Source of the DNA: Desulfobacterales bacterium
GTDB taxonomy: Bacteria > Desulfobacterota > Desulfobacteria > Desulfobacterales > JAEINQ01
DNA: 64,000 nt
Assembly (NCBI GenBank): GCA_016342285.1
Contig: JAEINQ010000039.1
Span: 1-64,000 of the forward strand
Direction of reading: 5' to 3'
Below are positions 1 through 64,000 of the stretch, piece after piece; positions within the stretch are counted from its first letter, which is position 1, and the number at the start of each line of letters is the position of its first letter. The position numbers and the translations under genes were made by a program. Under the pieces are notes generated by a model. The model was not told the DNA's origin. It saw only the letters and a list, made by a program, of their open reading frames with translations, and made no database searches.

Positions 1-84
1 TCAGTCTTCAGTCTTCAGTCTTCAGTCTTCAGTCTTCAGTCTTCAGTCTTCAGTCTTCAGTCTTCAGTCTTCAGTCTTCAGTCT
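1..84. repeat. Perfect 7-bp tandem repeat (TCAGTCT)x12, continuing to the left window edge
   Basis: Direct reading: tcagtct repeated 12 times, ending 3 bp from the fdhA stop codon. Confidence 0.97.
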
Positions 85-86
85 CC

Positions 87-2852
87 CTATGCTGCCTTCG
101 ACAGTCGAACGGCGCAGACTTTGTATTCGGGAATGCCCGAGACCGGGTCCAGGGCCGCGTTGGTGAGCCGGTTGGCAGCGGCCTTGGCATAGTGAAAGGG
201 GATGAAGACCGTGCCGGGCACCGCCTTGGCCGAGACCTGGATGCGGGCGTGAATCTCTCCCCGGCGTGAGGCGATGGTGGCCAGTGCCCCGTCCTCCAAT
301 CCCAAATTCGAAGCGTCGGTCGGGGCGATCTCAACGAAGCTCTCCGGGGCCCGCTCGTTGAGTCCGTCGGTTTTCATGGTCATGGTGCCGGTGTGGTACT
401 GGTAGAGGACCCGACCGGTGGTCAGGTACAGGGGGTATTCGTTGTCGGTCTCTTCGGCCGGTACCCGGTAGTCGATGGCATGAAACATCCCCTTGCCCCG
501 GGTGAACTGTTCGCCGTGAAGGATCGGCGTGCCCGGATGCTCCGGTGTGGGGCAGGGCCAGTGAAGGCCGGTCTTTTCGATGCGTTCGTAGGAGATGCCG
601 GCATAGGAGGGGGTAACGGTGCGAAGCTCTTCAAAAATGGCTTCCGTGTTGTCGTAGCCCATGGCATATCCCATCCGTGAAGCGATGGCGCAGGTGATCT
701 CCCAGTCGTAGCGCGCCTCTCCGGGCGGCTGAACCGCTTCTCGAATCCGCTGGACCCGTCTTTCGGTGTTGGAGAAGGTGCCGTCTTTTTCGGCAAAGCA
801 CCGGGACGGCAGGACCACATCGGCTGTCCGGGCGGTTTCGGTCAGAAAAATATCCTGGACCACCATGAAGTCGAGGTGCCCCAGGCTCGCCTCGGCATGG
901 TTGAGGTCCGGGTCACTGACCAGGGGGTTTTCGCCGATGATGTACAAGGCCTTTAGTTCCCCCGCGTGGGCCTTGGGGATCATCTGGGTGACGGTCAGCC
1001 CGGGTTTGTCCGAAAGGCCGGAAATGTCCCAGGCCGCCTCCATCTTCTTGCGGGCGTCCTCGCTGGCCACCGGCTGGTAGGCGCTGAAAACATTGGGCAG
1101 GCCGCCGAAATCGCAAGCCCCCTGGACGTTGTTCTGGCCTCGCAGGGGATTGACCCCGCCGCCGCGCTTTCCCATGTGACCGCAGAGCATGGCCAGGTTG
1201 GCCAGGCTCTTGACGTTGTCGGTGCCCGACGTATGCTGGGTGATACCCATGCAGTAGCAGATGCTGGCCACCCCGGCCGTGGCGTACATGCGCGCCGCGG
1301 CCTCGATGTCCGCGGCGGCGATGCCGGTGATCGTTTCCACATGGGCGGGGGTGTATGTTTCAACGGTCTTTTTGAGCGCCTCGAAGTTTTCCGTCCGTTT
1401 TTCCACGAAGTCGTGATCGTAAATATCCTCTTTGATGATCACGTGCATCATCCCGTTGATCCAGGCCACGTCGGTGCCGATGTTCTGGCGAAGCCACAGA
1501 TCGGCAAATCCGGTCAGTTTGATACGTCGCGGATCAACGGCAATCAGCTTGGCTCCCCGGCGGGTCACCGCCCGTTTGATAAAGGTCGAGAGTACCGGGT
1601 GGTTTTCGGTGGTGTTGGTGCCGGTGACCAGGATCACGTCGGCTTCCTCGATGTCGGCGATGGTGTTGGTCATCGCTCCGCTTCCAAACGCTGCGGCCAG
1701 ACCGGCCACGGTGGAGCTGTGTCAGAGACGGGCGCAGTGATCGATGTTGTTGGTCTTTAAAACCGCCCGGGTGAACTTGTTGGCGATGTAGTTTTCCTCG
1801 TTGGTGATCCGTGCCGAGGTGAGGACGCCAATGCTGTCCGGACCGTGGGTCGCTTTGATGTCGCCGAGTTTTTGGGCCACCAGGTCCAGGGCCTCGTCCC
1901 AGGAGGCGTCGGTCAGTTCACCGTTTTTACGAATCAGGGGCCGGGTCAGGCGTTCGGCGGAGCCGATGAAATTAAAACCGAACCGTCCCTTGACGCAGAG
2001 GCTGCCGTGGTTGGGGGGGGCGTTGACCCCGGTGACCTTGACCACGCGGTTGTCTTTAACGTGCAGGTAAAGCTGGCATCCCACGCCGCAGTAAGAGCAG
2101 GTGGTGCGCATGTTTGTGGTTTCCCAGGGCCGGACCGCGTACCGGACGTCTTTTTCCACCAGGGCGCCCACCGGGCAGGCCTGGACGCATTCGCCGCAGA
2201 AGACGCAGTCGGAATCCTTCAGTGGCTGGTCGCCGGCAGCGATGATTTTGGCCGCGGCGCCCCGATAGCCGAAATTAATGGCGTTGTTGACCTGAACTTC
2301 GTTGCAGGCCTGAACGCAACGGCCGCACTGAATGCAGCGGGAGAAGTCCCGGACGATGAAGGGGTTGACGTCTTCTAAGGGGTATGGGGTCTCGGTACCG
2401 GCAAATCGTTCGCCGGAGACCTGATAGCGGTAGGCCAGATCCTGCAGGCGGCAGTCGCCCCAGACCGGACAGAGTTCTTCGCTCCGGTCGTCTTGGTGAA
2501 CCTGAAGTTGAAAGGCGGTCCAGTCCTGATCGTCGGAGCCGCGTACGGCACAGTTGTGGTTGCCCGAGGAGAGCATGAGCTGGATGATCAGGCGCCGGGC
2601 CTCGACGACCTGCGCCGATTCGGTCCGGACGACCATGTTGTCGGCTGCCGGGGTGCTGCAGGCAGTGAGCAGGCTGCGTGCCCTTTCGACCTCCACCACG
2701 CAGATGCGGCAGGCCCCCGTGGGGGTGGTCCCTTTGAGGTGGCACAGGGTTGGTATGTCAACGCTGTTTCTCCGGGCGACCTCCAGAATGGTTTCGCCCG
2801 GGGTGAACGTGAATTCGTTGCCGTTGATGACGATGACGTGCTGTGGGTCCAT
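87..2852 (-). CDS. fdhA: Formate dehydrogenase alpha subunit with N-terminal 2Fe-2S and 4Fe-4S ferredoxin domains; selenoprotein read through UGA at 1722-1724
   Basis: ORFs 1722..2891 and 87..1709 lie in the same frame and join as ...[29 protein letters not shown]...; molybdopterin oxidoreductase and ferredoxin Cys motifs; start at MDPQHV with GGAGAGG upstream. Confidence 0.93.
1695..1724 (-). promoter_or_regulatory. UGA(Sec) codon plus bSECIS-like hairpin of fdhA
   Basis: UGA then 18 nt to a GGUCU apical loop closed by GGCC/GGCC; as I recall E. coli fdhF, it has the same loop at the same spacing. Confidence 0.85.
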
Positions 2853-3128
2853 GGGGACGGCCTCTCCTCGTATGGGTGCTGGCGGTCGCAAGCTCCGGCG
2901 ACGCGGTGTCTTGCCTCAACGCTTCGAAATGAAATGCAAAACCGCTTCCACGATGCGCAGTTGGGAGCGCTTTGTTTGCCCGGTTCCGACGCCCGTTTGT
3001 TCCTATATTACGACGGGGGTTTTGTCAATGATGGGCGTTGGTGGGATAAAAATCCAGGTCCAAAGGAGGGGGTGATGGTTTGTCCCTGGCAGGGGCTGGG
3101 TTACCGATCCCATATCAGTTTGGAGTGC

Positions 3129-3527
3129 CTACTTCGAATTGGAAGGGAGACAGCCATTGACCCGGAATTGCCAGACAAGCACAGCCACCAAGGCGCCGAG
3201 GGTGTCTGCAGCCAGATCCAGGGCCTCGGCGTTTCGCCAGGGGACAAAGGACTGGTGGATTTCGTCGCTGAGCCCGTACAGGGCCGCCGACAGGATGCTG
3301 GCCACGGCAAGGCGAACCGGTTTGTGGTTCAGGTCCGTGGTTTGGTAGGCCCGAAAGAAGAGAATCCCCAGCAGGGCGTAGGCGGTAAAATGGAGCACCT
3401 TGTCCATGCCGGGCCAGGCCGGCAGGGACGGGGTTGCCGGGCTTGCGGATTGGATGAAAATGGCGATGCAATAGAGGGCCACCGCCAGCCAGCGGCTGAG
3501 CCTTGGATTCACCTGGGTCCTTAGCAT
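3129..3527 (-). CDS. VanZ-like family membrane protein
   Basis: DKVLHFTAYALLG...GLSDEIHQSFVPWRNAEALDLAADTLGA, VanZ signature. Confidence 0.8.
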   Translation of the reverse strand: MLRTQVNPRLSRWLAVALYCIAIFIQSASPATPSLPAWPGMDKVLHFTAYALLGILFFRAYQTTDLNHKPVRLAVASILSAALYGLSDEIHQSFVPWRNAEALDLAADTLGALVAVLVWQFRVNGCLPSNSK

Positions 3528-3632
3528 CTGGTCGGTTTGAAAAAATCAAAAAGGCACGAAGGCCACAAAATCGAGGGATTCAACACAGATTGTCTTCTTT
3601 GTGCCTTTGTGGTTTGCGTAAGCCTCATTTTT

Positions 3633-3720
3633 AAAGAATCCTGGCCCAGAGGACCAGGCTTTGGGATGCCTCTGGAAGGGGCCGGGTTGCCGCCCCCCGG
3701 ATCAGTGTGGAGTGCCTAAA
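3633..3720 (+). repeat. Dispersed intergenic repeat, copy A
   Basis: TAAAGAATCCTGGCCCAGAGGACCAGG...CTGGAAGGGG...CAGTGTGGAGTGCCTAAA; matches the reverse complement of 27748-27830. Confidence 0.8.
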
Positions 3721-3869
3721 GTGAGTCCCGCCAAGGCGGGATTGAGGAGTCGCTTCGCTCCATCAATTTTCTATAATAGGCAGAATTCCTTAACTTTAGC
3801 TCACTCCAAACTTTAGTTCACTTTAGTCACTTGCAGCATCGGTGTCTCGGCATAGCCAATTGACTCTGA

Positions 3870-3888
3870 CCATGCCCTGAGGGCATGG
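3870..3888. terminator. Perfect 9-bp hairpin just downstream of thrS
   Basis: CCATGCCCT-G-AGGGCATGG; no clear U tract. Confidence 0.45.
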
Positions 3889-3902
3889 ATTTCCATGACG
3901 AG

Positions 3903-5813
3903 TTAAAAGATGTCGAAGTCCAGTGCCCGGTTTTGAATATGGCGGCCCACCCGGTCAAAGAAGGTCTCGTGGGAGATGCCGTAGTGGACCTTGCCGTCCA
4001 GGGTTCGCACCGAAAGCGTTGAGGCCTCCTTTTCCTTGGCGCCGATGGTGATGATCAGCGGCACCCGGTCAAGCTGGGCGTCGCGGACCTTGCGGTTGAG
4101 GCTCTCGGTGCGCCGGTCGAGTTCCACGCGGAGTCCCCGGGCCTTCATTTGGCCGGCCACCGTTTCGGCATAGGGAATCAAGTCGTCGTTGATGGGGAGC
4201 AGGGTCGCCTGCACCGGTGCCATCCAAAGGGGAAACCTGCCGGCGAAGTGTTCCACCAGGATGCCAAAGAACCGTTCGATGGATCCGAATACCGTGCGGT
4301 GAATCATGATGGGCCGGCGGCGTTCGTTGTCCCGGGCCACGTAGTTCAGGTCGAAGCGTTCGGGCAGGGACATGTCCAACTGAATGGTGCCGCACTGCCA
4401 GGTCCGGCGAAGGGCATCTTGAATATGCAGATCGATCTTCGGTCCGTAGAAGGCGCCATCACCTTCATTGACCACATATCCGTGGTCATAGGCATCCAGT
4501 GCCCGTCGTAGCCCTTCGGTGGCCACCTCCCATTGGGCGTCGGTGCCGATGGACTTTTCCGGCCGTGTGGAGAGCTCCAGCTGAAAGCCGAGCCCGAAGG
4601 TGCTGTACATCCGTTCTTCCAGGTGCAGCAGATCCAGAATTTCGCTCTGAATCTGGTCCGGGGTCATGAACAGGTGGGCATCGTCCTGGTGAAAAGCCCG
4701 GACCCGGAACAGGCCGTTTAAGACCCCACTGAGTTCGTGGCGATGGACCAGGCCGATTTCAGCCGCCCGCAGGGGCAACTCCCGGTAGGAATGGGGACGG
4801 GTGCCGTAAAGGATCATGCCGCCGGGGCAGTTCATGGGTTTGATGGCGTATTCGTCTTCATCGACCTGGGTGGTGTACATGTTTTCCCGGTAGTTTTCCC
4901 AGTGTCCGCTCTGCTCCCAGAGGGTGCGACGCAAAATGATGGGGGTCTTGGTCTCCACGTAGCCGGCGGCCGAATGTTCTTCCCGCCAGTAGTCGAGCAG
5001 GGCGTTCCAGACCACCATCCCTTTGGGGTGGATGAAGGGCATTCCCGGGGCTTCGTCGTGAAAGCTGAACAGGTCCTGGGCCTCGCCGATTTTGCGGTGG
5101 TTGCGCTTTTTGGCTTCTTCGAGAAAATGCAGGTAGGCCTTGAGTTCCTTCTTGTCGAAGTAGGCGGTTCCGTAAACGCGCTGTAGCTGGGCTTTGCTCT
5201 GGTCGGCCCGCCAGTAGGCGCCCGACACCCGCATGACTTTGGCCGCTTTGACGAACCCCGTGTGGGGCAGATGGGGGCCGCGGCACAGGTCGGTGAACTC
5301 GCCCTGCTCATAAAAAGAGATGGTGCCGTCGGCCAGGCCCTGGACCATTTCAAGCTTGTAGGGTTCGTTGCGGTAAAAATCCAGGGCTTCGGCTTTGGCC
5401 ACCTCCCTTCGCCGAATGGGGATTTTGTCATTGACGATCTTCTTCATCTCGGTTTCGATCTTTGAAAAATCGTCCTCGGAGAGCGGGGCCATGTCGATAT
5501 CGTAGTAAAACCCCTCTTCTACCACCGGGCCGATGGTCAGCCTGGCCTCGGGAAAGAGGCGCAAAATGGCCTGAGCCATGACGTGGGCCGCCGTGTGTCG
5601 CAAAATTTCCAGGGCCTCGGCATCCTTGGTGGTGATCAGGCGCACCGTCGCGTCATGGTCGATGGGCAGGGTGAGATCTTTGAGGCTGCCATCGATTTCA
5701 GCCGCCACGCAGTTTCGGGCCAGACCTTCGGAAATGCTTGTGGCCACGTCCAGCCCGGTGGGGGAATGGTCAAAATGCTTTATGGTTCCGTCAGAAAGTG
5801 TTATATTTACCAT
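3903..5813 (-). CDS. thrS: Threonyl-tRNA synthetase
   Basis: TGS domain N-terminus MVNITLSDG; HTAAHVMAQA, NCPGGMILYGTRPHSYRELPLRAAEIGLVHRHELSG. Confidence 0.97.
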   Translation of the reverse strand: MVNITLSDGTIKHFDHSPTGLDVATSISEGLARNCVAAEIDGSLKDLTLPIDHDATVRLITTKDAEALEILRHTAAHVMAQAILRLFPEARLTIGPVVEEGFYYDIDMAPLSEDDFSKIETEMKKIVNDKIPIRRREVAKAEALDFYRNEPYKLEMVQGLADGTISFYEQGEFTDLCRGPHLPHTGFVKAAKVMRVSGAYWRADQSKAQLQRVYGTAYFDKKELKAYLHFLEEAKKRNHRKIGEAQDLFSFHDEAPGMPFIHPKGMVVWNALLDYWREEHSAAGYVETKTPIILRRTLWEQSGHWENYRENMYTTQVDEDEYAIKPMNCPGGMILYGTRPHSYRELPLRAAEIGLVHRHELSGVLNGLFRVRAFHQDDAHLFMTPDQIQSEILDLLHLEERMYSTFGLGFQLELSTRPEKSIGTDAQWEVATEGLRRALDAYDHGYVVNEGDGAFYGPKIDLHIQDALRRTWQCGTIQLDMSLPERFDLNYVARDNERRRPIMIHRTVFGSIERFFGILVEHFAGRFPLWMAPVQATLLPINDDLIPYAETVAGQMKARGLRVELDRRTESLNRKVRDAQLDRVPLIITIGAKEKEASTLSVRTLDGKVHYGISHETFFDRVGRHIQNRALDFDIF

Positions 5814-6070
5814 GGTTGATTCATCCTATCGCCTTATGGGTATTTAAAAGATACACGAAGGTAGGCAAAATGCCATGGCGGGTCAAGGAAAAAGTCATTG
5901 GACCCGACCATGCCCGTCCCTTTGTCCGACGCTGCCCGAGCAGGCAGGCCCGGCAGAACGGAAAATAGGCGCTGCCGCCTTTCCCTCATGACCAGAAAAA
6001 GGCCGTAAAAGCGGCGACAACCGTCCGGTTTGCACGGCAAGCCAGCGGAAAGGATTCTGACACTAGGCCC

Positions 6071-7207
6071 ATGACTCCAGCTTATCGTATGATTGATACC
6101 GCCGCGGACCTGGCGGATGCACTGGCCGTTCTCAAGACCGCGACCGAAGTGGCCGTGGATCTGGAAGCCGACTCCATGTTTCACTACCAGGAGAAGGTTT
6201 GCTTGATCCAGATGGCCACCGATCGCATCAACGTTGTCATCGACCCTCTTCCCATCGGTGACCTGAGCTCGCTCAAGCCCCTTTTTGCCAAGCGGAACGT
6301 GAAGAAAGTGTTCCACGGCGCCGATTACGATGTGCGCTCCCTGTTCCGGGATTTCGGCATCGTGATCCACAACCTGTTTGATACCCAGGTGGCCGCCATG
6401 TTCCTGGGGATGCGCGAGACCGGACTGGATGCCGTGCTACAGCAGCGTTTCGGCATTCATCTTGACAAGAAATATCAAAAAAAGGACTGGTCCTGCCGTC
6501 CGCTTCCCCGGGAGATGATCGAGTACGCCGCCGGGGATGTGTTTCACCTGCTCGCCCTGGCCCGGATGATGGAGAAGGAGCTTGCGGAAAAAGATCGCCT
6601 CTGGTGGGTTGAAGAGGAATGCCGGTTGTTGAGCCTTGTCAGGGCTTCGGAACCAGACGACAGCCCGCTTTTTCTTCGCATCAAGGGGGCCGGCAAACTC
6701 GATCGTCGCGGGCTGGCCGTGCTGGAGAACCTGCTCGAACTGCGGCACCGCATCGCCAGGAAAAAAGATCGTCCCCTGTTCAAGGTCTTCGGCAGCAAGG
6801 CGTTGATGAAAATCGCCGCCGATCGGCCAAAAACCCTTCGGGCCCTGGAAAAATGCGATGGTCTGAGCCCCCGCCAGGTGGACATGCACGGCGAGGCGTT
6901 GATCCGTTGCGTCACCGACGGCCTGGCCGTACCCCCCCCAGATCTTCCGACTTATCCCCGCACACGAAGCCCGTCGGTGCCCAGTTGCGTGCCGGATCGC
7001 GTTCTGGAATTGCGTCGGTGGCGAGACGCTGAAGCCGAGAAACTCGGCATTGATCCGACCCTTTTGTTCAACAAGGCGACCATGGGGGCCATCGCTCTGG
7101 AAAAGCCCCAGACCCTGAAGCAACTCGGCGGGGTGGAAGGGATCAAGAGTTGGCAGAAAAAGGCCTATGGCCGGCAGGTCGTTACCCTTCTCAAGGGGAT
7201 GAGGTGA
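6071..7207 (+). CDS. rnd: Ribonuclease D (3'-5' exonuclease plus HRDC domains)
   Basis: AVDLEADSMFHYQEKVCLIQMAT; VFHGADYDVRSLFRDFGI; HRDC-like C-terminus. Confidence 0.92.
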   Translation: MTPAYRMIDTAADLADALAVLKTATEVAVDLEADSMFHYQEKVCLIQMATDRINVVIDPLPIGDLSSLKPLFAKRNVKKVFHGADYDVRSLFRDFGIVIHNLFDTQVAAMFLGMRETGLDAVLQQRFGIHLDKKYQKKDWSCRPLPREMIEYAAGDVFHLLALARMMEKELAEKDRLWWVEEECRLLSLVRASEPDDSPLFLRIKGAGKLDRRGLAVLENLLELRHRIARKKDRPLFKVFGSKALMKIAADRPKTLRALEKCDGLSPRQVDMHGEALIRCVTDGLAVPPPDLPTYPRTRSPSVPSCVPDRVLELRRWRDAEAEKLGIDPTLLFNKATMGAIALEKPQTLKQLGGVEGIKSWQKKAYGRQVVTLLKGMR

Positions 7208-7276
7208 GGACGACCGCTGACCGGTGACGGCTGACGGCGGTCCACGGTCTGCCGTCGTCGGTCATAAGGAACGCCC

Positions 7277-7924
7277 ATGGAAGAAAATGTTATAATTGCC
7301 TCTGGCGGTCTTCAACTTCAGGGCCTCTTTGACCCGAAAAGAAACGACCGGGCCGTCGTGGTGACCCATCCCCACCCTCTATATGGCGGTGACATGTTCA
7401 GCCCGGTGGTAGAAGCCGTGGTCCGGGCCTATGCCCGGGCCGGATGGGCAACACTTCGGTTCAATTTTCGCGGGGCAGGCACCAGCGATGGCGCCTTTGA
7501 CAACGGCCGCGGTGAACAGGACGACCTTCGACGGGCCATGGCCTTTGTTCGGGACAAGGGGCTCGATAACGTGGACCTGGCCGGCTACTCCTTCGGCGCC
7601 TGGGTCAACGCCCTGGCGTATGGGAATGAACCGCTGCCGGGGCGGATGGTCATGGTGGCGCCGCCTGTGAATTTTCTCGACTTTGGCCCCGTCACCTCGC
7701 TTTCTGCCCTGGATCTGGTAATCGCCGGCGACCGGGACGATTTTGCCGATGCCGCTCGGGTCCGCGCCATGGTCACCGAATGGAATGGCCAAGCGCGAAT
7801 GGAAGTGATTCCCGGCGCGGATCACTTCTTCTGGTCAGACCTGGACCGGGTCGAGGCCCTCCTCTTTGATTTTCTTTCTATCCCCGAGGCCCGGAAAAAC
7901 GGATCGACCCGTCTATCCGTTTAG
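7277..7924 (+). CDS. Alpha/beta hydrolase (dienelactone hydrolase-like)
   Basis: HPHPLYGGDMFSPVV...FNFRGAGTSDGAFDNGRGEQDD...GYSFGAWV...GADHFFW. Confidence 0.88.
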   Translation: MEENVIIASGGLQLQGLFDPKRNDRAVVVTHPHPLYGGDMFSPVVEAVVRAYARAGWATLRFNFRGAGTSDGAFDNGRGEQDDLRRAMAFVRDKGLDNVDLAGYSFGAWVNALAYGNEPLPGRMVMVAPPVNFLDFGPVTSLSALDLVIAGDRDDFADAARVRAMVTEWNGQARMEVIPGADHFFWSDLDRVEALLFDFLSIPEARKNGSTRLSV

Positions 7925-7950
7925 CATTCGGGTTCTACCAATCCGCCAAC

Positions 7951-8226
7951 ATGGTTATCTGGAAAGCCCAAGCTTCCAGAACCGCGGTGCCGGGAGGGAA
8001 TTGAATCCATGTGCCGGCCAAAACTCAGCATTAAGGCCCCGTAAAACCCGCCGAGGCCCCGGAATCAAATAGTTATCTGAAAACACGGGTGATTTGGACA
8101 TTTGTGATAGGAGCGCCTTGCGGCGGGCTTAACGCGGCTTAAATGCTTCAGACAGTTGCCCGGCACATGGATTCAACACCCTCCCTCGGGGCTAAATGAG
8201 AGCACTTGGGCTTTCCGGATAACCGG
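7951..8226. repeat. ~275-bp element with long (~100 bp) imperfect terminal inverted repeats, MITE-like, no ORF
   Basis: Left arm GGTTATCTGGAAAGCCCAAG...GGGAGGGAATTGAATCCATGTGCCGG; right arm reverse complement GGTTATCCGGAAAGCCCAAG...GGGAGGGTGTTGAATCCATGTGCCGG. Confidence 0.8.
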
Positions 8227-8230
8227 ATTC

Positions 8231-8278
8231 GCCAATCCGCCAATCCGTCAATCCGCTAATCCGTCAATTCGTCAATTT
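8231..8278. repeat. Degenerate 8-bp tandem repeat (GYCAATCC)x6
   Basis: gccaatcc gccaatcc gtcaatcc gctaatcc gtcaattc gtcaattt. Confidence 0.9.
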
Positions 8279-8288
8279 ACATACCCAA

Positions 8289-8681
8289 TTAGACGCTGTT
8301 TTCCAGTTGACGCACGGTATACAGGCAAAAGAAGAATGCGATGACCAGGGGCGGCGAAATGGTGGAAAGAATGTTGGGCGTGCCGGCAAGAAGATGGGTG
8401 GCGGCCAGCAGGGTGCCGGAGCAGCCCATGGTGGCCACGGTCGGCAGCACATAGCGAAACCGATGTCCGTGCACCCGGTTGTAGATGATGGTGATCGCTT
8501 TGACCATGAGCAGGGTCATCGCAAAGCTGAAGGTGCCCTGGGCCATGCCGGAGATGATTCCGGCGGAAAGACCGGCCTCCATGTTGACAAAACAGGCCCA
8601 GCCGCCCCAGAAGACAAAGGCGGCAAAGGCCCAGGCCATGTCGAAGAGCAAGCTGGTTCGTGACGGCGTTTCGGGGCTCAT
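8289..8681 (-). CDS. Small integral membrane protein, unknown function
   Basis: MSPETPSRTSLLFDMAWAFAAFVFWGGWACFVN...; several hydrophobic helices. Confidence 0.65.
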   Translation of the reverse strand: MSPETPSRTSLLFDMAWAFAAFVFWGGWACFVNMEAGLSAGIISGMAQGTFSFAMTLLMVKAITIIYNRVHGHRFRYVLPTVATMGCSGTLLAATHLLAGTPNILSTISPPLVIAFFFCLYTVRQLENSV

Positions 8682-8892
8682 GGTCACCGGTTCATTTCGA
8701 TTTGAGAATCCACGTCCTTTTGGCGTGGTCAGGGGCAACTAATTATGCCGATAAAATTGCGGGCCAGTGCCTAAAACGCACTAAAGATTGATGATTGCCC
8801 AAGGCGTAAAACCGTCATATGATTTGAGGCTCCCGTTTGGATGACTCTTGCTGTTTCGTCAAATACAAGACACGAAATACCAAAAACCAGTG

Positions 8893-9810
8893 CTACACTT
8901 CGAAAAAGCGAACCATGGCCGGTTTTCTTCCGGCCAACCGCTGGTAGGCCTCGTCAGGCCAGCCCATGGCGATGACCGCCCATACCGCCTCGGTTCGGGG
9001 AATTCCCAATCGATCCAAAATAGCCGGGTCGTTTTTCATGGCTGCAACGGCAAAACCGATGGCGCAGGTGCCCAGCCCCATGGCGTGGGCGGCCAGAAGC
9101 ATGTTGCCCGTTGCCAGCATGGCATCTTCGGCGGGGCAGACGGCCTCGGGGGTCGATCCGACGACGATGACCGCCGGAGCCCCCCAGAAAAGCCAGTCCC
9201 GCCCCCCTTGTTCCCAGTCTGACAATTTTTCTTCAATGGCACGGTGGTAATCCCGGTAATAGGTGGCCAGTTCCTTTCGGCCCACCATGCCAAGCAGGCT
9301 CCGTAGCACGGGGTTGGCTGCTCTGCGGTTCAATTTCCGGAAGAAGCCGGCCACCGTTTCGGCCAGGGCTTTAACGGCCCGGCGCTCCGGCAACACGGTG
9401 AAGGTCCACTGCTGGCGGTTGGAGCCCGACGGCGCCGTGGTGCCGATCTTGACCAGATCCCGGAGCAATGGACGACCTACCGGGCGGTCGTGGAAGTTTC
9501 GGCAAGACCGCCTCGACCGCATCAGGCCGACCAGTTCGGCCGAATCGAAGGCGCCATGGGGTATCCACCGGTCGCTGACCGGAATCGTTTCAAGGGCCAG
9601 CGCGTCGTCGGGCAGGGCCTCGACCCGGATTGCATCGGCGGGGCAGACCGCCTGGCAGTGGCCGCATCCGATGGATTCGCTGCCGGTGACGACGGCCTTG
9701 CCGTTTTCCAGGGAAAGGGTTTCAGACGGACAGACGCGAATGCACAGGCCGCAGCCGGTGCAACGTTCGGCGTCGATGATGGTCGTGACGGTTCGATCCA
9801 TGGTATCCAT
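8893..9810 (-). CDS. Nitroreductase family protein with N-terminal 2[4Fe-4S] ferredoxin domain
   Basis: CTGCGLCIRVCPSE...CGHCQAVCPADAIRVE; RRSCRNFHDRPV, nitroreductase fold. Confidence 0.92.
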   Translation of the reverse strand: MDTMDRTVTTIIDAERCTGCGLCIRVCPSETLSLENGKAVVTGSESIGCGHCQAVCPADAIRVEALPDDALALETIPVSDRWIPHGAFDSAELVGLMRSRRSCRNFHDRPVGRPLLRDLVKIGTTAPSGSNRQQWTFTVLPERRAVKALAETVAGFFRKLNRRAANPVLRSLLGMVGRKELATYYRDYHRAIEEKLSDWEQGGRDWLFWGAPAVIVVGSTPEAVCPAEDAMLATGNMLLAAHAMGLGTCAIGFAVAAMKNDPAILDRLGIPRTEAVWAVIAMGWPDEAYQRLAGRKPAMVRFFEV

Positions 9811-9845
9811 TCCATCATGGGTGGGAGCGGCATCCTGCCGCGATT

Positions 9846-10472
9846 TTATTTGTCTGCCATCAGTCGCGCAATGAACTGTTCGACCGCATAATCGAATACG
9901 GCCTTATGGTCTTCACCGTCGAGTACGGTTTTCTCCAATTTTCGGAACTGGATCAGGCCGTAGAGAGCGCCCCAGAACGCCAAGGCGAATTTTCTCGCAT
10001 CGACGGCCGTAAAGCGACCCATGGCCATGCCCGATTCGATGAAACCGATGATGAGCGAAACAATACGACCGCCTTTGAGGTCGACCTGGCTTTTCAGATC
10101 GGGTTCGAACATGACCTGAGGGGAAGACAGGAAGTAATTGATGATGTCGAAATAGTCTTTTTGTTCGATGCTGAAAGTCAGGTAGGCGGCAGCGGTCTGG
10201 CGCAGTTGGTCTTCAGGATATAGCTCGGTTTTGGTAAGGGCTTCGATGTTACGGAAAAGAATTTCCAGGCCTTCTTCCTGAAGGGAGGCAAATATGTCCT
10301 CTTTGCTCTGGTAGTAGAAGTAGATGGTGCCGATGCCCAGTTCGGCGGTCCGGGCGATCTGGTTGATGCTGGTGGCCTGGAGTCCTTTTTTAAAAAGGAG
10401 TTTTCTGGCGGCATCGAGAATTTGCTTCTTGCGTGCTTCTTTTTCCCGCTCTCTTCTTTCTTTAAGGCCCAT
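9846..10472 (-). CDS. TetR/AcrR family transcriptional regulator
   Basis: KKQILDAARKLLFKKGLQATSINQIARTAELGIGTIYFYYQSKEDIF. Confidence 0.93.
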   Translation of the reverse strand: MGLKERREREKEARKKQILDAARKLLFKKGLQATSINQIARTAELGIGTIYFYYQSKEDIFASLQEEGLEILFRNIEALTKTELYPEDQLRQTAAAYLTFSIEQKDYFDIINYFLSSPQVMFEPDLKSQVDLKGGRIVSLIIGFIESGMAMGRFTAVDARKFALAFWGALYGLIQFRKLEKTVLDGEDHKAVFDYAVEQFIARLMADK

Positions 10473-10622
10473 GGTAATTGAGTTCTCAATGTTAAGCGTT
10501 AAAGTTGATACGTTCGTAAAAAAACTTTTTTTGGCCGCGACCGGCCATATATCGGGAAAGGAAGCATGATCCACGATAACACGCTTCTTTAGAAGTCCGA
10601 GATCACCCATATGAACTGAACG

Positions 10623-10694
10623 ACCACGAAGAGCACGAAGGTCACAAAGTTAAAATATTAGATATTCTGTCTTCCTCTTCGTGTTCTTCGTGGT
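10623..10694. repeat. Palindromic intergenic element with 19-bp inverted arms
   Basis: ACCACGAAGAGCACGAAGG ... TCTTCGTGTTCTTCGTGGT. Confidence 0.85.
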
Positions 10695-10724
10695 GAAAAC
10701 CGACCTTTTCGGGGCCATGACGGT

Positions 10725-10985
10725 TTAACTCGTCGTTGCCTGGGAGACCGCCGGGCGGCAGTCAACCCACGGTCTCTGCCGTTTCATGTGGCAGTGGCGG
10801 ACCGGGCACCAGCGGACCGGGTCTTCCTTGGGGGCGGCCAATTGGCTGCCATTGGTTTCCCGGTGGCGATGGACCCATTCTTCCGCGGTCTGTCGGGATT
10901 CGGCGAATCCGGCGCTGTAGACGGTCCGGCCGATGCAGTGCACATAACCGTAGATCAGTTCGTAGGTGTCGGGCGTCTTTGCCAT
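10725..10985 (-). CDS. Hypothetical protein, 86 aa
   Basis: Intact ORF between regulator and transporter genes; no domain recognised. Confidence 0.4.
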   Translation of the reverse strand: MAKTPDTYELIYGYVHCIGRTVYSAGFAESRQTAEEWVHRHRETNGSQLAAPKEDPVRWCPVRHCHMKRQRPWVDCRPAVSQATTS

Positions 10986-11030
10986 ATCTAAGCCAGCTCG
11001 GATTTTAGTTTGCGCGCCATGCCGCGGCTG

Positions 11031-11972
11031 TCAGGGCCGGCAGGCCGCGGCGTCGGCTTCCTGGCCTTCGGGAAGCGGGCGGCGGGTGAAGATAAACGCC
11101 GTGGTCAGCCCGGCGATGATGTGCCAGACCCCCCACCAGGCGACCAGGATGGCCATGCCGCCCAGACCGTCGAAAAAGTTAAATACCAGGACCAGCCCCA
11201 GGGCCGAATTTTGAATCCCGACTTCGATGCAGGTGGCCCGGGCGTCACGCTCGTCGAGTTTTGCCAGACGGCCGGACCAATACCCCAGGTTCAGGGCCAG
11301 GGCGTTGTGGACGAAGACCGCAAACATCACCATCCCCACGTAGCTGATAAAGTTCTTCCAGTTGGCGGCCAATGCGCCACAGACGATCAGAATGAAAAAG
11401 ACCAGTGAAAAGATCTTGAACGGTTTTCGAACCCGATCCGCCAGGAGCGGAAAGAATTTTCGTAAAAGCTGTCCGACAATCAACGGAATTCCCAAAATCA
11501 CAAAGACCGTGATGAAAACATCCACCGGACTCAGGCTCACCCGGCGCAAGATCTCCGCGGTTTCGGGGTTGAGTCCGCCCCACAGGGCAAGGTTTAAGGG
11601 GGTCATGAAGATGGCCGCGACGGTTGAGATGGCGGTCATGCTGATGGACACCGCGCAGTTGCCCTTGGCCAGGTAGGTCATGATGTTGGAGAGGTTGCCG
11701 CCGGGGCAGGAGGCCACCAGGATCATGCCCAGGGCCATGGACGGATGGGGACGAAGGATCAATGTGAGCAGGAAGGTGAAGGCCGGCAGCAGGATGAACT
11801 GGGCCAGCAGTCCGATGCCCGGCGCCTTGGGCGAGACCAGAATCCGCTTGAAGTCATCGAGCTTGAGATCCATGGAAACACCGAGCATCATCAGGCCGAT
11901 GGCGGCGTTGATCACCATGAGCCCCTGGGGATTGAAGTTGAGTCTGACCTGATCAATGGTGACTGGATCCAC
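11031..11972 (-). CDS. Bile acid:sodium symporter (BASS) family transporter
   Basis: LGMILVASCPGGNLSNIMTYLAKGNCAVSISMTAISTVAAIFMTPL and VGIQNSALG motifs. Confidence 0.9.
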   Translation of the reverse strand: MDPVTIDQVRLNFNPQGLMVINAAIGLMMLGVSMDLKLDDFKRILVSPKAPGIGLLAQFILLPAFTFLLTLILRPHPSMALGMILVASCPGGNLSNIMTYLAKGNCAVSISMTAISTVAAIFMTPLNLALWGGLNPETAEILRRVSLSPVDVFITVFVILGIPLIVGQLLRKFFPLLADRVRKPFKIFSLVFFILIVCGALAANWKNFISYVGMVMFAVFVHNALALNLGYWSGRLAKLDERDARATCIEVGIQNSALGLVLVFNFFDGLGGMAILVAWWGVWHIIAGLTTAFIFTRRPLPEGQEADAAACRP

Positions 11973-12011
11973 GGTTTTTTCCCCTTCATTGTCCTGTGGG
12001 CTAGGATTCTT

Positions 12012-12196
12012 TACGGATTCAAGGGTTCAAGCGATGGAAAACACGCCCGGGTCCGGTTTGTTTCACTAGACCCCTTGACCCCTGATCAACAAGGTTCAAC
12101 CGGATTCTATGATTCGAGGGTTCAAGGGTTGTGAAGCGTGTGGGGCCGGTTGTTTTTCACTTGACCCCCGGAATCCTTGAACCCTCGAACCCTTCT
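12012..12196. repeat. Intergenic repeat cluster with direct and inverted GATTC(A/G)AGGGTTCAAG units
   Basis: GATTCGAGGGTTCAAGGG at 12111 and its near-perfect inverse CCTTGAACCCTCGAACCC near 12175; direct copy near 12016. Confidence 0.75.
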
Positions 12197-13891
12197 CTAT
12201 GCTTTATACGCCCCCACGTTGGCCAGGGCCATGGAGCCCGGACTGACCGTGGTGGGGTCGGTCATGACGTTGATGCAACAGGTCTTTCCCGAAGCAAAGG
12301 CCGCTTCCAGGGCCGGGCGAATCTCTTGGGGGTTTTCCACCAGAAATCCCTTGCCGCCAATGGCTTCCACCATTTTGTGATAGTCGACCCGGCCGATGTA
12401 GGTGCCGGCCTCAATGGCATGGCCGATGCGAATTTCCTGGCTGTGACGGATCATGCCCCAGCCCAGGTCGTTGGAGATGACCACCACAATGGCCAGTCCC
12501 TTTCGAATGGCGTTTTCAAATTCCATGAAGTTGAACCCGACACTGCCGTCGCCGGTGATCAGCAGCACCCGATTATCCGGGTATCGGAGTTTGGCGGCAT
12601 TGGCATAGGGGAGCCCGACGGCCAGGGACCCGAAGATGCCGTAGTCCATGTAGCGGCCCGGGACCTTGGCCGTGCGGGTCATGCCCATCCAGGTCGTGGT
12701 GTCGCCGCCGTCGGCCACCACGATATCGTCTTCGCGATCCATAAAGTTGTTGACTTCCCGGGCCAGCCGCAGGGGATGGATGGGGGTGTTGTCGCTTTCC
12801 CAGTCCGCCCGGCTCGGTGCCTTGCCGTCAATGTCGGCCTGCTGCAGGGTTTTGATCCAGCCGGCGAACCGGCTCTTGAGCGGGCCGGTCAGCCCCTTGT
12901 CGGCGATCGTCTCGTTGCAGGTCGCCAGGAAACCCTTCAGGTCGCTGACCACCGGCAAGTCGATGCGGCGGTTGCGTCCGAGTTCTTCGGGTTTGATGTC
13001 TACCTGAACCATCTTTGCTGCCGGGTTAAAAACGTCTCCGAACATGTAGTACAGACAGATCCGGGTGCCCAGGACGATGATCAGATCGGTTTCGATATAG
13101 GCGGCGAAGGCCGCCCCGGGTCGAATGGCCAGTGCGCCTTCAAAGCAGAGCGGATGGGTGTCGGCAATGGTGCCCCGGCCCGATAGCGAGGTGAAGATCG
13201 GCATACCGGAGCCTTCGATGAACTCGACCAGTTCGGTTTCAGCATGGGCCTGCCAGATGCCGGTGCCGGCGATGACCACCGGCTTTTCGGCCTGGCCGAT
13301 CATTTCCAGCATGGCGGCTGCGCCAGCCGTATCCGTCGGTCGAGACGCCACCACCGTTTCGATGATTTTGACCGCGGCGCGATCCACGGACGTGTTGAGC
13401 ACGTCTACGGGGAACTCCAGGTAGACCGGTCCGGGGCGGCCGCTGGTCGCGGTGCGAAAGGCCATGTCCACATATTCGGGGATCCGTTCGACTTTCTGGC
13501 AGACGAAGGTCTTCTTGACCATGGGGGCGATGACCGGTTCCTGGGCCATGTCCTGGAGGTCGAGCTTTTCCTTGTGATCCAATCCGACACAACCGCTGAT
13601 GAGCACCAGGGGCGTGTTGGAGAAAAAGGCGCTGGCCACGCCGGTCAGGGCGTTGGTGAACCCCGGACCGGCGGTGACCATGGCCACACCGGGTTTTCGG
13701 GTCATTTTTCCCCAGGCCTCGGCCATGAATAAGGCGGCCTGTTCGTGACGGGTGTCGAAGAGGGTGACGGACGTATTTTCCAGATGCTGGTAAATGGGGG
13801 TGATGTGTCCGCCGCTGAGGGTGAAGATGTATTCAATGTTCTTTTTGATGAGGGCTTCGGCAACGAGCTGCCCGCCGGTGATTGTTTCCAT
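12197..13891 (-). CDS. Thiamine-pyrophosphate enzyme (acetolactate synthase / oxalyl-CoA decarboxylase-like)
   Basis: TLSGGHITPIYQHLEN...DTRHEQAALFMAEAWG...GPGFTNALTGVASA...GDGSVGFNFMEFENAIRKGL. Confidence 0.9.
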   Translation of the reverse strand: METITGGQLVAEALIKKNIEYIFTLSGGHITPIYQHLENTSVTLFDTRHEQAALFMAEAWGKMTRKPGVAMVTAGPGFTNALTGVASAFFSNTPLVLISGCVGLDHKEKLDLQDMAQEPVIAPMVKKTFVCQKVERIPEYVDMAFRTATSGRPGPVYLEFPVDVLNTSVDRAAVKIIETVVASRPTDTAGAAAMLEMIGQAEKPVVIAGTGIWQAHAETELVEFIEGSGMPIFTSLSGRGTIADTHPLCFEGALAIRPGAAFAAYIETDLIIVLGTRICLYYMFGDVFNPAAKMVQVDIKPEELGRNRRIDLPVVSDLKGFLATCNETIADKGLTGPLKSRFAGWIKTLQQADIDGKAPSRADWESDNTPIHPLRLAREVNNFMDREDDIVVADGGDTTTWMGMTRTAKVPGRYMDYGIFGSLAVGLPYANAAKLRYPDNRVLLITGDGSVGFNFMEFENAIRKGLAIVVVISNDLGWGMIRHSQEIRIGHAIEAGTYIGRVDYHKMVEAIGGKGFLVENPQEIRPALEAAFASGKTCCINVMTDPTTVSPGSMALANVGAYKA

Positions 13892-13929
13892 TTGAAGTCT
13901 CCTTTTCTTAAAGCGGCGAAGCCGCGTTC

Positions 13930-13954
13930 CATAAATTCGCCCGAGGCGAATTTA
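13930..13954. repeat. Perfect 11-bp hairpin overlapping the stop codon of the SDR gene
   Basis: ATAAATTCGCC-cga-GGCGAATTTAT. Confidence 0.75.
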
Positions 13955-14788
13955 TAATTCCATGAGTTGTCCGCCGGTGATGTTGATGGCCTGGCCGGTG
14001 ATGTAGCCGGACCGGGAGGATGCTAAAAATGCTACCAGATCGCCGACTTCTTCGGGCTTGCCGATTCGGTTTAAGGGGATGGTCTTGCACATTTCCCGCT
14101 CCCGTTCTTCAACGGAGGAGCCGAAGAACTGGGCCTCCAGGCCAAAGCGCCATTTTTCCAGATCCGTGGCGATCTGGCCCGGGCAGATGGCATTGACCCG
14201 GATGCCGTTGCCGGACAGTTCCAGGGCCATGACCTTGGTGAGCATAATGACCCCGGCCTTGGCAACCGCGTAGGCGCCGTTAAAGAGTGGCGGTACCTTG
14301 CCGGCCCGGGAGGCCGTGTTGATGATGCTTCCGCCGCCGGCCATCATCATCGGCAAGACGGCCCGGGTGACCCGGAAAACGCCGTGGAGGTTCACGTCGA
14401 CGGTTTTCATCCAAGCCCCTTCGTCATAGGTATGCACGGCGTTGGGCACCCCGAAAGAGGCGCCGGCATTGTTGACCAGAATGTCAATCCGTTCGAATTT
14501 CAAGCGGACCCGGTCCACCATGGCGGCGATGCTGTCGGGACGCGTGACGTCGAGGTTGACGGCCAGGGTCGAGACACCGAAGGTTTCACGGAGTTCGGCG
14601 GCGATGGCGGCCATTTCATCCTCGGTGCCGGTCTCCACGGCAAGGTCCGTATCCCTGTTCGGCCCGAGATCGGCGATGATCACAGAGGCGCCTTCAGCCG
14701 CCAGTTTTCGGGCCACGGCGTAACCGATGCCCGAGCGTTTGCCCGACCCGGTGACCAGGGCGATTTTACCCGACAGGTCCTTTTCCAT
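13952..14788 (-). CDS. SDR family oxidoreductase
   Basis: ALVTGSGKRSGIGYAVARKLAAEGA...LVNNAGASFG...YAVAKAGV. Confidence 0.95.
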   Translation of the reverse strand: MEKDLSGKIALVTGSGKRSGIGYAVARKLAAEGASVIIADLGPNRDTDLAVETGTEDEMAAIAAELRETFGVSTLAVNLDVTRPDSIAAMVDRVRLKFERIDILVNNAGASFGVPNAVHTYDEGAWMKTVDVNLHGVFRVTRAVLPMMMAGGGSIINTASRAGKVPPLFNGAYAVAKAGVIMLTKVMALELSGNGIRVNAICPGQIATDLEKWRFGLEAQFFGSSVEEREREMCKTIPLNRIGKPEEVGDLVAFLASSRSGYITGQAINITGGQLMEL

Positions 14789-14964
14789 GTCTGCCTCCGA
14801 TCTGATGTTGCGTTGATGGATCTATCTGTGGATGACAGGTAGCGCAAAGTGTATCGAGCGACGCTCGATAAATAATGACTACTTTATTTCCGAGAGGTGG
14901 TCAATAGAAAATATGGAAGCGTTGCAAGCCTCTTTGGCGGCGGGAGACGTCTGGCTGCGGTCGG

Positions 14965-17900
14965 TTACGGGGCTTTGGTGGTCGGTGGGTTTTCGGCGAG
15001 GTGGGCGATGGCGGTCAGCACCCGGTCGAGTTCTGTCGTCACACGGGACAGGTTGGCGTTGATGGCCGTCAGGTCCGATTCGGCGCAGGCATTCTCCAGG
15101 GCATGGGCGGCCCGGTAAAGGTCGTTGGCCGAGACGTTGCCGGCGGCCCCTTTGAGGGAATGGGCCATCCGCCTGGCTCTCCCGTGATCCCGGCGATCGA
15201 GAAGGGCCAGGAAATCCTGGTTGAAATGGCGGTAGACCTCCCCGTATTCCTGAAGGATGCTTGCATACAGATCCCAGTCTCCGCCAAGGCGATCCAGGCC
15301 TTCGGCAAGATCAATTCCCTCCAGCACCATGGGGGCGCGGGGATCGTCGCAGGGCACGTCAGCCGGAACACCGTTGACGCCCCCGGGGCCGGACGCCAGC
15401 CGGGAGACGTTTCGTCGCAGGACGGCAAACAGTTCCTGGCGGTCGATGGGCTTGGGAACGTAGTCGTTCATGCCGGCCTCTATGCATTTCTCCCGGTCGC
15501 CGTCCATGGTCCGGGCGGTCATGGCGATGATGGGCAGTTCGGCCCGCGTTTTTTCCCGCCGCAGTTCCCGGGTCGCTTCGATGCCGGAGCGTTCGGGCAT
15601 CTGCACGTCCATGAGTACGGCATCATAGCGATATTTTGTGGCCATTTCCACGGCTTCGTGTCCGTTTTGGGCAATGTCGACATCGATACCGGCCAGGGAG
15701 AGGATTTCCGAAGCCACCCGCTGATTGACCGGATTGTCTTCGGCCAGCAGCACCCGTAACCCGGAAAACTCGTCCAGGCAGACCATGCCTGAGGAGGTCT
15801 CTGGTGGCGTTGAGGCCGAATAGCCGCAGACCAGCAGGATGGTTTCCAGCAGCACCGACCGCTTGATGGGTTTGACCAGGAAATAGGTGTTGCCGGCCTC
15901 CCTGGCCCGATGGATGTCATCGTCCTTGCCGCTGGCGCTGATGATGACCACTGGCGGCGGGTTTTCTCCCTGACCGATGATTTCGGAGGCGGAGATGCCG
16001 TCCATGCCCGGTAGCCCCACGTCCATGACCACCAACGCCAGGCGGTTGTTCCGGTCGGCGCCTTTGACCATGGCCAGGGCCGCTTCGGCGGAGGCCGCCG
16101 TTCTCGTGTTGAATCCGAATCGGTTCAGGTGGCGCTTTAAAATGCGTCGTGTGGTGGCATTGTCTTCCACCAGCAGCACGTCCCTTCCCCGTAGCGATTC
16201 GGGCAACCCCGGCATGTCTTCGGCCTTTTGGTCCCTGACCGTGTCGAAAGCGGCGGTGAAGTAAAAGGCGCTGCCGTTGCCGGGCCGGCTTTCGACCCAG
16301 AGGGTCCCCTCCAGCATGGCGATGATCTGCTTGCAGATTGCCAGCCCTAATCCCGTGCCGCCGTATTTTCGCGTAATGGAGCCGTCGGCCTGGGTAAAGG
16401 CATCAAAGAGTTTTTCCTGGACCTCTAGGGGAATGCCGATGCCGGTATCGCGCACACAAAAGAGCAGTTCCACCCTGTCCGGTTCGTATTGGCGGGTCTG
16501 GGCGGAAATGACCACTTCACCGGTTTGGGTGAACTTGACCGCGTTGGAGACCAGATTGACGATAACCTGTCGCAGCCGAAGCGGGTCTGAAATCAGCGTT
16601 GTCGGCACATCCGGGGCGATATCCACGATCAACTCAATCCGTTTATCCGCGGCATCGTCCACGAAGAGATCCACCGATTCCTCGACGACCCGCTGAAAGT
16701 CAAAGGGGATGCTTTCAACGTCGAGTTTTCCGGCCTCGATCTTGGAAAAATCAAGAATGTCGTTGATGAGACCCAGCAGGGCGTGGCTCGATGACCGCAC
16801 GATTTCCAGGTAGTCTCTTTGCTTGGCTGTCAGGTCGGTTTCCAGGGCCAGGTCGCACATGCCGATAATACCGTTCATGGGGGTTCGGATTTCGTGGCTC
16901 ATGTTTGCCAGAAAGTCGCTTTTGGCGATATTGGCCGTTTCGGCGTCCCGGGCCAGTTGATGGGCCCGTTCCGTTGTCTCTTCCAACTGCCGGGTGCGCT
17001 CGGTCACCCGTTGCTCCAGTTGCCGGTTGAGTTCTCTGATCCGGTCCTCGGCTTTTTTCCATTCGCTGATGTCGGTCACAACGGCAATGAGACAGTCTTC
17101 ATTTGCGTAGCGAAGGGGTTTGGCCGAAAAGAGGGTGTCTATGATCCGGCCTTGCCGGTTCTTGTACTGGACTTCAAAACGGTCGACTGCTCCTTTTTCC
17201 CGAAGGATGCCGATCAACCGGTCGCGATCGGACGGGTTGGCAAAGATTCCGATTTCATATGGTGTTTTCCCGATTACCGCATCTCTGGAGAAACCGGACA
17301 ACTGGCAGAAGGCGTCGTTGACCATGATGTACCGGCCGTCTGCGACCCGTGTCACGGTGATGGAATCCGGGGCGGTTTCCATCACGCGCCGATAAAGCGC
17401 TTCGCTTTCGCGCAGGGCCGTTTGGCTCCGCTCTCGCTCGGCGATGTCCCGGACGAGGAAGGCATTGGCCTTTTGCAGTTCGACGGTGCGATGCTGCACC
17501 CGCTGTTCAAGGATCTCGTTGATGCGGGCCATTTCGTGGCTGGTCTCACGGGCCTTGCAGCGCAGGGTGTTGTAAGTGTCGGCCAGCAGTTGAAATTCTT
17601 CGGCGGAGTTGAGAAAGACGTCCCGGTGTTCAGTGGCATCGGTCTCTTTCATGGCTGCGATCAGGGTTTCCAGGGGCGAGAGGATCAGGTGGCGAAACCG
17701 CACGCGAAAAAGCAGGGTCAGGACAGTGATGGTCAGGATGGTAAACAGGGCGGAAAAAATGCAGATGCCGACCTGGGTTTGCATGAGGGTGGCGTGGTTT
17801 CGGATCAGAATGGTGGCATAATGGGCGTCGCCGTCGCCGGGGATGGGAACCGGATCGTAGTAGAGGGTGCATGTGTTGCCGTTCATCGTGACGTCCTCGA

Positions 17901-18783
17901 CATAGCCACTCTTGCCGCCGAGCACATCGGTGGCGATACGGGAGACCTCCGGGTCCCAGTCCAGGGCCACAGGTTTGGTTTTATGGTACCCGGCCGCATC
18001 CTGGACAGGCTTGCCGCCTGCATCGGTCACCAGGACGTTTCGGGTCAGTTTGAGCAGGTTGTATTGTTCCCGGATTTTGTTCTGTTCCGGATGCGCGATG
18101 ATCACCCCCTGATTGTCAATGACGATGGCATAGAGGTCTTCGGAGGAAAGATATCGATACACCATCTGCTGGAGGCGATCAAAATTGATGTCGGTACCGA
18201 TGATGCCGATGAACCGGTCGTTTTGGCGGATGGGGTGAAAGGCCGACGCCACCGGTTTGTTGCCGGTCATGGAGTAATAGGATTTGGACATGAAGGGCCG
18301 GTATTGGGTGACCTGGGTCAAGCGCTTAAACCACCAGCGCTGCCCCCGTTGGCCCAGCGGCCCAAAACTGCGCGCCACCTGATTGCCCATGGCATCTTGA
18401 ACAAAGATCAGGTCGGTGAACCGGTAGTCGGTCTGCATGCGTACCAGCAGTGGATGACCGCTGTCCGGCCCCAGGGGTTTTTGCGTCCGGTAGTCGCGGG
18501 CGTAGGCTGCCTGCCGCCGTGTCCAATCCGGTTCGGCCAAGGCTACGGCCTCGACCATGGCAGGGTTGATGGAAAGCAGGTAGTTCAGGCTGAAGGCATG
18601 GTCGACAAAGCCCTTGACGCTGGAGGCCAGGCCCTTGTTGTGCAGCCGGTCCTTTTCGATGGCGTCCCGGGTGTAGCGGTGGAGCAGATAGCCGGTGATG
18701 GTCACCGAGGAGACCATCACCGATATCAAAACGGTCAGTATGATCAGGCCGTCGAACTGAGACGCAATTTTTTTTTTCTTCAT
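14965..18783 (-). CDS. Hybrid sensor histidine kinase (Cache, PAS, HisKA/HATPase, REC, REC, HPt)
   Basis: FLANMSHEIRTPMNGIIGM; KYGGTGLGLAICKQI; two REC domains (VVMDVGLPGMDG, VLMDVQMPERSG); HPt AHSLKGAAGNV. Confidence 0.95.
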   Translation of the reverse strand: MKKKKIASQFDGLIILTVLISVMVSSVTITGYLLHRYTRDAIEKDRLHNKGLASSVKGFVDHAFSLNYLLSINPAMVEAVALAEPDWTRRQAAYARDYRTQKPLGPDSGHPLLVRMQTDYRFTDLIFVQDAMGNQVARSFGPLGQRGQRWWFKRLTQVTQYRPFMSKSYYSMTGNKPVASAFHPIRQNDRFIGIIGTDINFDRLQQMVYRYLSSEDLYAIVIDNQGVIIAHPEQNKIREQYNLLKLTRNVLVTDAGGKPVQDAAGYHKTKPVALDWDPEVSRIATDVLGGKSGYVEDVTMNGNTCTLYYDPVPIPGDGDAHYATILIRNHATLMQTQVGICIFSALFTILTITVLTLLFRVRFRHLILSPLETLIAAMKETDATEHRDVFLNSAEEFQLLADTYNTLRCKARETSHEMARINEILEQRVQHRTVELQKANAFLVRDIAERERSQTALRESEALYRRVMETAPDSITVTRVADGRYIMVNDAFCQLSGFSRDAVIGKTPYEIGIFANPSDRDRLIGILREKGAVDRFEVQYKNRQGRIIDTLFSAKPLRYANEDCLIAVVTDISEWKKAEDRIRELNRQLEQRVTERTRQLEETTERAHQLARDAETANIAKSDFLANMSHEIRTPMNGIIGMCDLALETDLTAKQRDYLEIVRSSSHALLGLINDILDFSKIEAGKLDVESIPFDFQRVVEESVDLFVDDAADKRIELIVDIAPDVPTTLISDPLRLRQVIVNLVSNAVKFTQTGEVVISAQTRQYEPDRVELLFCVRDTGIGIPLEVQEKLFDAFTQADGSITRKYGGTGLGLAICKQIIAMLEGTLWVESRPGNGSAFYFTAAFDTVRDQKAEDMPGLPESLRGRDVLLVEDNATTRRILKRHLNRFGFNTRTAASAEAALAMVKGADRNNRLALVVMDVGLPGMDGISASEIIGQGENPPPVVIISASGKDDDIHRAREAGNTYFLVKPIKRSVLLETILLVCGYSASTPPETSSGMVCLDEFSGLRVLLAEDNPVNQRVASEILSLAGIDVDIAQNGHEAVEMATKYRYDAVLMDVQMPERSGIEATRELRREKTRAELPIIAMTARTMDGDREKCIEAGMNDYVPKPIDRQELFAVLRRNVSRLASGPGGVNGVPADVPCDDPRAPMVLEGIDLAEGLDRLGGDWDLYASILQEYGEVYRHFNQDFLALLDRRDHGRARRMAHSLKGAAGNVSANDLYRAAHALENACAESDLTAINANLSRVTTELDRVLTAIAHLAENPPTTKAP

Positions 18784-18841
18784 GCGGACCTTTGCTGCCC
18801 CGGGGAGAGATTCAGGCCTAACTTGAGCGTTTCCAATCCGG

Positions 18842-19096
18842 TCAGGATTTTTTCGACTGGATCTGCTGGCGCAGCATCTGCTTGAGTCCTGTCAGGGTTC
18901 CTTTCCACACGGCATCTTCACCGGCCATGAGGGCGACGATGACGTCCTTTTCCACACTGACCTCAATCACGATTTCTTCGTCACCGACGGAAAAGACGGC
19001 CTCGGCCCATCTTTCGGCCGGCAGGCCGGTGGTTTCACAGTCAAAGTCGGTTCGCAATTCGCCGGTCATGCGGATGTCGTCCATAATTTTCCTCAT
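18842..19096 (-). CDS. Hypothetical small acidic protein
   Basis: Intact 84-aa ORF next to the gcvT-SHMT fusion. Confidence 0.5.
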   Translation of the reverse strand: MRKIMDDIRMTGELRTDFDCETTGLPAERWAEAVFSVGDEEIVIEVSVEKDVIVALMAGEDAVWKGTLTGLKQMLRQQIQSKKS

Positions 19097-19118
19097 CGTG
19101 GATTCTTTACCACGGTTT

Positions 19119-21776
19119 TCATGGGCGGATCAACGCAACCAGATCCGATAGCTGACGGTCGATCTGGCTGCCGGAAAAACAATACTGCATGTCGACAAAG
19201 CGGCCACGGAAATCGGCGATTGCCTTGCCGATCTGCCTGTCTTTGACGACCACATCATGAATGAACCGGGCTATCTGCCCAAAGTCGGCCGGCCCCATGC
19301 CGAACCGGGTCATTTCCGAAACGCCCATGCGCAGGGCGCCCGAGGCGGTAAACCCTTCTTCTTCCGGAACCGCCTGGTAATTGACCACGATGTTGTTCTC
19401 TTCCAGTCGCCGCGCGATTTCCGGTCCCCGGGCGTATCCGACGCGCACGATGACCTGGTGGGTTTCGGTAAAGGAAATGGCCGGATCTCCGGCCACATCC
19501 AGGCCGCAGTCTTTCAGGGCCGTGGCAAAGGCCTTGGCATTATCGATGACCGCCTTCTGGTAGCTCTCCTTAAAGGCGTTCATCTCGTAGGCGGCCATCA
19601 GCAGACCCACCAGGGTGCCCAGGTGATGGTTGCTGACGCTGCCGGGAAACGCCCGGCGGCCGATGGCCTCCCACAGCTCAAATTCCAGATCGGACTCTGC
19701 CCAGTTGCCGGCAATCACACCGCGCTGGGTGCCGAAGTAAGTCTTGTGGGTGGAACCGGTCACCAGGTGCGCCCCTTCCTTGAAAGGGTCCTGGAAACAG
19801 GGTCCGGCGAGCCCCAGGACATGGGCCATGTCGTACATGACCGTGCAGGCAATCCCGAGTTCGTCCACCATGCGGCGGATCTCGGCCACGGGTTCCCGGT
19901 GCAGGGTCATGCTCTTTCCCAGGATCACCAGTTCCGGCCGGTGTTCGGCCATCAGTTCCCGGCATGCGGCCACATCGATCTGGTAGGGGTTGTCCGCCAG
20001 CACCGGGAAGTTGACGACCGCCGGTTTTTCGGTTTTCGGGTCCCGAGCCACAAAATCTCGCAGGGCCCCCATGGGCTGGGCGCTCAGGTGCCCGCCGCGG
20101 ATGATGTGGTGGTTCATTACCTTGGCCATGCGCCGTTGTTCGCTTTTTCGGTCCCCCCGGTTGAGAAAATCGACCATGGCGCTGAACACGGCGGTGTTGG
20201 CCATCTGGCCGGAGATCGGTCGGGTTTCCACCTGGGCACAGCCCAGATACCGTCGAAACTCCTGGTTGAGCCGCTCCTCGACCTCGGCGATGAAGTCGGT
20301 TCCCTGGTAGTAGAAGACCTCGGCTTCACAAAAAGCCTTGACCGGCTTGTGTTCGGCGTATCGACAGGCCGGATCGGCGACTGAGAGCAGGCGGGCCGCG
20401 GCGGACGGTGTCTGTTCCGAGGGGATGAGATTGATGCATTGGTGCTGCCGCCAGCGCGTGTTCTCCACGGCCTTGGCCAGCAGGTCCCCGGCCTTTTTCA
20501 CCCATTGGGGATCGGCCGGCGCCGGTGGCCGGACGGCCGGAAGGTCGTGGCAGGTGATGGCCCGGGCAAAGGGCGGTGCCTCGCTGCGCAGATGGTAAGG
20601 GACGATGCGGGCTGCAATCCGCCTGCCGCGCACGTCCACCTCGACCGTCTCTTCCTCCATCAAATCGCTGTCCACCAGGGCCAGGGCGATGGCCCGCATC
20701 CCTTTTTCTTCTGAGATGTGAGCGGCGATCCCTTCACCGTGAAACTTCCAGAATGGGACCATGGTGCCGCTGGTGACAACCCCTGCGTGCCGTCCTCGGG
20801 CGAAAACCTGGCAGCCGGCCCTGGCCACCCCCTTGCCCAGAATGCTCAGGGCCATGATGCGGCGCGGCAGATCGGCCATGTTGCCGAAATTTCGGTTCAA
20901 GATCCCCTGAACGGCCAAAAACTGTTTTTCAAATGACTGCCGGCCGATGAAATCGCCTTTGAAGGGGCTGATGCTGACGGCGAACCGGGACAGACCCATC
21001 GCAAAGGCCGGAATGGGCCGCCCTTCCGGGTCGGCCCCCAGCTCGTGACCGTACAGGGGGAGTCCGGCTTCCAGGCGAAGTGTATCTCTGGCCCCGAGTC
21101 CGACGGGCTCGGCCCCTTGGGCCACCAACCGGTCCCAGATTGCTGGGGCCGCCCGGGCGTCGAGGAACAGCTCGAAACAAAGAGGCTCTCCGGTGTAGCC
21201 GGTTCGGGCGATTTGGATCGTTGTGCCGTCGATGACAACCGTGTCCAGCGCGTTTCGCATGGGCTCCGGCAGTCGGCCGGCCGCCAGGAGCGCTTGAAGG
21301 AGCTGCTTGGATCGGGGGCCTTGCAGGCTGAGCATGGCCGTGTCAAAGGTGCGGTCCGTGATCGTCAGATCGGCAAACCGGCCTTTCACGGTTTCAAAAT
21401 GCCCCAGGTCTTTTTCCCGGTTGGCGGCGTTGACCACCAGCAGGTATTCCTCCGGCTCGAAGCGGTAGAGGTAGGCGTCATCCACGACGCTGCCGTCGGC
21501 GTTGGGAATCAGGGTATACTGGCTTTCACCTACCTCCAGGGCGGCGGCATTGTTGGACAGGACATGTTGAAGAAAGGCCAGGGCGTCAGTGCCGCCGATG
21601 ATCAACCGACCCATGTGGGAGACATCGAAAAGACCGGCGTTTTTGCGGGTGGCCAGGTGCTCGGAGACGATGCCGCCGCCGTACTGCAACGGCATGTCCC
21701 ATCCGCCGAAGGGCACCATCTGGGCGCCTGCCTGAAGATGGGTGGGGTGGAGGACGGTTTTCAGGGGGGGGGCCAT
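19119..21776 (-). CDS. Fusion of GcvT-like aminomethyltransferase (N-terminal) and serine hydroxymethyltransferase-like domain (C-terminal)
   Basis: N-terminus [48 protein letters not shown] (GcvT); C-terminus [21 protein letters not shown]...[13 protein letters not shown] (SHMT-like with PLP-Lys region). Confidence 0.92.
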
Positions 21777-22022
21777 GGGGGTCTCCTTTTGTAACTGTTT
21801 ACGGGGCTGAATATCTCAAGAAATTCCAAGCCCTCGCACGGTAAGCGTCAGCAGAGGCTGAGCCGGCTCGGATCATAGGGAAAATTCCAAGCGGTGTCAA
21901 TTGTCCGGGTGGCAGGGTTACGGGCCCCATCGGGTCTTGCTGCCTCACCGGATTGTCAAATTCTGTGTTATGTTGGGCTGCCTGCATGGCGAACCACAAT
22001 TCGGAGAAAGACGGGTCATTGG

Positions 22023-24398
22023 ATGACCGAACTATCTGTTCCCAAGGAGAAGACCGTTGTTCAGGTCGGGGTTCGCGCCCTGGTCGAACGGGTTCTTCGA
22101 AGCGGCGATCTGGAGGCGGGGTTTGTCGGTTCGGGCCGGGCGCTGGATGGTATCCGTGCCCACCAGACCGTTCAGCGGATGCGGCCGGCCCAATATCAGC
22201 CCGAGGTGCCGGTATCCCTGAAAGTTTCCACCGAGCGCTTTGTCCTGACGGTCAGTGGGCGCATCGACGGGGTGCTGACCGATGAGGCCCGGCCGGTGGT
22301 TGAGGAGATCAAGACCACGGCCAGGCGTCTGGACGACGTGACGCCGAGCCCGGTGCACTGGGGGCAGGCACGGGTCTACGCCCATCTCTACGCCTGCCAA
22401 ATGGCACCGCCGTCCGTAACGGTCCGGCTGACCTATTACCAGCTCGACTCCGGAGTGATTCGTGAATTCGAGGAGCAACAGGACCCGGAGGGGCTGGAAC
22501 AGTTTTTCACGGACCTGGTGGGTCGGTATCTGGACTGGGCCGGTGTCCAGGCGGACTGGAAAGCGCAGCGGCGCGCCTCCATCGAAGCGCTCGACTTTCC
22601 CTTTTCTCGTTACCGGCCCGGGCAGCGGGCCATGGCGGTGGCCGTCTACCGGGCCCTGGTCGGACGGTCCCGGCTCCTGGTGCAGGCATCCACCGGTATC
22701 GGAAAGACCATGGCGGCGATCTTTCCCGCCGTCAAGGCCCTGGGCGGTGAGGGCATCGACCGGATCTTCTACCTGACTGCCCGAACCACGGGACGCCTCG
22801 TGGCCGAAAAAGCCTTTAACGCACTGCGCGCCGGGGGATTGGCTCTAAAGGTCCTGACCCTGACGGCCAAGGACCGCGTCTGTTTCAATCCCGACAGCGC
22901 CTGCCACCCGGATGAATGCGAATACGCCCGGGGATTCTACGACCGGCTCGATGGCGCGGTCGAAGCGCTCTTTTCCCGGGAGGCCTTCACCCGACCGGCC
23001 ATCGAAGCGGCTGCCCGCCACCACCGCATCTGCCCCTTTGAGTTCTCCCTGGAGATGGCGCTTTGGTCGGACGCCATCGTCTGTGATTACAACTATGCCT
23101 TTGACCCGCGGGTTTACCTGCGCCGGTTCTTTGGGGACAACGGCGGCGACTCGGTGTTCCTTGTGGACGAGGCCCACAACCTGGTGGACCGATCCAGGGA
23201 GATGTTTTCGGCCGAAATCCGCAAACAGGCGTTTCTGGACACCCGTCGGGAAATCGGCAAGGCCCTGCCCGGGATCTATCGCCTTTTGGGGCGGATCAAC
23301 GCCCGACTGGTGCGAGCCAGGAAGGAATCGGCCGCGGCCGGGGGCTGGCAATGGGCGGCGGCGGCGCCTGAGGACCTCGTTCCCCTGCTTCGGGATTTTC
23401 TTGCCGCAGCCGAGCGGTGGCTGGTTAAAAACCTTCCAACCCCGTTCCGGCCTGCCCTTCTCGATCTTTATTTTGCCGTTTCCGGCTTTATCCGGGTATC
23501 GGAACGCTACAACGAGAGCTACGCCACCTGCTATGAGCAGTTGGGAAAGGATTTGCGGGTCAAGCTCTTTTGCATGGATCCGTCCGGGCAGATGGCCGAC
23601 GCTCTGGACCGTTGCCGAAGCGCGGTCTTTTTCAGCGCCACCCTAACCCCGTTTGACTACTACCAGGCACTTTTCGGCTGCCGCGATTCGGCCCATACCC
23701 TCTGCCTGCCGTCACCATTTCCGATGGAAAACCTGGGCCTTCTGGTATTGGGCACCATCTCCACCCTCTATCGGGACCGAGAGCGGACCGCCTCTGCGGT
23801 CTGCAGTGCCCTGGTGGCCCTGGTGCGGCATAGGCGGGGCAATACCATGTTCTATTTCCCCTCCTACGCCTATCTGAAGATGATTTATGAGATGTTTTCC
23901 TCGGATTGTCCCGAGGTGGAAACCCTGGTGCAAACTCCGTCCATGGGAGAAGTCGACAAGGAGGCTTTTCTGGAGCGGTTTGCCCGTGACAACCCGGAGT
24001 CCCTCGTCGGATTTGTCGTCATGGGTGGAATTTTCGGTGAAGGGATCGATCTGGTGGGCGATCGGCTCAGTGCCGCCGCCGTCATCGGGGCCGGTCTTCC
24101 GGGCATCACGCCGGAGCAGGAACTGATCAGAGGGTATTTCGACGACCATTCCGGAGAGGGGTTTGCCTATGCCTATCAGTTCCCCGGGTTTACCCGTGTG
24201 CTCCAGGCGGCCGGACGGGTAATCCGGACGGGGAAGGATCGGGGGGTGGTGCTGCTCATCGACCGGCGCTTTGCCACCCTTCCATACGCCCGTCTTTTTC
24301 CCGGGACCTGGCAGCCCCGGGCCGTAAAAAACCCCGAACAGATCGAACAGTGTTTGTCCAGGTTCTGGTCGGCGGAGGAGGGCAATTCAAGCCCCTGA
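22023..24398 (+). CDS. DinG/XPD-like ATP-dependent DNA helicase with N-terminal PD-(D/E)XK-like region
   Basis: SRYRPGQRAMAVAVYRAL...QASTGIGKTMAAIFPAVK; Cys cluster CFNPDSACHPDEC; FLVDEAHNLVDRSREMFSA; QAAGRVIRTGKDRG. Confidence 0.9.
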   Translation: MTELSVPKEKTVVQVGVRALVERVLRSGDLEAGFVGSGRALDGIRAHQTVQRMRPAQYQPEVPVSLKVSTERFVLTVSGRIDGVLTDEARPVVEEIKTTARRLDDVTPSPVHWGQARVYAHLYACQMAPPSVTVRLTYYQLDSGVIREFEEQQDPEGLEQFFTDLVGRYLDWAGVQADWKAQRRASIEALDFPFSRYRPGQRAMAVAVYRALVGRSRLLVQASTGIGKTMAAIFPAVKALGGEGIDRIFYLTARTTGRLVAEKAFNALRAGGLALKVLTLTAKDRVCFNPDSACHPDECEYARGFYDRLDGAVEALFSREAFTRPAIEAAARHHRICPFEFSLEMALWSDAIVCDYNYAFDPRVYLRRFFGDNGGDSVFLVDEAHNLVDRSREMFSAEIRKQAFLDTRREIGKALPGIYRLLGRINARLVRARKESAAAGGWQWAAAAPEDLVPLLRDFLAAAERWLVKNLPTPFRPALLDLYFAVSGFIRVSERYNESYATCYEQLGKDLRVKLFCMDPSGQMADALDRCRSAVFFSATLTPFDYYQALFGCRDSAHTLCLPSPFPMENLGLLVLGTISTLYRDRERTASAVCSALVALVRHRRGNTMFYFPSYAYLKMIYEMFSSDCPEVETLVQTPSMGEVDKEAFLERFARDNPESLVGFVVMGGIFGEGIDLVGDRLSAAAVIGAGLPGITPEQELIRGYFDDHSGEGFAYAYQFPGFTRVLQAAGRVIRTGKDRGVVLLIDRRFATLPYARLFPGTWQPRAVKNPEQIEQCLSRFWSAEEGNSSP

Positions 24399-24452
24399 CG
24401 GTTTTTATGGCTGGACGGGTTAAACGAGGGTTTTCCCGGGCGGGCACGGGCC

Positions 24453-24647
24453 TTATCGGGGCTTTGTCCCGCCTTTGGCTGCGTATCCGTCGGCGTACCA
24501 CCCGCCCCCTTTCAAGGTGAAGGTGCACGGGGAGATGATCCGTTTGGCCGGTTGCCGGCATTCGGGGCAGACAATTTCCTCGGTTCCCATGGGAACCAGT
24601 TCTTCAATGATTTTGCCGTGGGGGCACTCAAACTCATAAACCGGCAT
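24453..24647 (-). CDS. FmdB-like zinc ribbon protein
   Basis: MPVYEFECPHGKIIEELVPMGTEEIVCPECRQPAKRIIS. Confidence 0.75.
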   Translation of the reverse strand: MPVYEFECPHGKIIEELVPMGTEEIVCPECRQPAKRIISPCTFTLKGGGWYADGYAAKGGTKPR

Positions 24648-24934
24648 GGTGACGAAACCTCCGTGTTAATGTCATTGGCGAGAAATATAATATTCGGGGC
24701 CGGGAAGTCAAGGGGGCGTTCGGTCCCGATGCCTTCAGGCCATCATCGTTGTCTTTGGCCATTGCAAACGGATCGGGGCAGGATTCTTTACACCCCTTTC
24801 ATGGGTAGACCAAAACCGGGTCCCCTAGGCGCGGATTCTTTACATGTCCGTTTGTTTTCGATATTCTACCCCAAAAGAGTTTCGGCTGAAAAGGCCATGA
24901 CCCCATTGTGATGTATCTCCCGAAGGCGATCGAC

Positions 24935-25309
24935 ATGAAAGACAGCCCGTTGCCACCGACGCTGGAAGACTTGAAAAAAAGGCGCATCCTTGCTTTGGTG
25001 CGCTCCGAAGAGGCCGTTCACATGCGTCCCCAGGCTTACGGGCGGCTCAAAACCCAGATTCGAACGGTCATCACGGCCCCGGTGGATGTAGACGCCTATT
25101 ACCGCCGGGCCACGGATATCGCCGCGCTTCTCAGGGAACTGGGCGGTACCGTCGACTGTTCCATCTTCGACCCTTTTTGCCGGCGGATCGACCCCGCCAA
25201 GGAGGGGTGTGCCAGATTTTTTCGCATGGACTGCCGGGACCTTAAGGCTCACCTGGACGACCTGGATGCCTGGCGCATGGCCCGAAAGCGGATCCGATGC
25301 GTTAAATAG
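24935..25309 (+). CDS. Hypothetical protein
   Basis: Intact ORF MKDSPLPPTLEDLKKRRILALVRSEEAVHMRPQ... Confidence 0.55.
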   Translation: MKDSPLPPTLEDLKKRRILALVRSEEAVHMRPQAYGRLKTQIRTVITAPVDVDAYYRRATDIAALLRELGGTVDCSIFDPFCRRIDPAKEGCARFFRMDCRDLKAHLDDLDAWRMARKRIRCVK

Positions 25310-25529
25310 TTTCCATCCATAAAGAGAATTGTCTTTAAAATTAAATTTTTATCTCTGTGCTCCCAGGGCGCTCCGTGGTAGATTAAAACGTATAAGGAAG
25401 CCTTCGTCCAGCACAGGTGATATCCTGTTTCCTTTTAGATAGATGGCTGTTTGCGGCCTGAAAAAGCGTTTTACGGGGTTATCGAATAAGACCACATCAC
25501 CACCACACCGAACCACAGGAGGAAACCCA

Positions 25530-27278
25530 ATGGCAGCGCAATCCTGGCTCACCGACAACTGGCCCGAAGGGGTCGCCCGCGACATCTCCGGTTATGACCG
25601 TCCCCTCTTTTCCCTTCTCGACGATGCCGCACGGGACAGTCCTGACCAGGTCTACACCCTGTTCAACGACGGTACGCGGACCTTTGCCCAGGTTAAAGAA
25701 ACGGCTGATCGGGTGGCCAATTTTTTGTCAAGCCGCGGCATCGGCAAGGGAGATCGGGTGGCGATCTTTTTGCCCAACCTGCCCCATTATCCGGCCATCT
25801 ATTTCGGCATTCTAAAGGCCGGCGCGGTCTGCGTGACCTGCAACCCCCTTTATACGCCCACTGAACTCAACTACCAGCTGCGTGATTCCGGCGCCAAGGC
25901 CCTGTTCTGCATGGACCACCCGCAATTCTATGCCACCACCGTCGATGCCGTGAAGGACACCGATGTGACCAGTGTGGTCATCTGCAGCGTCAAGTCCTAT
26001 CTTCCCTGGCTCAAGGGGTTTCTCGGCGGACTGTTGGGAAAGATTCCCAAGGCCGACCGATACGAACCCGGCCATCTTTTCTTTGACGATGTGGTGGCCG
26101 CCGCCCGTCCCGAACCACCGGCGGTCGACATCGATCCGGCCAAGGACCTGGCCCTGATCATCTATACCGGCGGCACCACCGGTGTGCCCAAAGGCGCGGC
26201 CCTGACCCATTCCAATTTTGTTTACGATCTCATGGCCCTGGATGAATGGGGGCGGTTTGTCCATGAGCCGGGGGGGGCTCCAGAGCCCATGCGCCGGGGC
26301 GGATACCACACCTTTCTCGGTGTGCTTCCCTGGTACCACAGCTTCGGCATGACCTGTGCCATGCTCACGGCAGCCGCCACCGGCAGCCGCCTGATCTGCG
26401 TTCCGGATCCGAGGGCCGGCGACCCGCCTTTTACCGAAGTGCTCAAAATCGTTCAGAAGTACCGGCCCACCATCATGCCGGCCGTGCCGACCATTTTTGT
26501 GGCCTTTACCAACCACCGCCATGTGGGCGACTACGACCTGACCAGCCTCATGGGTTGTTTTTCCGGTGGTGCGCCGCTTCCTCCCGAGGTCTGCCGCCAG
26601 TTCGAAGAAAAGACCGGGGCGGTGATTTTCGAGGGATACGGGTTGTCCGAGACCGCGCCGGTGGCCAGCGCCAATCCCACCAACACGGTCCAGCGCAAGA
26701 TCGGCTCCATCGGCTTTCCCATGCCCGGCACCGATATTCAGATCCTGGATCTGGAGACGGCGTTAAAACCACTGCCCCGGGGAGAAGACGGGGAGATCGC
26801 CATCAGCGGGCCCCAGGTGATGCAGGGGTACTGGAATCGGCCCGAGGAAAACGAGGCTGCCTTCCGGGAGATCGACGGACGCCGCTATTTTCTCACCGGA
26901 GACATCGGCCATGTGGACGAAGAAGGCTACATCCTGATCACCGACCGAAAGAAGGACATGATTCTGGTGGGTGGATTCAACGTCTATCCCCGGGACGTGG
27001 AGGACATTCTTTACCGTCATCCCAAAGTGGCCCTGGTGGCCGTGGTGGGGGTGCCCGACGCCAAGAGCGGGGAGATGGTCAAGGCCTTCATTGCGCTCAA
27101 GCCGGGCGTGACCGCTACCCAAGAGGAGATTCTGGCCTTTTGCAAGGAGAACATGGCCGGCTACAAGCGTCCGCGGGCGGTGGAATTCCGCGACGACGTG
27201 CCGGTGTCCAACGTGGGCAAGGTCCTGCGTCGTGTGCTCAGGGACGAGGAGATTGAAAAGGCAACGTTTTCAGAATGA
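25530..27278 (+). CDS. fadD: Long-chain fatty-acid-CoA ligase
   Basis: AGGAGG ribosome-binding site; IIYTGGTTGVPKGAALTHSNF; GYGLSETAPVASANP; TGDIGHVDEEGYILITDRKKDMI. Confidence 0.93.
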   Translation: MAAQSWLTDNWPEGVARDISGYDRPLFSLLDDAARDSPDQVYTLFNDGTRTFAQVKETADRVANFLSSRGIGKGDRVAIFLPNLPHYPAIYFGILKAGAVCVTCNPLYTPTELNYQLRDSGAKALFCMDHPQFYATTVDAVKDTDVTSVVICSVKSYLPWLKGFLGGLLGKIPKADRYEPGHLFFDDVVAAARPEPPAVDIDPAKDLALIIYTGGTTGVPKGAALTHSNFVYDLMALDEWGRFVHEPGGAPEPMRRGGYHTFLGVLPWYHSFGMTCAMLTAAATGSRLICVPDPRAGDPPFTEVLKIVQKYRPTIMPAVPTIFVAFTNHRHVGDYDLTSLMGCFSGGAPLPPEVCRQFEEKTGAVIFEGYGLSETAPVASANPTNTVQRKIGSIGFPMPGTDIQILDLETALKPLPRGEDGEIAISGPQVMQGYWNRPEENEAAFREIDGRRYFLTGDIGHVDEEGYILITDRKKDMILVGGFNVYPRDVEDILYRHPKVALVAVVGVPDAKSGEMVKAFIALKPGVTATQEEILAFCKENMAGYKRPRAVEFRDDVPVSNVGKVLRRVLRDEEIEKATFSE

Positions 27279-27497
27279 AAGGCGGTCGCCGGTTGCAAGA
27301 CGCTCCGGGAAAATCCGGCGGTGCGTTTTGTTGCGGTGTGTGCTGTGGATTTTTCACGTGAGCCGGGCTTTTTGTTGCCGTCATGGTGGCCTGGATGTTT
27401 TGCGGGCGGGCTGCATCTAAATGTGGCACACATGTTGCTGTAACATTGACCGGTTATTTCCTCATTTCATCTGTTTCCCTCCATCGGACCCGGGGCG

Positions 27498-27713
27498 ATG
27501 CGGTCGGTCAGCCGCGTCGCCCCGGCCCCCCGCCATTTTTCCGTTCCCCAGAAGCCGGTTCATTTGTCCCCCCCTGGGCGCTGTGCCTTGCTGGAGAAAC
27601 AATGGGTGCCGGCCTTTTTGGACCGGGGTGCGTCGCCGCCGCGGGTCTGGTCGGCAGGTTGCGCCAACGGTGAAGAGGTCTACCGCTTTCGTATTGTCTG
27701 GGAGCGGGTCTGA
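27498..27713 (+). pseudogene. Fragment resembling a CheR-type methyltransferase
   Basis: RVWSAGCANGEEVYRFRIVWE resembles the CheR SAM-binding motif (xxWSAGCxxGEEpYsl); no intact gene around it. Confidence 0.55.
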
Positions 27714-27747
27714 CAAAAGTGTCCGGTGTTGACAAAACTGTCGCTTT

Positions 27748-27830
27748 AGTCACTCCACACTTATCTGGGGCCAGTATCCCTCCCCTTCCAGGGGCAACAA
27801 CGCCTGGTCCTCTGGGCCAGGATTCTTTAC
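27748..27830 (-). repeat. Dispersed intergenic repeat, copy B (inverse of 3633-3720)
   Basis: Reverse complement reads GTAAAGAATCCTGGCCCAGAGGACCAGGCG...CTGGAAGGGG...AAGTGTGGAGTGACTAAA. Confidence 0.8.
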
Positions 27831-27834
27831 TCCC

Positions 27835-29799
27835 CTACTTTGGGTCTGTTGGGCCGGCGGACGGCTTGAATCCTCGAACGGCGCGTAACAGGGCCTTGAG
27901 ATCAGCCGGTTGGGGGTTTGGGGCATATCGCAGGCGCACATAGAGGTCAATGATGTGGCGAACCGCCGGTGCCAGGTCCGGTCGTGCCTGAATCGTCTCT
28001 TCGGCGTGGTCCATAGGCCCCCGTGCCGGCGGTTTCGGCAACCCGGCCCGGGCCAGTTTGGTACAAAAGGACCGGTAGGCGGCCCCGACCGGGTCCCGGG
28101 GCCGGAATCGAAATGTCGGCGGCCTTCGATAGAGTGCATAGCCCAGGGCGCAGGCCAGCCCGGCGGCCAGCAGGGCCGCCGCCAAAGGGCCGAATCGGCT
28201 ATCGGGTTTAATGCCGAGCCGGGCCAGCAGGCGTTTTTGACGCTGGAAGCTGTAGCCGGTCACCCATCGGTGGTAGCGGTTGTTTGCCGCATCCCAGCCC
28301 AGTTGGACGCTCCGCACCAGACCGGTCAGGGGACCGTAGTCCCAAAGGCGCATTCGGGCCGTGACTTCGGCCGGCGGCAGGGCCTGGACCGCTCCCTGGG
28401 AAATTCGGGCCGGTGCCACCACCGATGTGGGATCGATCCGGACCCAGCCGTTGCCGGGCAGGAGGACTTCGACCCAGGCATGGGCGTCGGATTGCCGCAG
28501 AATCAGGTAATCGCCGAAGGGGTTGCGCTCCCCGCCCAGATACCCCCCCACCACCCGGCAGGCAAGGCCGGCCGAACGCATCAGATAGGCAAAGGCCGAC
28601 GCATAGTGCTCACAGTATCCGCTACGGGTTTCAAAGAGAAACTGGTCTACGGGAGCCCTCCCCAAGGCCGGGGCGTTGAGCGTGTAGACGAATCCCGATG
28701 TTTCAAAAAAGGTCAGGGCGGTTTTGACGATTTGCGCCGGTGTGGCGTCGCTGCCGGCCCATTGGCGGCCAAGGTCGAATGCCAATGGATTGGTCCAAGG
28801 GGCAATGGCGCGGTCCGGCGAGGCCTCCCGTGGTGTGTCTGTGGTGCGATAGACGGTGGACGATGTCAACCGGTAGCGAATCCGTTCCCGCACCGGTCGG
28901 GGCGATACGACAGTAAAATCTCCCCGCCGGATCAGCGACGTCCCCGAATCCACCGGCAGGTCCAGGGCAAAGAGCCATCGTTGCTGATGGGGTTCCAGGG
29001 TCACGCTGTAGGCGATCGGTTTGCCCGCTGCCAGCAGTTTGCTTTTGGCGGGGGGTTGGCCCTGGCGCCAGGTGCGTCCGTCAAAATCGCGGAACACGAT
29101 GCCCCGCCAGTAGAGCTGCTCTTTGGGCGGAATGGGACCTTCGAATTCGGCCCTGAACGCCACGTCACGGCTGAGCACCAGGCTGGAAACGTCGCCCGGC
29201 GACATGCGATCGGAAAACCCGGTGATTCCGGCCGTCGGTCTTGAAAAGCGCCAGAGATTTCCCTGAATGCGGGGAAAGAGCACGAACAAGACGGCCGCCA
29301 CCGGCAGGGCCTGAAGGATTATGATGCCGGCCAGCCGAAGGTGCCCGCTGCCGGTGCCGCCGGGGTGGTTGACCCGGATCAGGACGGCCGTGATGACAAA
29401 AACCGATGCCAGCATGTGCAGGGAGATGACCAGCGAACCTGAGAAAAACAGGCCGGTCAAAACCAGAAAATATCCCATGAAGAGCGAAACCGCTTCATCG
29501 CGGAAGCTTCGAATCTCCATGGGTTTTAAGGCTGCGGTGACGGCAAAAAGCGCCAGGCCGGTCTGTCGGTCGAATCCCGGCCCTGTGGTCAGAACCACGC
29601 CTGCCACGCCCCCCAGCGTCAAGGCCATGCGCGTGAGCCTGCCCGGCAGGGGCCAACCCCGGTAGATGACCCCCAGCAGGTAGCCCCAGCACAGCAGGCA
29701 TCCCACACCGATCCATGCCGGTACCCTCAGGGCCTGAGGGGCCATGGCAAAGGCCAGTGCCCCAAGAATCCAGGGAATATGTCGCGGGTTGGGGAACAT
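27835..29799 (-). CDS. Transglutaminase-like membrane protein (TgpA / DUF3488 type)
   Basis: Multiple TM helices; ETRSGYCEHYASAFAYLMRSAGLACRVVGGYLGG...SDAHAWVEVLLPGNGWVRIDPT. Confidence 0.92.
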   Translation of the reverse strand: MFPNPRHIPWILGALAFAMAPQALRVPAWIGVGCLLCWGYLLGVIYRGWPLPGRLTRMALTLGGVAGVVLTTGPGFDRQTGLALFAVTAALKPMEIRSFRDEAVSLFMGYFLVLTGLFFSGSLVISLHMLASVFVITAVLIRVNHPGGTGSGHLRLAGIIILQALPVAAVLFVLFPRIQGNLWRFSRPTAGITGFSDRMSPGDVSSLVLSRDVAFRAEFEGPIPPKEQLYWRGIVFRDFDGRTWRQGQPPAKSKLLAAGKPIAYSVTLEPHQQRWLFALDLPVDSGTSLIRRGDFTVVSPRPVRERIRYRLTSSTVYRTTDTPREASPDRAIAPWTNPLAFDLGRQWAGSDATPAQIVKTALTFFETSGFVYTLNAPALGRAPVDQFLFETRSGYCEHYASAFAYLMRSAGLACRVVGGYLGGERNPFGDYLILRQSDAHAWVEVLLPGNGWVRIDPTSVVAPARISQGAVQALPPAEVTARMRLWDYGPLTGLVRSVQLGWDAANNRYHRWVTGYSFQRQKRLLARLGIKPDSRFGPLAAALLAAGLACALGYALYRRPPTFRFRPRDPVGAAYRSFCTKLARAGLPKPPARGPMDHAEETIQARPDLAPAVRHIIDLYVRLRYAPNPQPADLKALLRAVRGFKPSAGPTDPK

Positions 29800-29803
29800 G
29801 GGT

Positions 29804-30745
29804 TTAATTCAATGCCATGGCCTTGAGGCAGCGATGCCGGTGGGCCGGTCCGAGCCCGGGGCTGATCCGGGTCCCCTGAAGACGAAGGCCGTAGGCTGTT
29901 CGTTGTCTTTCGGCCTGAAGCACGTGGTGGCATAAAATGGAAAGGCGCCGTTCGGGATTGGATTCGCGGACCCGCTGTAAGTCCAGCATCAGGGCGTCTC
30001 TGCTCGGCCCCACAAACGATTTGGTCAACAGGCCCTGGCCCCGGGAAAAAGCCTTCCAGGCGATGTGCTGAGGCGGGTCGCCGGGTTGATACGCCCGAAG
30101 GCCCTGGAAATCTTCGACTCCGGATTTTTCGCCGCTCTTGATTCGGCTGTCATCGGCTGTCGTTGCGGCCGACGTCATTTCCATGAAACCGACCACCGGT
30201 CGGGGGTAGACCAGGCAGGCCGCGGGAAGGGGGATCCGGGACCAGGCGCGGAAGAGCCCCAGGGGAAACCGCGTCCATATTCGCAGGTCGTCCGGCACCA
30301 GCATGCCGCGTCGGGTGGCCGGTACCCGCAGTCGTACCCATGCGTCGCGGTCCGCGGGCAGGTCGGTGAGGACGGTCGCATCCCGGTTCAGGGCGAAGGC
30401 CACAGCCGACCGCGGCCATTTGCCGGCATGGATGCGCAGGTCAAAAACGGCCGTGTCGCCGGCAAATACCGGCGTCGCGCCGGCCGAAAGAATTTCCAGG
30501 TCGGACAGGTTCCGATAGGTATGAAACAAGGAGATAAAGAGGATGCCGCCCAACAGGAAGGTCATCATGAAACCGAGGTTGTTGTGCTCGTTGAGCGAGC
30601 CCAGCAGCATGGCGCCCAGCACCGCCATGAAAAGCAGTCCGTGACGGGTGGGCAGAATAAAGATGCGTCGGCGCTTGAGCCGGTGTGGCAATGCCGCGGT
30701 ATGGGCCGTGGGGTGATTTGGAGCGGTCTGTGTTTGGGAATCCAT
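29804..30745 (-). CDS. DUF58 domain protein
   Basis: EDFQGLRAYQPGDPPQHIAWKAFSRGQGLLTK, DUF58 motif. Confidence 0.9.
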   Translation of the reverse strand: MDSQTQTAPNHPTAHTAALPHRLKRRRIFILPTRHGLLFMAVLGAMLLGSLNEHNNLGFMMTFLLGGILFISLFHTYRNLSDLEILSAGATPVFAGDTAVFDLRIHAGKWPRSAVAFALNRDATVLTDLPADRDAWVRLRVPATRRGMLVPDDLRIWTRFPLGLFRAWSRIPLPAACLVYPRPVVGFMEMTSAATTADDSRIKSGEKSGVEDFQGLRAYQPGDPPQHIAWKAFSRGQGLLTKSFVGPSRDALMLDLQRVRESNPERRLSILCHHVLQAERQRTAYGLRLQGTRISPGLGPAHRHRCLKAMALN

Positions 30746-30748
30746 GGG

Positions 30749-31663
30749 TCAGGGGACCGGTACTTTCAGCATCATCGCCGTGAGACGTTCCATGGGGATT
30801 TCCTGATAGTTTTCCCGCGATCGAAGCCGATGGCCGATCACCCAGGGAAGGACGATCTGAACGTCCTCGGGGATCACATGGCCCCTGCCATTAAGGTAGG
30901 CGCTGGATTTTGCGGCCCGAAGCAGGGCGATGCCTGCCCGGGGAGAAAGTCCGACGGCAAAATCCGAGGCGCTCCGGGTAAAATCCACCAGGTCCTGAAC
31001 ATAGTCCAACAGGGCGTCGGAGACGTGGACGCCGGGGATTTCCTCCTGGTATCGCTGCACATCATCGGGCTTGAGGCAGCAGGAAATACCGTCGATGGCG
31101 CGGCGGCTCTCGGTCTGTTTCAGCAGGGCCTTTTCGGCCTTACGGTCCGGGTACCCCATGGAGATCCGCATGAGGAACCGGTCCAGTTGGGATTCGGGCA
31201 GGGCAAAAGTACCCGACTGCTCCAGGGGATTCTGGGTGGCGATGACAAAAAAAGGCTGCTCCAGGGGGCGGGTTTTGCCCTCCACGGTGACTTGGCGTTC
31301 CTCCATGGCCTCCAGCAGGGCGCTTTGGGTCTTGGGGGTGGCCCGGTTGATTTCGTCGGCCAGCAGAACCTGGGTGAAGATCGGTCCTGGATGAAAGATG
31401 AAGTTTCCGGATTGTTGTTCGAAGACCGAAATTCCCAGAACGTCTCCGGGGAGCATATCGCTGGTGCATTGAATGCGGCGAAAGTTCAGGCCCAGGCATC
31501 GGGATAGCACCTTGGCCAAGGTGGTCTTGCCGATGCCGGGAAGATCTTCGATGAGAAGGTGTCCCTGGGCGAAAAGACAGGTCAGCGAAAGGCGGATCTG
31601 TTTTTTCTTTCCGAAAATGACCCGACTGATCTGGTCGACGAGGGATTCGAATTGGGGATCCAT
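30749..31663 (-). CDS. MoxR family AAA+ ATPase
   Basis: LIEDLPGIGKTTLAKVLSRCLGLNFRRIQCTSDMLPGDVLG...LLADEINRATPKTQSALLEAMEE. Confidence 0.95.
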   Translation of the reverse strand: MDPQFESLVDQISRVIFGKKKQIRLSLTCLFAQGHLLIEDLPGIGKTTLAKVLSRCLGLNFRRIQCTSDMLPGDVLGISVFEQQSGNFIFHPGPIFTQVLLADEINRATPKTQSALLEAMEERQVTVEGKTRPLEQPFFVIATQNPLEQSGTFALPESQLDRFLMRISMGYPDRKAEKALLKQTESRRAIDGISCCLKPDDVQRYQEEIPGVHVSDALLDYVQDLVDFTRSASDFAVGLSPRAGIALLRAAKSSAYLNGRGHVIPEDVQIVLPWVIGHRLRSRENYQEIPMERLTAMMLKVPVP

Positions 31664-32327
31664 GGCATTGGCCCTGTCAGCGGTGATGGCGCAGCCCTGT
31701 TTTTATGGCGATGCGTTTGACGCCCTATCGCAGGGTTGTCGCCCGATGGAATTCGCGTGAAAACGAGTTGGTGCCTATCCACGAATCGGTTTCTAAACGG
31801 ATGGGCACCCATCGATGTTTCCAATTCATAAATGTGAATTTTTGTCCAAGATCAAGAAAATCAAGCCATTGCGCGGAGGCGTAGCGAGCTACGCCGCACA
31901 AGCAATGGCGCCGATTGACGCCGAGACTTGTCCGCCCCTGGCGGATTGGGCAAAAAGGCCATTTATGGATGGAAATTAGCATCGGTGAAGGCCGGGGTCA
32001 ATACGGCGATGCCGGTTCCAAGCCGCGAGAAGGCACCCTTATGGCCCTGGCCGGCATCGTTTTACCCATATGAAACAGCGAAGAGCCTTTTTGTTGAAGC
32101 CCGCCAATCGCCGCCACAATTTGCGGCCGTGTGTATCATGATACGTCTCAATTGTTTCAAGATGCTTCGGGCGGTCAGTTGTCGGAGAAATTGGCACCCT
32201 GTCAACGGTACGGTCCTTGATTCTGGCATTAAACCACCACTTCAAGTGGTGGCCCGGAAGAGGCTCCGCTATCGCTATCGTCCCGGTGAAAACGATTATC
32301 GTGTTCTTTGTGGTTTCAATAGGTTTT

Positions 32328-32543
32328 CTATTTGCCTACCCAGACGGTGAAATCCTCTTCGGGAGAAACATTCACCACGCTCGACACACTGCATGCCAGC
32401 AGGGCCTGAACGCGTTTGAGCACTGCGCAGTTGGCGGCGCAGGCGGGCAGCAGTGGTCGGTTGGGACAGCGGCGACAGGGACTTTCGGAAAGATTGCCCA
32501 TGTCGAAATCGAACTTGGTGCCGGAAACGTTGAGTCTTGCCAT
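32328..32543 (-). CDS. Cys-rich small protein, unknown function
   Basis: Intact 71-aa ORF, GGGAGG upstream of ATG, 7 Cys. Confidence 0.5.
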   Translation of the reverse strand: MARLNVSGTKFDFDMGNLSESPCRRCPNRPLLPACAANCAVLKRVQALLACSVSSVVNVSPEEDFTVWVGK

Positions 32544-32968
32544 GTTGTCCTCCCGGGTTCAAAAATTGAGGGCGGCAGAGAGAACACCCGGATTTTATGG
32601 ATCGATCCCTTCGGGTGTCCTTTCGATTCAGTTCCGCCAAATGATCATAGCAAAAACAATGCCATCCGTTTCGAGATCTTAAAGCGGACGGGAACGGTGG
32701 TTGTGGATTCTGGAGAGGACGACAAGGGGAAAAGGGTGACGGTAATTTGGCGATTCCGTGAAAAAATTGCCGCTGCTCTTTGGCTATGCCGGGTTGATTG
32801 GTTTCCAACATACTGAAAACAGGGCCAAAGCGTGTTTTCCCAAGGCGTGGTATAAATTGTGCAAACACTTGGTTCCATATTGACTTAACCAATCCGGGGA
32901 AGCTCCCGGGGTGTTCAATACGTCGTAGGAATCCACGTCCTCTGGGCCAGGATTCTTTACAGGAGACC

Positions 32969-33739
32969 ATGGCCCTTAAAATTCCCGACTATTTCGCCAG
33001 TGTCCGACCCTTAGAAAACCGGATCAGCGGCCGTCACGGGACCGCTCCGGTCGCAGATGGGGCTTTTATCCGCCTGCTGACGCCGGGCGGTGATGTCGAA
33101 CCGGTCGAGGCTTCCGGTTGCACCGGACTGACCATTGCCGATTACCTGGCCCGTCCCGTGGCTTGCCCGGTGGTGCGTCTCAAATCGCCGGTGGCGGATT
33201 CGCAAACAGAGGCCCCTTTGACGGCGCCGGCGGAAGTCGTCGATGCCGGACCCGTTTTGCCCCAGGAAATCGGGGCGGGTGAAGATCCCGGGAAGATCGA
33301 CACCGAAACGCGCCAAGTCGAAGGGGTTGCCGTCACTGCCCCGGTTGACGACCCCCAAGACATTATCGACCGTTGCGTGGCAGGCGCTTCGCGGAAATAT
33401 CGCCTGCCCGAAGGGCTTCTTCGGGCCGTCATTCGGGCCGAATCCAATTTCGATCCCCAGGCGGTATCACCGGCCGGGGCCCGGGGGTTGATGCAACTGA
33501 TGCCGGCCACGGCAAAGGAGTTAGGGGTTGTCGATTCTTTTGACATCGAACAGAACATCGACGGCGGCGCAAGCTACCTGAGACAGATGCTCGACCGGTT
33601 TGGCGGCAGCCTGAAATCCGCTCTGGCCGCCTACAACGCCGGACCGGGAACGGTGGAGCGATACCGGGGTCGGGTCCCCTACGCCGAAACCGTTCGGTAC
33701 GTGGCCAGGGTTATGGCCGATGCCAGGCGGGCCGCCTGA
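32969..33739 (+). CDS. Lytic transglycosylase (Slt-type SLT domain)
   Basis: LLRAVIRAESNFDPQAVSPAGARGLMQLMPATAKELGV...SALAAYNAGPGTV. Confidence 0.95.
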   Translation: MALKIPDYFASVRPLENRISGRHGTAPVADGAFIRLLTPGGDVEPVEASGCTGLTIADYLARPVACPVVRLKSPVADSQTEAPLTAPAEVVDAGPVLPQEIGAGEDPGKIDTETRQVEGVAVTAPVDDPQDIIDRCVAGASRKYRLPEGLLRAVIRAESNFDPQAVSPAGARGLMQLMPATAKELGVVDSFDIEQNIDGGASYLRQMLDRFGGSLKSALAAYNAGPGTVERYRGRVPYAETVRYVARVMADARRAA

Positions 33740-33858
33740 CCCATGGGTGGGCACTGGAGCGCAACCATGATATTTAGCCACCAATTTGGCCCGCTTTTGA
33801 AATCCATGTCTGCTGGGCATTGATTTTTCCATGTTGTCCGGTTGTGCCGGAGGTTCCA

Positions 33859-34878
33859 ATGATTTCTGGTCGCATGTTGCTGAACCGTTTTCTTCATATG
33901 GTCGTTGTCGGGGCGGCCGTGTCCCTTCCGGTATCGGTTTGTATCGCTGACGGCCTGAAAAAAGTGCTTGTGGTTCACAGCTACCACGAAACCCAGGAGG
34001 GGCATGTGGTGGAGATGACCGCCGGCATCGAAGAGGCCCTGCGTGGCAGCGGTGCAAGGACTCATTATTTCCATATGGACACCAAGCGACACACCGACCC
34101 GGCCTGGAAGCGCGAGGTCGGTGCCCAGGCCGCACGGCTGGCCGCTTCCCTGGGGCCGGACCTAGTGATCACCATGGATGACAATGCCCAGCAGTTTTTT
34201 GCCCGGGATTTTGCAGCAAAGCCCGGATCGCCAGTGGTTGTTTTCGGCGGGGTCAATGCCGATCCGGCCGTTTACGGATTTCCGACCCCAAACGTCACCG
34301 GGGTCATCGAACGACCCAACATTCGGGAAAGCATCGAGCTGCTTCAAAAAATCGTGCCCGGTATTCGGAAAATGGTGATGCTCACGGACAAGTCTCCCAC
34401 CACCGACGCCTTTATCACCTATTGTCGTAGCCTCGACCTGCCGGTGACCGTGGTGGCGTATGAGCAACCCCGGACCCTGGATGAATGGAAAGGGACTGTC
34501 GATGCGTACAGGGGCCGGGTGGATGCATTTGGGGTCTATGTGATCCGGACCGTTCGATACAGCGATTCCGATCCGAGGGATGTTCCGGAAAAGGACCTGG
34601 TGGCATTTTTAACGGAGCACAGCCGGTTGCCGACGGTCGGTTTTTTCGATACCACCGCCCGATCGGGTTTGCTATGTGGTATCAGCGTATCCATGAAGGA
34701 GCAGGGGTATGCCGCGGGCCGGATCGCCCGGGGAATTCTGGCGGGTCGTCTTCCCGGAGACTTTCCCGTACGGCCGACCTCAAACGGTCGGATTCAGCTT
34801 AACCTGGTCACCGCTGAAACGCTCGGCATCATGATTCCTTATCAAATCATCCGCAACGCGGTGGAGGTGGTGAAGTAG
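33859..34878 (+). CDS. ABC-transporter substrate-binding-like protein (periplasmic sensor component)
   Basis: Signal peptide; KVLVVHSYHETQEGHV...VVFGGVNADPAVYGFPTPNVTGVIERPNI; directly upstream of a histidine kinase. Confidence 0.85.
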   Translation: MISGRMLLNRFLHMVVVGAAVSLPVSVCIADGLKKVLVVHSYHETQEGHVVEMTAGIEEALRGSGARTHYFHMDTKRHTDPAWKREVGAQAARLAASLGPDLVITMDDNAQQFFARDFAAKPGSPVVVFGGVNADPAVYGFPTPNVTGVIERPNIRESIELLQKIVPGIRKMVMLTDKSPTTDAFITYCRSLDLPVTVVAYEQPRTLDEWKGTVDAYRGRVDAFGVYVIRTVRYSDSDPRDVPEKDLVAFLTEHSRLPTVGFFDTTARSGLLCGISVSMKEQGYAAGRIARGILAGRLPGDFPVRPTSNGRIQLNLVTAETLGIMIPYQIIRNAVEVVK

Positions 34879-34880
34879 AC

Positions 34881-37808
34881 ATGCGCCTCGGTATTCGGGA
34901 AAAATTGCTCATCCCTATCATTGCGATCGTGCTCGCCGGCATGGCCAGCATCATTCTCTATTTCTATTTCAGCTCCACCCGGGCCATTCAGCAGGCCGCC
35001 AGCAACGGCCTGGTCAGGGAGGTCGATCTTTCCGTCAAACTGATGGACGATTGGATGGCGGCCCGCAAGCAGGACATGACCACCTGGAGCGCCCAGCAGG
35101 TTCTGGTGGAGGCCCTCAGCGAAACCGGTTACTATGGCCGAAGCGCCCGATTGGGGGCTGTCGACTACCTCCGGGGCCTCAACCGCGGTTACGGTTACTA
35201 TGACCTTCTCTTTATCGCCGATTTGGCCGGAAGACCGGTGGCGGCTTCCCGTGACCTGGGCAAGAAAGATTTCGACATTGCCAACCGAAGCTATTTTCAA
35301 AAGGCCAAGGCCGGAAAGCTGGTGGTGTCTGACATCATCATTGGCCAGGATCATGGCCTGAAAGTGTTTGTCGTTTCAGTCCCTGTTCGAAAGGACGGCC
35401 GGGTGGTGGGTGTGCTGACCGGCGGGGTCAAACTGGCGATGTTGAGCGACCTTTTTGTGGGCGGGTTCAGGTTGGGGCGGGACGGCTATGCTTTTCTGGC
35501 CGCCGGCGATGGCCGGATCATCACCCGCTCCAGTGAAATTCACCCCTCCCTGGACGCTCTTGACCGGTTCGATTTTGGCCGTAAAATGCTGTCTGAAGGC
35601 CGAGGCGTCGCCATCTACAGTATGGACGGCATCAAGCTCATTTCGAGCTACGGACGGATGCAGCAGGTGCCGTGGCTGTTTGTGGCCACCCAGTCCCTGG
35701 ACGAAGCGTTTGCACCGTCGCTGAGAACCGGCACCTACAGCGTGGTCACGGGGCTGGCGATTTTATTGGTCGTTTCCCTGGTCATCGGTTTCCTGTTTCG
35801 CCGTACCGTCTATACCCCCATCAACGAGATGTTGCGGGTGATGGGGCACGTGGAGCAGGGGGAGTTGTACCGGCGGGCCAAAAGCGGTGGGGGCGGGGAT
35901 GAGATCGGCAAACTGACGACGGCGTTTAATACCATGATCGGTCGGCTGGAAAAGACCGTCAACGATCTGACCAGCGAAGTGGCGGTGCGTCGAGGCGCCG
36001 AGACCGCCCTGGCCGAAAATCGGGACAACCTGGAAAAGCTCGTGGGCGAGCGAACCCTGGAATTGGAAAATGAGGTTTCGGTGCGATGGCGGGCCGAAAT
36101 GAGCCTTCGTTCCAGCGAGGCCCGGCTGCGTCGGCAAACCGAAACCCTCCGGGCGTTGGCCCGCCAGAAACCTTTGTTTTCAGGCGATTTAAAAGCGGCC
36201 CTGCCGGTCATCATCGAGGCGGCCGCACGGACAATGGGCGTTTCCAACGCCAGTGTCTGGTTGTTCGAAAAACTCAAGGTCGGGCTGGCCTGTGTCGAGT
36301 GCTATCCCCCGGACCCGGGTTCGGGCGAAGAGGTCCGGTGTGTTCAGCCCCCGGACGATTACCTGGAAAAGCTGGAGATGGATCGCGTATGGTCGGCCTC
36401 CGACGCTCGCTGCCAGGGATCCCACTTCCGTCGTTGCGGGAAGGCGCCTTCGGCATCGAGTGATCGTGCGTTTCTTGAGGCGGCCATCATGCTGGGCGGC
36501 AAACTCAAGGGGGTGGTCTCCTTCAAGCATGACGGGCCGGATCGGGAATGGAAGATTGACGAGCAGAATTTTGCCACCTCCATTGCCGATTTTGTATCCC
36601 TGGCCCTGGAAACCTTTGAGCGGCTTCAGGCGGAAAAGGCGAAAAAAAACCTGGAGATCCGATTGCACCGGTCGGAAAAGATGGAGGCCATCGGTACCCT
36701 GGCCGGCGGGGTCGCCCACGATCTCAACAATATCCTTTCCGGTATCGTCAGCTATCCCGAATTGCTCCTCATGCAGCTGCCCGAAGACAGTCCCCTGGCC
36801 AAGCCGCTCCGGACGATCCGGGAGTCCGGCGAAAAGGCGGCCGCTATCGTTCAGGATCTGCTGACCCTGGCCCGGCGGGGGGTTTCGGTGACCGAAGTCG
36901 TCAGCCTCAACGACATTATCGAAAAATATCTGAAAAGCCCGGAGTTCGATCGGCTGATGGTTTACCATCCCGAGGTGATCGTCAATGTGAGCCTGGCGCC
37001 GGACCTGATGGACATCGCCGGCTCTCCGGTCCATCTGTCCAAAACCATCATGAACCTGGTTGCCAATGCCTCGGAAGCCATGCCCACGGGGGGCGAGCTT
37101 TCCTTAAAGACCGAAAACCGGTACGTGGACCAGCCGATTCGAGGCTACGACAATGTGGAAGAAGGCGATTATGTGGTGGTGACCGTTTTAGACAGTGGCG
37201 TGGGGATCCTCGAAAAGGACCTGGGCCGGATTTTCGAACCGTTTTTTACCAAGAAGAAAATGGGCAGAAGCGGCACCGGCCTGGGTATGGCGGTGGTTTG
37301 GGGGACGGTCAAGGACCATAACGGGTATATCGATTTTCAAAGCCGGGAAGGGGCCGGAACCCTTTTTACCCTCTATTTCCCCGTGACGCGCCAGGTCCGG
37401 AACGACATTTCCATGCCCGTTTCGTCGGAAAGACTGCGCGGCAACGGCGAGACCATCCTCGTGGTGGACGACATTGCCGAACAGCGGGAAATCGCCCATT
37501 CCATTCTGAATCTGCTGGGTTACCGGGTCGATACCGTTGCCAGTGGTGAGGCTGCGGTGGCTTATCTGAACGAGAAATCCGCGGACCTGCTGGTTCTGGA
37601 TATGATCATGGATCCGGGGATGGACGGCCTGGATACCTTCAGGGCGGTGGTTCGTGCGCATCCGGGGCAGCGATCCATCATCACCAGCGGCTTTTCCGAA
37701 ACCGACCGCATCAAGGAAGCCCTTCGGCTGGGTGTGTCCCAATACCTCAAGAAACCCTACGTGATCGAAAATTTCGGTACGGCCGTCCGCAACGCGCTGT
37801 CGTCTTGA
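34881..37808 (+). CDS. Hybrid sensor histidine kinase (Cache, HAMP, GAF, HisKA, HATPase, REC)
   Basis: GTLAGGVAHDLNNILSGIVSYPELL; GTGLGMAVVWGTVKDHNGYIDF; C-terminal REC LVVDDIAEQREIA. Confidence 0.95.
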   Translation: MRLGIREKLLIPIIAIVLAGMASIILYFYFSSTRAIQQAASNGLVREVDLSVKLMDDWMAARKQDMTTWSAQQVLVEALSETGYYGRSARLGAVDYLRGLNRGYGYYDLLFIADLAGRPVAASRDLGKKDFDIANRSYFQKAKAGKLVVSDIIIGQDHGLKVFVVSVPVRKDGRVVGVLTGGVKLAMLSDLFVGGFRLGRDGYAFLAAGDGRIITRSSEIHPSLDALDRFDFGRKMLSEGRGVAIYSMDGIKLISSYGRMQQVPWLFVATQSLDEAFAPSLRTGTYSVVTGLAILLVVSLVIGFLFRRTVYTPINEMLRVMGHVEQGELYRRAKSGGGGDEIGKLTTAFNTMIGRLEKTVNDLTSEVAVRRGAETALAENRDNLEKLVGERTLELENEVSVRWRAEMSLRSSEARLRRQTETLRALARQKPLFSGDLKAALPVIIEAAARTMGVSNASVWLFEKLKVGLACVECYPPDPGSGEEVRCVQPPDDYLEKLEMDRVWSASDARCQGSHFRRCGKAPSASSDRAFLEAAIMLGGKLKGVVSFKHDGPDREWKIDEQNFATSIADFVSLALETFERLQAEKAKKNLEIRLHRSEKMEAIGTLAGGVAHDLNNILSGIVSYPELLLMQLPEDSPLAKPLRTIRESGEKAAAIVQDLLTLARRGVSVTEVVSLNDIIEKYLKSPEFDRLMVYHPEVIVNVSLAPDLMDIAGSPVHLSKTIMNLVANASEAMPTGGELSLKTENRYVDQPIRGYDNVEEGDYVVVTVLDSGVGILEKDLGRIFEPFFTKKKMGRSGTGLGMAVVWGTVKDHNGYIDFQSREGAGTLFTLYFPVTRQVRNDISMPVSSERLRGNGETILVVDDIAEQREIAHSILNLLGYRVDTVASGEAAVAYLNEKSADLLVLDMIMDPGMDGLDTFRAVVRAHPGQRSIITSGFSETDRIKEALRLGVSQYLKKPYVIENFGTAVRNALSS

Positions 37809-37983
37809 ATCGACATATTCTTTACAATGTTTTAAACAGCGGCCCAACACCTGGATTTACCCTCTCCCCCGGGTTTCGATGAGATCCCTTGCCCTTCCAG
37901 GCCGATTTGGCTAATATCCATAGGCGTGGATGCTTTGCCATTCGCGCCATGCGATCAAACCCGAATCGACTATTCGAGGTGCC

Positions 37984-38661
37984 ATGCGGATTCTTCTCAT
38001 CGAAGACGACCTTAAAATCGCCCAGTTTATCGTCAAGGGGATGCGTGCGGCCGGATTTGCCACAGATCACGCAACCGATGGTGAAGACGGCCTTCACCTG
38101 GCCCTGACCGAACCCTACGATGCGGCCATCATCGACATCATGTTGCCCGGCCGGGACGGCCTCTCCGTCATCGAAACCCTGAGACGGGAGAAAATCCACA
38201 CGCCGGTGATCATTCTCAGCGCCCGGGGCGCCATTGACGATCGGGTCCGGGGCCTTCAGACCGGCAGCGACGACTACCTGACCAAGCCCTTCGCGTTTTC
38301 GGAGTTGCTGGCCCGGGTCCAGGCCCTGATCCGTCGTTCCAGCGGTGCTTCGGAACCGACGCGGCTGTCGGCCGGCGACCTCTCCATGAACCTGATCACC
38401 CGGGAAGTGGTCAGGGCCGGCCAGCGGATTGAACTCCAACCCCTGGAGTTTTCCCTGCTCGAATACCTGTTGCGAAACGCCGGCCGGGTGGTCTCCAAGA
38501 CCATGATCATGGAACATGTCTGGAACTACAACTTTGATCCCCAGACCAATGTGGTGGAAGCCCGGATCAGCCGCCTGCGCGACAAGGTGGACCGGGACTT
38601 CGATCCCCGGTTGATTCACACGGTGCGCGGGGTGGGATATGTCCTTCGAGAATCCGCCTAA
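37984..38661 (+). CDS. OmpR-family response regulator
   Basis: MRILLIEDDLKIAQFIVKGM...AIIDIMLPGRDGLSVIETL...VWNYNFDPQTNVVEARISRLRDKVD. Confidence 0.96.
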   Translation: MRILLIEDDLKIAQFIVKGMRAAGFATDHATDGEDGLHLALTEPYDAAIIDIMLPGRDGLSVIETLRREKIHTPVIILSARGAIDDRVRGLQTGSDDYLTKPFAFSELLARVQALIRRSSGASEPTRLSAGDLSMNLITREVVRAGQRIELQPLEFSLLEYLLRNAGRVVSKTMIMEHVWNYNFDPQTNVVEARISRLRDKVDRDFDPRLIHTVRGVGYVLRESA

Positions 38662-40069
38662 GCTCCACCATACCCTGGCCTTTCGACTGACCCTGTGGTA
38701 CGCGGGCATCTTCACCCTGGCTTCCGGCGTGGCGTTTTTCTTCTTCTACCTGCTGATCACATCGGTGATCCGCGAGCAAACCGACCAGGAACTGTTGGGC
38801 AAGGTGAGCGACCTTTCCGCGGTCATGGCTGTTCGAGGCATTGACGGCGTGCGCCGGGTTACCGTGATAGAGGCCCAGGCCGCCGGGGAGAAGAAAATCT
38901 TCTTCAGGCTCCTCTACCGGTCCGGCCAGGTCTTTTCATCGTCGAATATGGCCCACTGGCAAAATATCGGCGTCAGTGCCGACGCGGTGCGCCATTTGCT
39001 GGAACGGGGCGGGCACGTCTTTGAAACCGTCTCCATTGCCCAGCGGCCCCATCCGGTGCGAACGGTCTATGGGTTCATCGGGCAGGGGGTCATCCTCCAG
39101 ATGGGGCAGTCCCTGGAAAACTACGCCCGGCTGGTGGCCGTGTTTAGGACCATGTTTTTCTTCACCATGGCCGGGATTCTCGTGGTTGCCGCCATCATCG
39201 GCTGGTTCATGGCTCGAAGGGCCATGGGCGGCGTATGGACGGTGATCCGTACGGCCCGACGGATTTCCCAGGGCGCGCTGCATGAACGAGTGCCGGTCCA
39301 CCCCCGGAAGGATGAAATCGACCAACTCGCCCTGACCTTTAATCGCATGCTGGATCGCATCGAAGGGCTGGTGTCGGGGATTCAGGAGATGAGCGACAAT
39401 ATCGCCCATGATCTGAGAAGCCCGGTCACACGCATCCGCGGACTGGCCGAAGTGACGCTGACCACCGGCCGGTCGAAAGAAGAATTCGAGCAGATGGCCG
39501 CCTCCACCATCGAGGACTGTGACCGTTTGCTGGACATGATCAACACCATGCTCCTGATTTCACGGACCGAAGCCGGCGTGGAAAGATTCGACTCGGCCCC
39601 CGTGGACCTGGCTGCCGTGGCCTGCGACGCCTGCGATCTGTTCGGGCCCATGGCCGAAGACGGCGGCATCGAACTCGATTGGAACGCCTGTCCGTCATGC
39701 ATCGTTTCCGGCGATGTCGCCATGCTCCAGCGCATGATTGCCAACCTGCTGGACAATGCCATCAAGTACACCGCGTCCCCCGGCCGGGTGACGGTCCGGC
39801 TGGACTGCGACCCGGCCGGACAGACCCGGCTGACCGTGGGGGATACCGGCCATGGCATTGACCGGCGGGATCTGCCGCACATTTTCGAGCGGTTTTTCCG
39901 CTGTGACCAGAGTCGGTCCCGGGCCGGCACCGGTCTGGGGTTGAGCCTGGCCCGGGCCGTGGCCCGGGCCCACGGCGGGGATATTACCGTGACCAGTACC
40001 CCGGGCATGGGGAGTACCTTTACCGTTTCCCTTCCCGCCGGTCGGCCCCTGCTGCCGCCGGCGAAATGA
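38639..40069 (+). CDS. Sensor histidine kinase (HAMP, HisKA, HATPase); overlaps the response regulator
   Basis: DNIAHDLRSPVTRIRGLAEV; LLDNAIKYT; FFRCDQSRSRAGTGLGLSLARAVARAHGG. Confidence 0.96.
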   Translation: MSFENPPKLHHTLAFRLTLWYAGIFTLASGVAFFFFYLLITSVIREQTDQELLGKVSDLSAVMAVRGIDGVRRVTVIEAQAAGEKKIFFRLLYRSGQVFSSSNMAHWQNIGVSADAVRHLLERGGHVFETVSIAQRPHPVRTVYGFIGQGVILQMGQSLENYARLVAVFRTMFFFTMAGILVVAAIIGWFMARRAMGGVWTVIRTARRISQGALHERVPVHPRKDEIDQLALTFNRMLDRIEGLVSGIQEMSDNIAHDLRSPVTRIRGLAEVTLTTGRSKEEFEQMAASTIEDCDRLLDMINTMLLISRTEAGVERFDSAPVDLAAVACDACDLFGPMAEDGGIELDWNACPSCIVSGDVAMLQRMIANLLDNAIKYTASPGRVTVRLDCDPAGQTRLTVGDTGHGIDRRDLPHIFERFFRCDQSRSRAGTGLGLSLARAVARAHGGDITVTSTPGMGSTFTVSLPAGRPLLPPAK

Positions 40070-40295
40070 CACCCCCCGAGCTCAAATCCCACCTCACGGC
40101 GACTGTGACCGAATGGTAATGTTGTCGTCATCTTCTGGTCAGTTTCCTGCCATATAGTCCTTTCATCGAAGCCATGCATGCAATTGGCCCCCGGCATCCA
40201 CACCCGATTGGTGTGGTCAACGTCGCTTGGTTATGCCGAGGCCCCTTTGCTGCACGTGACCCAAGTGAAGGAGCAAACCAATGAGGAGGTATCCC

Positions 40296-41783
40296 ATGAA
40301 AAAGATCAAACATCTGCTCGTCGCCGGTGCGGTTCTGGCCGTGGTGGCGGTGGTGGCGGTGGCGGGGTTTTCCCAGGGTTCGGCCGCTCAAGTCCCGGCA
40401 ATCAAAACCGCCGCGGCCCCGGCCCCGGTCGCCCTGATTCCCGCCAATTTTGAATCCCTGGCCAAATTGGCCCGGCCTGCCGTGGTCAATATCCGAACCG
40501 TTAAAACCATTCATGGCGGCGGGCCGGTTTTCCGGCATTTTTTCGGCAGCCCTTTCGGCAATCAGAGTCCTTTTGAAGAGTTTTTCAAGCCCTATGGTGG
40601 CCGGTCCCAGGAGCGCGATCTGAAACAGCAGAGCCTGGGGTCGGGGTTTATCATCGACCGGGACGGCTATATCGTGACCAACAACCATGTTGTCGATGGG
40701 GCCGATCGCATTCGGGTCCATCTGGCGGACGGCAAGCAGTACGATGCCGAGGTGGTGGGGCGTGATGCCAACACCGATCTGGCCCTGATCCGCATCAAGG
40801 CCGACGAGCCCCTGACCCCCATCGCCATGGGGGATTCCGAAGTCCTCAACGTCGGATCCTGGGTGGTGGCTATCGGCAGCCCCTTCGGGCTCGAGCAGAC
40901 CGTGACCGCCGGGATTGTCAGCGCCAAGGGCCGCGTGATCGGAGCCGGTCCTTATGACGATTTCATCCAGACCGATGCATCCATCAATCCCGGCAACAGC
41001 GGCGGGCCGTTGATTAACATGGCCGGCGAGGTGGTGGGGATCAACACCGCCATCGTGGCCCGGGGCCAGGGCGTCGGCTTTGCCATCCCCATCAATCTGG
41101 CCGCGGAGGTGATCGCCCAGCTCAAGAATAGCGGGGCGGTGAGTCGCGGCTGGCTCGGGGTCGGCGTTCAGGACCTGACCGAAGAGCTGAACGACTATTA
41201 CGGCCTGGGAAAGACTGACGGCGTGCTGGTCACCCAGGTGTTTGAAGAGGATCCGGCGGAAAAGGCCGGCATCAAGGCCGGAGATGTTATCCTGGAAGTC
41301 AACGGCAAGACCGTGGCCTCGGGCCGGGCCCTTTCCCTGGCCGTGGCCGGTGTGGGCGTGGGAAAGCGGATGTCCGTAACTGTTCTGCGCGACGGGAAGA
41401 AGAAGACCTTTCAAATCACCACCACCCGTCGTGAGGATGGGGCGGCACGGGCCGATGGCGATGATGGGCCGGTGATGGAAAAATCCGGGTCCTTCGGTCT
41501 TGCCCTGTCACCCCTGACCCCTGAAGCGGCCAGTCACTACGGATACGACTCCCAAGAGGACGGGGTGCTTGTCACCGGGGTCGAGCCGGGCAGTCCGGCC
41601 CATAAAGCCGGTGTCCAGGTCGGTGATCTGATCAAGGAAGTCAATCGGAAACCGGTGGCCACCCCCGGCGATGCATTCAATGGGTTGAAGGGCGAAGGCA
41701 AAGACGCCTCGGTCCAGATCCTGGTCAAACGCAGCCGTGCCGGCTTCATCGTCTTCAAGCTGGAAGGCAAGGAACGGCCATAG
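40296..41783 (+). CDS. Do/DegP-family periplasmic serine endopeptidase with two PDZ domains
   Basis: SGFIIDRDGYIVTNNHVVDGADRIRV; NTDLALIRIKA; QTDASINPGNSGGPLINMAGEVVGINTAI; AGGAGG upstream. Confidence 0.95.
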   Translation: MKKIKHLLVAGAVLAVVAVVAVAGFSQGSAAQVPAIKTAAAPAPVALIPANFESLAKLARPAVVNIRTVKTIHGGGPVFRHFFGSPFGNQSPFEEFFKPYGGRSQERDLKQQSLGSGFIIDRDGYIVTNNHVVDGADRIRVHLADGKQYDAEVVGRDANTDLALIRIKADEPLTPIAMGDSEVLNVGSWVVAIGSPFGLEQTVTAGIVSAKGRVIGAGPYDDFIQTDASINPGNSGGPLINMAGEVVGINTAIVARGQGVGFAIPINLAAEVIAQLKNSGAVSRGWLGVGVQDLTEELNDYYGLGKTDGVLVTQVFEEDPAEKAGIKAGDVILEVNGKTVASGRALSLAVAGVGVGKRMSVTVLRDGKKKTFQITTTRREDGAARADGDDGPVMEKSGSFGLALSPLTPEAASHYGYDSQEDGVLVTGVEPGSPAHKAGVQVGDLIKEVNRKPVATPGDAFNGLKGEGKDASVQILVKRSRAGFIVFKLEGKERP

Positions 41784-41852
41784 GGTCTTTGCGGGTCTCG
41801 GTCCTGCCGGGTTTCCCTCCCCCCTCCCCTCCGGCCGGGCCCCGCAAAGCGT

Positions 41853-41897
41853 CTGGCGGCGCAACCACGTCATGCTATAGCGTGATTGCGCCGCCAG
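41853..41897. terminator. Long GC-rich hairpin downstream of the DegP-type gene
   Basis: CTGGCGGCGCAACCACG / CGTGATTGCGCCGCCAG, 16 of 17 paired, 11-nt loop. Confidence 0.65.
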
Positions 41898-42232
41898 GCA
41901 TTCTTATTGCGACTCATGCGATGGTTCCCATTTTTCACGGGATTGGGTCTGCCGGCGGCGGCTATCAGGGGATGATTTGCTCATGTCATATGGATTTGTT
42001 ATACCAACGCTGCCATCTTTCAATCGGTTATCGCATTTGTCAGAAATACCTTCCGATACGGGTCAATGGACGGCCCTCACCTTCAAACTCAGTGTGAGTC
42101 AAAATTGATGGTCTCGTAAAAAGCTTTTCCAGGCCGCGAACGGCCATATATCTGAAAGGAACTGTCCGTAGAAGTCCGAACTTACCACAAAGGGCACAAA
42201 GTTAACCTCCTTAATACTGGGGAAATTTTTCG

Positions 42233-42697
42233 ATGCGAGACATGATCAGACGCTTGCTTAAAGGACCTTCGGTCGGGGCGACAACAGACCGGAATTTGGC
42301 CCGCGATTTGCGGGTGGCGACCTGTGCCCTGTTCGTGGAGATGGGGCGAATCGACGAGTCCTTTACGCCGGATGAGTTGGAAAGAGTCGTCGTGATTCTC
42401 AAGGAAAAATACGGACTGTCCAAAGACGACGCCGATGCCCTGATCGGCGAGGCGGACAGGGCATTGGAGGAAAGCCTTGACCTGTGGCAGTTTGCCCGGC
42501 TCATCAACGAGAACTATTCCAACGATGAGAAGGTGGAAATCGTGGAGATGCTCTGGCGGATCATCTATGTGGACGGAAAGATGGATGCCCACGAGCATTA
42601 TCTGATGGCCAAGCTCAAGAACCTGTTGCGGTTGGATCACCACCGGATCATCGAAGCCAAGCGCAAAGTCCTCCATGGCGACGGGCGGGAACGATGA
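42233..42697 (+). CDS. TerB-like family protein
   Basis: VATCALFVEMGRIDESFTPDELERV...MLWRIIYVDGKMDAHEHYLMAKLKNLLRL. Confidence 0.85.
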   Translation: MRDMIRRLLKGPSVGATTDRNLARDLRVATCALFVEMGRIDESFTPDELERVVVILKEKYGLSKDDADALIGEADRALEESLDLWQFARLINENYSNDEKVEIVEMLWRIIYVDGKMDAHEHYLMAKLKNLLRLDHHRIIEAKRKVLHGDGRER

Positions 42698-42756
42698 CGC
42701 TGGCATCAAAGCCTTTTTCAATCTTAACACTTAAAACCTAAAACTTAAAACCGGTT

Positions 42757-43368
42757 TTACAGATAGGGGGCAATGGCGCGGTGGAAGGTTCTGGCCATGA
42801 CAGCGTAACCGTCGGCGTTGGGATGGATGGGATCGCTCATGAGGTTGCGGTTCCCCATGATCCCTTCAAAGACATTGGGGATCAGCACCGACCCGGTCTC
42901 TTGGGCCAGTTGGCGGTAGGCCTCGTCAAACCCCCGGCCATAGAGCGGAATGTCGATGCCGCCGATGACCACCAGGGCGCCGGCTTTTTGAATCTCCACC
43001 ACGATGCGGCGCAGATTGTCAAAGGCCGCCTTCCGGGGTACCCTGTTTTTCAGATCGTTTCCGCCCAGGGTCAGCAGCACCAGGCGCGGGGAATGGGAGA
43101 GCACATCGGCTTCCAGCCGGTTCAGGGCCTGGGCCGTGGTGTCGCCCGGAACGCCGGTGTTGATCACCGGCTTTTCGATCAGGGCCGACAGTTGGCTGGG
43201 GTAATCCATGCCGTCCGGGGCGCCGGTGCCGTAGGTCAGGCTGTCACCGAAACAGATGATGTTCTCTCCGGCAGGCTCGGCGTTGGTGATGGGCGCCGCC
43301 GGCCGGGACCAACGAATGCCGATCCCGACCAGCACCACGGCGGCTATGACCAGAACGGTCTTTCTCAT
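42757..43368 (-). CDS. GDSL-type arylesterase / lysophospholipase (TesA-like)
   Basis: IICFGDSLTYGTGAPDGMDYPSQL...LLTLGGNDLKNRV...SDPIHPNADGYAVMA. Confidence 0.92.
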   Translation of the reverse strand: MRKTVLVIAAVVLVGIGIRWSRPAAPITNAEPAGENIICFGDSLTYGTGAPDGMDYPSQLSALIEKPVINTGVPGDTTAQALNRLEADVLSHSPRLVLLTLGGNDLKNRVPRKAAFDNLRRIVVEIQKAGALVVIGGIDIPLYGRGFDEAYRQLAQETGSVLIPNVFEGIMGNRNLMSDPIHPNADGYAVMARTFHRAIAPYL

Positions 43369-43988
43369 GGGAGGGTCTCCCGTTTAGCCACACCGAGCCG
43401 GGTCAACATGGCCTCGATGGCTTCGTAGGGCTGGGCGCCTTCGATAAACGCCCCGGCCATGGCAAAGGTCGGCACCACGGTGATGCCCATGGCGCGCGAC
43501 CGGGCCCAGTCGTTGTCCACCGCTTCCCGGAAAAGCCCGTCGTTGACAACCGCGGCGGCCGCTTTCGGATCCAGCCCCACCGATGCGGCGATGTTTTCCA
43601 GCACATCGGTGCGGTAAATGTTCAGGCCGTCGGCAAAATAGGCTTTGAATGCGGCCAGGTGAAAAGCGTCTCCTTGCCCCTGGGTCTCGGCCCACTTGCC
43701 CAGCTCCTGGGCCCGGCGGCTGTTGAAAGTCATCTGCCGGTCGCCGAATGGGAGTCCCAGGTCTCGCGCCGCCTGGCGCAACCGGTCCAGCATGGCGTCG
43801 ATGTCAAAATCCCGGCCCCTGAACAGTTCCTCCAGGGTCCGCCCATCGGGCGGTGTTTCCGGATGCAGGGGAAAGGCGGTCCAACGGATCGAAATGTCGA
43901 ATTGCCTGGCGATGCGTTCACTACGGCCCGTAATGAAGTAGCACCACGGTCAGATGTAGTCGGAAAAAATCTCAAGTGTTGGAGACAC
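43365..43988 (-). CDS. DsbA-family (FrnE-like) oxidoreductase; predicted selenoprotein with U-P-W-C active site (UGA at 43950-43952)
   Basis: GTG start with AGGAGG 9 nt upstream: VSPTLEIFSDYI-U-PWCYFITGRSERIARQFDISIRWTAFPLHPETP... continuing in frame into ORF 43365..43793. The UGA replaces the first Cys of the FSDYxCPWC motif. Confidence 0.88.
43917..43952 (-). promoter_or_regulatory. UGA(Sec) codon plus bSECIS-like hairpin of the DsbA-like gene
   Basis: UGA, 12-nt spacer, stem UUCAUUAC, loop GGGCC, stem GUAGUGAA (8 bp with one G-U); loop begins 21 nt after UGA. Confidence 0.75.
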
Positions 43989-44335
43989 GCTGTAATACCT
44001 CCTATCTTATTGAATAACTTAACTTTTCTAACGCAGACCTTGACAGGTCAGTTTGCTCGATAAGTTCAGTAGGGGCTATGAATTGGACAAAACATTGTCC
44101 ATCTATTGTACTATGTCAAACGGAATATGGTTCAGCCCCAATAAATAACGACAACACCAATCATCAATGTAAAATGTTATGGGTGCCTGTAACTGATGGC
44201 ATGGCTGTATGTTGAATCCTTGTCAGGGCTGACGAGGGTGCTGGTTCGGATGATGGCGTCGGGCTCTTCGGTGGTGGAGATCAACGAAAAGAATGTCTAA
44301 GTTGTTGTAAGTATATGAATAATTTATCCTAAGTC

Positions 44336-44376
44336 GGATAGGTTGCATTCCAGTTTCATCAAAATGCAACCTATCC
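44336..44376. repeat. Perfect 13-bp inverted repeat at the left edge of the AT-rich accessory region
   Basis: GGATAGGTTGCAT-(15 nt)-ATGCAACCTATCC, then a partial third copy GCAACCTAT. Confidence 0.9.
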
Positions 44377-44726
44377 GCAACCTATTTCTTCCATTTGCAG
44401 CCTCGATTAAAATAGCCCGTCTGTACGATTCTCAAATTAAACCCGAGAGTGTGTGTTCTTGCCTCCCGAGACATGATCATGATCATCGCACAAAATATAA
44501 AATATTATTGTTATTACAGTGGTATAATGATCCTTCAACTGATCAGGCGTGATCGTAGAATTTCGGTTTGTATAAAATATACAAATATATCAATGTGTTA
44601 AAATGCCAGGCCACGTCTGGGCTACCATATATGAATGTACATGGATGACGTTGTTGGGTAAGATGTCCAAATTGGTGTGGTTAATGAATAAACAATGTAA
44701 AATCAGGTTAAAATAGAACCTTTATC

Positions 44727-47582
44727 ATGGGAAATTCAGATATATTCATCGAAAAACAAGAGCTCCCACTAGTATGTGATAATCACGATTGCTCTTTCCA
44801 GCTCGGTTCTGGCGCTCTCGTTGAGGCAGTTAAGGAATATGGCCTTGTCATGGCTGATTGTGGCGAGACGGTTTACCAAGGAACCACCTGCCCTAAGTGT
44901 AAGCGTACCATAGCCCGTGCCTTTCCTCGTGACCGGCTTCTTATAGACCCATCAAAATTCATTGCTGCCCCAATCCCGGACGCCAGACAGAACCTGGTGG
45001 AGCAGGTAGAGGACAGAGCAAACCATATCGCCGGGGCCAGCCGTCTTGGCTTCCATTGGATTCCAGCATGGGATGAACAGGCTATCACGCATGGCGAGCT
45101 GGTAGCTCATATCCGCCGCTACAAACAACCCCAAAGACCTCATTACCCACCCGTCGCTATGATAGTGACGGAATTTGAACGTCGCCTAGAGCAAGAAAAC
45201 AGACTCATGGCGGTGGATGATTCCCCTGAAACGTATATTCGGCGGTTCTACCCGGATGTTCCGAAGTATCGAAACATCTTGACGGTTCTCGCCCCTGGTA
45301 GAGCCTCGGTAAATACAACGATCAATATGATCCATTACGAGGGCGATTCTGATACTGAGCAGCAAATACGGAAACGCGCATGGATAGATCTGTTTGACGA
45401 GGTTTGGGGTATATCGGTCACACAGACCGCTCAGGAGAGGATAAATCTGGCAGGATTTGGCCACTTGCAGTTGGGGGATATTGAAAACGAGTTTTATCGA
45501 AGAATTCGTCTGGCAACAGAATGGGATGTAATAGAAGAATGCCGGGAAAAGCTTCAGTGGGTTGGGGGATGGAAAGCGCTGGTTTCGTCCATAAAAAATC
45601 ATGTTGATGAAATTATCCAATCCGCCTGTGTTGAGTTAATGAGCTCATGGCAAGTGGAAGAAAGGAGATCTGAACTTTCAAGCTGGAAAGACCATTTTGA
45701 GAAGGGGATGGCTCTATTCATTGATGCGCCAATGGGGCTCGGTAAAAGCCATTCAATTATAGATGCTCTCACAGAAAAAAAGCAGTTGTCAGCGGTAATA
45801 TTTATGCCGACAAATCTACTTTGTGAGGAGATGGCACTCCATCTGAAGGTTCGCATTGCGATAAAGCTGGGTATTCCATGGATTGAGTACAAAGATAAAG
45901 TTAAAGACAGGAATTTCCGTGTTGAAGATGTTTATTATGCGGATGGCATAAATGAGGATGAATGCCCCCATTTTGGTGCCATCGTAAAACGTTACAGGGC
46001 AAACTGGGCTGTGAAAGGAGATTTCTGCTCAGAGTGCGTCAATACTCAAACATGTAGGTTCCGGTCACATGACAAGTTTATTCGACGCGCCAGGATAGTA
46101 GTGACAACGCACAAACAGTACGATCGGTTCTATGGTAATCGCGATTTGCAAAAGCGTCTCATCTATGGGAATGACGGAAATCAACACGAGATTGATAGAA
46201 ATTTGTTCATTATAGATGAAGATCTCTTAATGACAAATTGTTACCAACCAATACAGCTTACCTTTGAAGAGATAGCGAAAACATGCAGCGTTATAATTGA
46301 CTTTTTAGATGAGGAAGATGGGGACGATAAAGATGAAATGGTTTCGCTGATAGAATGCCTTATCGGAAAAATCAATTTGTGCCAAGAAACTTCGATTATT
46401 CCGCCGTTGGTTCCAAAATTCAAATTTAGTAAATATCTAAAGGAATCTTGGGGTGAAAATATTCCAACAATTCACGATCTATCTCCTGACAGGTTTGACG
46501 GCCAAGATTTCGTTGGTAACCACTTGGAGGTCATCGAGAACGCGATTAGAAAAGGGCTTTCAGTACAAAGATATCCTCAAGCCAAAGGTGGCCTTGATTC
46601 AGCCGGAGGTACTGTAAAAAGTGTTTTTTTGCCCAATCCAAAGGAATACAATCTTCAGAGGATGCCGCCTCATGTCTTTTTTGATGGAACACTTCTTGAT
46701 AAGAGATTGATTGAGCATAAATTGCGTAACGTTAAAATGCGGACAATTCGCTACGATCTAAAAAAAGTGCGAACCTATAAAATTTGGCAAAATGAGTACA
46801 CCGATTTTCCAAAATATCGCCTCCGAAACGATATGCCGAAGATAGAATCTATACTAGATGAAATTTTTTTGAAAAGGGGGGCTGAAGAAAATTACTTCAT
46901 TATTTGCTCGAAGGGATTGAGACAGTATGTCGATCAATATATTAAAGAAAAATACGCTGGATTCCAAATAGTTACGGAGCATTATCGAAATCTACGTGGT
47001 AAAAATTCTGCGAAACATTGTAATGTTTGTATTGTGTTAGGCAGTTTTATACCATCTGATGCTGTTGAAATTGCAGCGGGTATTGATTTCATTCAAGAAA
47101 TTTTACACAAGGAAAAATATCCGATAAAAACTAAGGATACTGTCTGGTCTTTTCAGACGAATAAATTTGTGCGCAGATATAAAGAAAAATATGGTGTTGT
47201 TCAAGTATTTGCTAACGCTTTGAGACAGACTGAACACAGACAGGCGTTAGCGAGGACAAGATATATTTACCATGATGTTGATTTTTATATTTTTTCTAAA
47301 GATCGGGTAGCGGATTATGAGCCATTTTTTAGGGGTGCCAAGGTAACGCCATGCCGTGCAGATCTCTTCAAGCCAATGCCGAGATACAAACATCCAGACT
47401 GCAATAAGGAATCTGTTAAGAACGCGGCGATGGAATGGCTGGAAACGCATGACACGGTAACGGCTACCGAGATTTACAATGAATATGGAATACGAAGGCA
47501 AACAGTCGGTAAATTTCTATATTCTTTATGCGTTAAGGGAATACTGACCAGAATTGGCAAGACAAAGTATGGTCTGCCATAA
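44727..47582 (+). CDS. Large P-loop helicase-like protein with N-terminal zinc ribbon, Cys cluster and C-terminal winged-helix-like region
   Basis: CPKCKRT; Walker A-like DAPMGLGKSHSIIDAL; CPHFGAIV...CSECVNTQTC between Walker A and Walker B-like LFIIDEDLL; C-terminal ATEIYNEYGIRRQTVGKFLYSLCVKGILTRIG. Confidence 0.7.
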   Translation: MGNSDIFIEKQELPLVCDNHDCSFQLGSGALVEAVKEYGLVMADCGETVYQGTTCPKCKRTIARAFPRDRLLIDPSKFIAAPIPDARQNLVEQVEDRANHIAGASRLGFHWIPAWDEQAITHGELVAHIRRYKQPQRPHYPPVAMIVTEFERRLEQENRLMAVDDSPETYIRRFYPDVPKYRNILTVLAPGRASVNTTINMIHYEGDSDTEQQIRKRAWIDLFDEVWGISVTQTAQERINLAGFGHLQLGDIENEFYRRIRLATEWDVIEECREKLQWVGGWKALVSSIKNHVDEIIQSACVELMSSWQVEERRSELSSWKDHFEKGMALFIDAPMGLGKSHSIIDALTEKKQLSAVIFMPTNLLCEEMALHLKVRIAIKLGIPWIEYKDKVKDRNFRVEDVYYADGINEDECPHFGAIVKRYRANWAVKGDFCSECVNTQTCRFRSHDKFIRRARIVVTTHKQYDRFYGNRDLQKRLIYGNDGNQHEIDRNLFIIDEDLLMTNCYQPIQLTFEEIAKTCSVIIDFLDEEDGDDKDEMVSLIECLIGKINLCQETSIIPPLVPKFKFSKYLKESWGENIPTIHDLSPDRFDGQDFVGNHLEVIENAIRKGLSVQRYPQAKGGLDSAGGTVKSVFLPNPKEYNLQRMPPHVFFDGTLLDKRLIEHKLRNVKMRTIRYDLKKVRTYKIWQNEYTDFPKYRLRNDMPKIESILDEIFLKRGAEENYFIICSKGLRQYVDQYIKEKYAGFQIVTEHYRNLRGKNSAKHCNVCIVLGSFIPSDAVEIAAGIDFIQEILHKEKYPIKTKDTVWSFQTNKFVRRYKEKYGVVQVFANALRQTEHRQALARTRYIYHDVDFYIFSKDRVADYEPFFRGAKVTPCRADLFKPMPRYKHPDCNKESVKNAAMEWLETHDTVTATEIYNEYGIRRQTVGKFLYSLCVKGILTRIGKTKYGLP

Positions 47583-48004
47583 CCGTTATCCAAACCCGCA
47601 AGCATGTTTCAACAGAAGGGGGATAGGGCCAACATCAGCGTCAGCCTTTCCGTACGTACGGAAACCTCACCCTTGGTCCCCGTTTCCAGCTTGCCCCACC
47701 CAAAAGCCCTTTGCACAGCCCCAGCGCTCCATTTTCAGCCTATTTTACTTCTGCCCGAGCCGAAAGTACTCCGAAGAAAAAGGACGCCATAAATCGTATC
47801 CTGCTTGCCCTGTGCCAAAGTGCCGTCCAATCTGTCTTGGATGCCACTGGACATTTACCCATCCACCTTGGAAACAACCCCAAGAAAACAGCCAGAAAGG
47901 GCAAGGAAAGCGCTTACAATCTGACCAGAGCGACATTTTGTTATTGGCAATGCTATGTTATTTCAGTTGGATAGAGACAGCATGATGCTCATGATGACCT
48001 TATC

Positions 48005-48400
48005 GTGAAAACTGAACACTCAGGTCCAATCGGCGTCCACTTTTCAAGGGAACACGGCCGGATTACCCTCAAGGCCTGGCTGGCGATGCCGACCCGCTCC
48101 CCGGAAAGCCCGTCGGCCAAACCTGCCGCCGATTCCAAAAATGGCGTCAGCGACCATGACCGGGAACTGCATGTTGAAATCGCCGACGACGGGGTCGGTA
48201 TTGCCGAGCCATACCAGGAGAGCATCTTCAAGGCGTTCTTCCAGGTCCAGGGGGGGCGGCAGGACAAGGCCCCCGGCACCGGCATGGGGCTTTTCATGGC
48301 CAGGCGCCTGGCGGAACTTCTGGGCGGAAGGATTTCGGTGAAAAGTGAAGGCGAAGGAACCGTTGCCGCATTAAACCGGAGATCGTCTGATGTTTCGCAC
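48005..48400 (+). pseudogene. C-terminal fragment of a histidine kinase (HATPase only)
   Basis: HVEIADDGVGIAEPYQESIFKAFFQVQGGRQDKAPGTGMGLFMARRLAELLGGRISVKSEGEGT; no N-terminal kinase portion upstream. Confidence 0.75.
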
Positions 48401-48506
48401 CAAGATAAAGCAGTACTTGGTACTTACTTACTGCGATGACGATCTGTCGAAATGGTTGGTTGCATTGGTTTTTTGGCTGCTGAAATTACACAACGTTTAA
48501 GGGGGG

Positions 48507-50957
48507 ATGAATATGGCGACAACAGCGCTGAAAAGCGATTTTGCCGACCCATCCGAAGACTTCCGGGCGGTACTGATTGAAGCCGGATTAACACCAAATG
48601 AAGTGGTCGCTGATGGTGTTTTGCGGCGTTGCCCCACCGCTGAAAAGCCCCGGTCCCAAAATGGCTGGCACGTGCTTTATCCCGATCCACCCGCCGGTGC
48701 TTACGGAGATTGGGCAACAGGCATATCAAATGTATGGAGTATGGGCAACGACACCCTATCACCCACCGAACTGTCGCAAATTAAAAAAGAGGTGGAACGC
48801 CATAAGGCCGAATTTAAAAAAAGCCAAGCAGAACAACACCGGGCCAAGGCCGCCGAAGCACAACGGTATCTTGCGAATCTGAAACCGGCGACAGCGGACA
48901 ACCCATACCTTGCCAGAAAAAAAGTAAAGCCCTGTGCGAAGCTTCTGGTTGACGGTCAGATGCTTATTGTCCCGGTCCACTGCCCCGATGATGACCAATC
49001 CATGAGTTACCAAAGGATCGATGGCAACGGCGGCAAGAAATTTATGCCCGGTGCCAGAGTCGCCGGGGGATATTTCGCTATCAAAAGCGGAGACGGTCCT
49101 ATCCTCATAGGGGAAGGTATTGCAACGGCGTTGAGTCTCCACGAGGCTACCGGCCTGACGGTGCTTGTGGCTTTCTCTGCTGGCAACCTGGAAGCCGTGG
49201 GGTCTATGGCACGGGGCCGATACCCTGAACGGCAGATCATTCTTTGCGCCGACGATGACACCAAGACAGCGGAGAAGACCGGGCAGAATCCGGGCATCGA
49301 GGCGGCTGCCAGGGTGGCGAGGGCTGTCAATGGTCTGGTGGCGGTGCCTGGGAACCCTGGAGACTTCAACGATCTTCACGTCTCCAAGGGGTCGGGGGCG
49401 GTCAAGGCGGCAATCGAAGCCGCCCAACCCCCGGAGACTTCCAAAGTTCAGACAGACCAGGGCGACGATTGTCCCGAACCGATGCCCTTACCTGACGGAC
49501 TGCCCCCTGTTACGGCCTTCGATTTCCAATTATTACCGGAAACCCTGCGGCCTTGGGCTGCTGATATTGCCGAGCAGATGCAATGTCCGCCGGATTACGT
49601 AGCCGTGGCGATTATGGCTGCCCTCTCGGCAGTGGTCGGGCGGCGAATCGGTATCCGCCCAAAAGAGTCAACCGACTGGACCGTAACCCCGAATCAATGG
49701 GCAATGCTGATCGGTCGGCCTGGTGTGCTGAAATCTCCGGCTATGGAAGCGGCGCTATCACCGTTGAAGCGTTTAGCGGCTGTTGCAGTGGACGAATATC
49801 AAGGGGCAATTTCCGAATATGAAAAGATCAAAATTGCGGAGAAATTGCGGGGCGAGGCTGCCGAAAAAGCTGCTCGGGCTGCTTTAAAGAAAGACCCCGG
49901 CGCCGACCTGACCGGCATTTTGGAAATTGAGAAAGCCGATGCCCCGACCCTTCGGCGCTTCATGGCGAATGACACCACGGCGGCGGCCCTGGGTGAGTTG
50001 CACCGGCAAAACCCCAACGGGCTTTTGGTTTTTCGTGATGAGTTGGTAAGTCTGCTGAAAATGCTGGACCAGGAAGAAAACGCAGAGGCCCGAGGCTTTT
50101 ACCTGACTGGCTGGAATGGTGACTCTCCATATACCTTCGACCGGATCACCCGTGGAATGAACCTTCATATCCCAGCGGTTTGCCTATCGCTGTTGGGAAG
50201 CACTCAACCGGCCCGGATTGCTCAATACGTCAAGGGCGCCGTCAACGGCACCGGCGACGATGGACTATTGCAGCGGTTTGGGCTGATCGTTTGGCCCGAC
50301 ACTTCCGGCGCATGGCGGGACGTGGATCGTTGGCCGGACAGTGAAGCAAAGCGACAGGCTCACAAGGTTTTTGAACGGCTTGCCGGGCTTAACCCCATGT
50401 CCATGGGCGCCAAACAGGACAAGGGAATTGACGGAGAACCCGAGGGCGTCCCGTATCTTCGGTTTGACCCGGATGGCCTGGGCCTATTCCGAGAATGGCA
50501 CCGAGGCCTGGAAGCCCGGTTGCGGTCCGGCGATCTTCACCCTGCCTTTGAATCCCACCTTGCAAAATACCGAAAGCTGGTTCCCGGACTGGCCCTGATC
50601 ATACATCTGGCGAACGGCGACAGTGGTCCCGTAGCCCGGTCTGCGGTGCTTCGGGCGCTTGCATGGGCTGAGTATTTGGAAACCCACGCAAAGCGCCTAT
50701 ATGCAAGCGTGACGACCCCTAATGCATCAGCGGCACGGCTGATAGTCAAAAAGATTCGAGGCGGCGCCCTTCAGACAGTTTTGACAGAGCGGGAAATTTA
50801 CCGTCCTCAATGGGCTGGGTTGGCCGATCTGGAAACGATCAAGGCCGGCGTCAAGCTGTTGGTTGACCGTGACTGGTTTATCGAAAACCGGAAGGATACC
50901 GGTGGCCGACCTTCTGTCGAGTACCGCTTAAACCCGAAAACGGAGGGGCTGCGGTGA
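48507..50957 (+). CDS. Toprim / DUF3987 primase-helicase-like protein of mobile-element type
   Basis: PILIGEGIATALSLHEATGLTVLVAFSAGNLEAV...IILCADDD (Toprim); RPGVLKSPAMEAALSPLKRL and DUF3987-like C-terminus. Confidence 0.85.
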   Translation: MNMATTALKSDFADPSEDFRAVLIEAGLTPNEVVADGVLRRCPTAEKPRSQNGWHVLYPDPPAGAYGDWATGISNVWSMGNDTLSPTELSQIKKEVERHKAEFKKSQAEQHRAKAAEAQRYLANLKPATADNPYLARKKVKPCAKLLVDGQMLIVPVHCPDDDQSMSYQRIDGNGGKKFMPGARVAGGYFAIKSGDGPILIGEGIATALSLHEATGLTVLVAFSAGNLEAVGSMARGRYPERQIILCADDDTKTAEKTGQNPGIEAAARVARAVNGLVAVPGNPGDFNDLHVSKGSGAVKAAIEAAQPPETSKVQTDQGDDCPEPMPLPDGLPPVTAFDFQLLPETLRPWAADIAEQMQCPPDYVAVAIMAALSAVVGRRIGIRPKESTDWTVTPNQWAMLIGRPGVLKSPAMEAALSPLKRLAAVAVDEYQGAISEYEKIKIAEKLRGEAAEKAARAALKKDPGADLTGILEIEKADAPTLRRFMANDTTAAALGELHRQNPNGLLVFRDELVSLLKMLDQEENAEARGFYLTGWNGDSPYTFDRITRGMNLHIPAVCLSLLGSTQPARIAQYVKGAVNGTGDDGLLQRFGLIVWPDTSGAWRDVDRWPDSEAKRQAHKVFERLAGLNPMSMGAKQDKGIDGEPEGVPYLRFDPDGLGLFREWHRGLEARLRSGDLHPAFESHLAKYRKLVPGLALIIHLANGDSGPVARSAVLRALAWAEYLETHAKRLYASVTTPNASAARLIVKKIRGGALQTVLTEREIYRPQWAGLADLETIKAGVKLLVDRDWFIENRKDTGGRPSVEYRLNPKTEGLR

Positions 50958-51247
50958 GCTACCTCGAACAATTAAAATCAGAAAACATACACCCGGAGGC
51001 ACTGTCAAAACTGCCAAAACCCCCTTTTGACAGTTTTGACAGTGCTTCGGGGAGTACATTTCATGAAAAAAAAGAGGAACGGGCGGCGGATGACCGGATA
51101 GACCTCCCCGAAGGTTGCCCCCTTCTCGGCAACCCGGTTCCCGACGGCTGCCGATTTGAACCCCGGCTGTTTTCTCGGATGGTCCGTGAGGGCGTATTGC
51201 CGATGCCGGATGGATCATGTCCTATTCGGTGGGTCTGCAAAGTATAG
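50954..51247 (+). CDS. Hypothetical small protein, start overlaps the preceding stop
   Basis: GTG start with GGAGGGG upstream. Confidence 0.5.
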   Translation: MSYLEQLKSENIHPEALSKLPKPPFDSFDSASGSTFHEKKEERAADDRIDLPEGCPLLGNPVPDGCRFEPRLFSRMVREGVLPMPDGSCPIRWVCKV

Positions 51248-51299
51248 GCCCCTTTTTATTGAGGGGATAAACAGTGATTTTAATCAAAAGGGGAACATC

Positions 51300-51737
51300 A
51301 TGCCAAACCGAAAAAACGCCCCGACCAAGCCGGAACTGGCCCGGTTCAAAGCCATGAACGATCTTGGATTAAGTCCCCACGCTATCGCCAAACGTGTCGG
51401 CAGGGACCCGAAAACCGTCCGCAAGTATTTGCAATCCGATGTTTACCAGGACCCGGCAATTCAGGACATGGTCGATAAGATCAAGGAAAAGGAAATCGCC
51501 GATCTTTACTTGTTGGGGGCAAAGGCCCGTCAACGTCTGCATGATCTGCTTGACGACGGCGATACCAAGACCATCGAAACGGTGGCGGTCATGGACCGAT
51601 CATTTCAACAGCGCCGATTGCTTGAGGGTCAATCCACGGTGAACATGGCGACCTTTCATGCGGACATTCAGGCGGCCAAGGAGCTATTGAAAAACAAAGA
51701 TTTCTGCATGGCCGAGAGCGACCGAGAGGGTTTCTGA
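51300..51737 (+). CDS. HTH protein, small-terminase-like or resolvase-type HTH
   Basis: LARFKAMNDLGLSPHAIAKRVGRDPKTVRKYLQSDVYQDPAIQDMVDKIKEKEIADLYLLGAKARQRLHDLLD. Confidence 0.65.
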   Translation: MPNRKNAPTKPELARFKAMNDLGLSPHAIAKRVGRDPKTVRKYLQSDVYQDPAIQDMVDKIKEKEIADLYLLGAKARQRLHDLLDDGDTKTIETVAVMDRSFQQRRLLEGQSTVNMATFHADIQAAKELLKNKDFCMAESDREGF

Positions 51738-51917
51738 CCACATATCGTGTTTAAGTTTGCGCAAGGCGGTAGTCATTATTTTACCTCCCGTATCCTTGTC
51801 GATCAAGCGACCGATGCCGTATCCAATCGGACCAGTGATATGCATTAAGGCTGTCCTGTAATTAACTGCGGTCTATCTACTATGTGCTATATTTAACATA
51901 CCTCGGCTGATACTATT

Positions 51918-52571
51918 CTAATATATCCTTACCGTGTCATAGGCAAATGTAAACTCCGTATATGTCCCATAGTAGAACATCTCCATCTCTACACCACCGC
52001 TCTCATTCTTCATCCAATCGAGAGCCTCAAATACCTCCCACTCAATGTCACATGTCCGTGTCTCCGAATAATCAAATTGATCACAATACGGCCCACTACA
52101 CCTTACGCAGAGATGACCTGGATCACATTGAAATGAGGAACTACATTGACCGCCAGCAGGAACTTGGCCGCAAAAAGCCGTGCCTTCGACACCGAATACC
52201 GTAATATTGCCACGTATATTTTCCGAAATCAAACCTGTGTCGCCCTGCACAATTCCGGACCCGTCATGGTATCCTTCGGATATGCTTTGGTTCTCTACTG
52301 TTGGCGTTATGTCCTGACTGATTACAGGCATGGTCCCAGTCGCTGCGCCGGAATCATTTGAAAATGTCTTGCCCTCAAGCACATCAGTACTTGCTGCAGT
52401 TCCTGACGCTGGCGTGTACTGCCCTAACGAAGCCTCAGGCTTAAGCCCTGCCACTACCTGCAGGACAATAATCGCCTCTTCCAATCCGACCTGTCCGTCG
52501 TTGTTCATGTCGCCCACCTGTCCCGCATGGGCAACACTGACCATGAGCAAAAAAACAAGTAAGGTCCTCAT
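51918..52571 (-). CDS. Secreted protein with dockerin-like Ca-binding repeat and Cys-rich module
   Basis: Signal peptide MRTLLVFLLMVSVAHA; GDMNNDGQVGLEEAIIVLQVVAGLKP. Confidence 0.7.
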   Translation of the reverse strand: MRTLLVFLLMVSVAHAGQVGDMNNDGQVGLEEAIIVLQVVAGLKPEASLGQYTPASGTAASTDVLEGKTFSNDSGAATGTMPVISQDITPTVENQSISEGYHDGSGIVQGDTGLISENIRGNITVFGVEGTAFCGQVPAGGQCSSSFQCDPGHLCVRCSGPYCDQFDYSETRTCDIEWEVFEALDWMKNESGGVEMEMFYYGTYTEFTFAYDTVRIY

Positions 52572-52956
52572 GAATTCCTCCCAACCATTTTGATATTTGT
52601 TTACAGACAGAAAAATATGGTCTTGAATCATCAAGTTATGAATTATTATACAAAAGATATCTTGCCATCAGCCCAAATATCAACTTCTGACAAATTAGTA
52701 ACAACTATTTACTGTGTACTCAACCTCTTTTTATTTTTCGCCAGTAGAAAGGGGTATGTATAATAACAGATAGGGGGGTGTGATTTTTGACCTTGCCCCC
52801 CCTGCTCAGGACAAGGCAGTGGAACGAAACGTTCCACCCGAACTGCACCCACCATCGCTACCGGACCCGTGTGAAAAGAACTCACCAATAGGAAAATGCA
52901 TGAAAATTGATGCTGATGGTGGGAAATACGGTGGGAAAACGGATTTAGAGGAAAAG

Positions 52957-52988
52957 AAAAAGGGGTTACGGAAATTCCGTAACCCCTT
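52957..52988 (-). terminator. Rho-independent terminator downstream of the tRNA remnant
   Basis: AAGGGGTTACGGAA-a-TTCCGTAACCCCTT perfect 14-bp stem; T-rich tract on the minus strand. Confidence 0.85.
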
Positions 52989-52999
52989 GATTTTATTCG

Positions 53000-53047
53000 T
53001 GGCGGGAGCGACGAGACTCGAACTCGCGACCTCCGGCGTGACAGGGC
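53000..53047 (-). tRNA. Truncated tRNA-Asp(GTC) 3' half, probable integration (att) scar
   Basis: Minus strand GCCCTGTCACGCCGGAGGTCGCGAGTTCGAGTCTCGTCGCTCCCGCCA: anticodon loop CTGTCAC, T-loop TTCGAGT, CCA; no 5' half upstream. Confidence 0.8.
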
Positions 53048-53647
53048 GATATATTCAATGATTCCAGCGTGTTCCACCTATTTTCACATCCATTGAAAGC
53101 CGTTTAGAGCCGTCTAAAGCCGTCTAAAAAGCCGTCTGGTCACCCAGGCGGTCAGGCGGTATGGACAATGAAACACTACCCTTCCCAAGCACCGTAATCA
53201 ACCCCAAGATTTTTGCGACAGTATCCACAAAACCGTGACACCTGGATATTGTGTGTCTGTGGTACCCGTCACGGCGTAATTACACCTGGACACCGGAAGC
53301 GTAACGGGGCACCAAAGAACCATTACATAGTGTAATAGTATTATGATTACAAGGTAATAGCAATTACACCAGTGTCCCGTCACGCTTGCCCTATTGTTTA
53401 AGAGAACACTTTAATTCATTTTAAAATCCAGTGTGAAAAAGGTTTGAAATGATAATAATTTCGGCTGTAATCGTCCCGGTGTCATCGATGGCGACATCAG
53501 TCTGCACATCGCCCTGTTCCAAGCGACAGGCCCACACGATCTGCGGGACATTGGAAAAATGGTTGCGATACGGGAGCACTGGCTGTACGTTGCCACACTA
53601 AATCTATGGTTTTACTACGGTATTACCGCTACGACAGGAAAGAGCAG

Positions 53648-55489
53648 ATGCCAGACCACAGGGAGCTGAAGGGCGAGGCATACATCGAATCGATGATTGA
53701 GTACGCCGAACGGCTACTAAACATTCGATTTTGGCAGACTGGCCAAACCTCGTACAGCGCCTATTGCCCATTCCACGCGGACACAGACAACAGCTTCCGG
53801 GTCTATGTCGATGACCACAAGCAGGTAAAGTTCCATTGCCATGGGGAATGCGGTAAGAATTGGGACATCTACGACCTGATCGATACAAGGTATCGGTGCG
53901 GTTTCAAGGAAGCCCAACTCAAATGGGCCGGCTACCTCGGTATCGAGGACTTCATTCCCTCACACGGACACAGCGGACACGATGTCCCTCCCCTAAAGGA
54001 CGAACCTGAGCCTGACGACACGGTCGGTTTTGTAGCGCCTGATCACCTGCCCCCTGAAATCGTCGGCGCTCTCACCGAGGCGGTCGATTTTTACCACGGC
54101 CTTCTGCTGGTGGAAGAAACCCGATTTCCCAAAATCCACAATTACCTCTCACAACGAGGGGTCGGAAGGGACATCATCGAGCGGTTCCGGATTGGTTGGG
54201 TGCCCCCGTACATTGATGAGCAATACAAAGGCCGGGCTCTGATTGATGGCTTCCTGCCACGATTCAATGAGGACTATCAGCTATTCCAGCCGTTCTACCG
54301 TGCTGGCATCGTCCGTCTGCTGAATGACGAGGGAGCCCGTGGGTATGGATATTTCAGGCAGCAGATTCTGTGGGAGCGCGAAGACCCCTTCTCTCGCAAC
54401 TATGGCGACTTTTTCGCCGGCCGGATGACCTTTCCCCTTTTCGACATCAACGAGGAGGTGTGCGGTATTGTCGGCCGCCGGCCCGACAACCGGGGCACTC
54501 GATGGCTGAAACAGCAGGGCAACGACACCCACATCAGCACCAAGAGCTGGCTGTTCGGCATCGACAAGGCCCAGCGTTACATTCAGCACTACCAGACCGT
54601 TATTCTGGTGGAGGGCATCTTCGACTATTTCGCCTTCTATCGCCTGCTTCAGGACCAGGACAAGCCGGTGGTGGTCTCCACCCTCGGCACCCACCTTTCC
54701 GAGGAAGCCCTGAACCTGCTGACATCGCTCGGAACCAAGCATTTCATCGTCGCCTTTGACTGGGACGACGGCGGCAAAAGAGCCATCCACAAGGCCGCCG
54801 AATCGATCAACGGAGCGGTGTATTACCTCGGCGGGATGGCCGAGGGGCAGGACCCTTACGACAAGCTGAAGGGCTTGGCCGGCTACATCAGCGGTTTTTC
54901 GTTGCGCCATCTTCTATCCGGCGCGGAAAAGGCCCAGGAGCAAACCGACAAACCGGTCGTCGTGGCCTTCATTTCCAGCGGAGCGCCAGGAAAGCGGTTT
55001 GTTCAGTTCAATGCTGTAACAAGCGAAGGGATGGAATGGGAAACCACAATCGCCCCGGCAACAGACCCACATCGACTGAAAGGAGACCTGACGTTCGAGG
55101 TGGATGACTTCCTCCCCCTGCTTACCTACGGCCACGGCAACAAGGTTATGCTCAACCGGGCTGTTGCAGACATCATTGAACGGATCACCGCCGGCCAGGG
55201 GCCGACCACGGGCAAGACCTTCAGACTTCCGGCGAATTTCGTCAACGACCGCATCTATGAGCAGATGGGGCCGGCTCTCATCCTCTGGCTTCGGATCGCC
55301 ATCGAGCAGCAGAGACGCAAGCGACGGCTACGCGTTCGGGATACCGAACTCGGGGATTGGCTCGGGACATCGAGAGCCACCATCAATGTTTACAAGCGTA
55401 CGCTTAACGAGCAAGGCTTTCTCAACATCAACACGAAGACCCGTCCCCAAGTCCTATCGGTTTCCTATTTCCCCCGGCTACCAGAGTAA
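53648..55489 (+). CDS. DnaG-like DNA primase (CHC2 zinc finger plus Toprim) with C-terminal HTH
   Basis: AYCPFHADTDNSFRVYVDDHKQVKFHCHGECGKNWDIYDLI; VILVEGIFDYFAFYRLL; FIVAFDWDDGGKRAIHKA. Confidence 0.9.
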   Translation: MPDHRELKGEAYIESMIEYAERLLNIRFWQTGQTSYSAYCPFHADTDNSFRVYVDDHKQVKFHCHGECGKNWDIYDLIDTRYRCGFKEAQLKWAGYLGIEDFIPSHGHSGHDVPPLKDEPEPDDTVGFVAPDHLPPEIVGALTEAVDFYHGLLLVEETRFPKIHNYLSQRGVGRDIIERFRIGWVPPYIDEQYKGRALIDGFLPRFNEDYQLFQPFYRAGIVRLLNDEGARGYGYFRQQILWEREDPFSRNYGDFFAGRMTFPLFDINEEVCGIVGRRPDNRGTRWLKQQGNDTHISTKSWLFGIDKAQRYIQHYQTVILVEGIFDYFAFYRLLQDQDKPVVVSTLGTHLSEEALNLLTSLGTKHFIVAFDWDDGGKRAIHKAAESINGAVYYLGGMAEGQDPYDKLKGLAGYISGFSLRHLLSGAEKAQEQTDKPVVVAFISSGAPGKRFVQFNAVTSEGMEWETTIAPATDPHRLKGDLTFEVDDFLPLLTYGHGNKVMLNRAVADIIERITAGQGPTTGKTFRLPANFVNDRIYEQMGPALILWLRIAIEQQRRKRRLRVRDTELGDWLGTSRATINVYKRTLNEQGFLNINTKTRPQVLSVSYFPRLPE

Positions 55490-55773
55490 TCCTACCACTA
55501 CACCACCGGTCTACCAGGGCCACCACACCACACAGGCCAACCCTGCGCTTCTTTAAAGGTGTAGAATACATAGAATAATGCTATTATCTATAACTATTCT
55601 AAAGTGTTAGATGTTATTTAAGCCAAAAATAGTGTAAAGTGCGAACCCTAACCTCTCCCTTGTCTTCACGGGATAAGTGCATCGGGTTGTTGACCAAACG
55701 CTCAAATTGAAGCATAGTCCAGGCACCATCCCACTAGGGCAACCAGACCGAAACAGCCAGCAGGGGGAACGCT

Positions 55774-58110
55774 ATGCCCGAATCAGACCAGCCCGCCAAA
55801 GCCCCGAAGAAACGCGTCCAACTCCAACCAAAAAAACCCAAACCAAAGAAGACCAGGGGAACGCTCAAGGATGGCATCCGTGAAATCCAGCAAGAGCCAC
55901 GGATTGTGCTGGTGGCACCACACGGGGTCATGGGCGACGACGACAGGACGGACCTGATCGCCTACGAGGCCCAGGGACTACTGAACTGCGCTGCCGTCAT
56001 CAACAAGTCCATCAAAAGGGATGATACGAACCTGAACGACTTCGTGACAGCGAGTCAGTGCCATCCGTTCTTTTATCCGTTAGAACGAATGCTTTCCGCA
56101 CCGAAGTTCCGTCTCGTCGTATGGATTCACGGAGGGGATGAAAACGGCAAAAACTGGAAAGATGCCATCAATGCCGGCGGTTTTGGCTGCAAGCCCGAGG
56201 AAATTGATGCCTTCATCGGCTATGGCCAGGGTTCAACGGAGAAAGACGACAGGCTCACGGCAAACCTGGAGACCGCCGAGGCGTTTCGGGACGAACTTAC
56301 CAGTGCGGGGATGGTGTCGGTTCTGACGGGTCGAGGCGCTCCCCGTTTTCGCGGTTGGGCGTGGGACAACATGAACCAGTATCTGAACAGAATGAAGGTC
56401 CCGTTTGACCGGGGTCAGTCGCTCCAGATCGAGATCCGCAATAAGGGATTCCGGAATACGCCGAAAAATGCCAAGAAGACGGCGGAGATCATCTTCAAAG
56501 CGTTGAAGGCCGTGAAAAAGACCCTGCCCCCACCGCCCAAGGAAGCCAAGGGACGCAAAGACGGCCCCACCCTTGCTGATTTGACACTGGCAGAGGAGGC
56601 GTACATAGCGCTGCGGAATCTCTTCGTGAAGCACGTTACGGCTTTCATGGTGGAGGCCGGAGATTACGTCATCAAGACCTTTTACAACGACAATCCCCGC
56701 TTGGCCCTGGCAAAAAACAAGGCACAGGACAACCCGCCGAGCCTCAAGGCCCTTACCAAAAAAATCCGCACTGCATCTGCGAAAGATCCGTCAAGAGGCA
56801 TTCCGTCTCTCTCCTGGTTTTACAACTCGGTCAATCTGGCTGCCCACTTGGCCATCAACAAGGAACTGGGATTCCAAACGTTTGGAATCCTCCCCCACAG
56901 CCACAAACTGCTGCTGCTACATTTCCCGCCCCTCAAGGATGTCGAGGCCGACAAGTTTGTTGAGGCGATCCAGCCGGCATTCGAGGAAAAGGACAAATTG
57001 GCGCAGATCGCTGCGGAGAAACCCATCTCGGTCCGTGACTTCGCCAAAATCCTACGGGAAAAGTATCCGCGAGATACGAATGCCCTCGACCTGGACAATC
57101 TGCCGGCCCGGGCAGAGCTTCGCGAAAGGGATGCTGCCGAGCTGGTGAGGCTGTACAGTTCAGCCAAATCAAAAATAGAGAACGGTCAGAAGGACGTCAA
57201 GCAGTACAAGAAGGCCCTCGATGCCCTCGGAGCCGTGATTGCGGAGCGCACTGGTGAAACCGAAGGCGAGGGGCGGTTTCAGGACTGGACCGACTCCAAG
57301 AACAACATCAACATCTGTACCGGCTGTGAGCACGACTGTCTCTACTGCTACATGAAACCAATCTACAACGGCAAGCCGGGAAAAAAGCAGCCTCCCGATT
57401 GGGGCAAATGGGAAATACAGCAGGAGAAGGTCGATGCTCCGTATCGACTGAAGGACGGGCTGGTGGGGTTTCCGTCATCCCACGACGTCTTTCCGGAAAT
57501 CTTGGATGCCTATCTGGCCGTGCTGGGTAAGCTCCTCCGCGCCGGCAACGACGTCCTGATCGTGTCCAAGCCCCATCTCGAGTGTATTCAGGCCATCTGT
57601 TCGGCCTGCGCCTTTTTTAAGGACAAGATACTTTTCCGATTCACCATCGGTGCCAACGACAACGACATTCTGTCTTACTGGGAGCCTAATGCCCCGAACT
57701 ACGAACATCGCAAGGAGTGCTTGGCCCACGCCCGCGCCAAGGGATTCCATACCTCTGTCAGCATCGAGCCGATGCTCGATACAGCGCGGATTGAGCAGTT
57801 GGTGGCCGACTTGGACCCGCTGGTGAGCGAGGACATCTGGCTTGGGATGATGAGCCATCTGGGCGCGCTCCAAAACTGGGCCAAGTTGGCGGACTTCGGG
57901 AAGCGGAAAGCGATTGTCCAGGCCGGTCAGACCCCCGAAATCCTGACAGCGGTCTACGACGCCTTCAGTGGCAACCCCAAAGTCAAGTTCAAGACCGAGA
58001 CGCTCAAGGTCATCTTGGAGCATCTGAAACAGATTGGGCGGATCAAGGGTGAAGTTAAGATGGAGGCCGGAAAGCTTGTGCCTGGGGGAGAGGCACCACC
58101 GGCGCAATGA
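55774..58110 (+). CDS. Multidomain protein: N-terminal N-formylglutamate-amidohydrolase-like domain, central helical region, C-terminal radical SAM domain
   Basis: RIVLVAPHGVMGDDDRTD...GYGQGS...SLQIEIRNKGFR; C-terminal NNINICTGCEHDCLYCYMKPIYNG (CxxxCxxC radical SAM)...SIEPMLD. Confidence 0.8.
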   Translation: MPESDQPAKAPKKRVQLQPKKPKPKKTRGTLKDGIREIQQEPRIVLVAPHGVMGDDDRTDLIAYEAQGLLNCAAVINKSIKRDDTNLNDFVTASQCHPFFYPLERMLSAPKFRLVVWIHGGDENGKNWKDAINAGGFGCKPEEIDAFIGYGQGSTEKDDRLTANLETAEAFRDELTSAGMVSVLTGRGAPRFRGWAWDNMNQYLNRMKVPFDRGQSLQIEIRNKGFRNTPKNAKKTAEIIFKALKAVKKTLPPPPKEAKGRKDGPTLADLTLAEEAYIALRNLFVKHVTAFMVEAGDYVIKTFYNDNPRLALAKNKAQDNPPSLKALTKKIRTASAKDPSRGIPSLSWFYNSVNLAAHLAINKELGFQTFGILPHSHKLLLLHFPPLKDVEADKFVEAIQPAFEEKDKLAQIAAEKPISVRDFAKILREKYPRDTNALDLDNLPARAELRERDAAELVRLYSSAKSKIENGQKDVKQYKKALDALGAVIAERTGETEGEGRFQDWTDSKNNINICTGCEHDCLYCYMKPIYNGKPGKKQPPDWGKWEIQQEKVDAPYRLKDGLVGFPSSHDVFPEILDAYLAVLGKLLRAGNDVLIVSKPHLECIQAICSACAFFKDKILFRFTIGANDNDILSYWEPNAPNYEHRKECLAHARAKGFHTSVSIEPMLDTARIEQLVADLDPLVSEDIWLGMMSHLGALQNWAKLADFGKRKAIVQAGQTPEILTAVYDAFSGNPKVKFKTETLKVILEHLKQIGRIKGEVKMEAGKLVPGGEAPPAQ

Positions 58111-58400
58111 ACAAACTCCAACTCATCGAGGCCATACGAACTGAGGCAGGCCTGACCAAGACAGAGGCCCAGCAGGTCATCCAGACCTTCTTTGACGAAA
58201 TAAGCGATGCCCTGGCCAAGGGCGACCGGGTGGAGATACGGGGCCTGTGCTCATTCAAAGTGAAGCATTATCCGCCATACACTGGCCGAAATCCGAGGTC
58301 AGGGGAAAAGGTGACGGTGCCGGAAAAGCGCCTGCCCTTTTTCAAGCCAGGGTTGGAGTTGAAAGAGCGGGTGGACGGGGCCGATTCAGCGGATGGCTGA
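58107..58400 (+). CDS. HU/IHF family DNA-binding protein
   Basis: MNKLQLIEAIRTEAGLTKTEAQQVIQTFFDEISDALAKGDRVEIRGLCSFKVKHYPPYTGRNPRSGEKVTVPEKRLPFFKPG. Confidence 0.95.
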   Translation: MNKLQLIEAIRTEAGLTKTEAQQVIQTFFDEISDALAKGDRVEIRGLCSFKVKHYPPYTGRNPRSGEKVTVPEKRLPFFKPGLELKERVDGADSADG

Positions 58401-58662
58401 TTCAGGAGGGTGCCATCAGTTGAACAACGACTTCAATAGTAAAATAGGTTCAGGAAAATTTGCCTGGACTTATCGGTTGGACGATCCGGACGGTCTGGAC
58501 GACACGACCGTTACCGATGATACTGACACAGAAGGATTCACCGGCAAGGACGCCTTCTTCATCGGCAGCGCCATGGGATGGGCCTACGAGGAAGGCCGGG
58601 AGGAGGCTGAACATCTGAGGTTGATCAAAAAGGAGTGGCATAAATCCAAGAAAAATGAGTAG
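58393..58662 (+). CDS. Hypothetical small acidic protein, overlaps the HU gene
   Basis: 8-bp overlap with the upstream gene; intact ORF. Confidence 0.55.
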   Translation: MADSGGCHQLNNDFNSKIGSGKFAWTYRLDDPDGLDDTTVTDDTDTEGFTGKDAFFIGSAMGWAYEEGREEAEHLRLIKKEWHKSKKNE

Positions 58663-58991
58663 AATGGGCTATGTTTGAGCAATAAAACGGGCCGATGGGA
58701 ATGGTGTTCCGGCGCGGAATGCCATTTGTAAGGTGCTATATCTGAATGATTACGGAATATTGGCGGAGATGGCAAACAGTCCTCGGTCCATCCGTGTAGC
58801 CTCCTCAGTAGAGGGTTATGGGCGTCATTCCTCTATAAATCCATGTGGTGAGTCTGGGATGATGGCTACCACGCTGATCACTATTGCTGCCGCCTTTGGG
58901 CCATAGTGACGAATTTTATTTTTTGTGGTAAGGGTTCCTTAATTCTTATCTGACCGATGAAATTCAGATCTTGGCTATAAGGAACATTTGA

Positions 58992-59150
58992 ATGATTCGC
59001 ATCTGGAATCGGTTGATCCCTCTTTTTGCTGCTCTGCTTACTTTCGCCCTTTCCGCCCAAGGAGCCGCGGACCAAAGTGTGGCCCTGGCGGTTGGAAACA
59101 GTGACTACAAGTCCTCCCCCTTGAAAAATCCGGCGAAGGATTACACGCTA
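58992..59150 (+). pseudogene. N-terminal fragment of a secreted caspase-like (peptidase C14) protein
   Basis: Signal peptide then VALAVGNSDYKSSPLKNPAKD, the N-terminal caspase-fold strand; the ORF ends soon after. Confidence 0.6.
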
Positions 59151-59181
59151 CAAAACATTCTCGTGAGAAAATGGTGGTGCT

Positions 59182-59886
59182 ATGAATTGTCATTTTAAGG
59201 CCGCAATGGCGCATTTTTTCTTCTTTATATTGCCGGTATTCGTCTTTGCCGGCCCTGTCCCAGATACCGGGCAGACCAAGTGCTACAACGCTACCGTCGA
59301 GATTCCCTGCCCACAGCCAGGCGAGGCCTTTTACGGCCAGGACGCCCAGTACAAGGGGCCGGTGCGCTCCTACTCCAAGCTGGGGCAAAACGGGGTGACG
59401 CTGCCAGATTCCGCTACCCAGGCCGAGGGCTGGATCATGACCCGCGACAACGTCACCGGCCTCATCTGGGAGGTTAAAACCAACAAGGACGGCACAAAAA
59501 ACTATGCCAATCCCAACGATGCCGACAACACCTACAACTGGTACGACAGCAACCCAGCGACCAATGGGGGAAACCCCGGTACCGCCAGCAGCACAGACAC
59601 CGAGGACTTCATCGGCGCGCTGAACGCGGCCAACTTCGCCGGTTTTTCAGACTGGCAGCTGCCGACGATCAAAGAACTCTCCACTTTGGTCAACAGCGCC
59701 ATCCCCAACCCGGGGCCGACCATCGATACGACATGGTTTCCGTCAACGGGGTCTGGTATTTTCTGGTCGTCTATTACCGACGCCGGCTCGGGCTACGCGT
59801 GGTCCGTGTACTTCAGCGACGGCAGAGTCAACAGCAGCACTAAGGTGGGTAGCTTATATGTGCGCGCCGTTCGCGCCGGACAGTGA
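59182..59886 (+). CDS. Secreted DUF1566 (Lcl C-terminal-like, CLec-fold) protein, candidate DGR target
   Basis: TGLIWEVKTNKDGTKNY...GFSDWQLPTIKELSTLVNSAI...FWSSITDAGSGYAWSVYFSDGRVNSSTKVGSLYVRAVRAGQ. Confidence 0.88.
   Translation: MNCHFKAAMAHFFFFILPVFVFAGPVPDTGQTKCYNATVEIPCPQPGEAFYGQDAQYKGPVRSYSKLGQNGVTLPDSATQAEGWIMTRDNVTGLIWEVKTNKDGTKNYANPNDADNTYNWYDSNPATNGGNPGTASSTDTEDFIGALNAANFAGFSDWQLPTIKELSTLVNSAIPNPGPTIDTTWFPSTGSGIFWSSITDAGSGYAWSVYFSDGRVNSSTKVGSLYVRAVRAGQ
59761..59883 (+). repeat. VR-like segment 1 at the 3' end of the DUF1566 gene
   Basis: Homologous to 60521-60658; differences concentrated in variable codons; shared 3' end TATGTGCGCGCCGTTCGCGCCGGACAG. Confidence 0.65.
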
Positions 59887-59915
59887 TTGACGCTTCGGCA
59901 CTTCAATCATTCGCG

Positions 59916-60116
59916 ATGGCCAGATACGAATATTTGCCAATATACAAGAAGGCCATGGAGATGTCTGTCTATGTCGAGGAAACCGTACGACATGTCAGGT
60001 GATACTACAAGTATGGCATCGGCGGCGATCTTCGCAACATTTCGCGTCAGATCATCCGCCTGGTTATCCGGGCCAATTCGACAAGGTTTCGCCCGTATTA
60101 CGGGAAAAAGCCTTAA
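59916..60116 (+). pseudogene. Broken avd-like gene (DGR accessory variability determinant)
   Basis: MARYEYLPIYKKAMEMSVYVEETVRHVR*YYKYGIGGDLRNISRQIIRLVIRANS then frame loss; internal TGA at 60000-60002. Confidence 0.75.
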
Positions 60117-60214
60117 AGGTTGGTGCCGATTTTTTCGTGATCGAGGAGACGGGGGACCGGAACGGTTTGTTACGGAAAGATGTGTTCACGAGGTCTATCG
60201 ATTTGGAGTTTGCT

Positions 60215-63200
60215 ATGCGTAAGATCGCTTTGGGGCTTCTTTTCTGGGTTCTCCTGCCCGTTTGCATTGCCGGAGCCGCCCTGGTGGACAATAGTGACGG
60301 CACAATCACGGACACCCAAACCGGACTGATGTGGCAAAAGGCAACGGCTCCCGTCACTTACACCTGGCAACAAGCCCTGGCGTATGCGGAAGGACTCACG
60401 CTTAGCGGGCATTCCGATTGGCGCCTGCCCAATCGAAACGAGCTGCAGACGTTGGTGGACTATCCCCGCACCAATCCGGCCATTGATCCCCTGCTGGCAC
60501 CTTACACGGTGTCGTCCGATTATTGGTCGTCTACTACCAACGCCAACAATGCGAACTACGCGTGGCTCGTGCTCTTCAGCAGCGGCAGCATCAGCTACGT
60601 CTACAAGTACGGAATTAAGTCAAATAGATACTATGTGCGCGCCGTTCGTGCCGGACAGTCTGGGTTATTGGGTGATTCGGTTATTTTGAGCGGAAAAGTC
60701 ATCGCCCGCGACATCCAGGGGAGTATCCTGGGGCCACTGGATGGGGTAACGGTCGGCACCGGAAGTGGTGAGTCGTTTACAACGGAAAGCACCGGAAGTT
60801 TTTCCCTCAATGGGTTGGCGGCGGGCAATATCGTGCTCACGGCGACCAAGGAGGGCTATTACCCGGCAACAGCCCAGGTTACGGTTTCTGCCGGGGACAA
60901 CAGCCAAAAGACGGTCTACATGACAGCCCAACCTGTGGAGAGTGGGTCCAAACCCAATACCGTCGGATTCGACTCGCCCCAGGGCTTGCACTTCGTCTCT
61001 GGCATGCCCGGAACGCTGGGACTTGAAGCAACGGTGGCATGGAACGGATCGCCGGGCGCAGTGCGGTTTTCGGTGGACGGGGTGTTCAATGACGCCGTGA
61101 CTCAGGATGTCGGCGGTGGGCTGGCGCGCGCAACGATCTCCATCCCGATTCCTACAACGCTCACCAGCACCACTGAAGTAATGATATCGGTCACCAACGG
61201 CGACGGGCAGACCAGCATCAGCGCCACCGGGGTGTTTTTCTATCCCTTTCTGGAAATTTTAAATCAGATTTCGGATATTTTGCCATCATGGGACCTGGCG
61301 GGGAAGACATATTTATCGGACACGGAGATATCCGCGAGCATTTGGAGTCTTGAAGACCCTTCAGGCGTTTTTAGATCCGAGGCGATTTTGGACTACCGTC
61401 AGACACTGGCGCTTGATGCGGTATCCGGGTCGCTTGTGATGGGATTGGCAGGATTTGTCGAGGGATCGACTACCCTTGAATATGCGGATGTCGAAAATTT
61501 ATCCGGTGCGCGTGGGGATGTGACCGGCACGATGACCTATTTCTTAAGGGGCACTGCAGCCCCGAAGGTTCAGGGAAATGTTGAGATCTCCGGGACCCTG
61601 AAATCCGGTTTTGGAGCGCCCGCCGTTTACGCGCTAAAGCTATTTCCTCCTGCAGTGCCGGTCGTTGACACCTTGCTGAAGGTTCCGGTAGTCAAAGACA
61701 TCATTAAAGCGCTGCGGTTGAGGCTCTTTCTAATCGGTGAGCTCGGACTCAACGGCACCTGGGCAGAAAACCAGAACTGCTGGCTTGGCACGGAAACCAT
61801 CGGGGGGTCCTTTACCTTGGGCGCCGAAATCCAAGCGCTAACCGACAAATGGGGCGCTGAATTGGGCGTTTATGCAGGCGGGACCGGAACACCGGATTTG
61901 GGCTTGTGTCCTCAGTTTTCGTTCGATGGTGTCACGATCAGGGGCTATATGGGGGTGTTTGCCAATGCCTACGTATATAACTTCTCCCAAGAATTCGGGT
62001 ACGAATTGACATTTGGGGCGGTCGATTCGGTCCAGGTTACTTCGCAATCGCTCCGTCTGGTGCCACTCAGCGAACCGACAGCAGGCTGGCAGCCGGTTGG
62101 GCAATCTTTGCTGATATGGGGCGAGCCGAATCGACTGCCGTTGACCAGTTCCATCATGTCCATGTCAGTTCAGACGTTAGAGCAGACATTGCCGGAAAGT
62201 GAAGTTAAGCTGCTCGAAAACGTGTTCGGCCTTGCCGGCCCATCACTGGCATCCGACAGCGATCAGACGATAATCCTGTTTGCCATGTATGACGCCGACA
62301 AACCATGGCATGCCGCGACGGACATCGCTCAGGTGGTTCTGCCCAATGAGGGAAGCGTTAGCATTTCACGAATCACCAATGACCTCGCTGCGGAGTTCAC
62401 GTCGCAGCTCGGCAAGACCGATGCCAACACCCTGCTCGGGGTTTGGTCCCGCGTGACCGGTGATATCTCCCAGACCGAAAGCCCTGAGCAGGTTTCCGCA
62501 CACCTGGAAATCGTCGCCTCGAATTACGACCGAAGCAGTCAAACCTGGGGGTCCGTGATCCCCTTGACGCAGAACACGGTCACAGATCGTGATCCACTGC
62601 CGGTTCATTTCGGGAATGTTCAGGGAGTGGTGTGGGTGCAAAACCAGGGGGAATCCACCGGCGGCGAACCATTAACCGGATATCGGCTGATGTATAGCGC
62701 CTGGACCGGTTCCGCATGGACCGCCCCCGCGGCACTGTGGGCGGACCAGAAATCGCTGCTGGACGTTTCTTTTGTGGCCGATGGCAACGGTCAGGGACAT
62801 GTCGTGTTCTCGGTGGATGAGGATAATGATGCCGACACTCAATCGGATCGCGAAATATACCATGTTCAGACACTGGCTGGGGCTTGGCAACCAGCCGCCC
62901 GGATTACGACCAATGCCATTGAAGATGCCATCCCTGTCTTGATCGCACCGGAGGGGACCCCGTTGTGTGTCTGGCGGCAAGGAGAAGATATCGTTTACGC
63001 CACAGTGGGTGATTGGACTCCAAAGACAGTCTATGCGCGTTACACGGCCGCCAACGCGGCACCAAGTCTTGCCGGGGTGACGCTTCCGGGCGGGGCGGCG
63101 ATCACCTATACGGTACAGGGGGCTCAAGGGATGGATATTTTCGCCGCTTTTTATGATGCCTTGCTTGACCAGTGGTCCCTGCCCCGGCAACTGACCCATG

Positions 63201-64000
63201 ACGAGCACGCCGAAAGCGCCCTGACCCTTGACTTTGATGGCACCGATCTGGTTGTGGCGTATCTAAAAACAATAACGGAACGCAGTGACAAGGATGTGGA
63301 AATCGACGGCCAAACCTACCATGTGGAAAACGTGCCGACCCCCGGCAGAACTGACCTGTATGTGTTGAAATATCGGTTGGGATATGACCTTGCTGTTTCA
63401 GCGGCGGCCGTGTCTTTTGAACCACAAAACCCGGTTCCGGGCACCGACGCCACGATCACGGCGGTTGTCGAAAACAAAGGGGATCTGCCGGTGGATGCCA
63501 TTATCACCCGGTTTTACCTTGGTGACCCCAACAGCGGCGGAACCCTCATCGGTGAAGCGACCGCGACCGAGCCCTTGATTCCGGGAGACACACGATTCGT
63601 CCAGGTCAACTGGTCTGTCCCACAAGAGCCGGCCACCCATGTAATTACCGTCGTGGTCGACCCAGCCCTAGCCATCGACGACCGTGACCGCAATAACAAT
63701 ACGGCGCAGGTGGCCGCCTGCAAACCCGATATTGCCATCGACCAGGCGATATCGAACCCCATGGGACCCTCCACGCGGCTGATCATCTTCAGAGTGGCCA
63801 ATCACGGAACGGTGCCTGCGACAGACATCCCAGTCACCGTCACCAGAGATGGAACGCCGGACCAGGTGCTGCATCAGGCAACGATCGATTCGCTGCCGGT
63901 GGATGCCACCTTCGATATGGCCTTCGAGTTGGAAACCAGTGGGGAGACGACGGAAAACGGCTACCTGATTTTGAATGCCATGGCCAATGCTGAAAAGGCC
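60215..64000 (+). CDS. Large secreted protein: N-terminal DUF1566 domain with VR-like segment, carboxypeptidase-regulatory-like domain, C-terminal CARDB-like repeats; runs off the right edge (partial)
   Basis: Frame open for 1262 codons from ATG (MRKIALGLLFWVLLPVCIAGAALVDNSDGTITDTQTGLMWQKA...) to the window end; absent from the ORF track because it has no stop. Confidence 0.9.
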   Translation, partial: MRKIALGLLFWVLLPVCIAGAALVDNSDGTITDTQTGLMWQKATAPVTYTWQQALAYAEGLTLSGHSDWRLPNRNELQTLVDYPRTNPAIDPLLAPYTVSSDYWSSTTNANNANYAWLVLFSSGSISYVYKYGIKSNRYYVRAVRAGQSGLLGDSVILSGKVIARDIQGSILGPLDGVTVGTGSGESFTTESTGSFSLNGLAAGNIVLTATKEGYYPATAQVTVSAGDNSQKTVYMTAQPVESGSKPNTVGFDSPQGLHFVSGMPGTLGLEATVAWNGSPGAVRFSVDGVFNDAVTQDVGGGLARATISIPIPTTLTSTTEVMISVTNGDGQTSISATGVFFYPFLEILNQISDILPSWDLAGKTYLSDTEISASIWSLEDPSGVFRSEAILDYRQTLALDAVSGSLVMGLAGFVEGSTTLEYADVENLSGARGDVTGTMTYFLRGTAAPKVQGNVEISGTLKSGFGAPAVYALKLFPPAVPVVDTLLKVPVVKDIIKALRLRLFLIGELGLNGTWAENQNCWLGTETIGGSFTLGAEIQALTDKWGAELGVYAGGTGTPDLGLCPQFSFDGVTIRGYMGVFANAYVYNFSQEFGYELTFGAVDSVQVTSQSLRLVPLSEPTAGWQPVGQSLLIWGEPNRLPLTSSIMSMSVQTLEQTLPESEVKLLENVFGLAGPSLASDSDQTIILFAMYDADKPWHAATDIAQVVLPNEGSVSISRITNDLAAEFTSQLGKTDANTLLGVWSRVTGDISQTESPEQVSAHLEIVASNYDRSSQTWGSVIPLTQNTVTDRDPLPVHFGNVQGVVWVQNQGESTGGEPLTGYRLMYSAWTGSAWTAPAALWADQKSLLDVSFVADGNGQGHVVFSVDEDNDADTQSDREIYHVQTLAGAWQPAARITTNAIEDAIPVLIAPEGTPLCVWRQGEDIVYATVGDWTPKTVYARYTAANAAPSLAGVTLPGGAAITYTVQGAQGMDIFAAFYDALLDQWSLPRQLTHDEHAESALTLDFDGTDLVVAYLKTITERSDKDVEIDGQTYHVENVPTPGRTDLYVLKYRLGYDLAVSAAAVSFEPQNPVPGTDATITAVVENKGDLPVDAIITRFYLGDPNSGGTLIGEATATEPLIPGDTRFVQVNWSVPQEPATHVITVVVDPALAIDDRDRNNNTAQVAACKPDIAIDQAISNPMGPSTRLIIFRVANHGTVPATDIPVTVTRDGTPDQVLHQATIDSLPVDATFDMAFELETSGETTENGYLILNAMANAEKA
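60521..60658 (+). repeat. VR-like segment 2, inside the large DUF1566 gene
   Basis: YWSSTTNANNANYAWLVLFSSGSISYVYKYGIKSNRYYVRAVRAGQ; 26 of 27 nt identical to segment 1 at its 3' end. Confidence 0.65.

What the first reader, a model, noticed from the sequence alone, without database searches (positions are those of the whole stretch)
44727..47582. Unassigned 951-aa helicase-like protein with a Cys cluster between the Walker motifs
It has an N-terminal CxxC zinc-ribbon region, a GLGKS Walker A, a C-x20-C-x2-C-x5-C cluster, then FIIDED as a Walker B-like motif and a C-terminal winged-helix-like region. A Cys cluster between Walker A and B recalls XPD/DinG Fe-S helicases, but the rest is not familiar. 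The gene is notably more AT-rich than its surroundings, suggesting recent acquisition.
Basis: partly seen in the sequence, partly recalled or inferred. Interest (0 to 1): 0.6.

Follow-up and report, generated by a model that had tools for sequence, protein, structure and literature searches.

The report
Rare island-borne DinG-like helicase gene
This gene encodes a rare, horizontally moving DNA-unwinding enzyme that looks like a distant cousin of the iron-sulfur helicases DinG and XPD, with extra zinc-binding and DNA-binding ends, and it is carried on mobile genomic islands among anti-virus genes, so it may be a new kind of bacterial defence or island-maintenance protein.

Summary
The 951-aa ORF is real, has every motif described, and is far more AT-rich than its surroundings (42.5% against 58.1 ± 3.1% GC).

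The protein is no longer an orphan. Three full-length relatives (35-38% identity) lie in other genomes of the same order. All four between-Walker cysteines and all four N-terminal zinc-ribbon cysteines are invariant.

Three lines point to a divergent XPD/DinG-like SF2 helicase: a shared partial match to the CasDinG profile (best E 2.7e-10), Cys cluster and motifs I-III in DinG/YoaA register, and a 143-156-aa gap between motifs II and III (arch-sized; 30-58 aa in four other SF2 proteins measured). Fe-S binding and helicase activity are inferred. Family profiles are missed, the second half is weakly placed and structure prediction failed.

The family is very rare (4 of about 390 genomes searched in its class, in four different families). 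Two copies sit in ~20-kb tRNA-Asp islands with 70% identical integrases; one adjoins a type I restriction-modification system, the other lies near restriction-endonuclease-like and NOV_C genes. The third copy stands alone beside a tRNA; the window copy stands alone.

Most likely a mobile, probably anti-mobile-element Fe-S helicase without a recognised nuclease. Main rival: an island-maintenance helicase. New variant of a known kind; function unproven.

The parts
44727..47582 (+). 951-aa zinc-ribbon / XPD-DinG-like helicase / winged-HTH protein
   Evidence: ORF; three full-length homologs
44727..45296 (+). N-terminal module (residues 1-190) with C17-C22-C55-C58 zinc ribbon at 44775-44900; module also found in other, unrelated proteins of the order
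45726..45749 (+). motif I / Walker A APMGLGKS (residues 334-341)
45963..46055 (+). four-cysteine cluster C413, C434, C437, C443 (proposed 4Fe-4S site)
   Evidence: invariant in all members; in register with DinG/YoaA
46095..46112 (+). IVVTTH after the cluster (residues 457-462), counterpart of VVVANH/VVVVNH in DinG/YoaA
46206..46223 (+). motif II FIIDED (residues 494-499)
   Evidence: D497-E498-D499 invariant
46224..46676 (+). about 150-aa insertion between motifs II and III, proposed arch domain
   Evidence: spacing 143-156 aa in the family, 156 aa in most DinG-like proteins of the order, 30-58 aa in UvrB, RecQ, RecG and HsdR
46677..46691 (+). motif III FFDGT (residues 651-655), counterpart of FFSAT/FTSAT
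47238..47261 (+). motif VI-like RQALARTR (residues 838-845)
   Evidence: R838-Q839-A840, A842, T844-R845 invariant; assignment by eye
47400..47561 (+). C-terminal winged helix-turn-helix (residues about 892-945)
   Evidence: weak matches
44000..48000 (.). AT-rich block that carries only this gene (approximate edges)
   Evidence: fine GC profile
44335..44377 (.). perfect 15-bp inverted repeat, 13-bp loop, about 350 bp upstream of the gene; operator or hairpin, unproven

Best explanation
The gene encodes a divergent member of the XPD/DinG-like branch of superfamily 2 helicases. It has a RecA1 domain with a four-cysteine, probably 4Fe-4S, insertion, an arch-like insertion, a RecA2 domain, an N-terminal zinc-ribbon module and a C-terminal winged HTH. 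Proposed mechanism (inferred): the zinc ribbon and/or winged HTH load it on DNA; it translocates on single strands, probably 5' to 3' as in DinG/CasDinG, with the Fe-S domain and arch splitting the duplex; because no nuclease domain is recognised, it would act by stripping or unwinding invading replication or transcription intermediates, or by handing ssDNA to a nuclease encoded elsewhere. It spreads horizontally: two copies are on tRNA-Asp genomic islands, one next to a type I restriction-modification system and one near restriction-endonuclease-like and NOV_C genes. An anti-mobile-element role is the most likely function. Shown: motifs, conservation, rarity, patchy distribution, two islands. 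Inferred: Fe-S cofactor, helicase direction, defence role.
For: All 8 cysteines invariant in the 4 members. PADLOC typeIV_DinG matches all 4 members over Walker A to the VTTH region: 2.7e-10, 3.5e-10, 2e-4, 0.0023. hhalign puts C434/C437/C443, IVVTTH and motif II in register with EcDinG/YoaA. With motif I removed, YoaA and the second DinG-like group score 3.9-4.1 sd above shuffled nulls; six other SF2 proteins at most about 1.9 sd. Motif II-III spacing 143-156 aa, as in DinG-like proteins (156-211), against 30-58 aa in UvrB, RecQ, RecG and HsdR. A compound Cys-plus-motif signature hits only DinG, YoaA and this family in the held DNA. Islands: integrases 70% identical, att copies of the tRNA-Asp 3' half, type I R-M genes adjacent in G294, REase_II-like and NOV_C genes nearby in G317. 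Patchy distribution: 4 of 390 genomes, four families.
Against: No Pfam helicase profile passes its cut-off: DEAD 19.2 bits against 26, no DEAD_2 or Helicase_C_2. With motif I included, UvrB scores as high as DinG. Against the order's best-conserved DinG group (g1) the motif-I-free score is at its null, and EcDinG is only about 2 sd above. Motifs V and VI are only loosely alignable. AlphaFold models are low confidence (pLDDT 41 and 49) and the fold search is uninformative. No phage or plasmid relatives and no defence assay. Two of four copies have no defence neighbours, and the gene is one of only three shared by two otherwise different islands, which also suits an island-maintenance role.
Confidence: 0.5

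Rival explanations
1. It is an XPD/DinG-like helicase, but its job is replication, recombination or stability of the genomic island that carries it rather than defence.
For: Only the integrase, this gene and one small ORF are shared by the two tRNA-Asp islands; the G317 island also carries Rad52-like and RecB-like exonuclease genes.
Against: In G211 and in the window the gene stands alone without an integrase or island backbone; no origin-like repeat array beside it.
Confidence: 0.27
2. It is an SF2 ATPase of another branch whose four cysteines bind zinc; the resemblance to DinG is convergent.
For: No curated helicase profile passes its cut-off; UvrB scores as high as DinG with motif I included; fold unsolved.
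Against: CasDinG profile match in all members extends past motif I through the Cys cluster; arch-sized II-III spacing; in-register alignment to DinG and YoaA.
Confidence: 0.15
3. It is a housekeeping DNA-repair helicase, an accessory DinG/YoaA of this lineage.
For: DinG relatives do repair in E. coli (general knowledge; PMC10450177 introduction).
Against: Present in 4 of about 390 genomes in four families, while the window genome already has an ordinary DinG-like gene at 23.8-24.3 kb.
Confidence: 0.04

Closest known systems
E. coli DinG and YoaA (XPD/Rad3-like Fe-S SF2 helicases)
   Same: Cys cluster between motifs I and II followed by VVxxH and DE; similar I-II spacing; large arch-type insertion between II and III; motif III position
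   Different: First Cys 20 aa before the second (73 aa in DinG); DED instead of DEGH/DEAH; diverged motifs V and VI; added N-terminal zinc-ribbon module and C-terminal winged HTH; no Pfam DEAD_2/Helicase_C_2 match
CasDinG (type IV-A CRISPR helicase; PMC10450177)
   Same: Best helicase-profile match of all libraries (2.7e-10); helicase plus accessory N-terminal domain, no nuclease
   Different: CasDinG has a vestigial FeS domain, here all four Cys are intact; no csf genes found and no repeat array resembling CRISPR beside the gene
Hna (single-gene anti-phage DinG-like protein; PMC13381803)
   Same: DinG-like SF2 core in a stand-alone gene of similar length (845 aa)
   Different: Hna lacks the Fe-S cluster and has a C-terminal PD-(D/E)XK nuclease; here there is a Cys cluster and a winged HTH, and no nuclease profile is matched
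Desulfobacterales DinG-like proteins with an uncharacterised N-terminal domain (review PMC11981726)
   Same: DinG-like core with an additional N-terminal domain in a related bacterial group
   Different: Those were found with an E. coli DinG query at 1e-5; this family scores far below that against DinG, and its N-terminal module is a zinc ribbon

Membership tests
XPD/DinG-like SF2 helicases | Walker A and DE-box motif II | tested here: met
   G[LT]GK[ST] conserved and DED invariant
XPD/DinG-like SF2 helicases | Four Cys between motifs I and II, followed by [IV]Vx[NT]H | tested here: met
   invariant Cys; in register with DinG/YoaA
XPD/DinG-like SF2 helicases | Arch insertion between motifs II and III | tested here: met
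   spacing only, 143-156 aa; fold of the insertion not shown
XPD/DinG-like SF2 helicases | Helicase_C_2-type motifs V and VI (QxxGRxIR) | tested here: inconclusive
   QA[LI]A[RS]TR in place; no Helicase_C_2 profile match
XPD/DinG-like SF2 helicases | XPD/DinG fold | tested here: inconclusive
   pLDDT 41 and 49; fold search without significant match
XPD/DinG-like SF2 helicases | 4Fe-4S cluster and 5'-3' helicase activity | not testable with these tools
   needs biochemistry
CasDinG (type IV-A) | csf genes and CRISPR array at the locus | tested here: not met
   neighbours scanned with PADLOC/Pfam carry none; no CRISPR-like array beside the gene in the four loci
CasDinG (type IV-A) | Match over the whole CasDinG profile | tested here: not met
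   only positions about 29-193 of 575
Hna / ExoDinG | Fused nuclease domain | tested here: not met
   no nuclease family in Pfam, NCBIfam or PHROG scans

The most novel reading that the evidence does not exclude
A nuclease-free, stand-alone defence protein built on an intact Fe-S DinG/XPD-type helicase, in which a zinc-ribbon module (reused in other proteins found beside restriction-like and methyltransferase-like genes in this order) and a winged HTH provide target recognition.
Probability: 0.28. Interest if true: 0.62.

Novelty: new variant of a known kind. Interest (0 to 1): 0.43.

Why it matters
The DinG-like immune helicases read here, CasDinG and Hna, lack a working Fe-S cluster. A mobile relative that keeps all four cysteines and has zinc-ribbon and winged-HTH ends in place of fused nuclease or CRISPR partners would test whether an Fe-S helicase motor alone can restrict mobile DNA. 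It also marks a family of tRNA-Asp islands in this group that would be worth mining.

Tried and rejected
Close-relative scans of viral contigs, phages and plasmids gave nothing. The first genome-contig scan with the single sequence failed; a scan with the family alignment found the same three relatives. No member in the phylum sample: the extra hits were winged HTHs only. AF2 on the full length and on the RecA1 fragment gave low-confidence models; Foldseek was uninformative and is not used. hhalign scores including motif I do not separate DinG from UvrB, so a motif-I-free test was made. I first took the neighbouring DsbA gene as truncated by the insert; it is a full-length TGA-containing (probably selenocysteine) gene, so that boundary argument was dropped. 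I first took the tRNA fragment at 53 kb as a possible edge of the element holding the gene; comparison with the bounded islands shows its island lies to the right, so it does not contain the gene. The island integrase type was not found at close identity in this genome. CRISPR-like repeat arrays near the gene were looked for and not seen.

Full report
CHECK OF THE OBSERVATION. The ORF at 44727-47582 (+) is intact, 951 aa. Gene GC is 42.5% (GC3 0.41). Stretches of the same length elsewhere in the window average 58.1% (sd 3.1), and most neighbouring genes have GC3 of 0.70-0.80, the two just downstream 0.59 and 0.64. The AT-rich block spans about 44.0-48.0 kb and holds this one gene.

HOMOLOGS. 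No curated family passes its cut-off in Pfam, NCBIfam or PHROGs, and phmmer against PDB finds nothing. A whole-genome search of the class found three full-length relatives at 35-38% identity: G211 (JAUVJO010000079.1), G317 (JAHLLS010000008.1) and G294 (RPRI01000052.1). The class sample (390 genomes), the order sample (390, overlapping) and a search of the 242 genomes of the class at least 90% complete find no others; counting the window there are four members, in four different families (G211, at 89% completeness, falls outside the last search). A 395-genome phylum sample adds only winged-HTH hits. A motif scan of 84,980 species with the family alignment gives the same three; it needs near-exact matches to two short motifs and so can miss diverged members. 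No relatives in IMG/VR, phage or plasmid collections.

CONSERVATION. In the four-member alignment all four between-Walker Cys, all four zinc-ribbon Cys, G337-G339-K340, D497-E498-D499, FFD-x-T (651-655) and R838-Q839-A840 ... T844-R845 are invariant.

WHICH HELICASE BRANCH. PADLOC's CasDinG model (PDLC01439) matches all four: G211 2.7e-10, G317 3.5e-10, G294 2e-4, window 0.0023, over roughly Walker A to IVVTTHxQY. Profile alignment to E. coli DinG and YoaA places C434, C437, C443, the VVxxH strand and motif II in register, and in YoaA and the order's own DinG-like group also motif III (FFDGTL against FTSATL/FFSATL). Score alone does not separate DinG (36.5), YoaA (36.6) and UvrB (37.8) when motif I is included. 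With motif I removed, YoaA (26.9) and the second DinG-like group (27.7) stand 3.9-4.1 sd above column-shuffled nulls; E. coli DinG is at about 2 sd and the first DinG-like group is at its null; UvrB, RecQ, Cas3, RecG, HrpA and HsdR are at most about 1.9 sd. Topology agrees: motif II to III is 143-156 aa in the family, 156 aa in most DinG-like proteins of the order (164 in one), 211 in DinG and 171 in YoaA, but 34 in RecQ, 30 in RecG, 55 in UvrB and 58 in HsdR. A compound signature (Cys cluster, hydrophobic strand with [NT][HY], DE box), defined after seeing the family, hits only DinG, YoaA and this family in 218,620 residues of held six-frame ORFs. I conclude it is a divergent XPD/DinG-like helicase at about 0.8, with the second RecA half and the fold untested: AlphaFold gave pLDDT 41 and 49, and Foldseek nothing significant.

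ACCESSORY DOMAINS. The N-terminal module is not specific to the helicase. Proteins of 430-956 aa in four other genomes of the order share C17/C22/G39/C55/C58/E157/R173. By my reading of their sequences, neighbouring genes include a UvrD-like helicase, a type III restriction Res-like protein and an adenine-methylase-like protein; these neighbours were not scanned against libraries. The C-terminal winged HTH is supported by weak but repeated matches.

GENOMIC CONTEXT. G294: an exactly bounded ~20.6-kb island, tRNA-Asp (L010 1765-1842), tyrosine integrase (1930-3090), and a 49-nt, 98% identical copy of the tRNA 3' half at 22366-22414 of the joined L010+L011; the helicase (16087-19095) is followed by hsdM, hsdS and hsdR. 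G317: a 19-kb island between two tRNA-Asp 3'-half copies (joined L008+L009 9086-9134 and 28330-28379, the latter at the contig end), an integrase 70% identical to that of G294, with a REase_II/EVE protein and Rad52-like and RecB-like genes inside; a NOV_C protein starts close to the distal att (the Rad52 call is by eye). Between these islands only the integrase, the helicase (49%) and a 132-aa ORF are shared. G211: the gene stands alone 340 bp downstream of the 3' end of tRNA-Val. Window: the gene stands alone in the AT-rich block; a tRNA-Asp att copy lies at 53000-53048, but its island extends to the right, away from the gene. In all four genomes the gene is more AT-rich than the rest of its locus.

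FUNCTION. Rarity, scatter over families, island carriage and restriction-type neighbours in two of four cases make an anti-mobile-element role the best single guess (about 0.5 for the whole statement). The sharing of the gene by two islands with one integrase type also suits an island-maintenance helicase (0.27). No nuclease domain is recognised, so any defence would rest on unwinding or stripping, as proposed for CasDinG, or on a partner nuclease. Direction, cofactor and target are inferred from DinG/CasDinG (PMC10450177, PMC11981726) and not shown here.

CAVEATS. Four sequences only. The window genome (8.5% contamination) and the G294 and G317 genomes (6-7%) are fragmented assemblies with some contamination, though each gene is on a contig with ordinary chromosomal or island flanks. 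Start codons are not verified. Literature searches showed no description of this family in the held open-access library, which is not the whole literature.

Noticed in passing
window 43365-43988 (-): DsbA-family protein with GTG start, in-frame TGA (43950-43952) giving SDYI-U-PWCY in place of CPWC: probable selenoprotein; the genome has a tRNA-Sec (C75:73008-73101, 75.4 bits)..
   Followed up: partly
window 53000-53048 (-) to contig end: tRNA-Asp 3'-half att copy of the same class as the G294 and G317 islands; an island seems to run right from here to the contig end, with a DnaG-like primase (weakly like the primase part of RT_UG29), a 778-aa radical-SAM protein and an HU protein.
   Followed up: partly
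L024 1462-3000, L025 421-1710, L026 1-1734, L027 2-1336, L039 97-1713: Unassigned proteins sharing the N-terminal zinc-ribbon module; in L024, L025 and L039 the neighbour looks like a UvrD-like helicase, type III Res or adenine methylase (by eye).
   Followed up: partly
L010 15883-15954 and 19308-19377; similar at window 53346: About 72-nt direct repeats (78%) upstream of both the helicase and hsdM in the G294 island, with a similar AT-rich element before the DnaG-like ORF in the window; possible shared regulatory site.
   Followed up: partly
window about 23814-24317 (+): An ordinary DinG-like helicase (Helicase_C_2, 2e-37) is encoded in the same window; most DinG-like proteins of the order carry an extra N-terminal domain, by eye PD-(D/E)XK-like.
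   Followed up: no
window 48005-48439 (+): Histidine-kinase ATPase fragment without its N-terminal part at the right edge of the AT-rich block; suggests past rearrangement.
   Followed up: no
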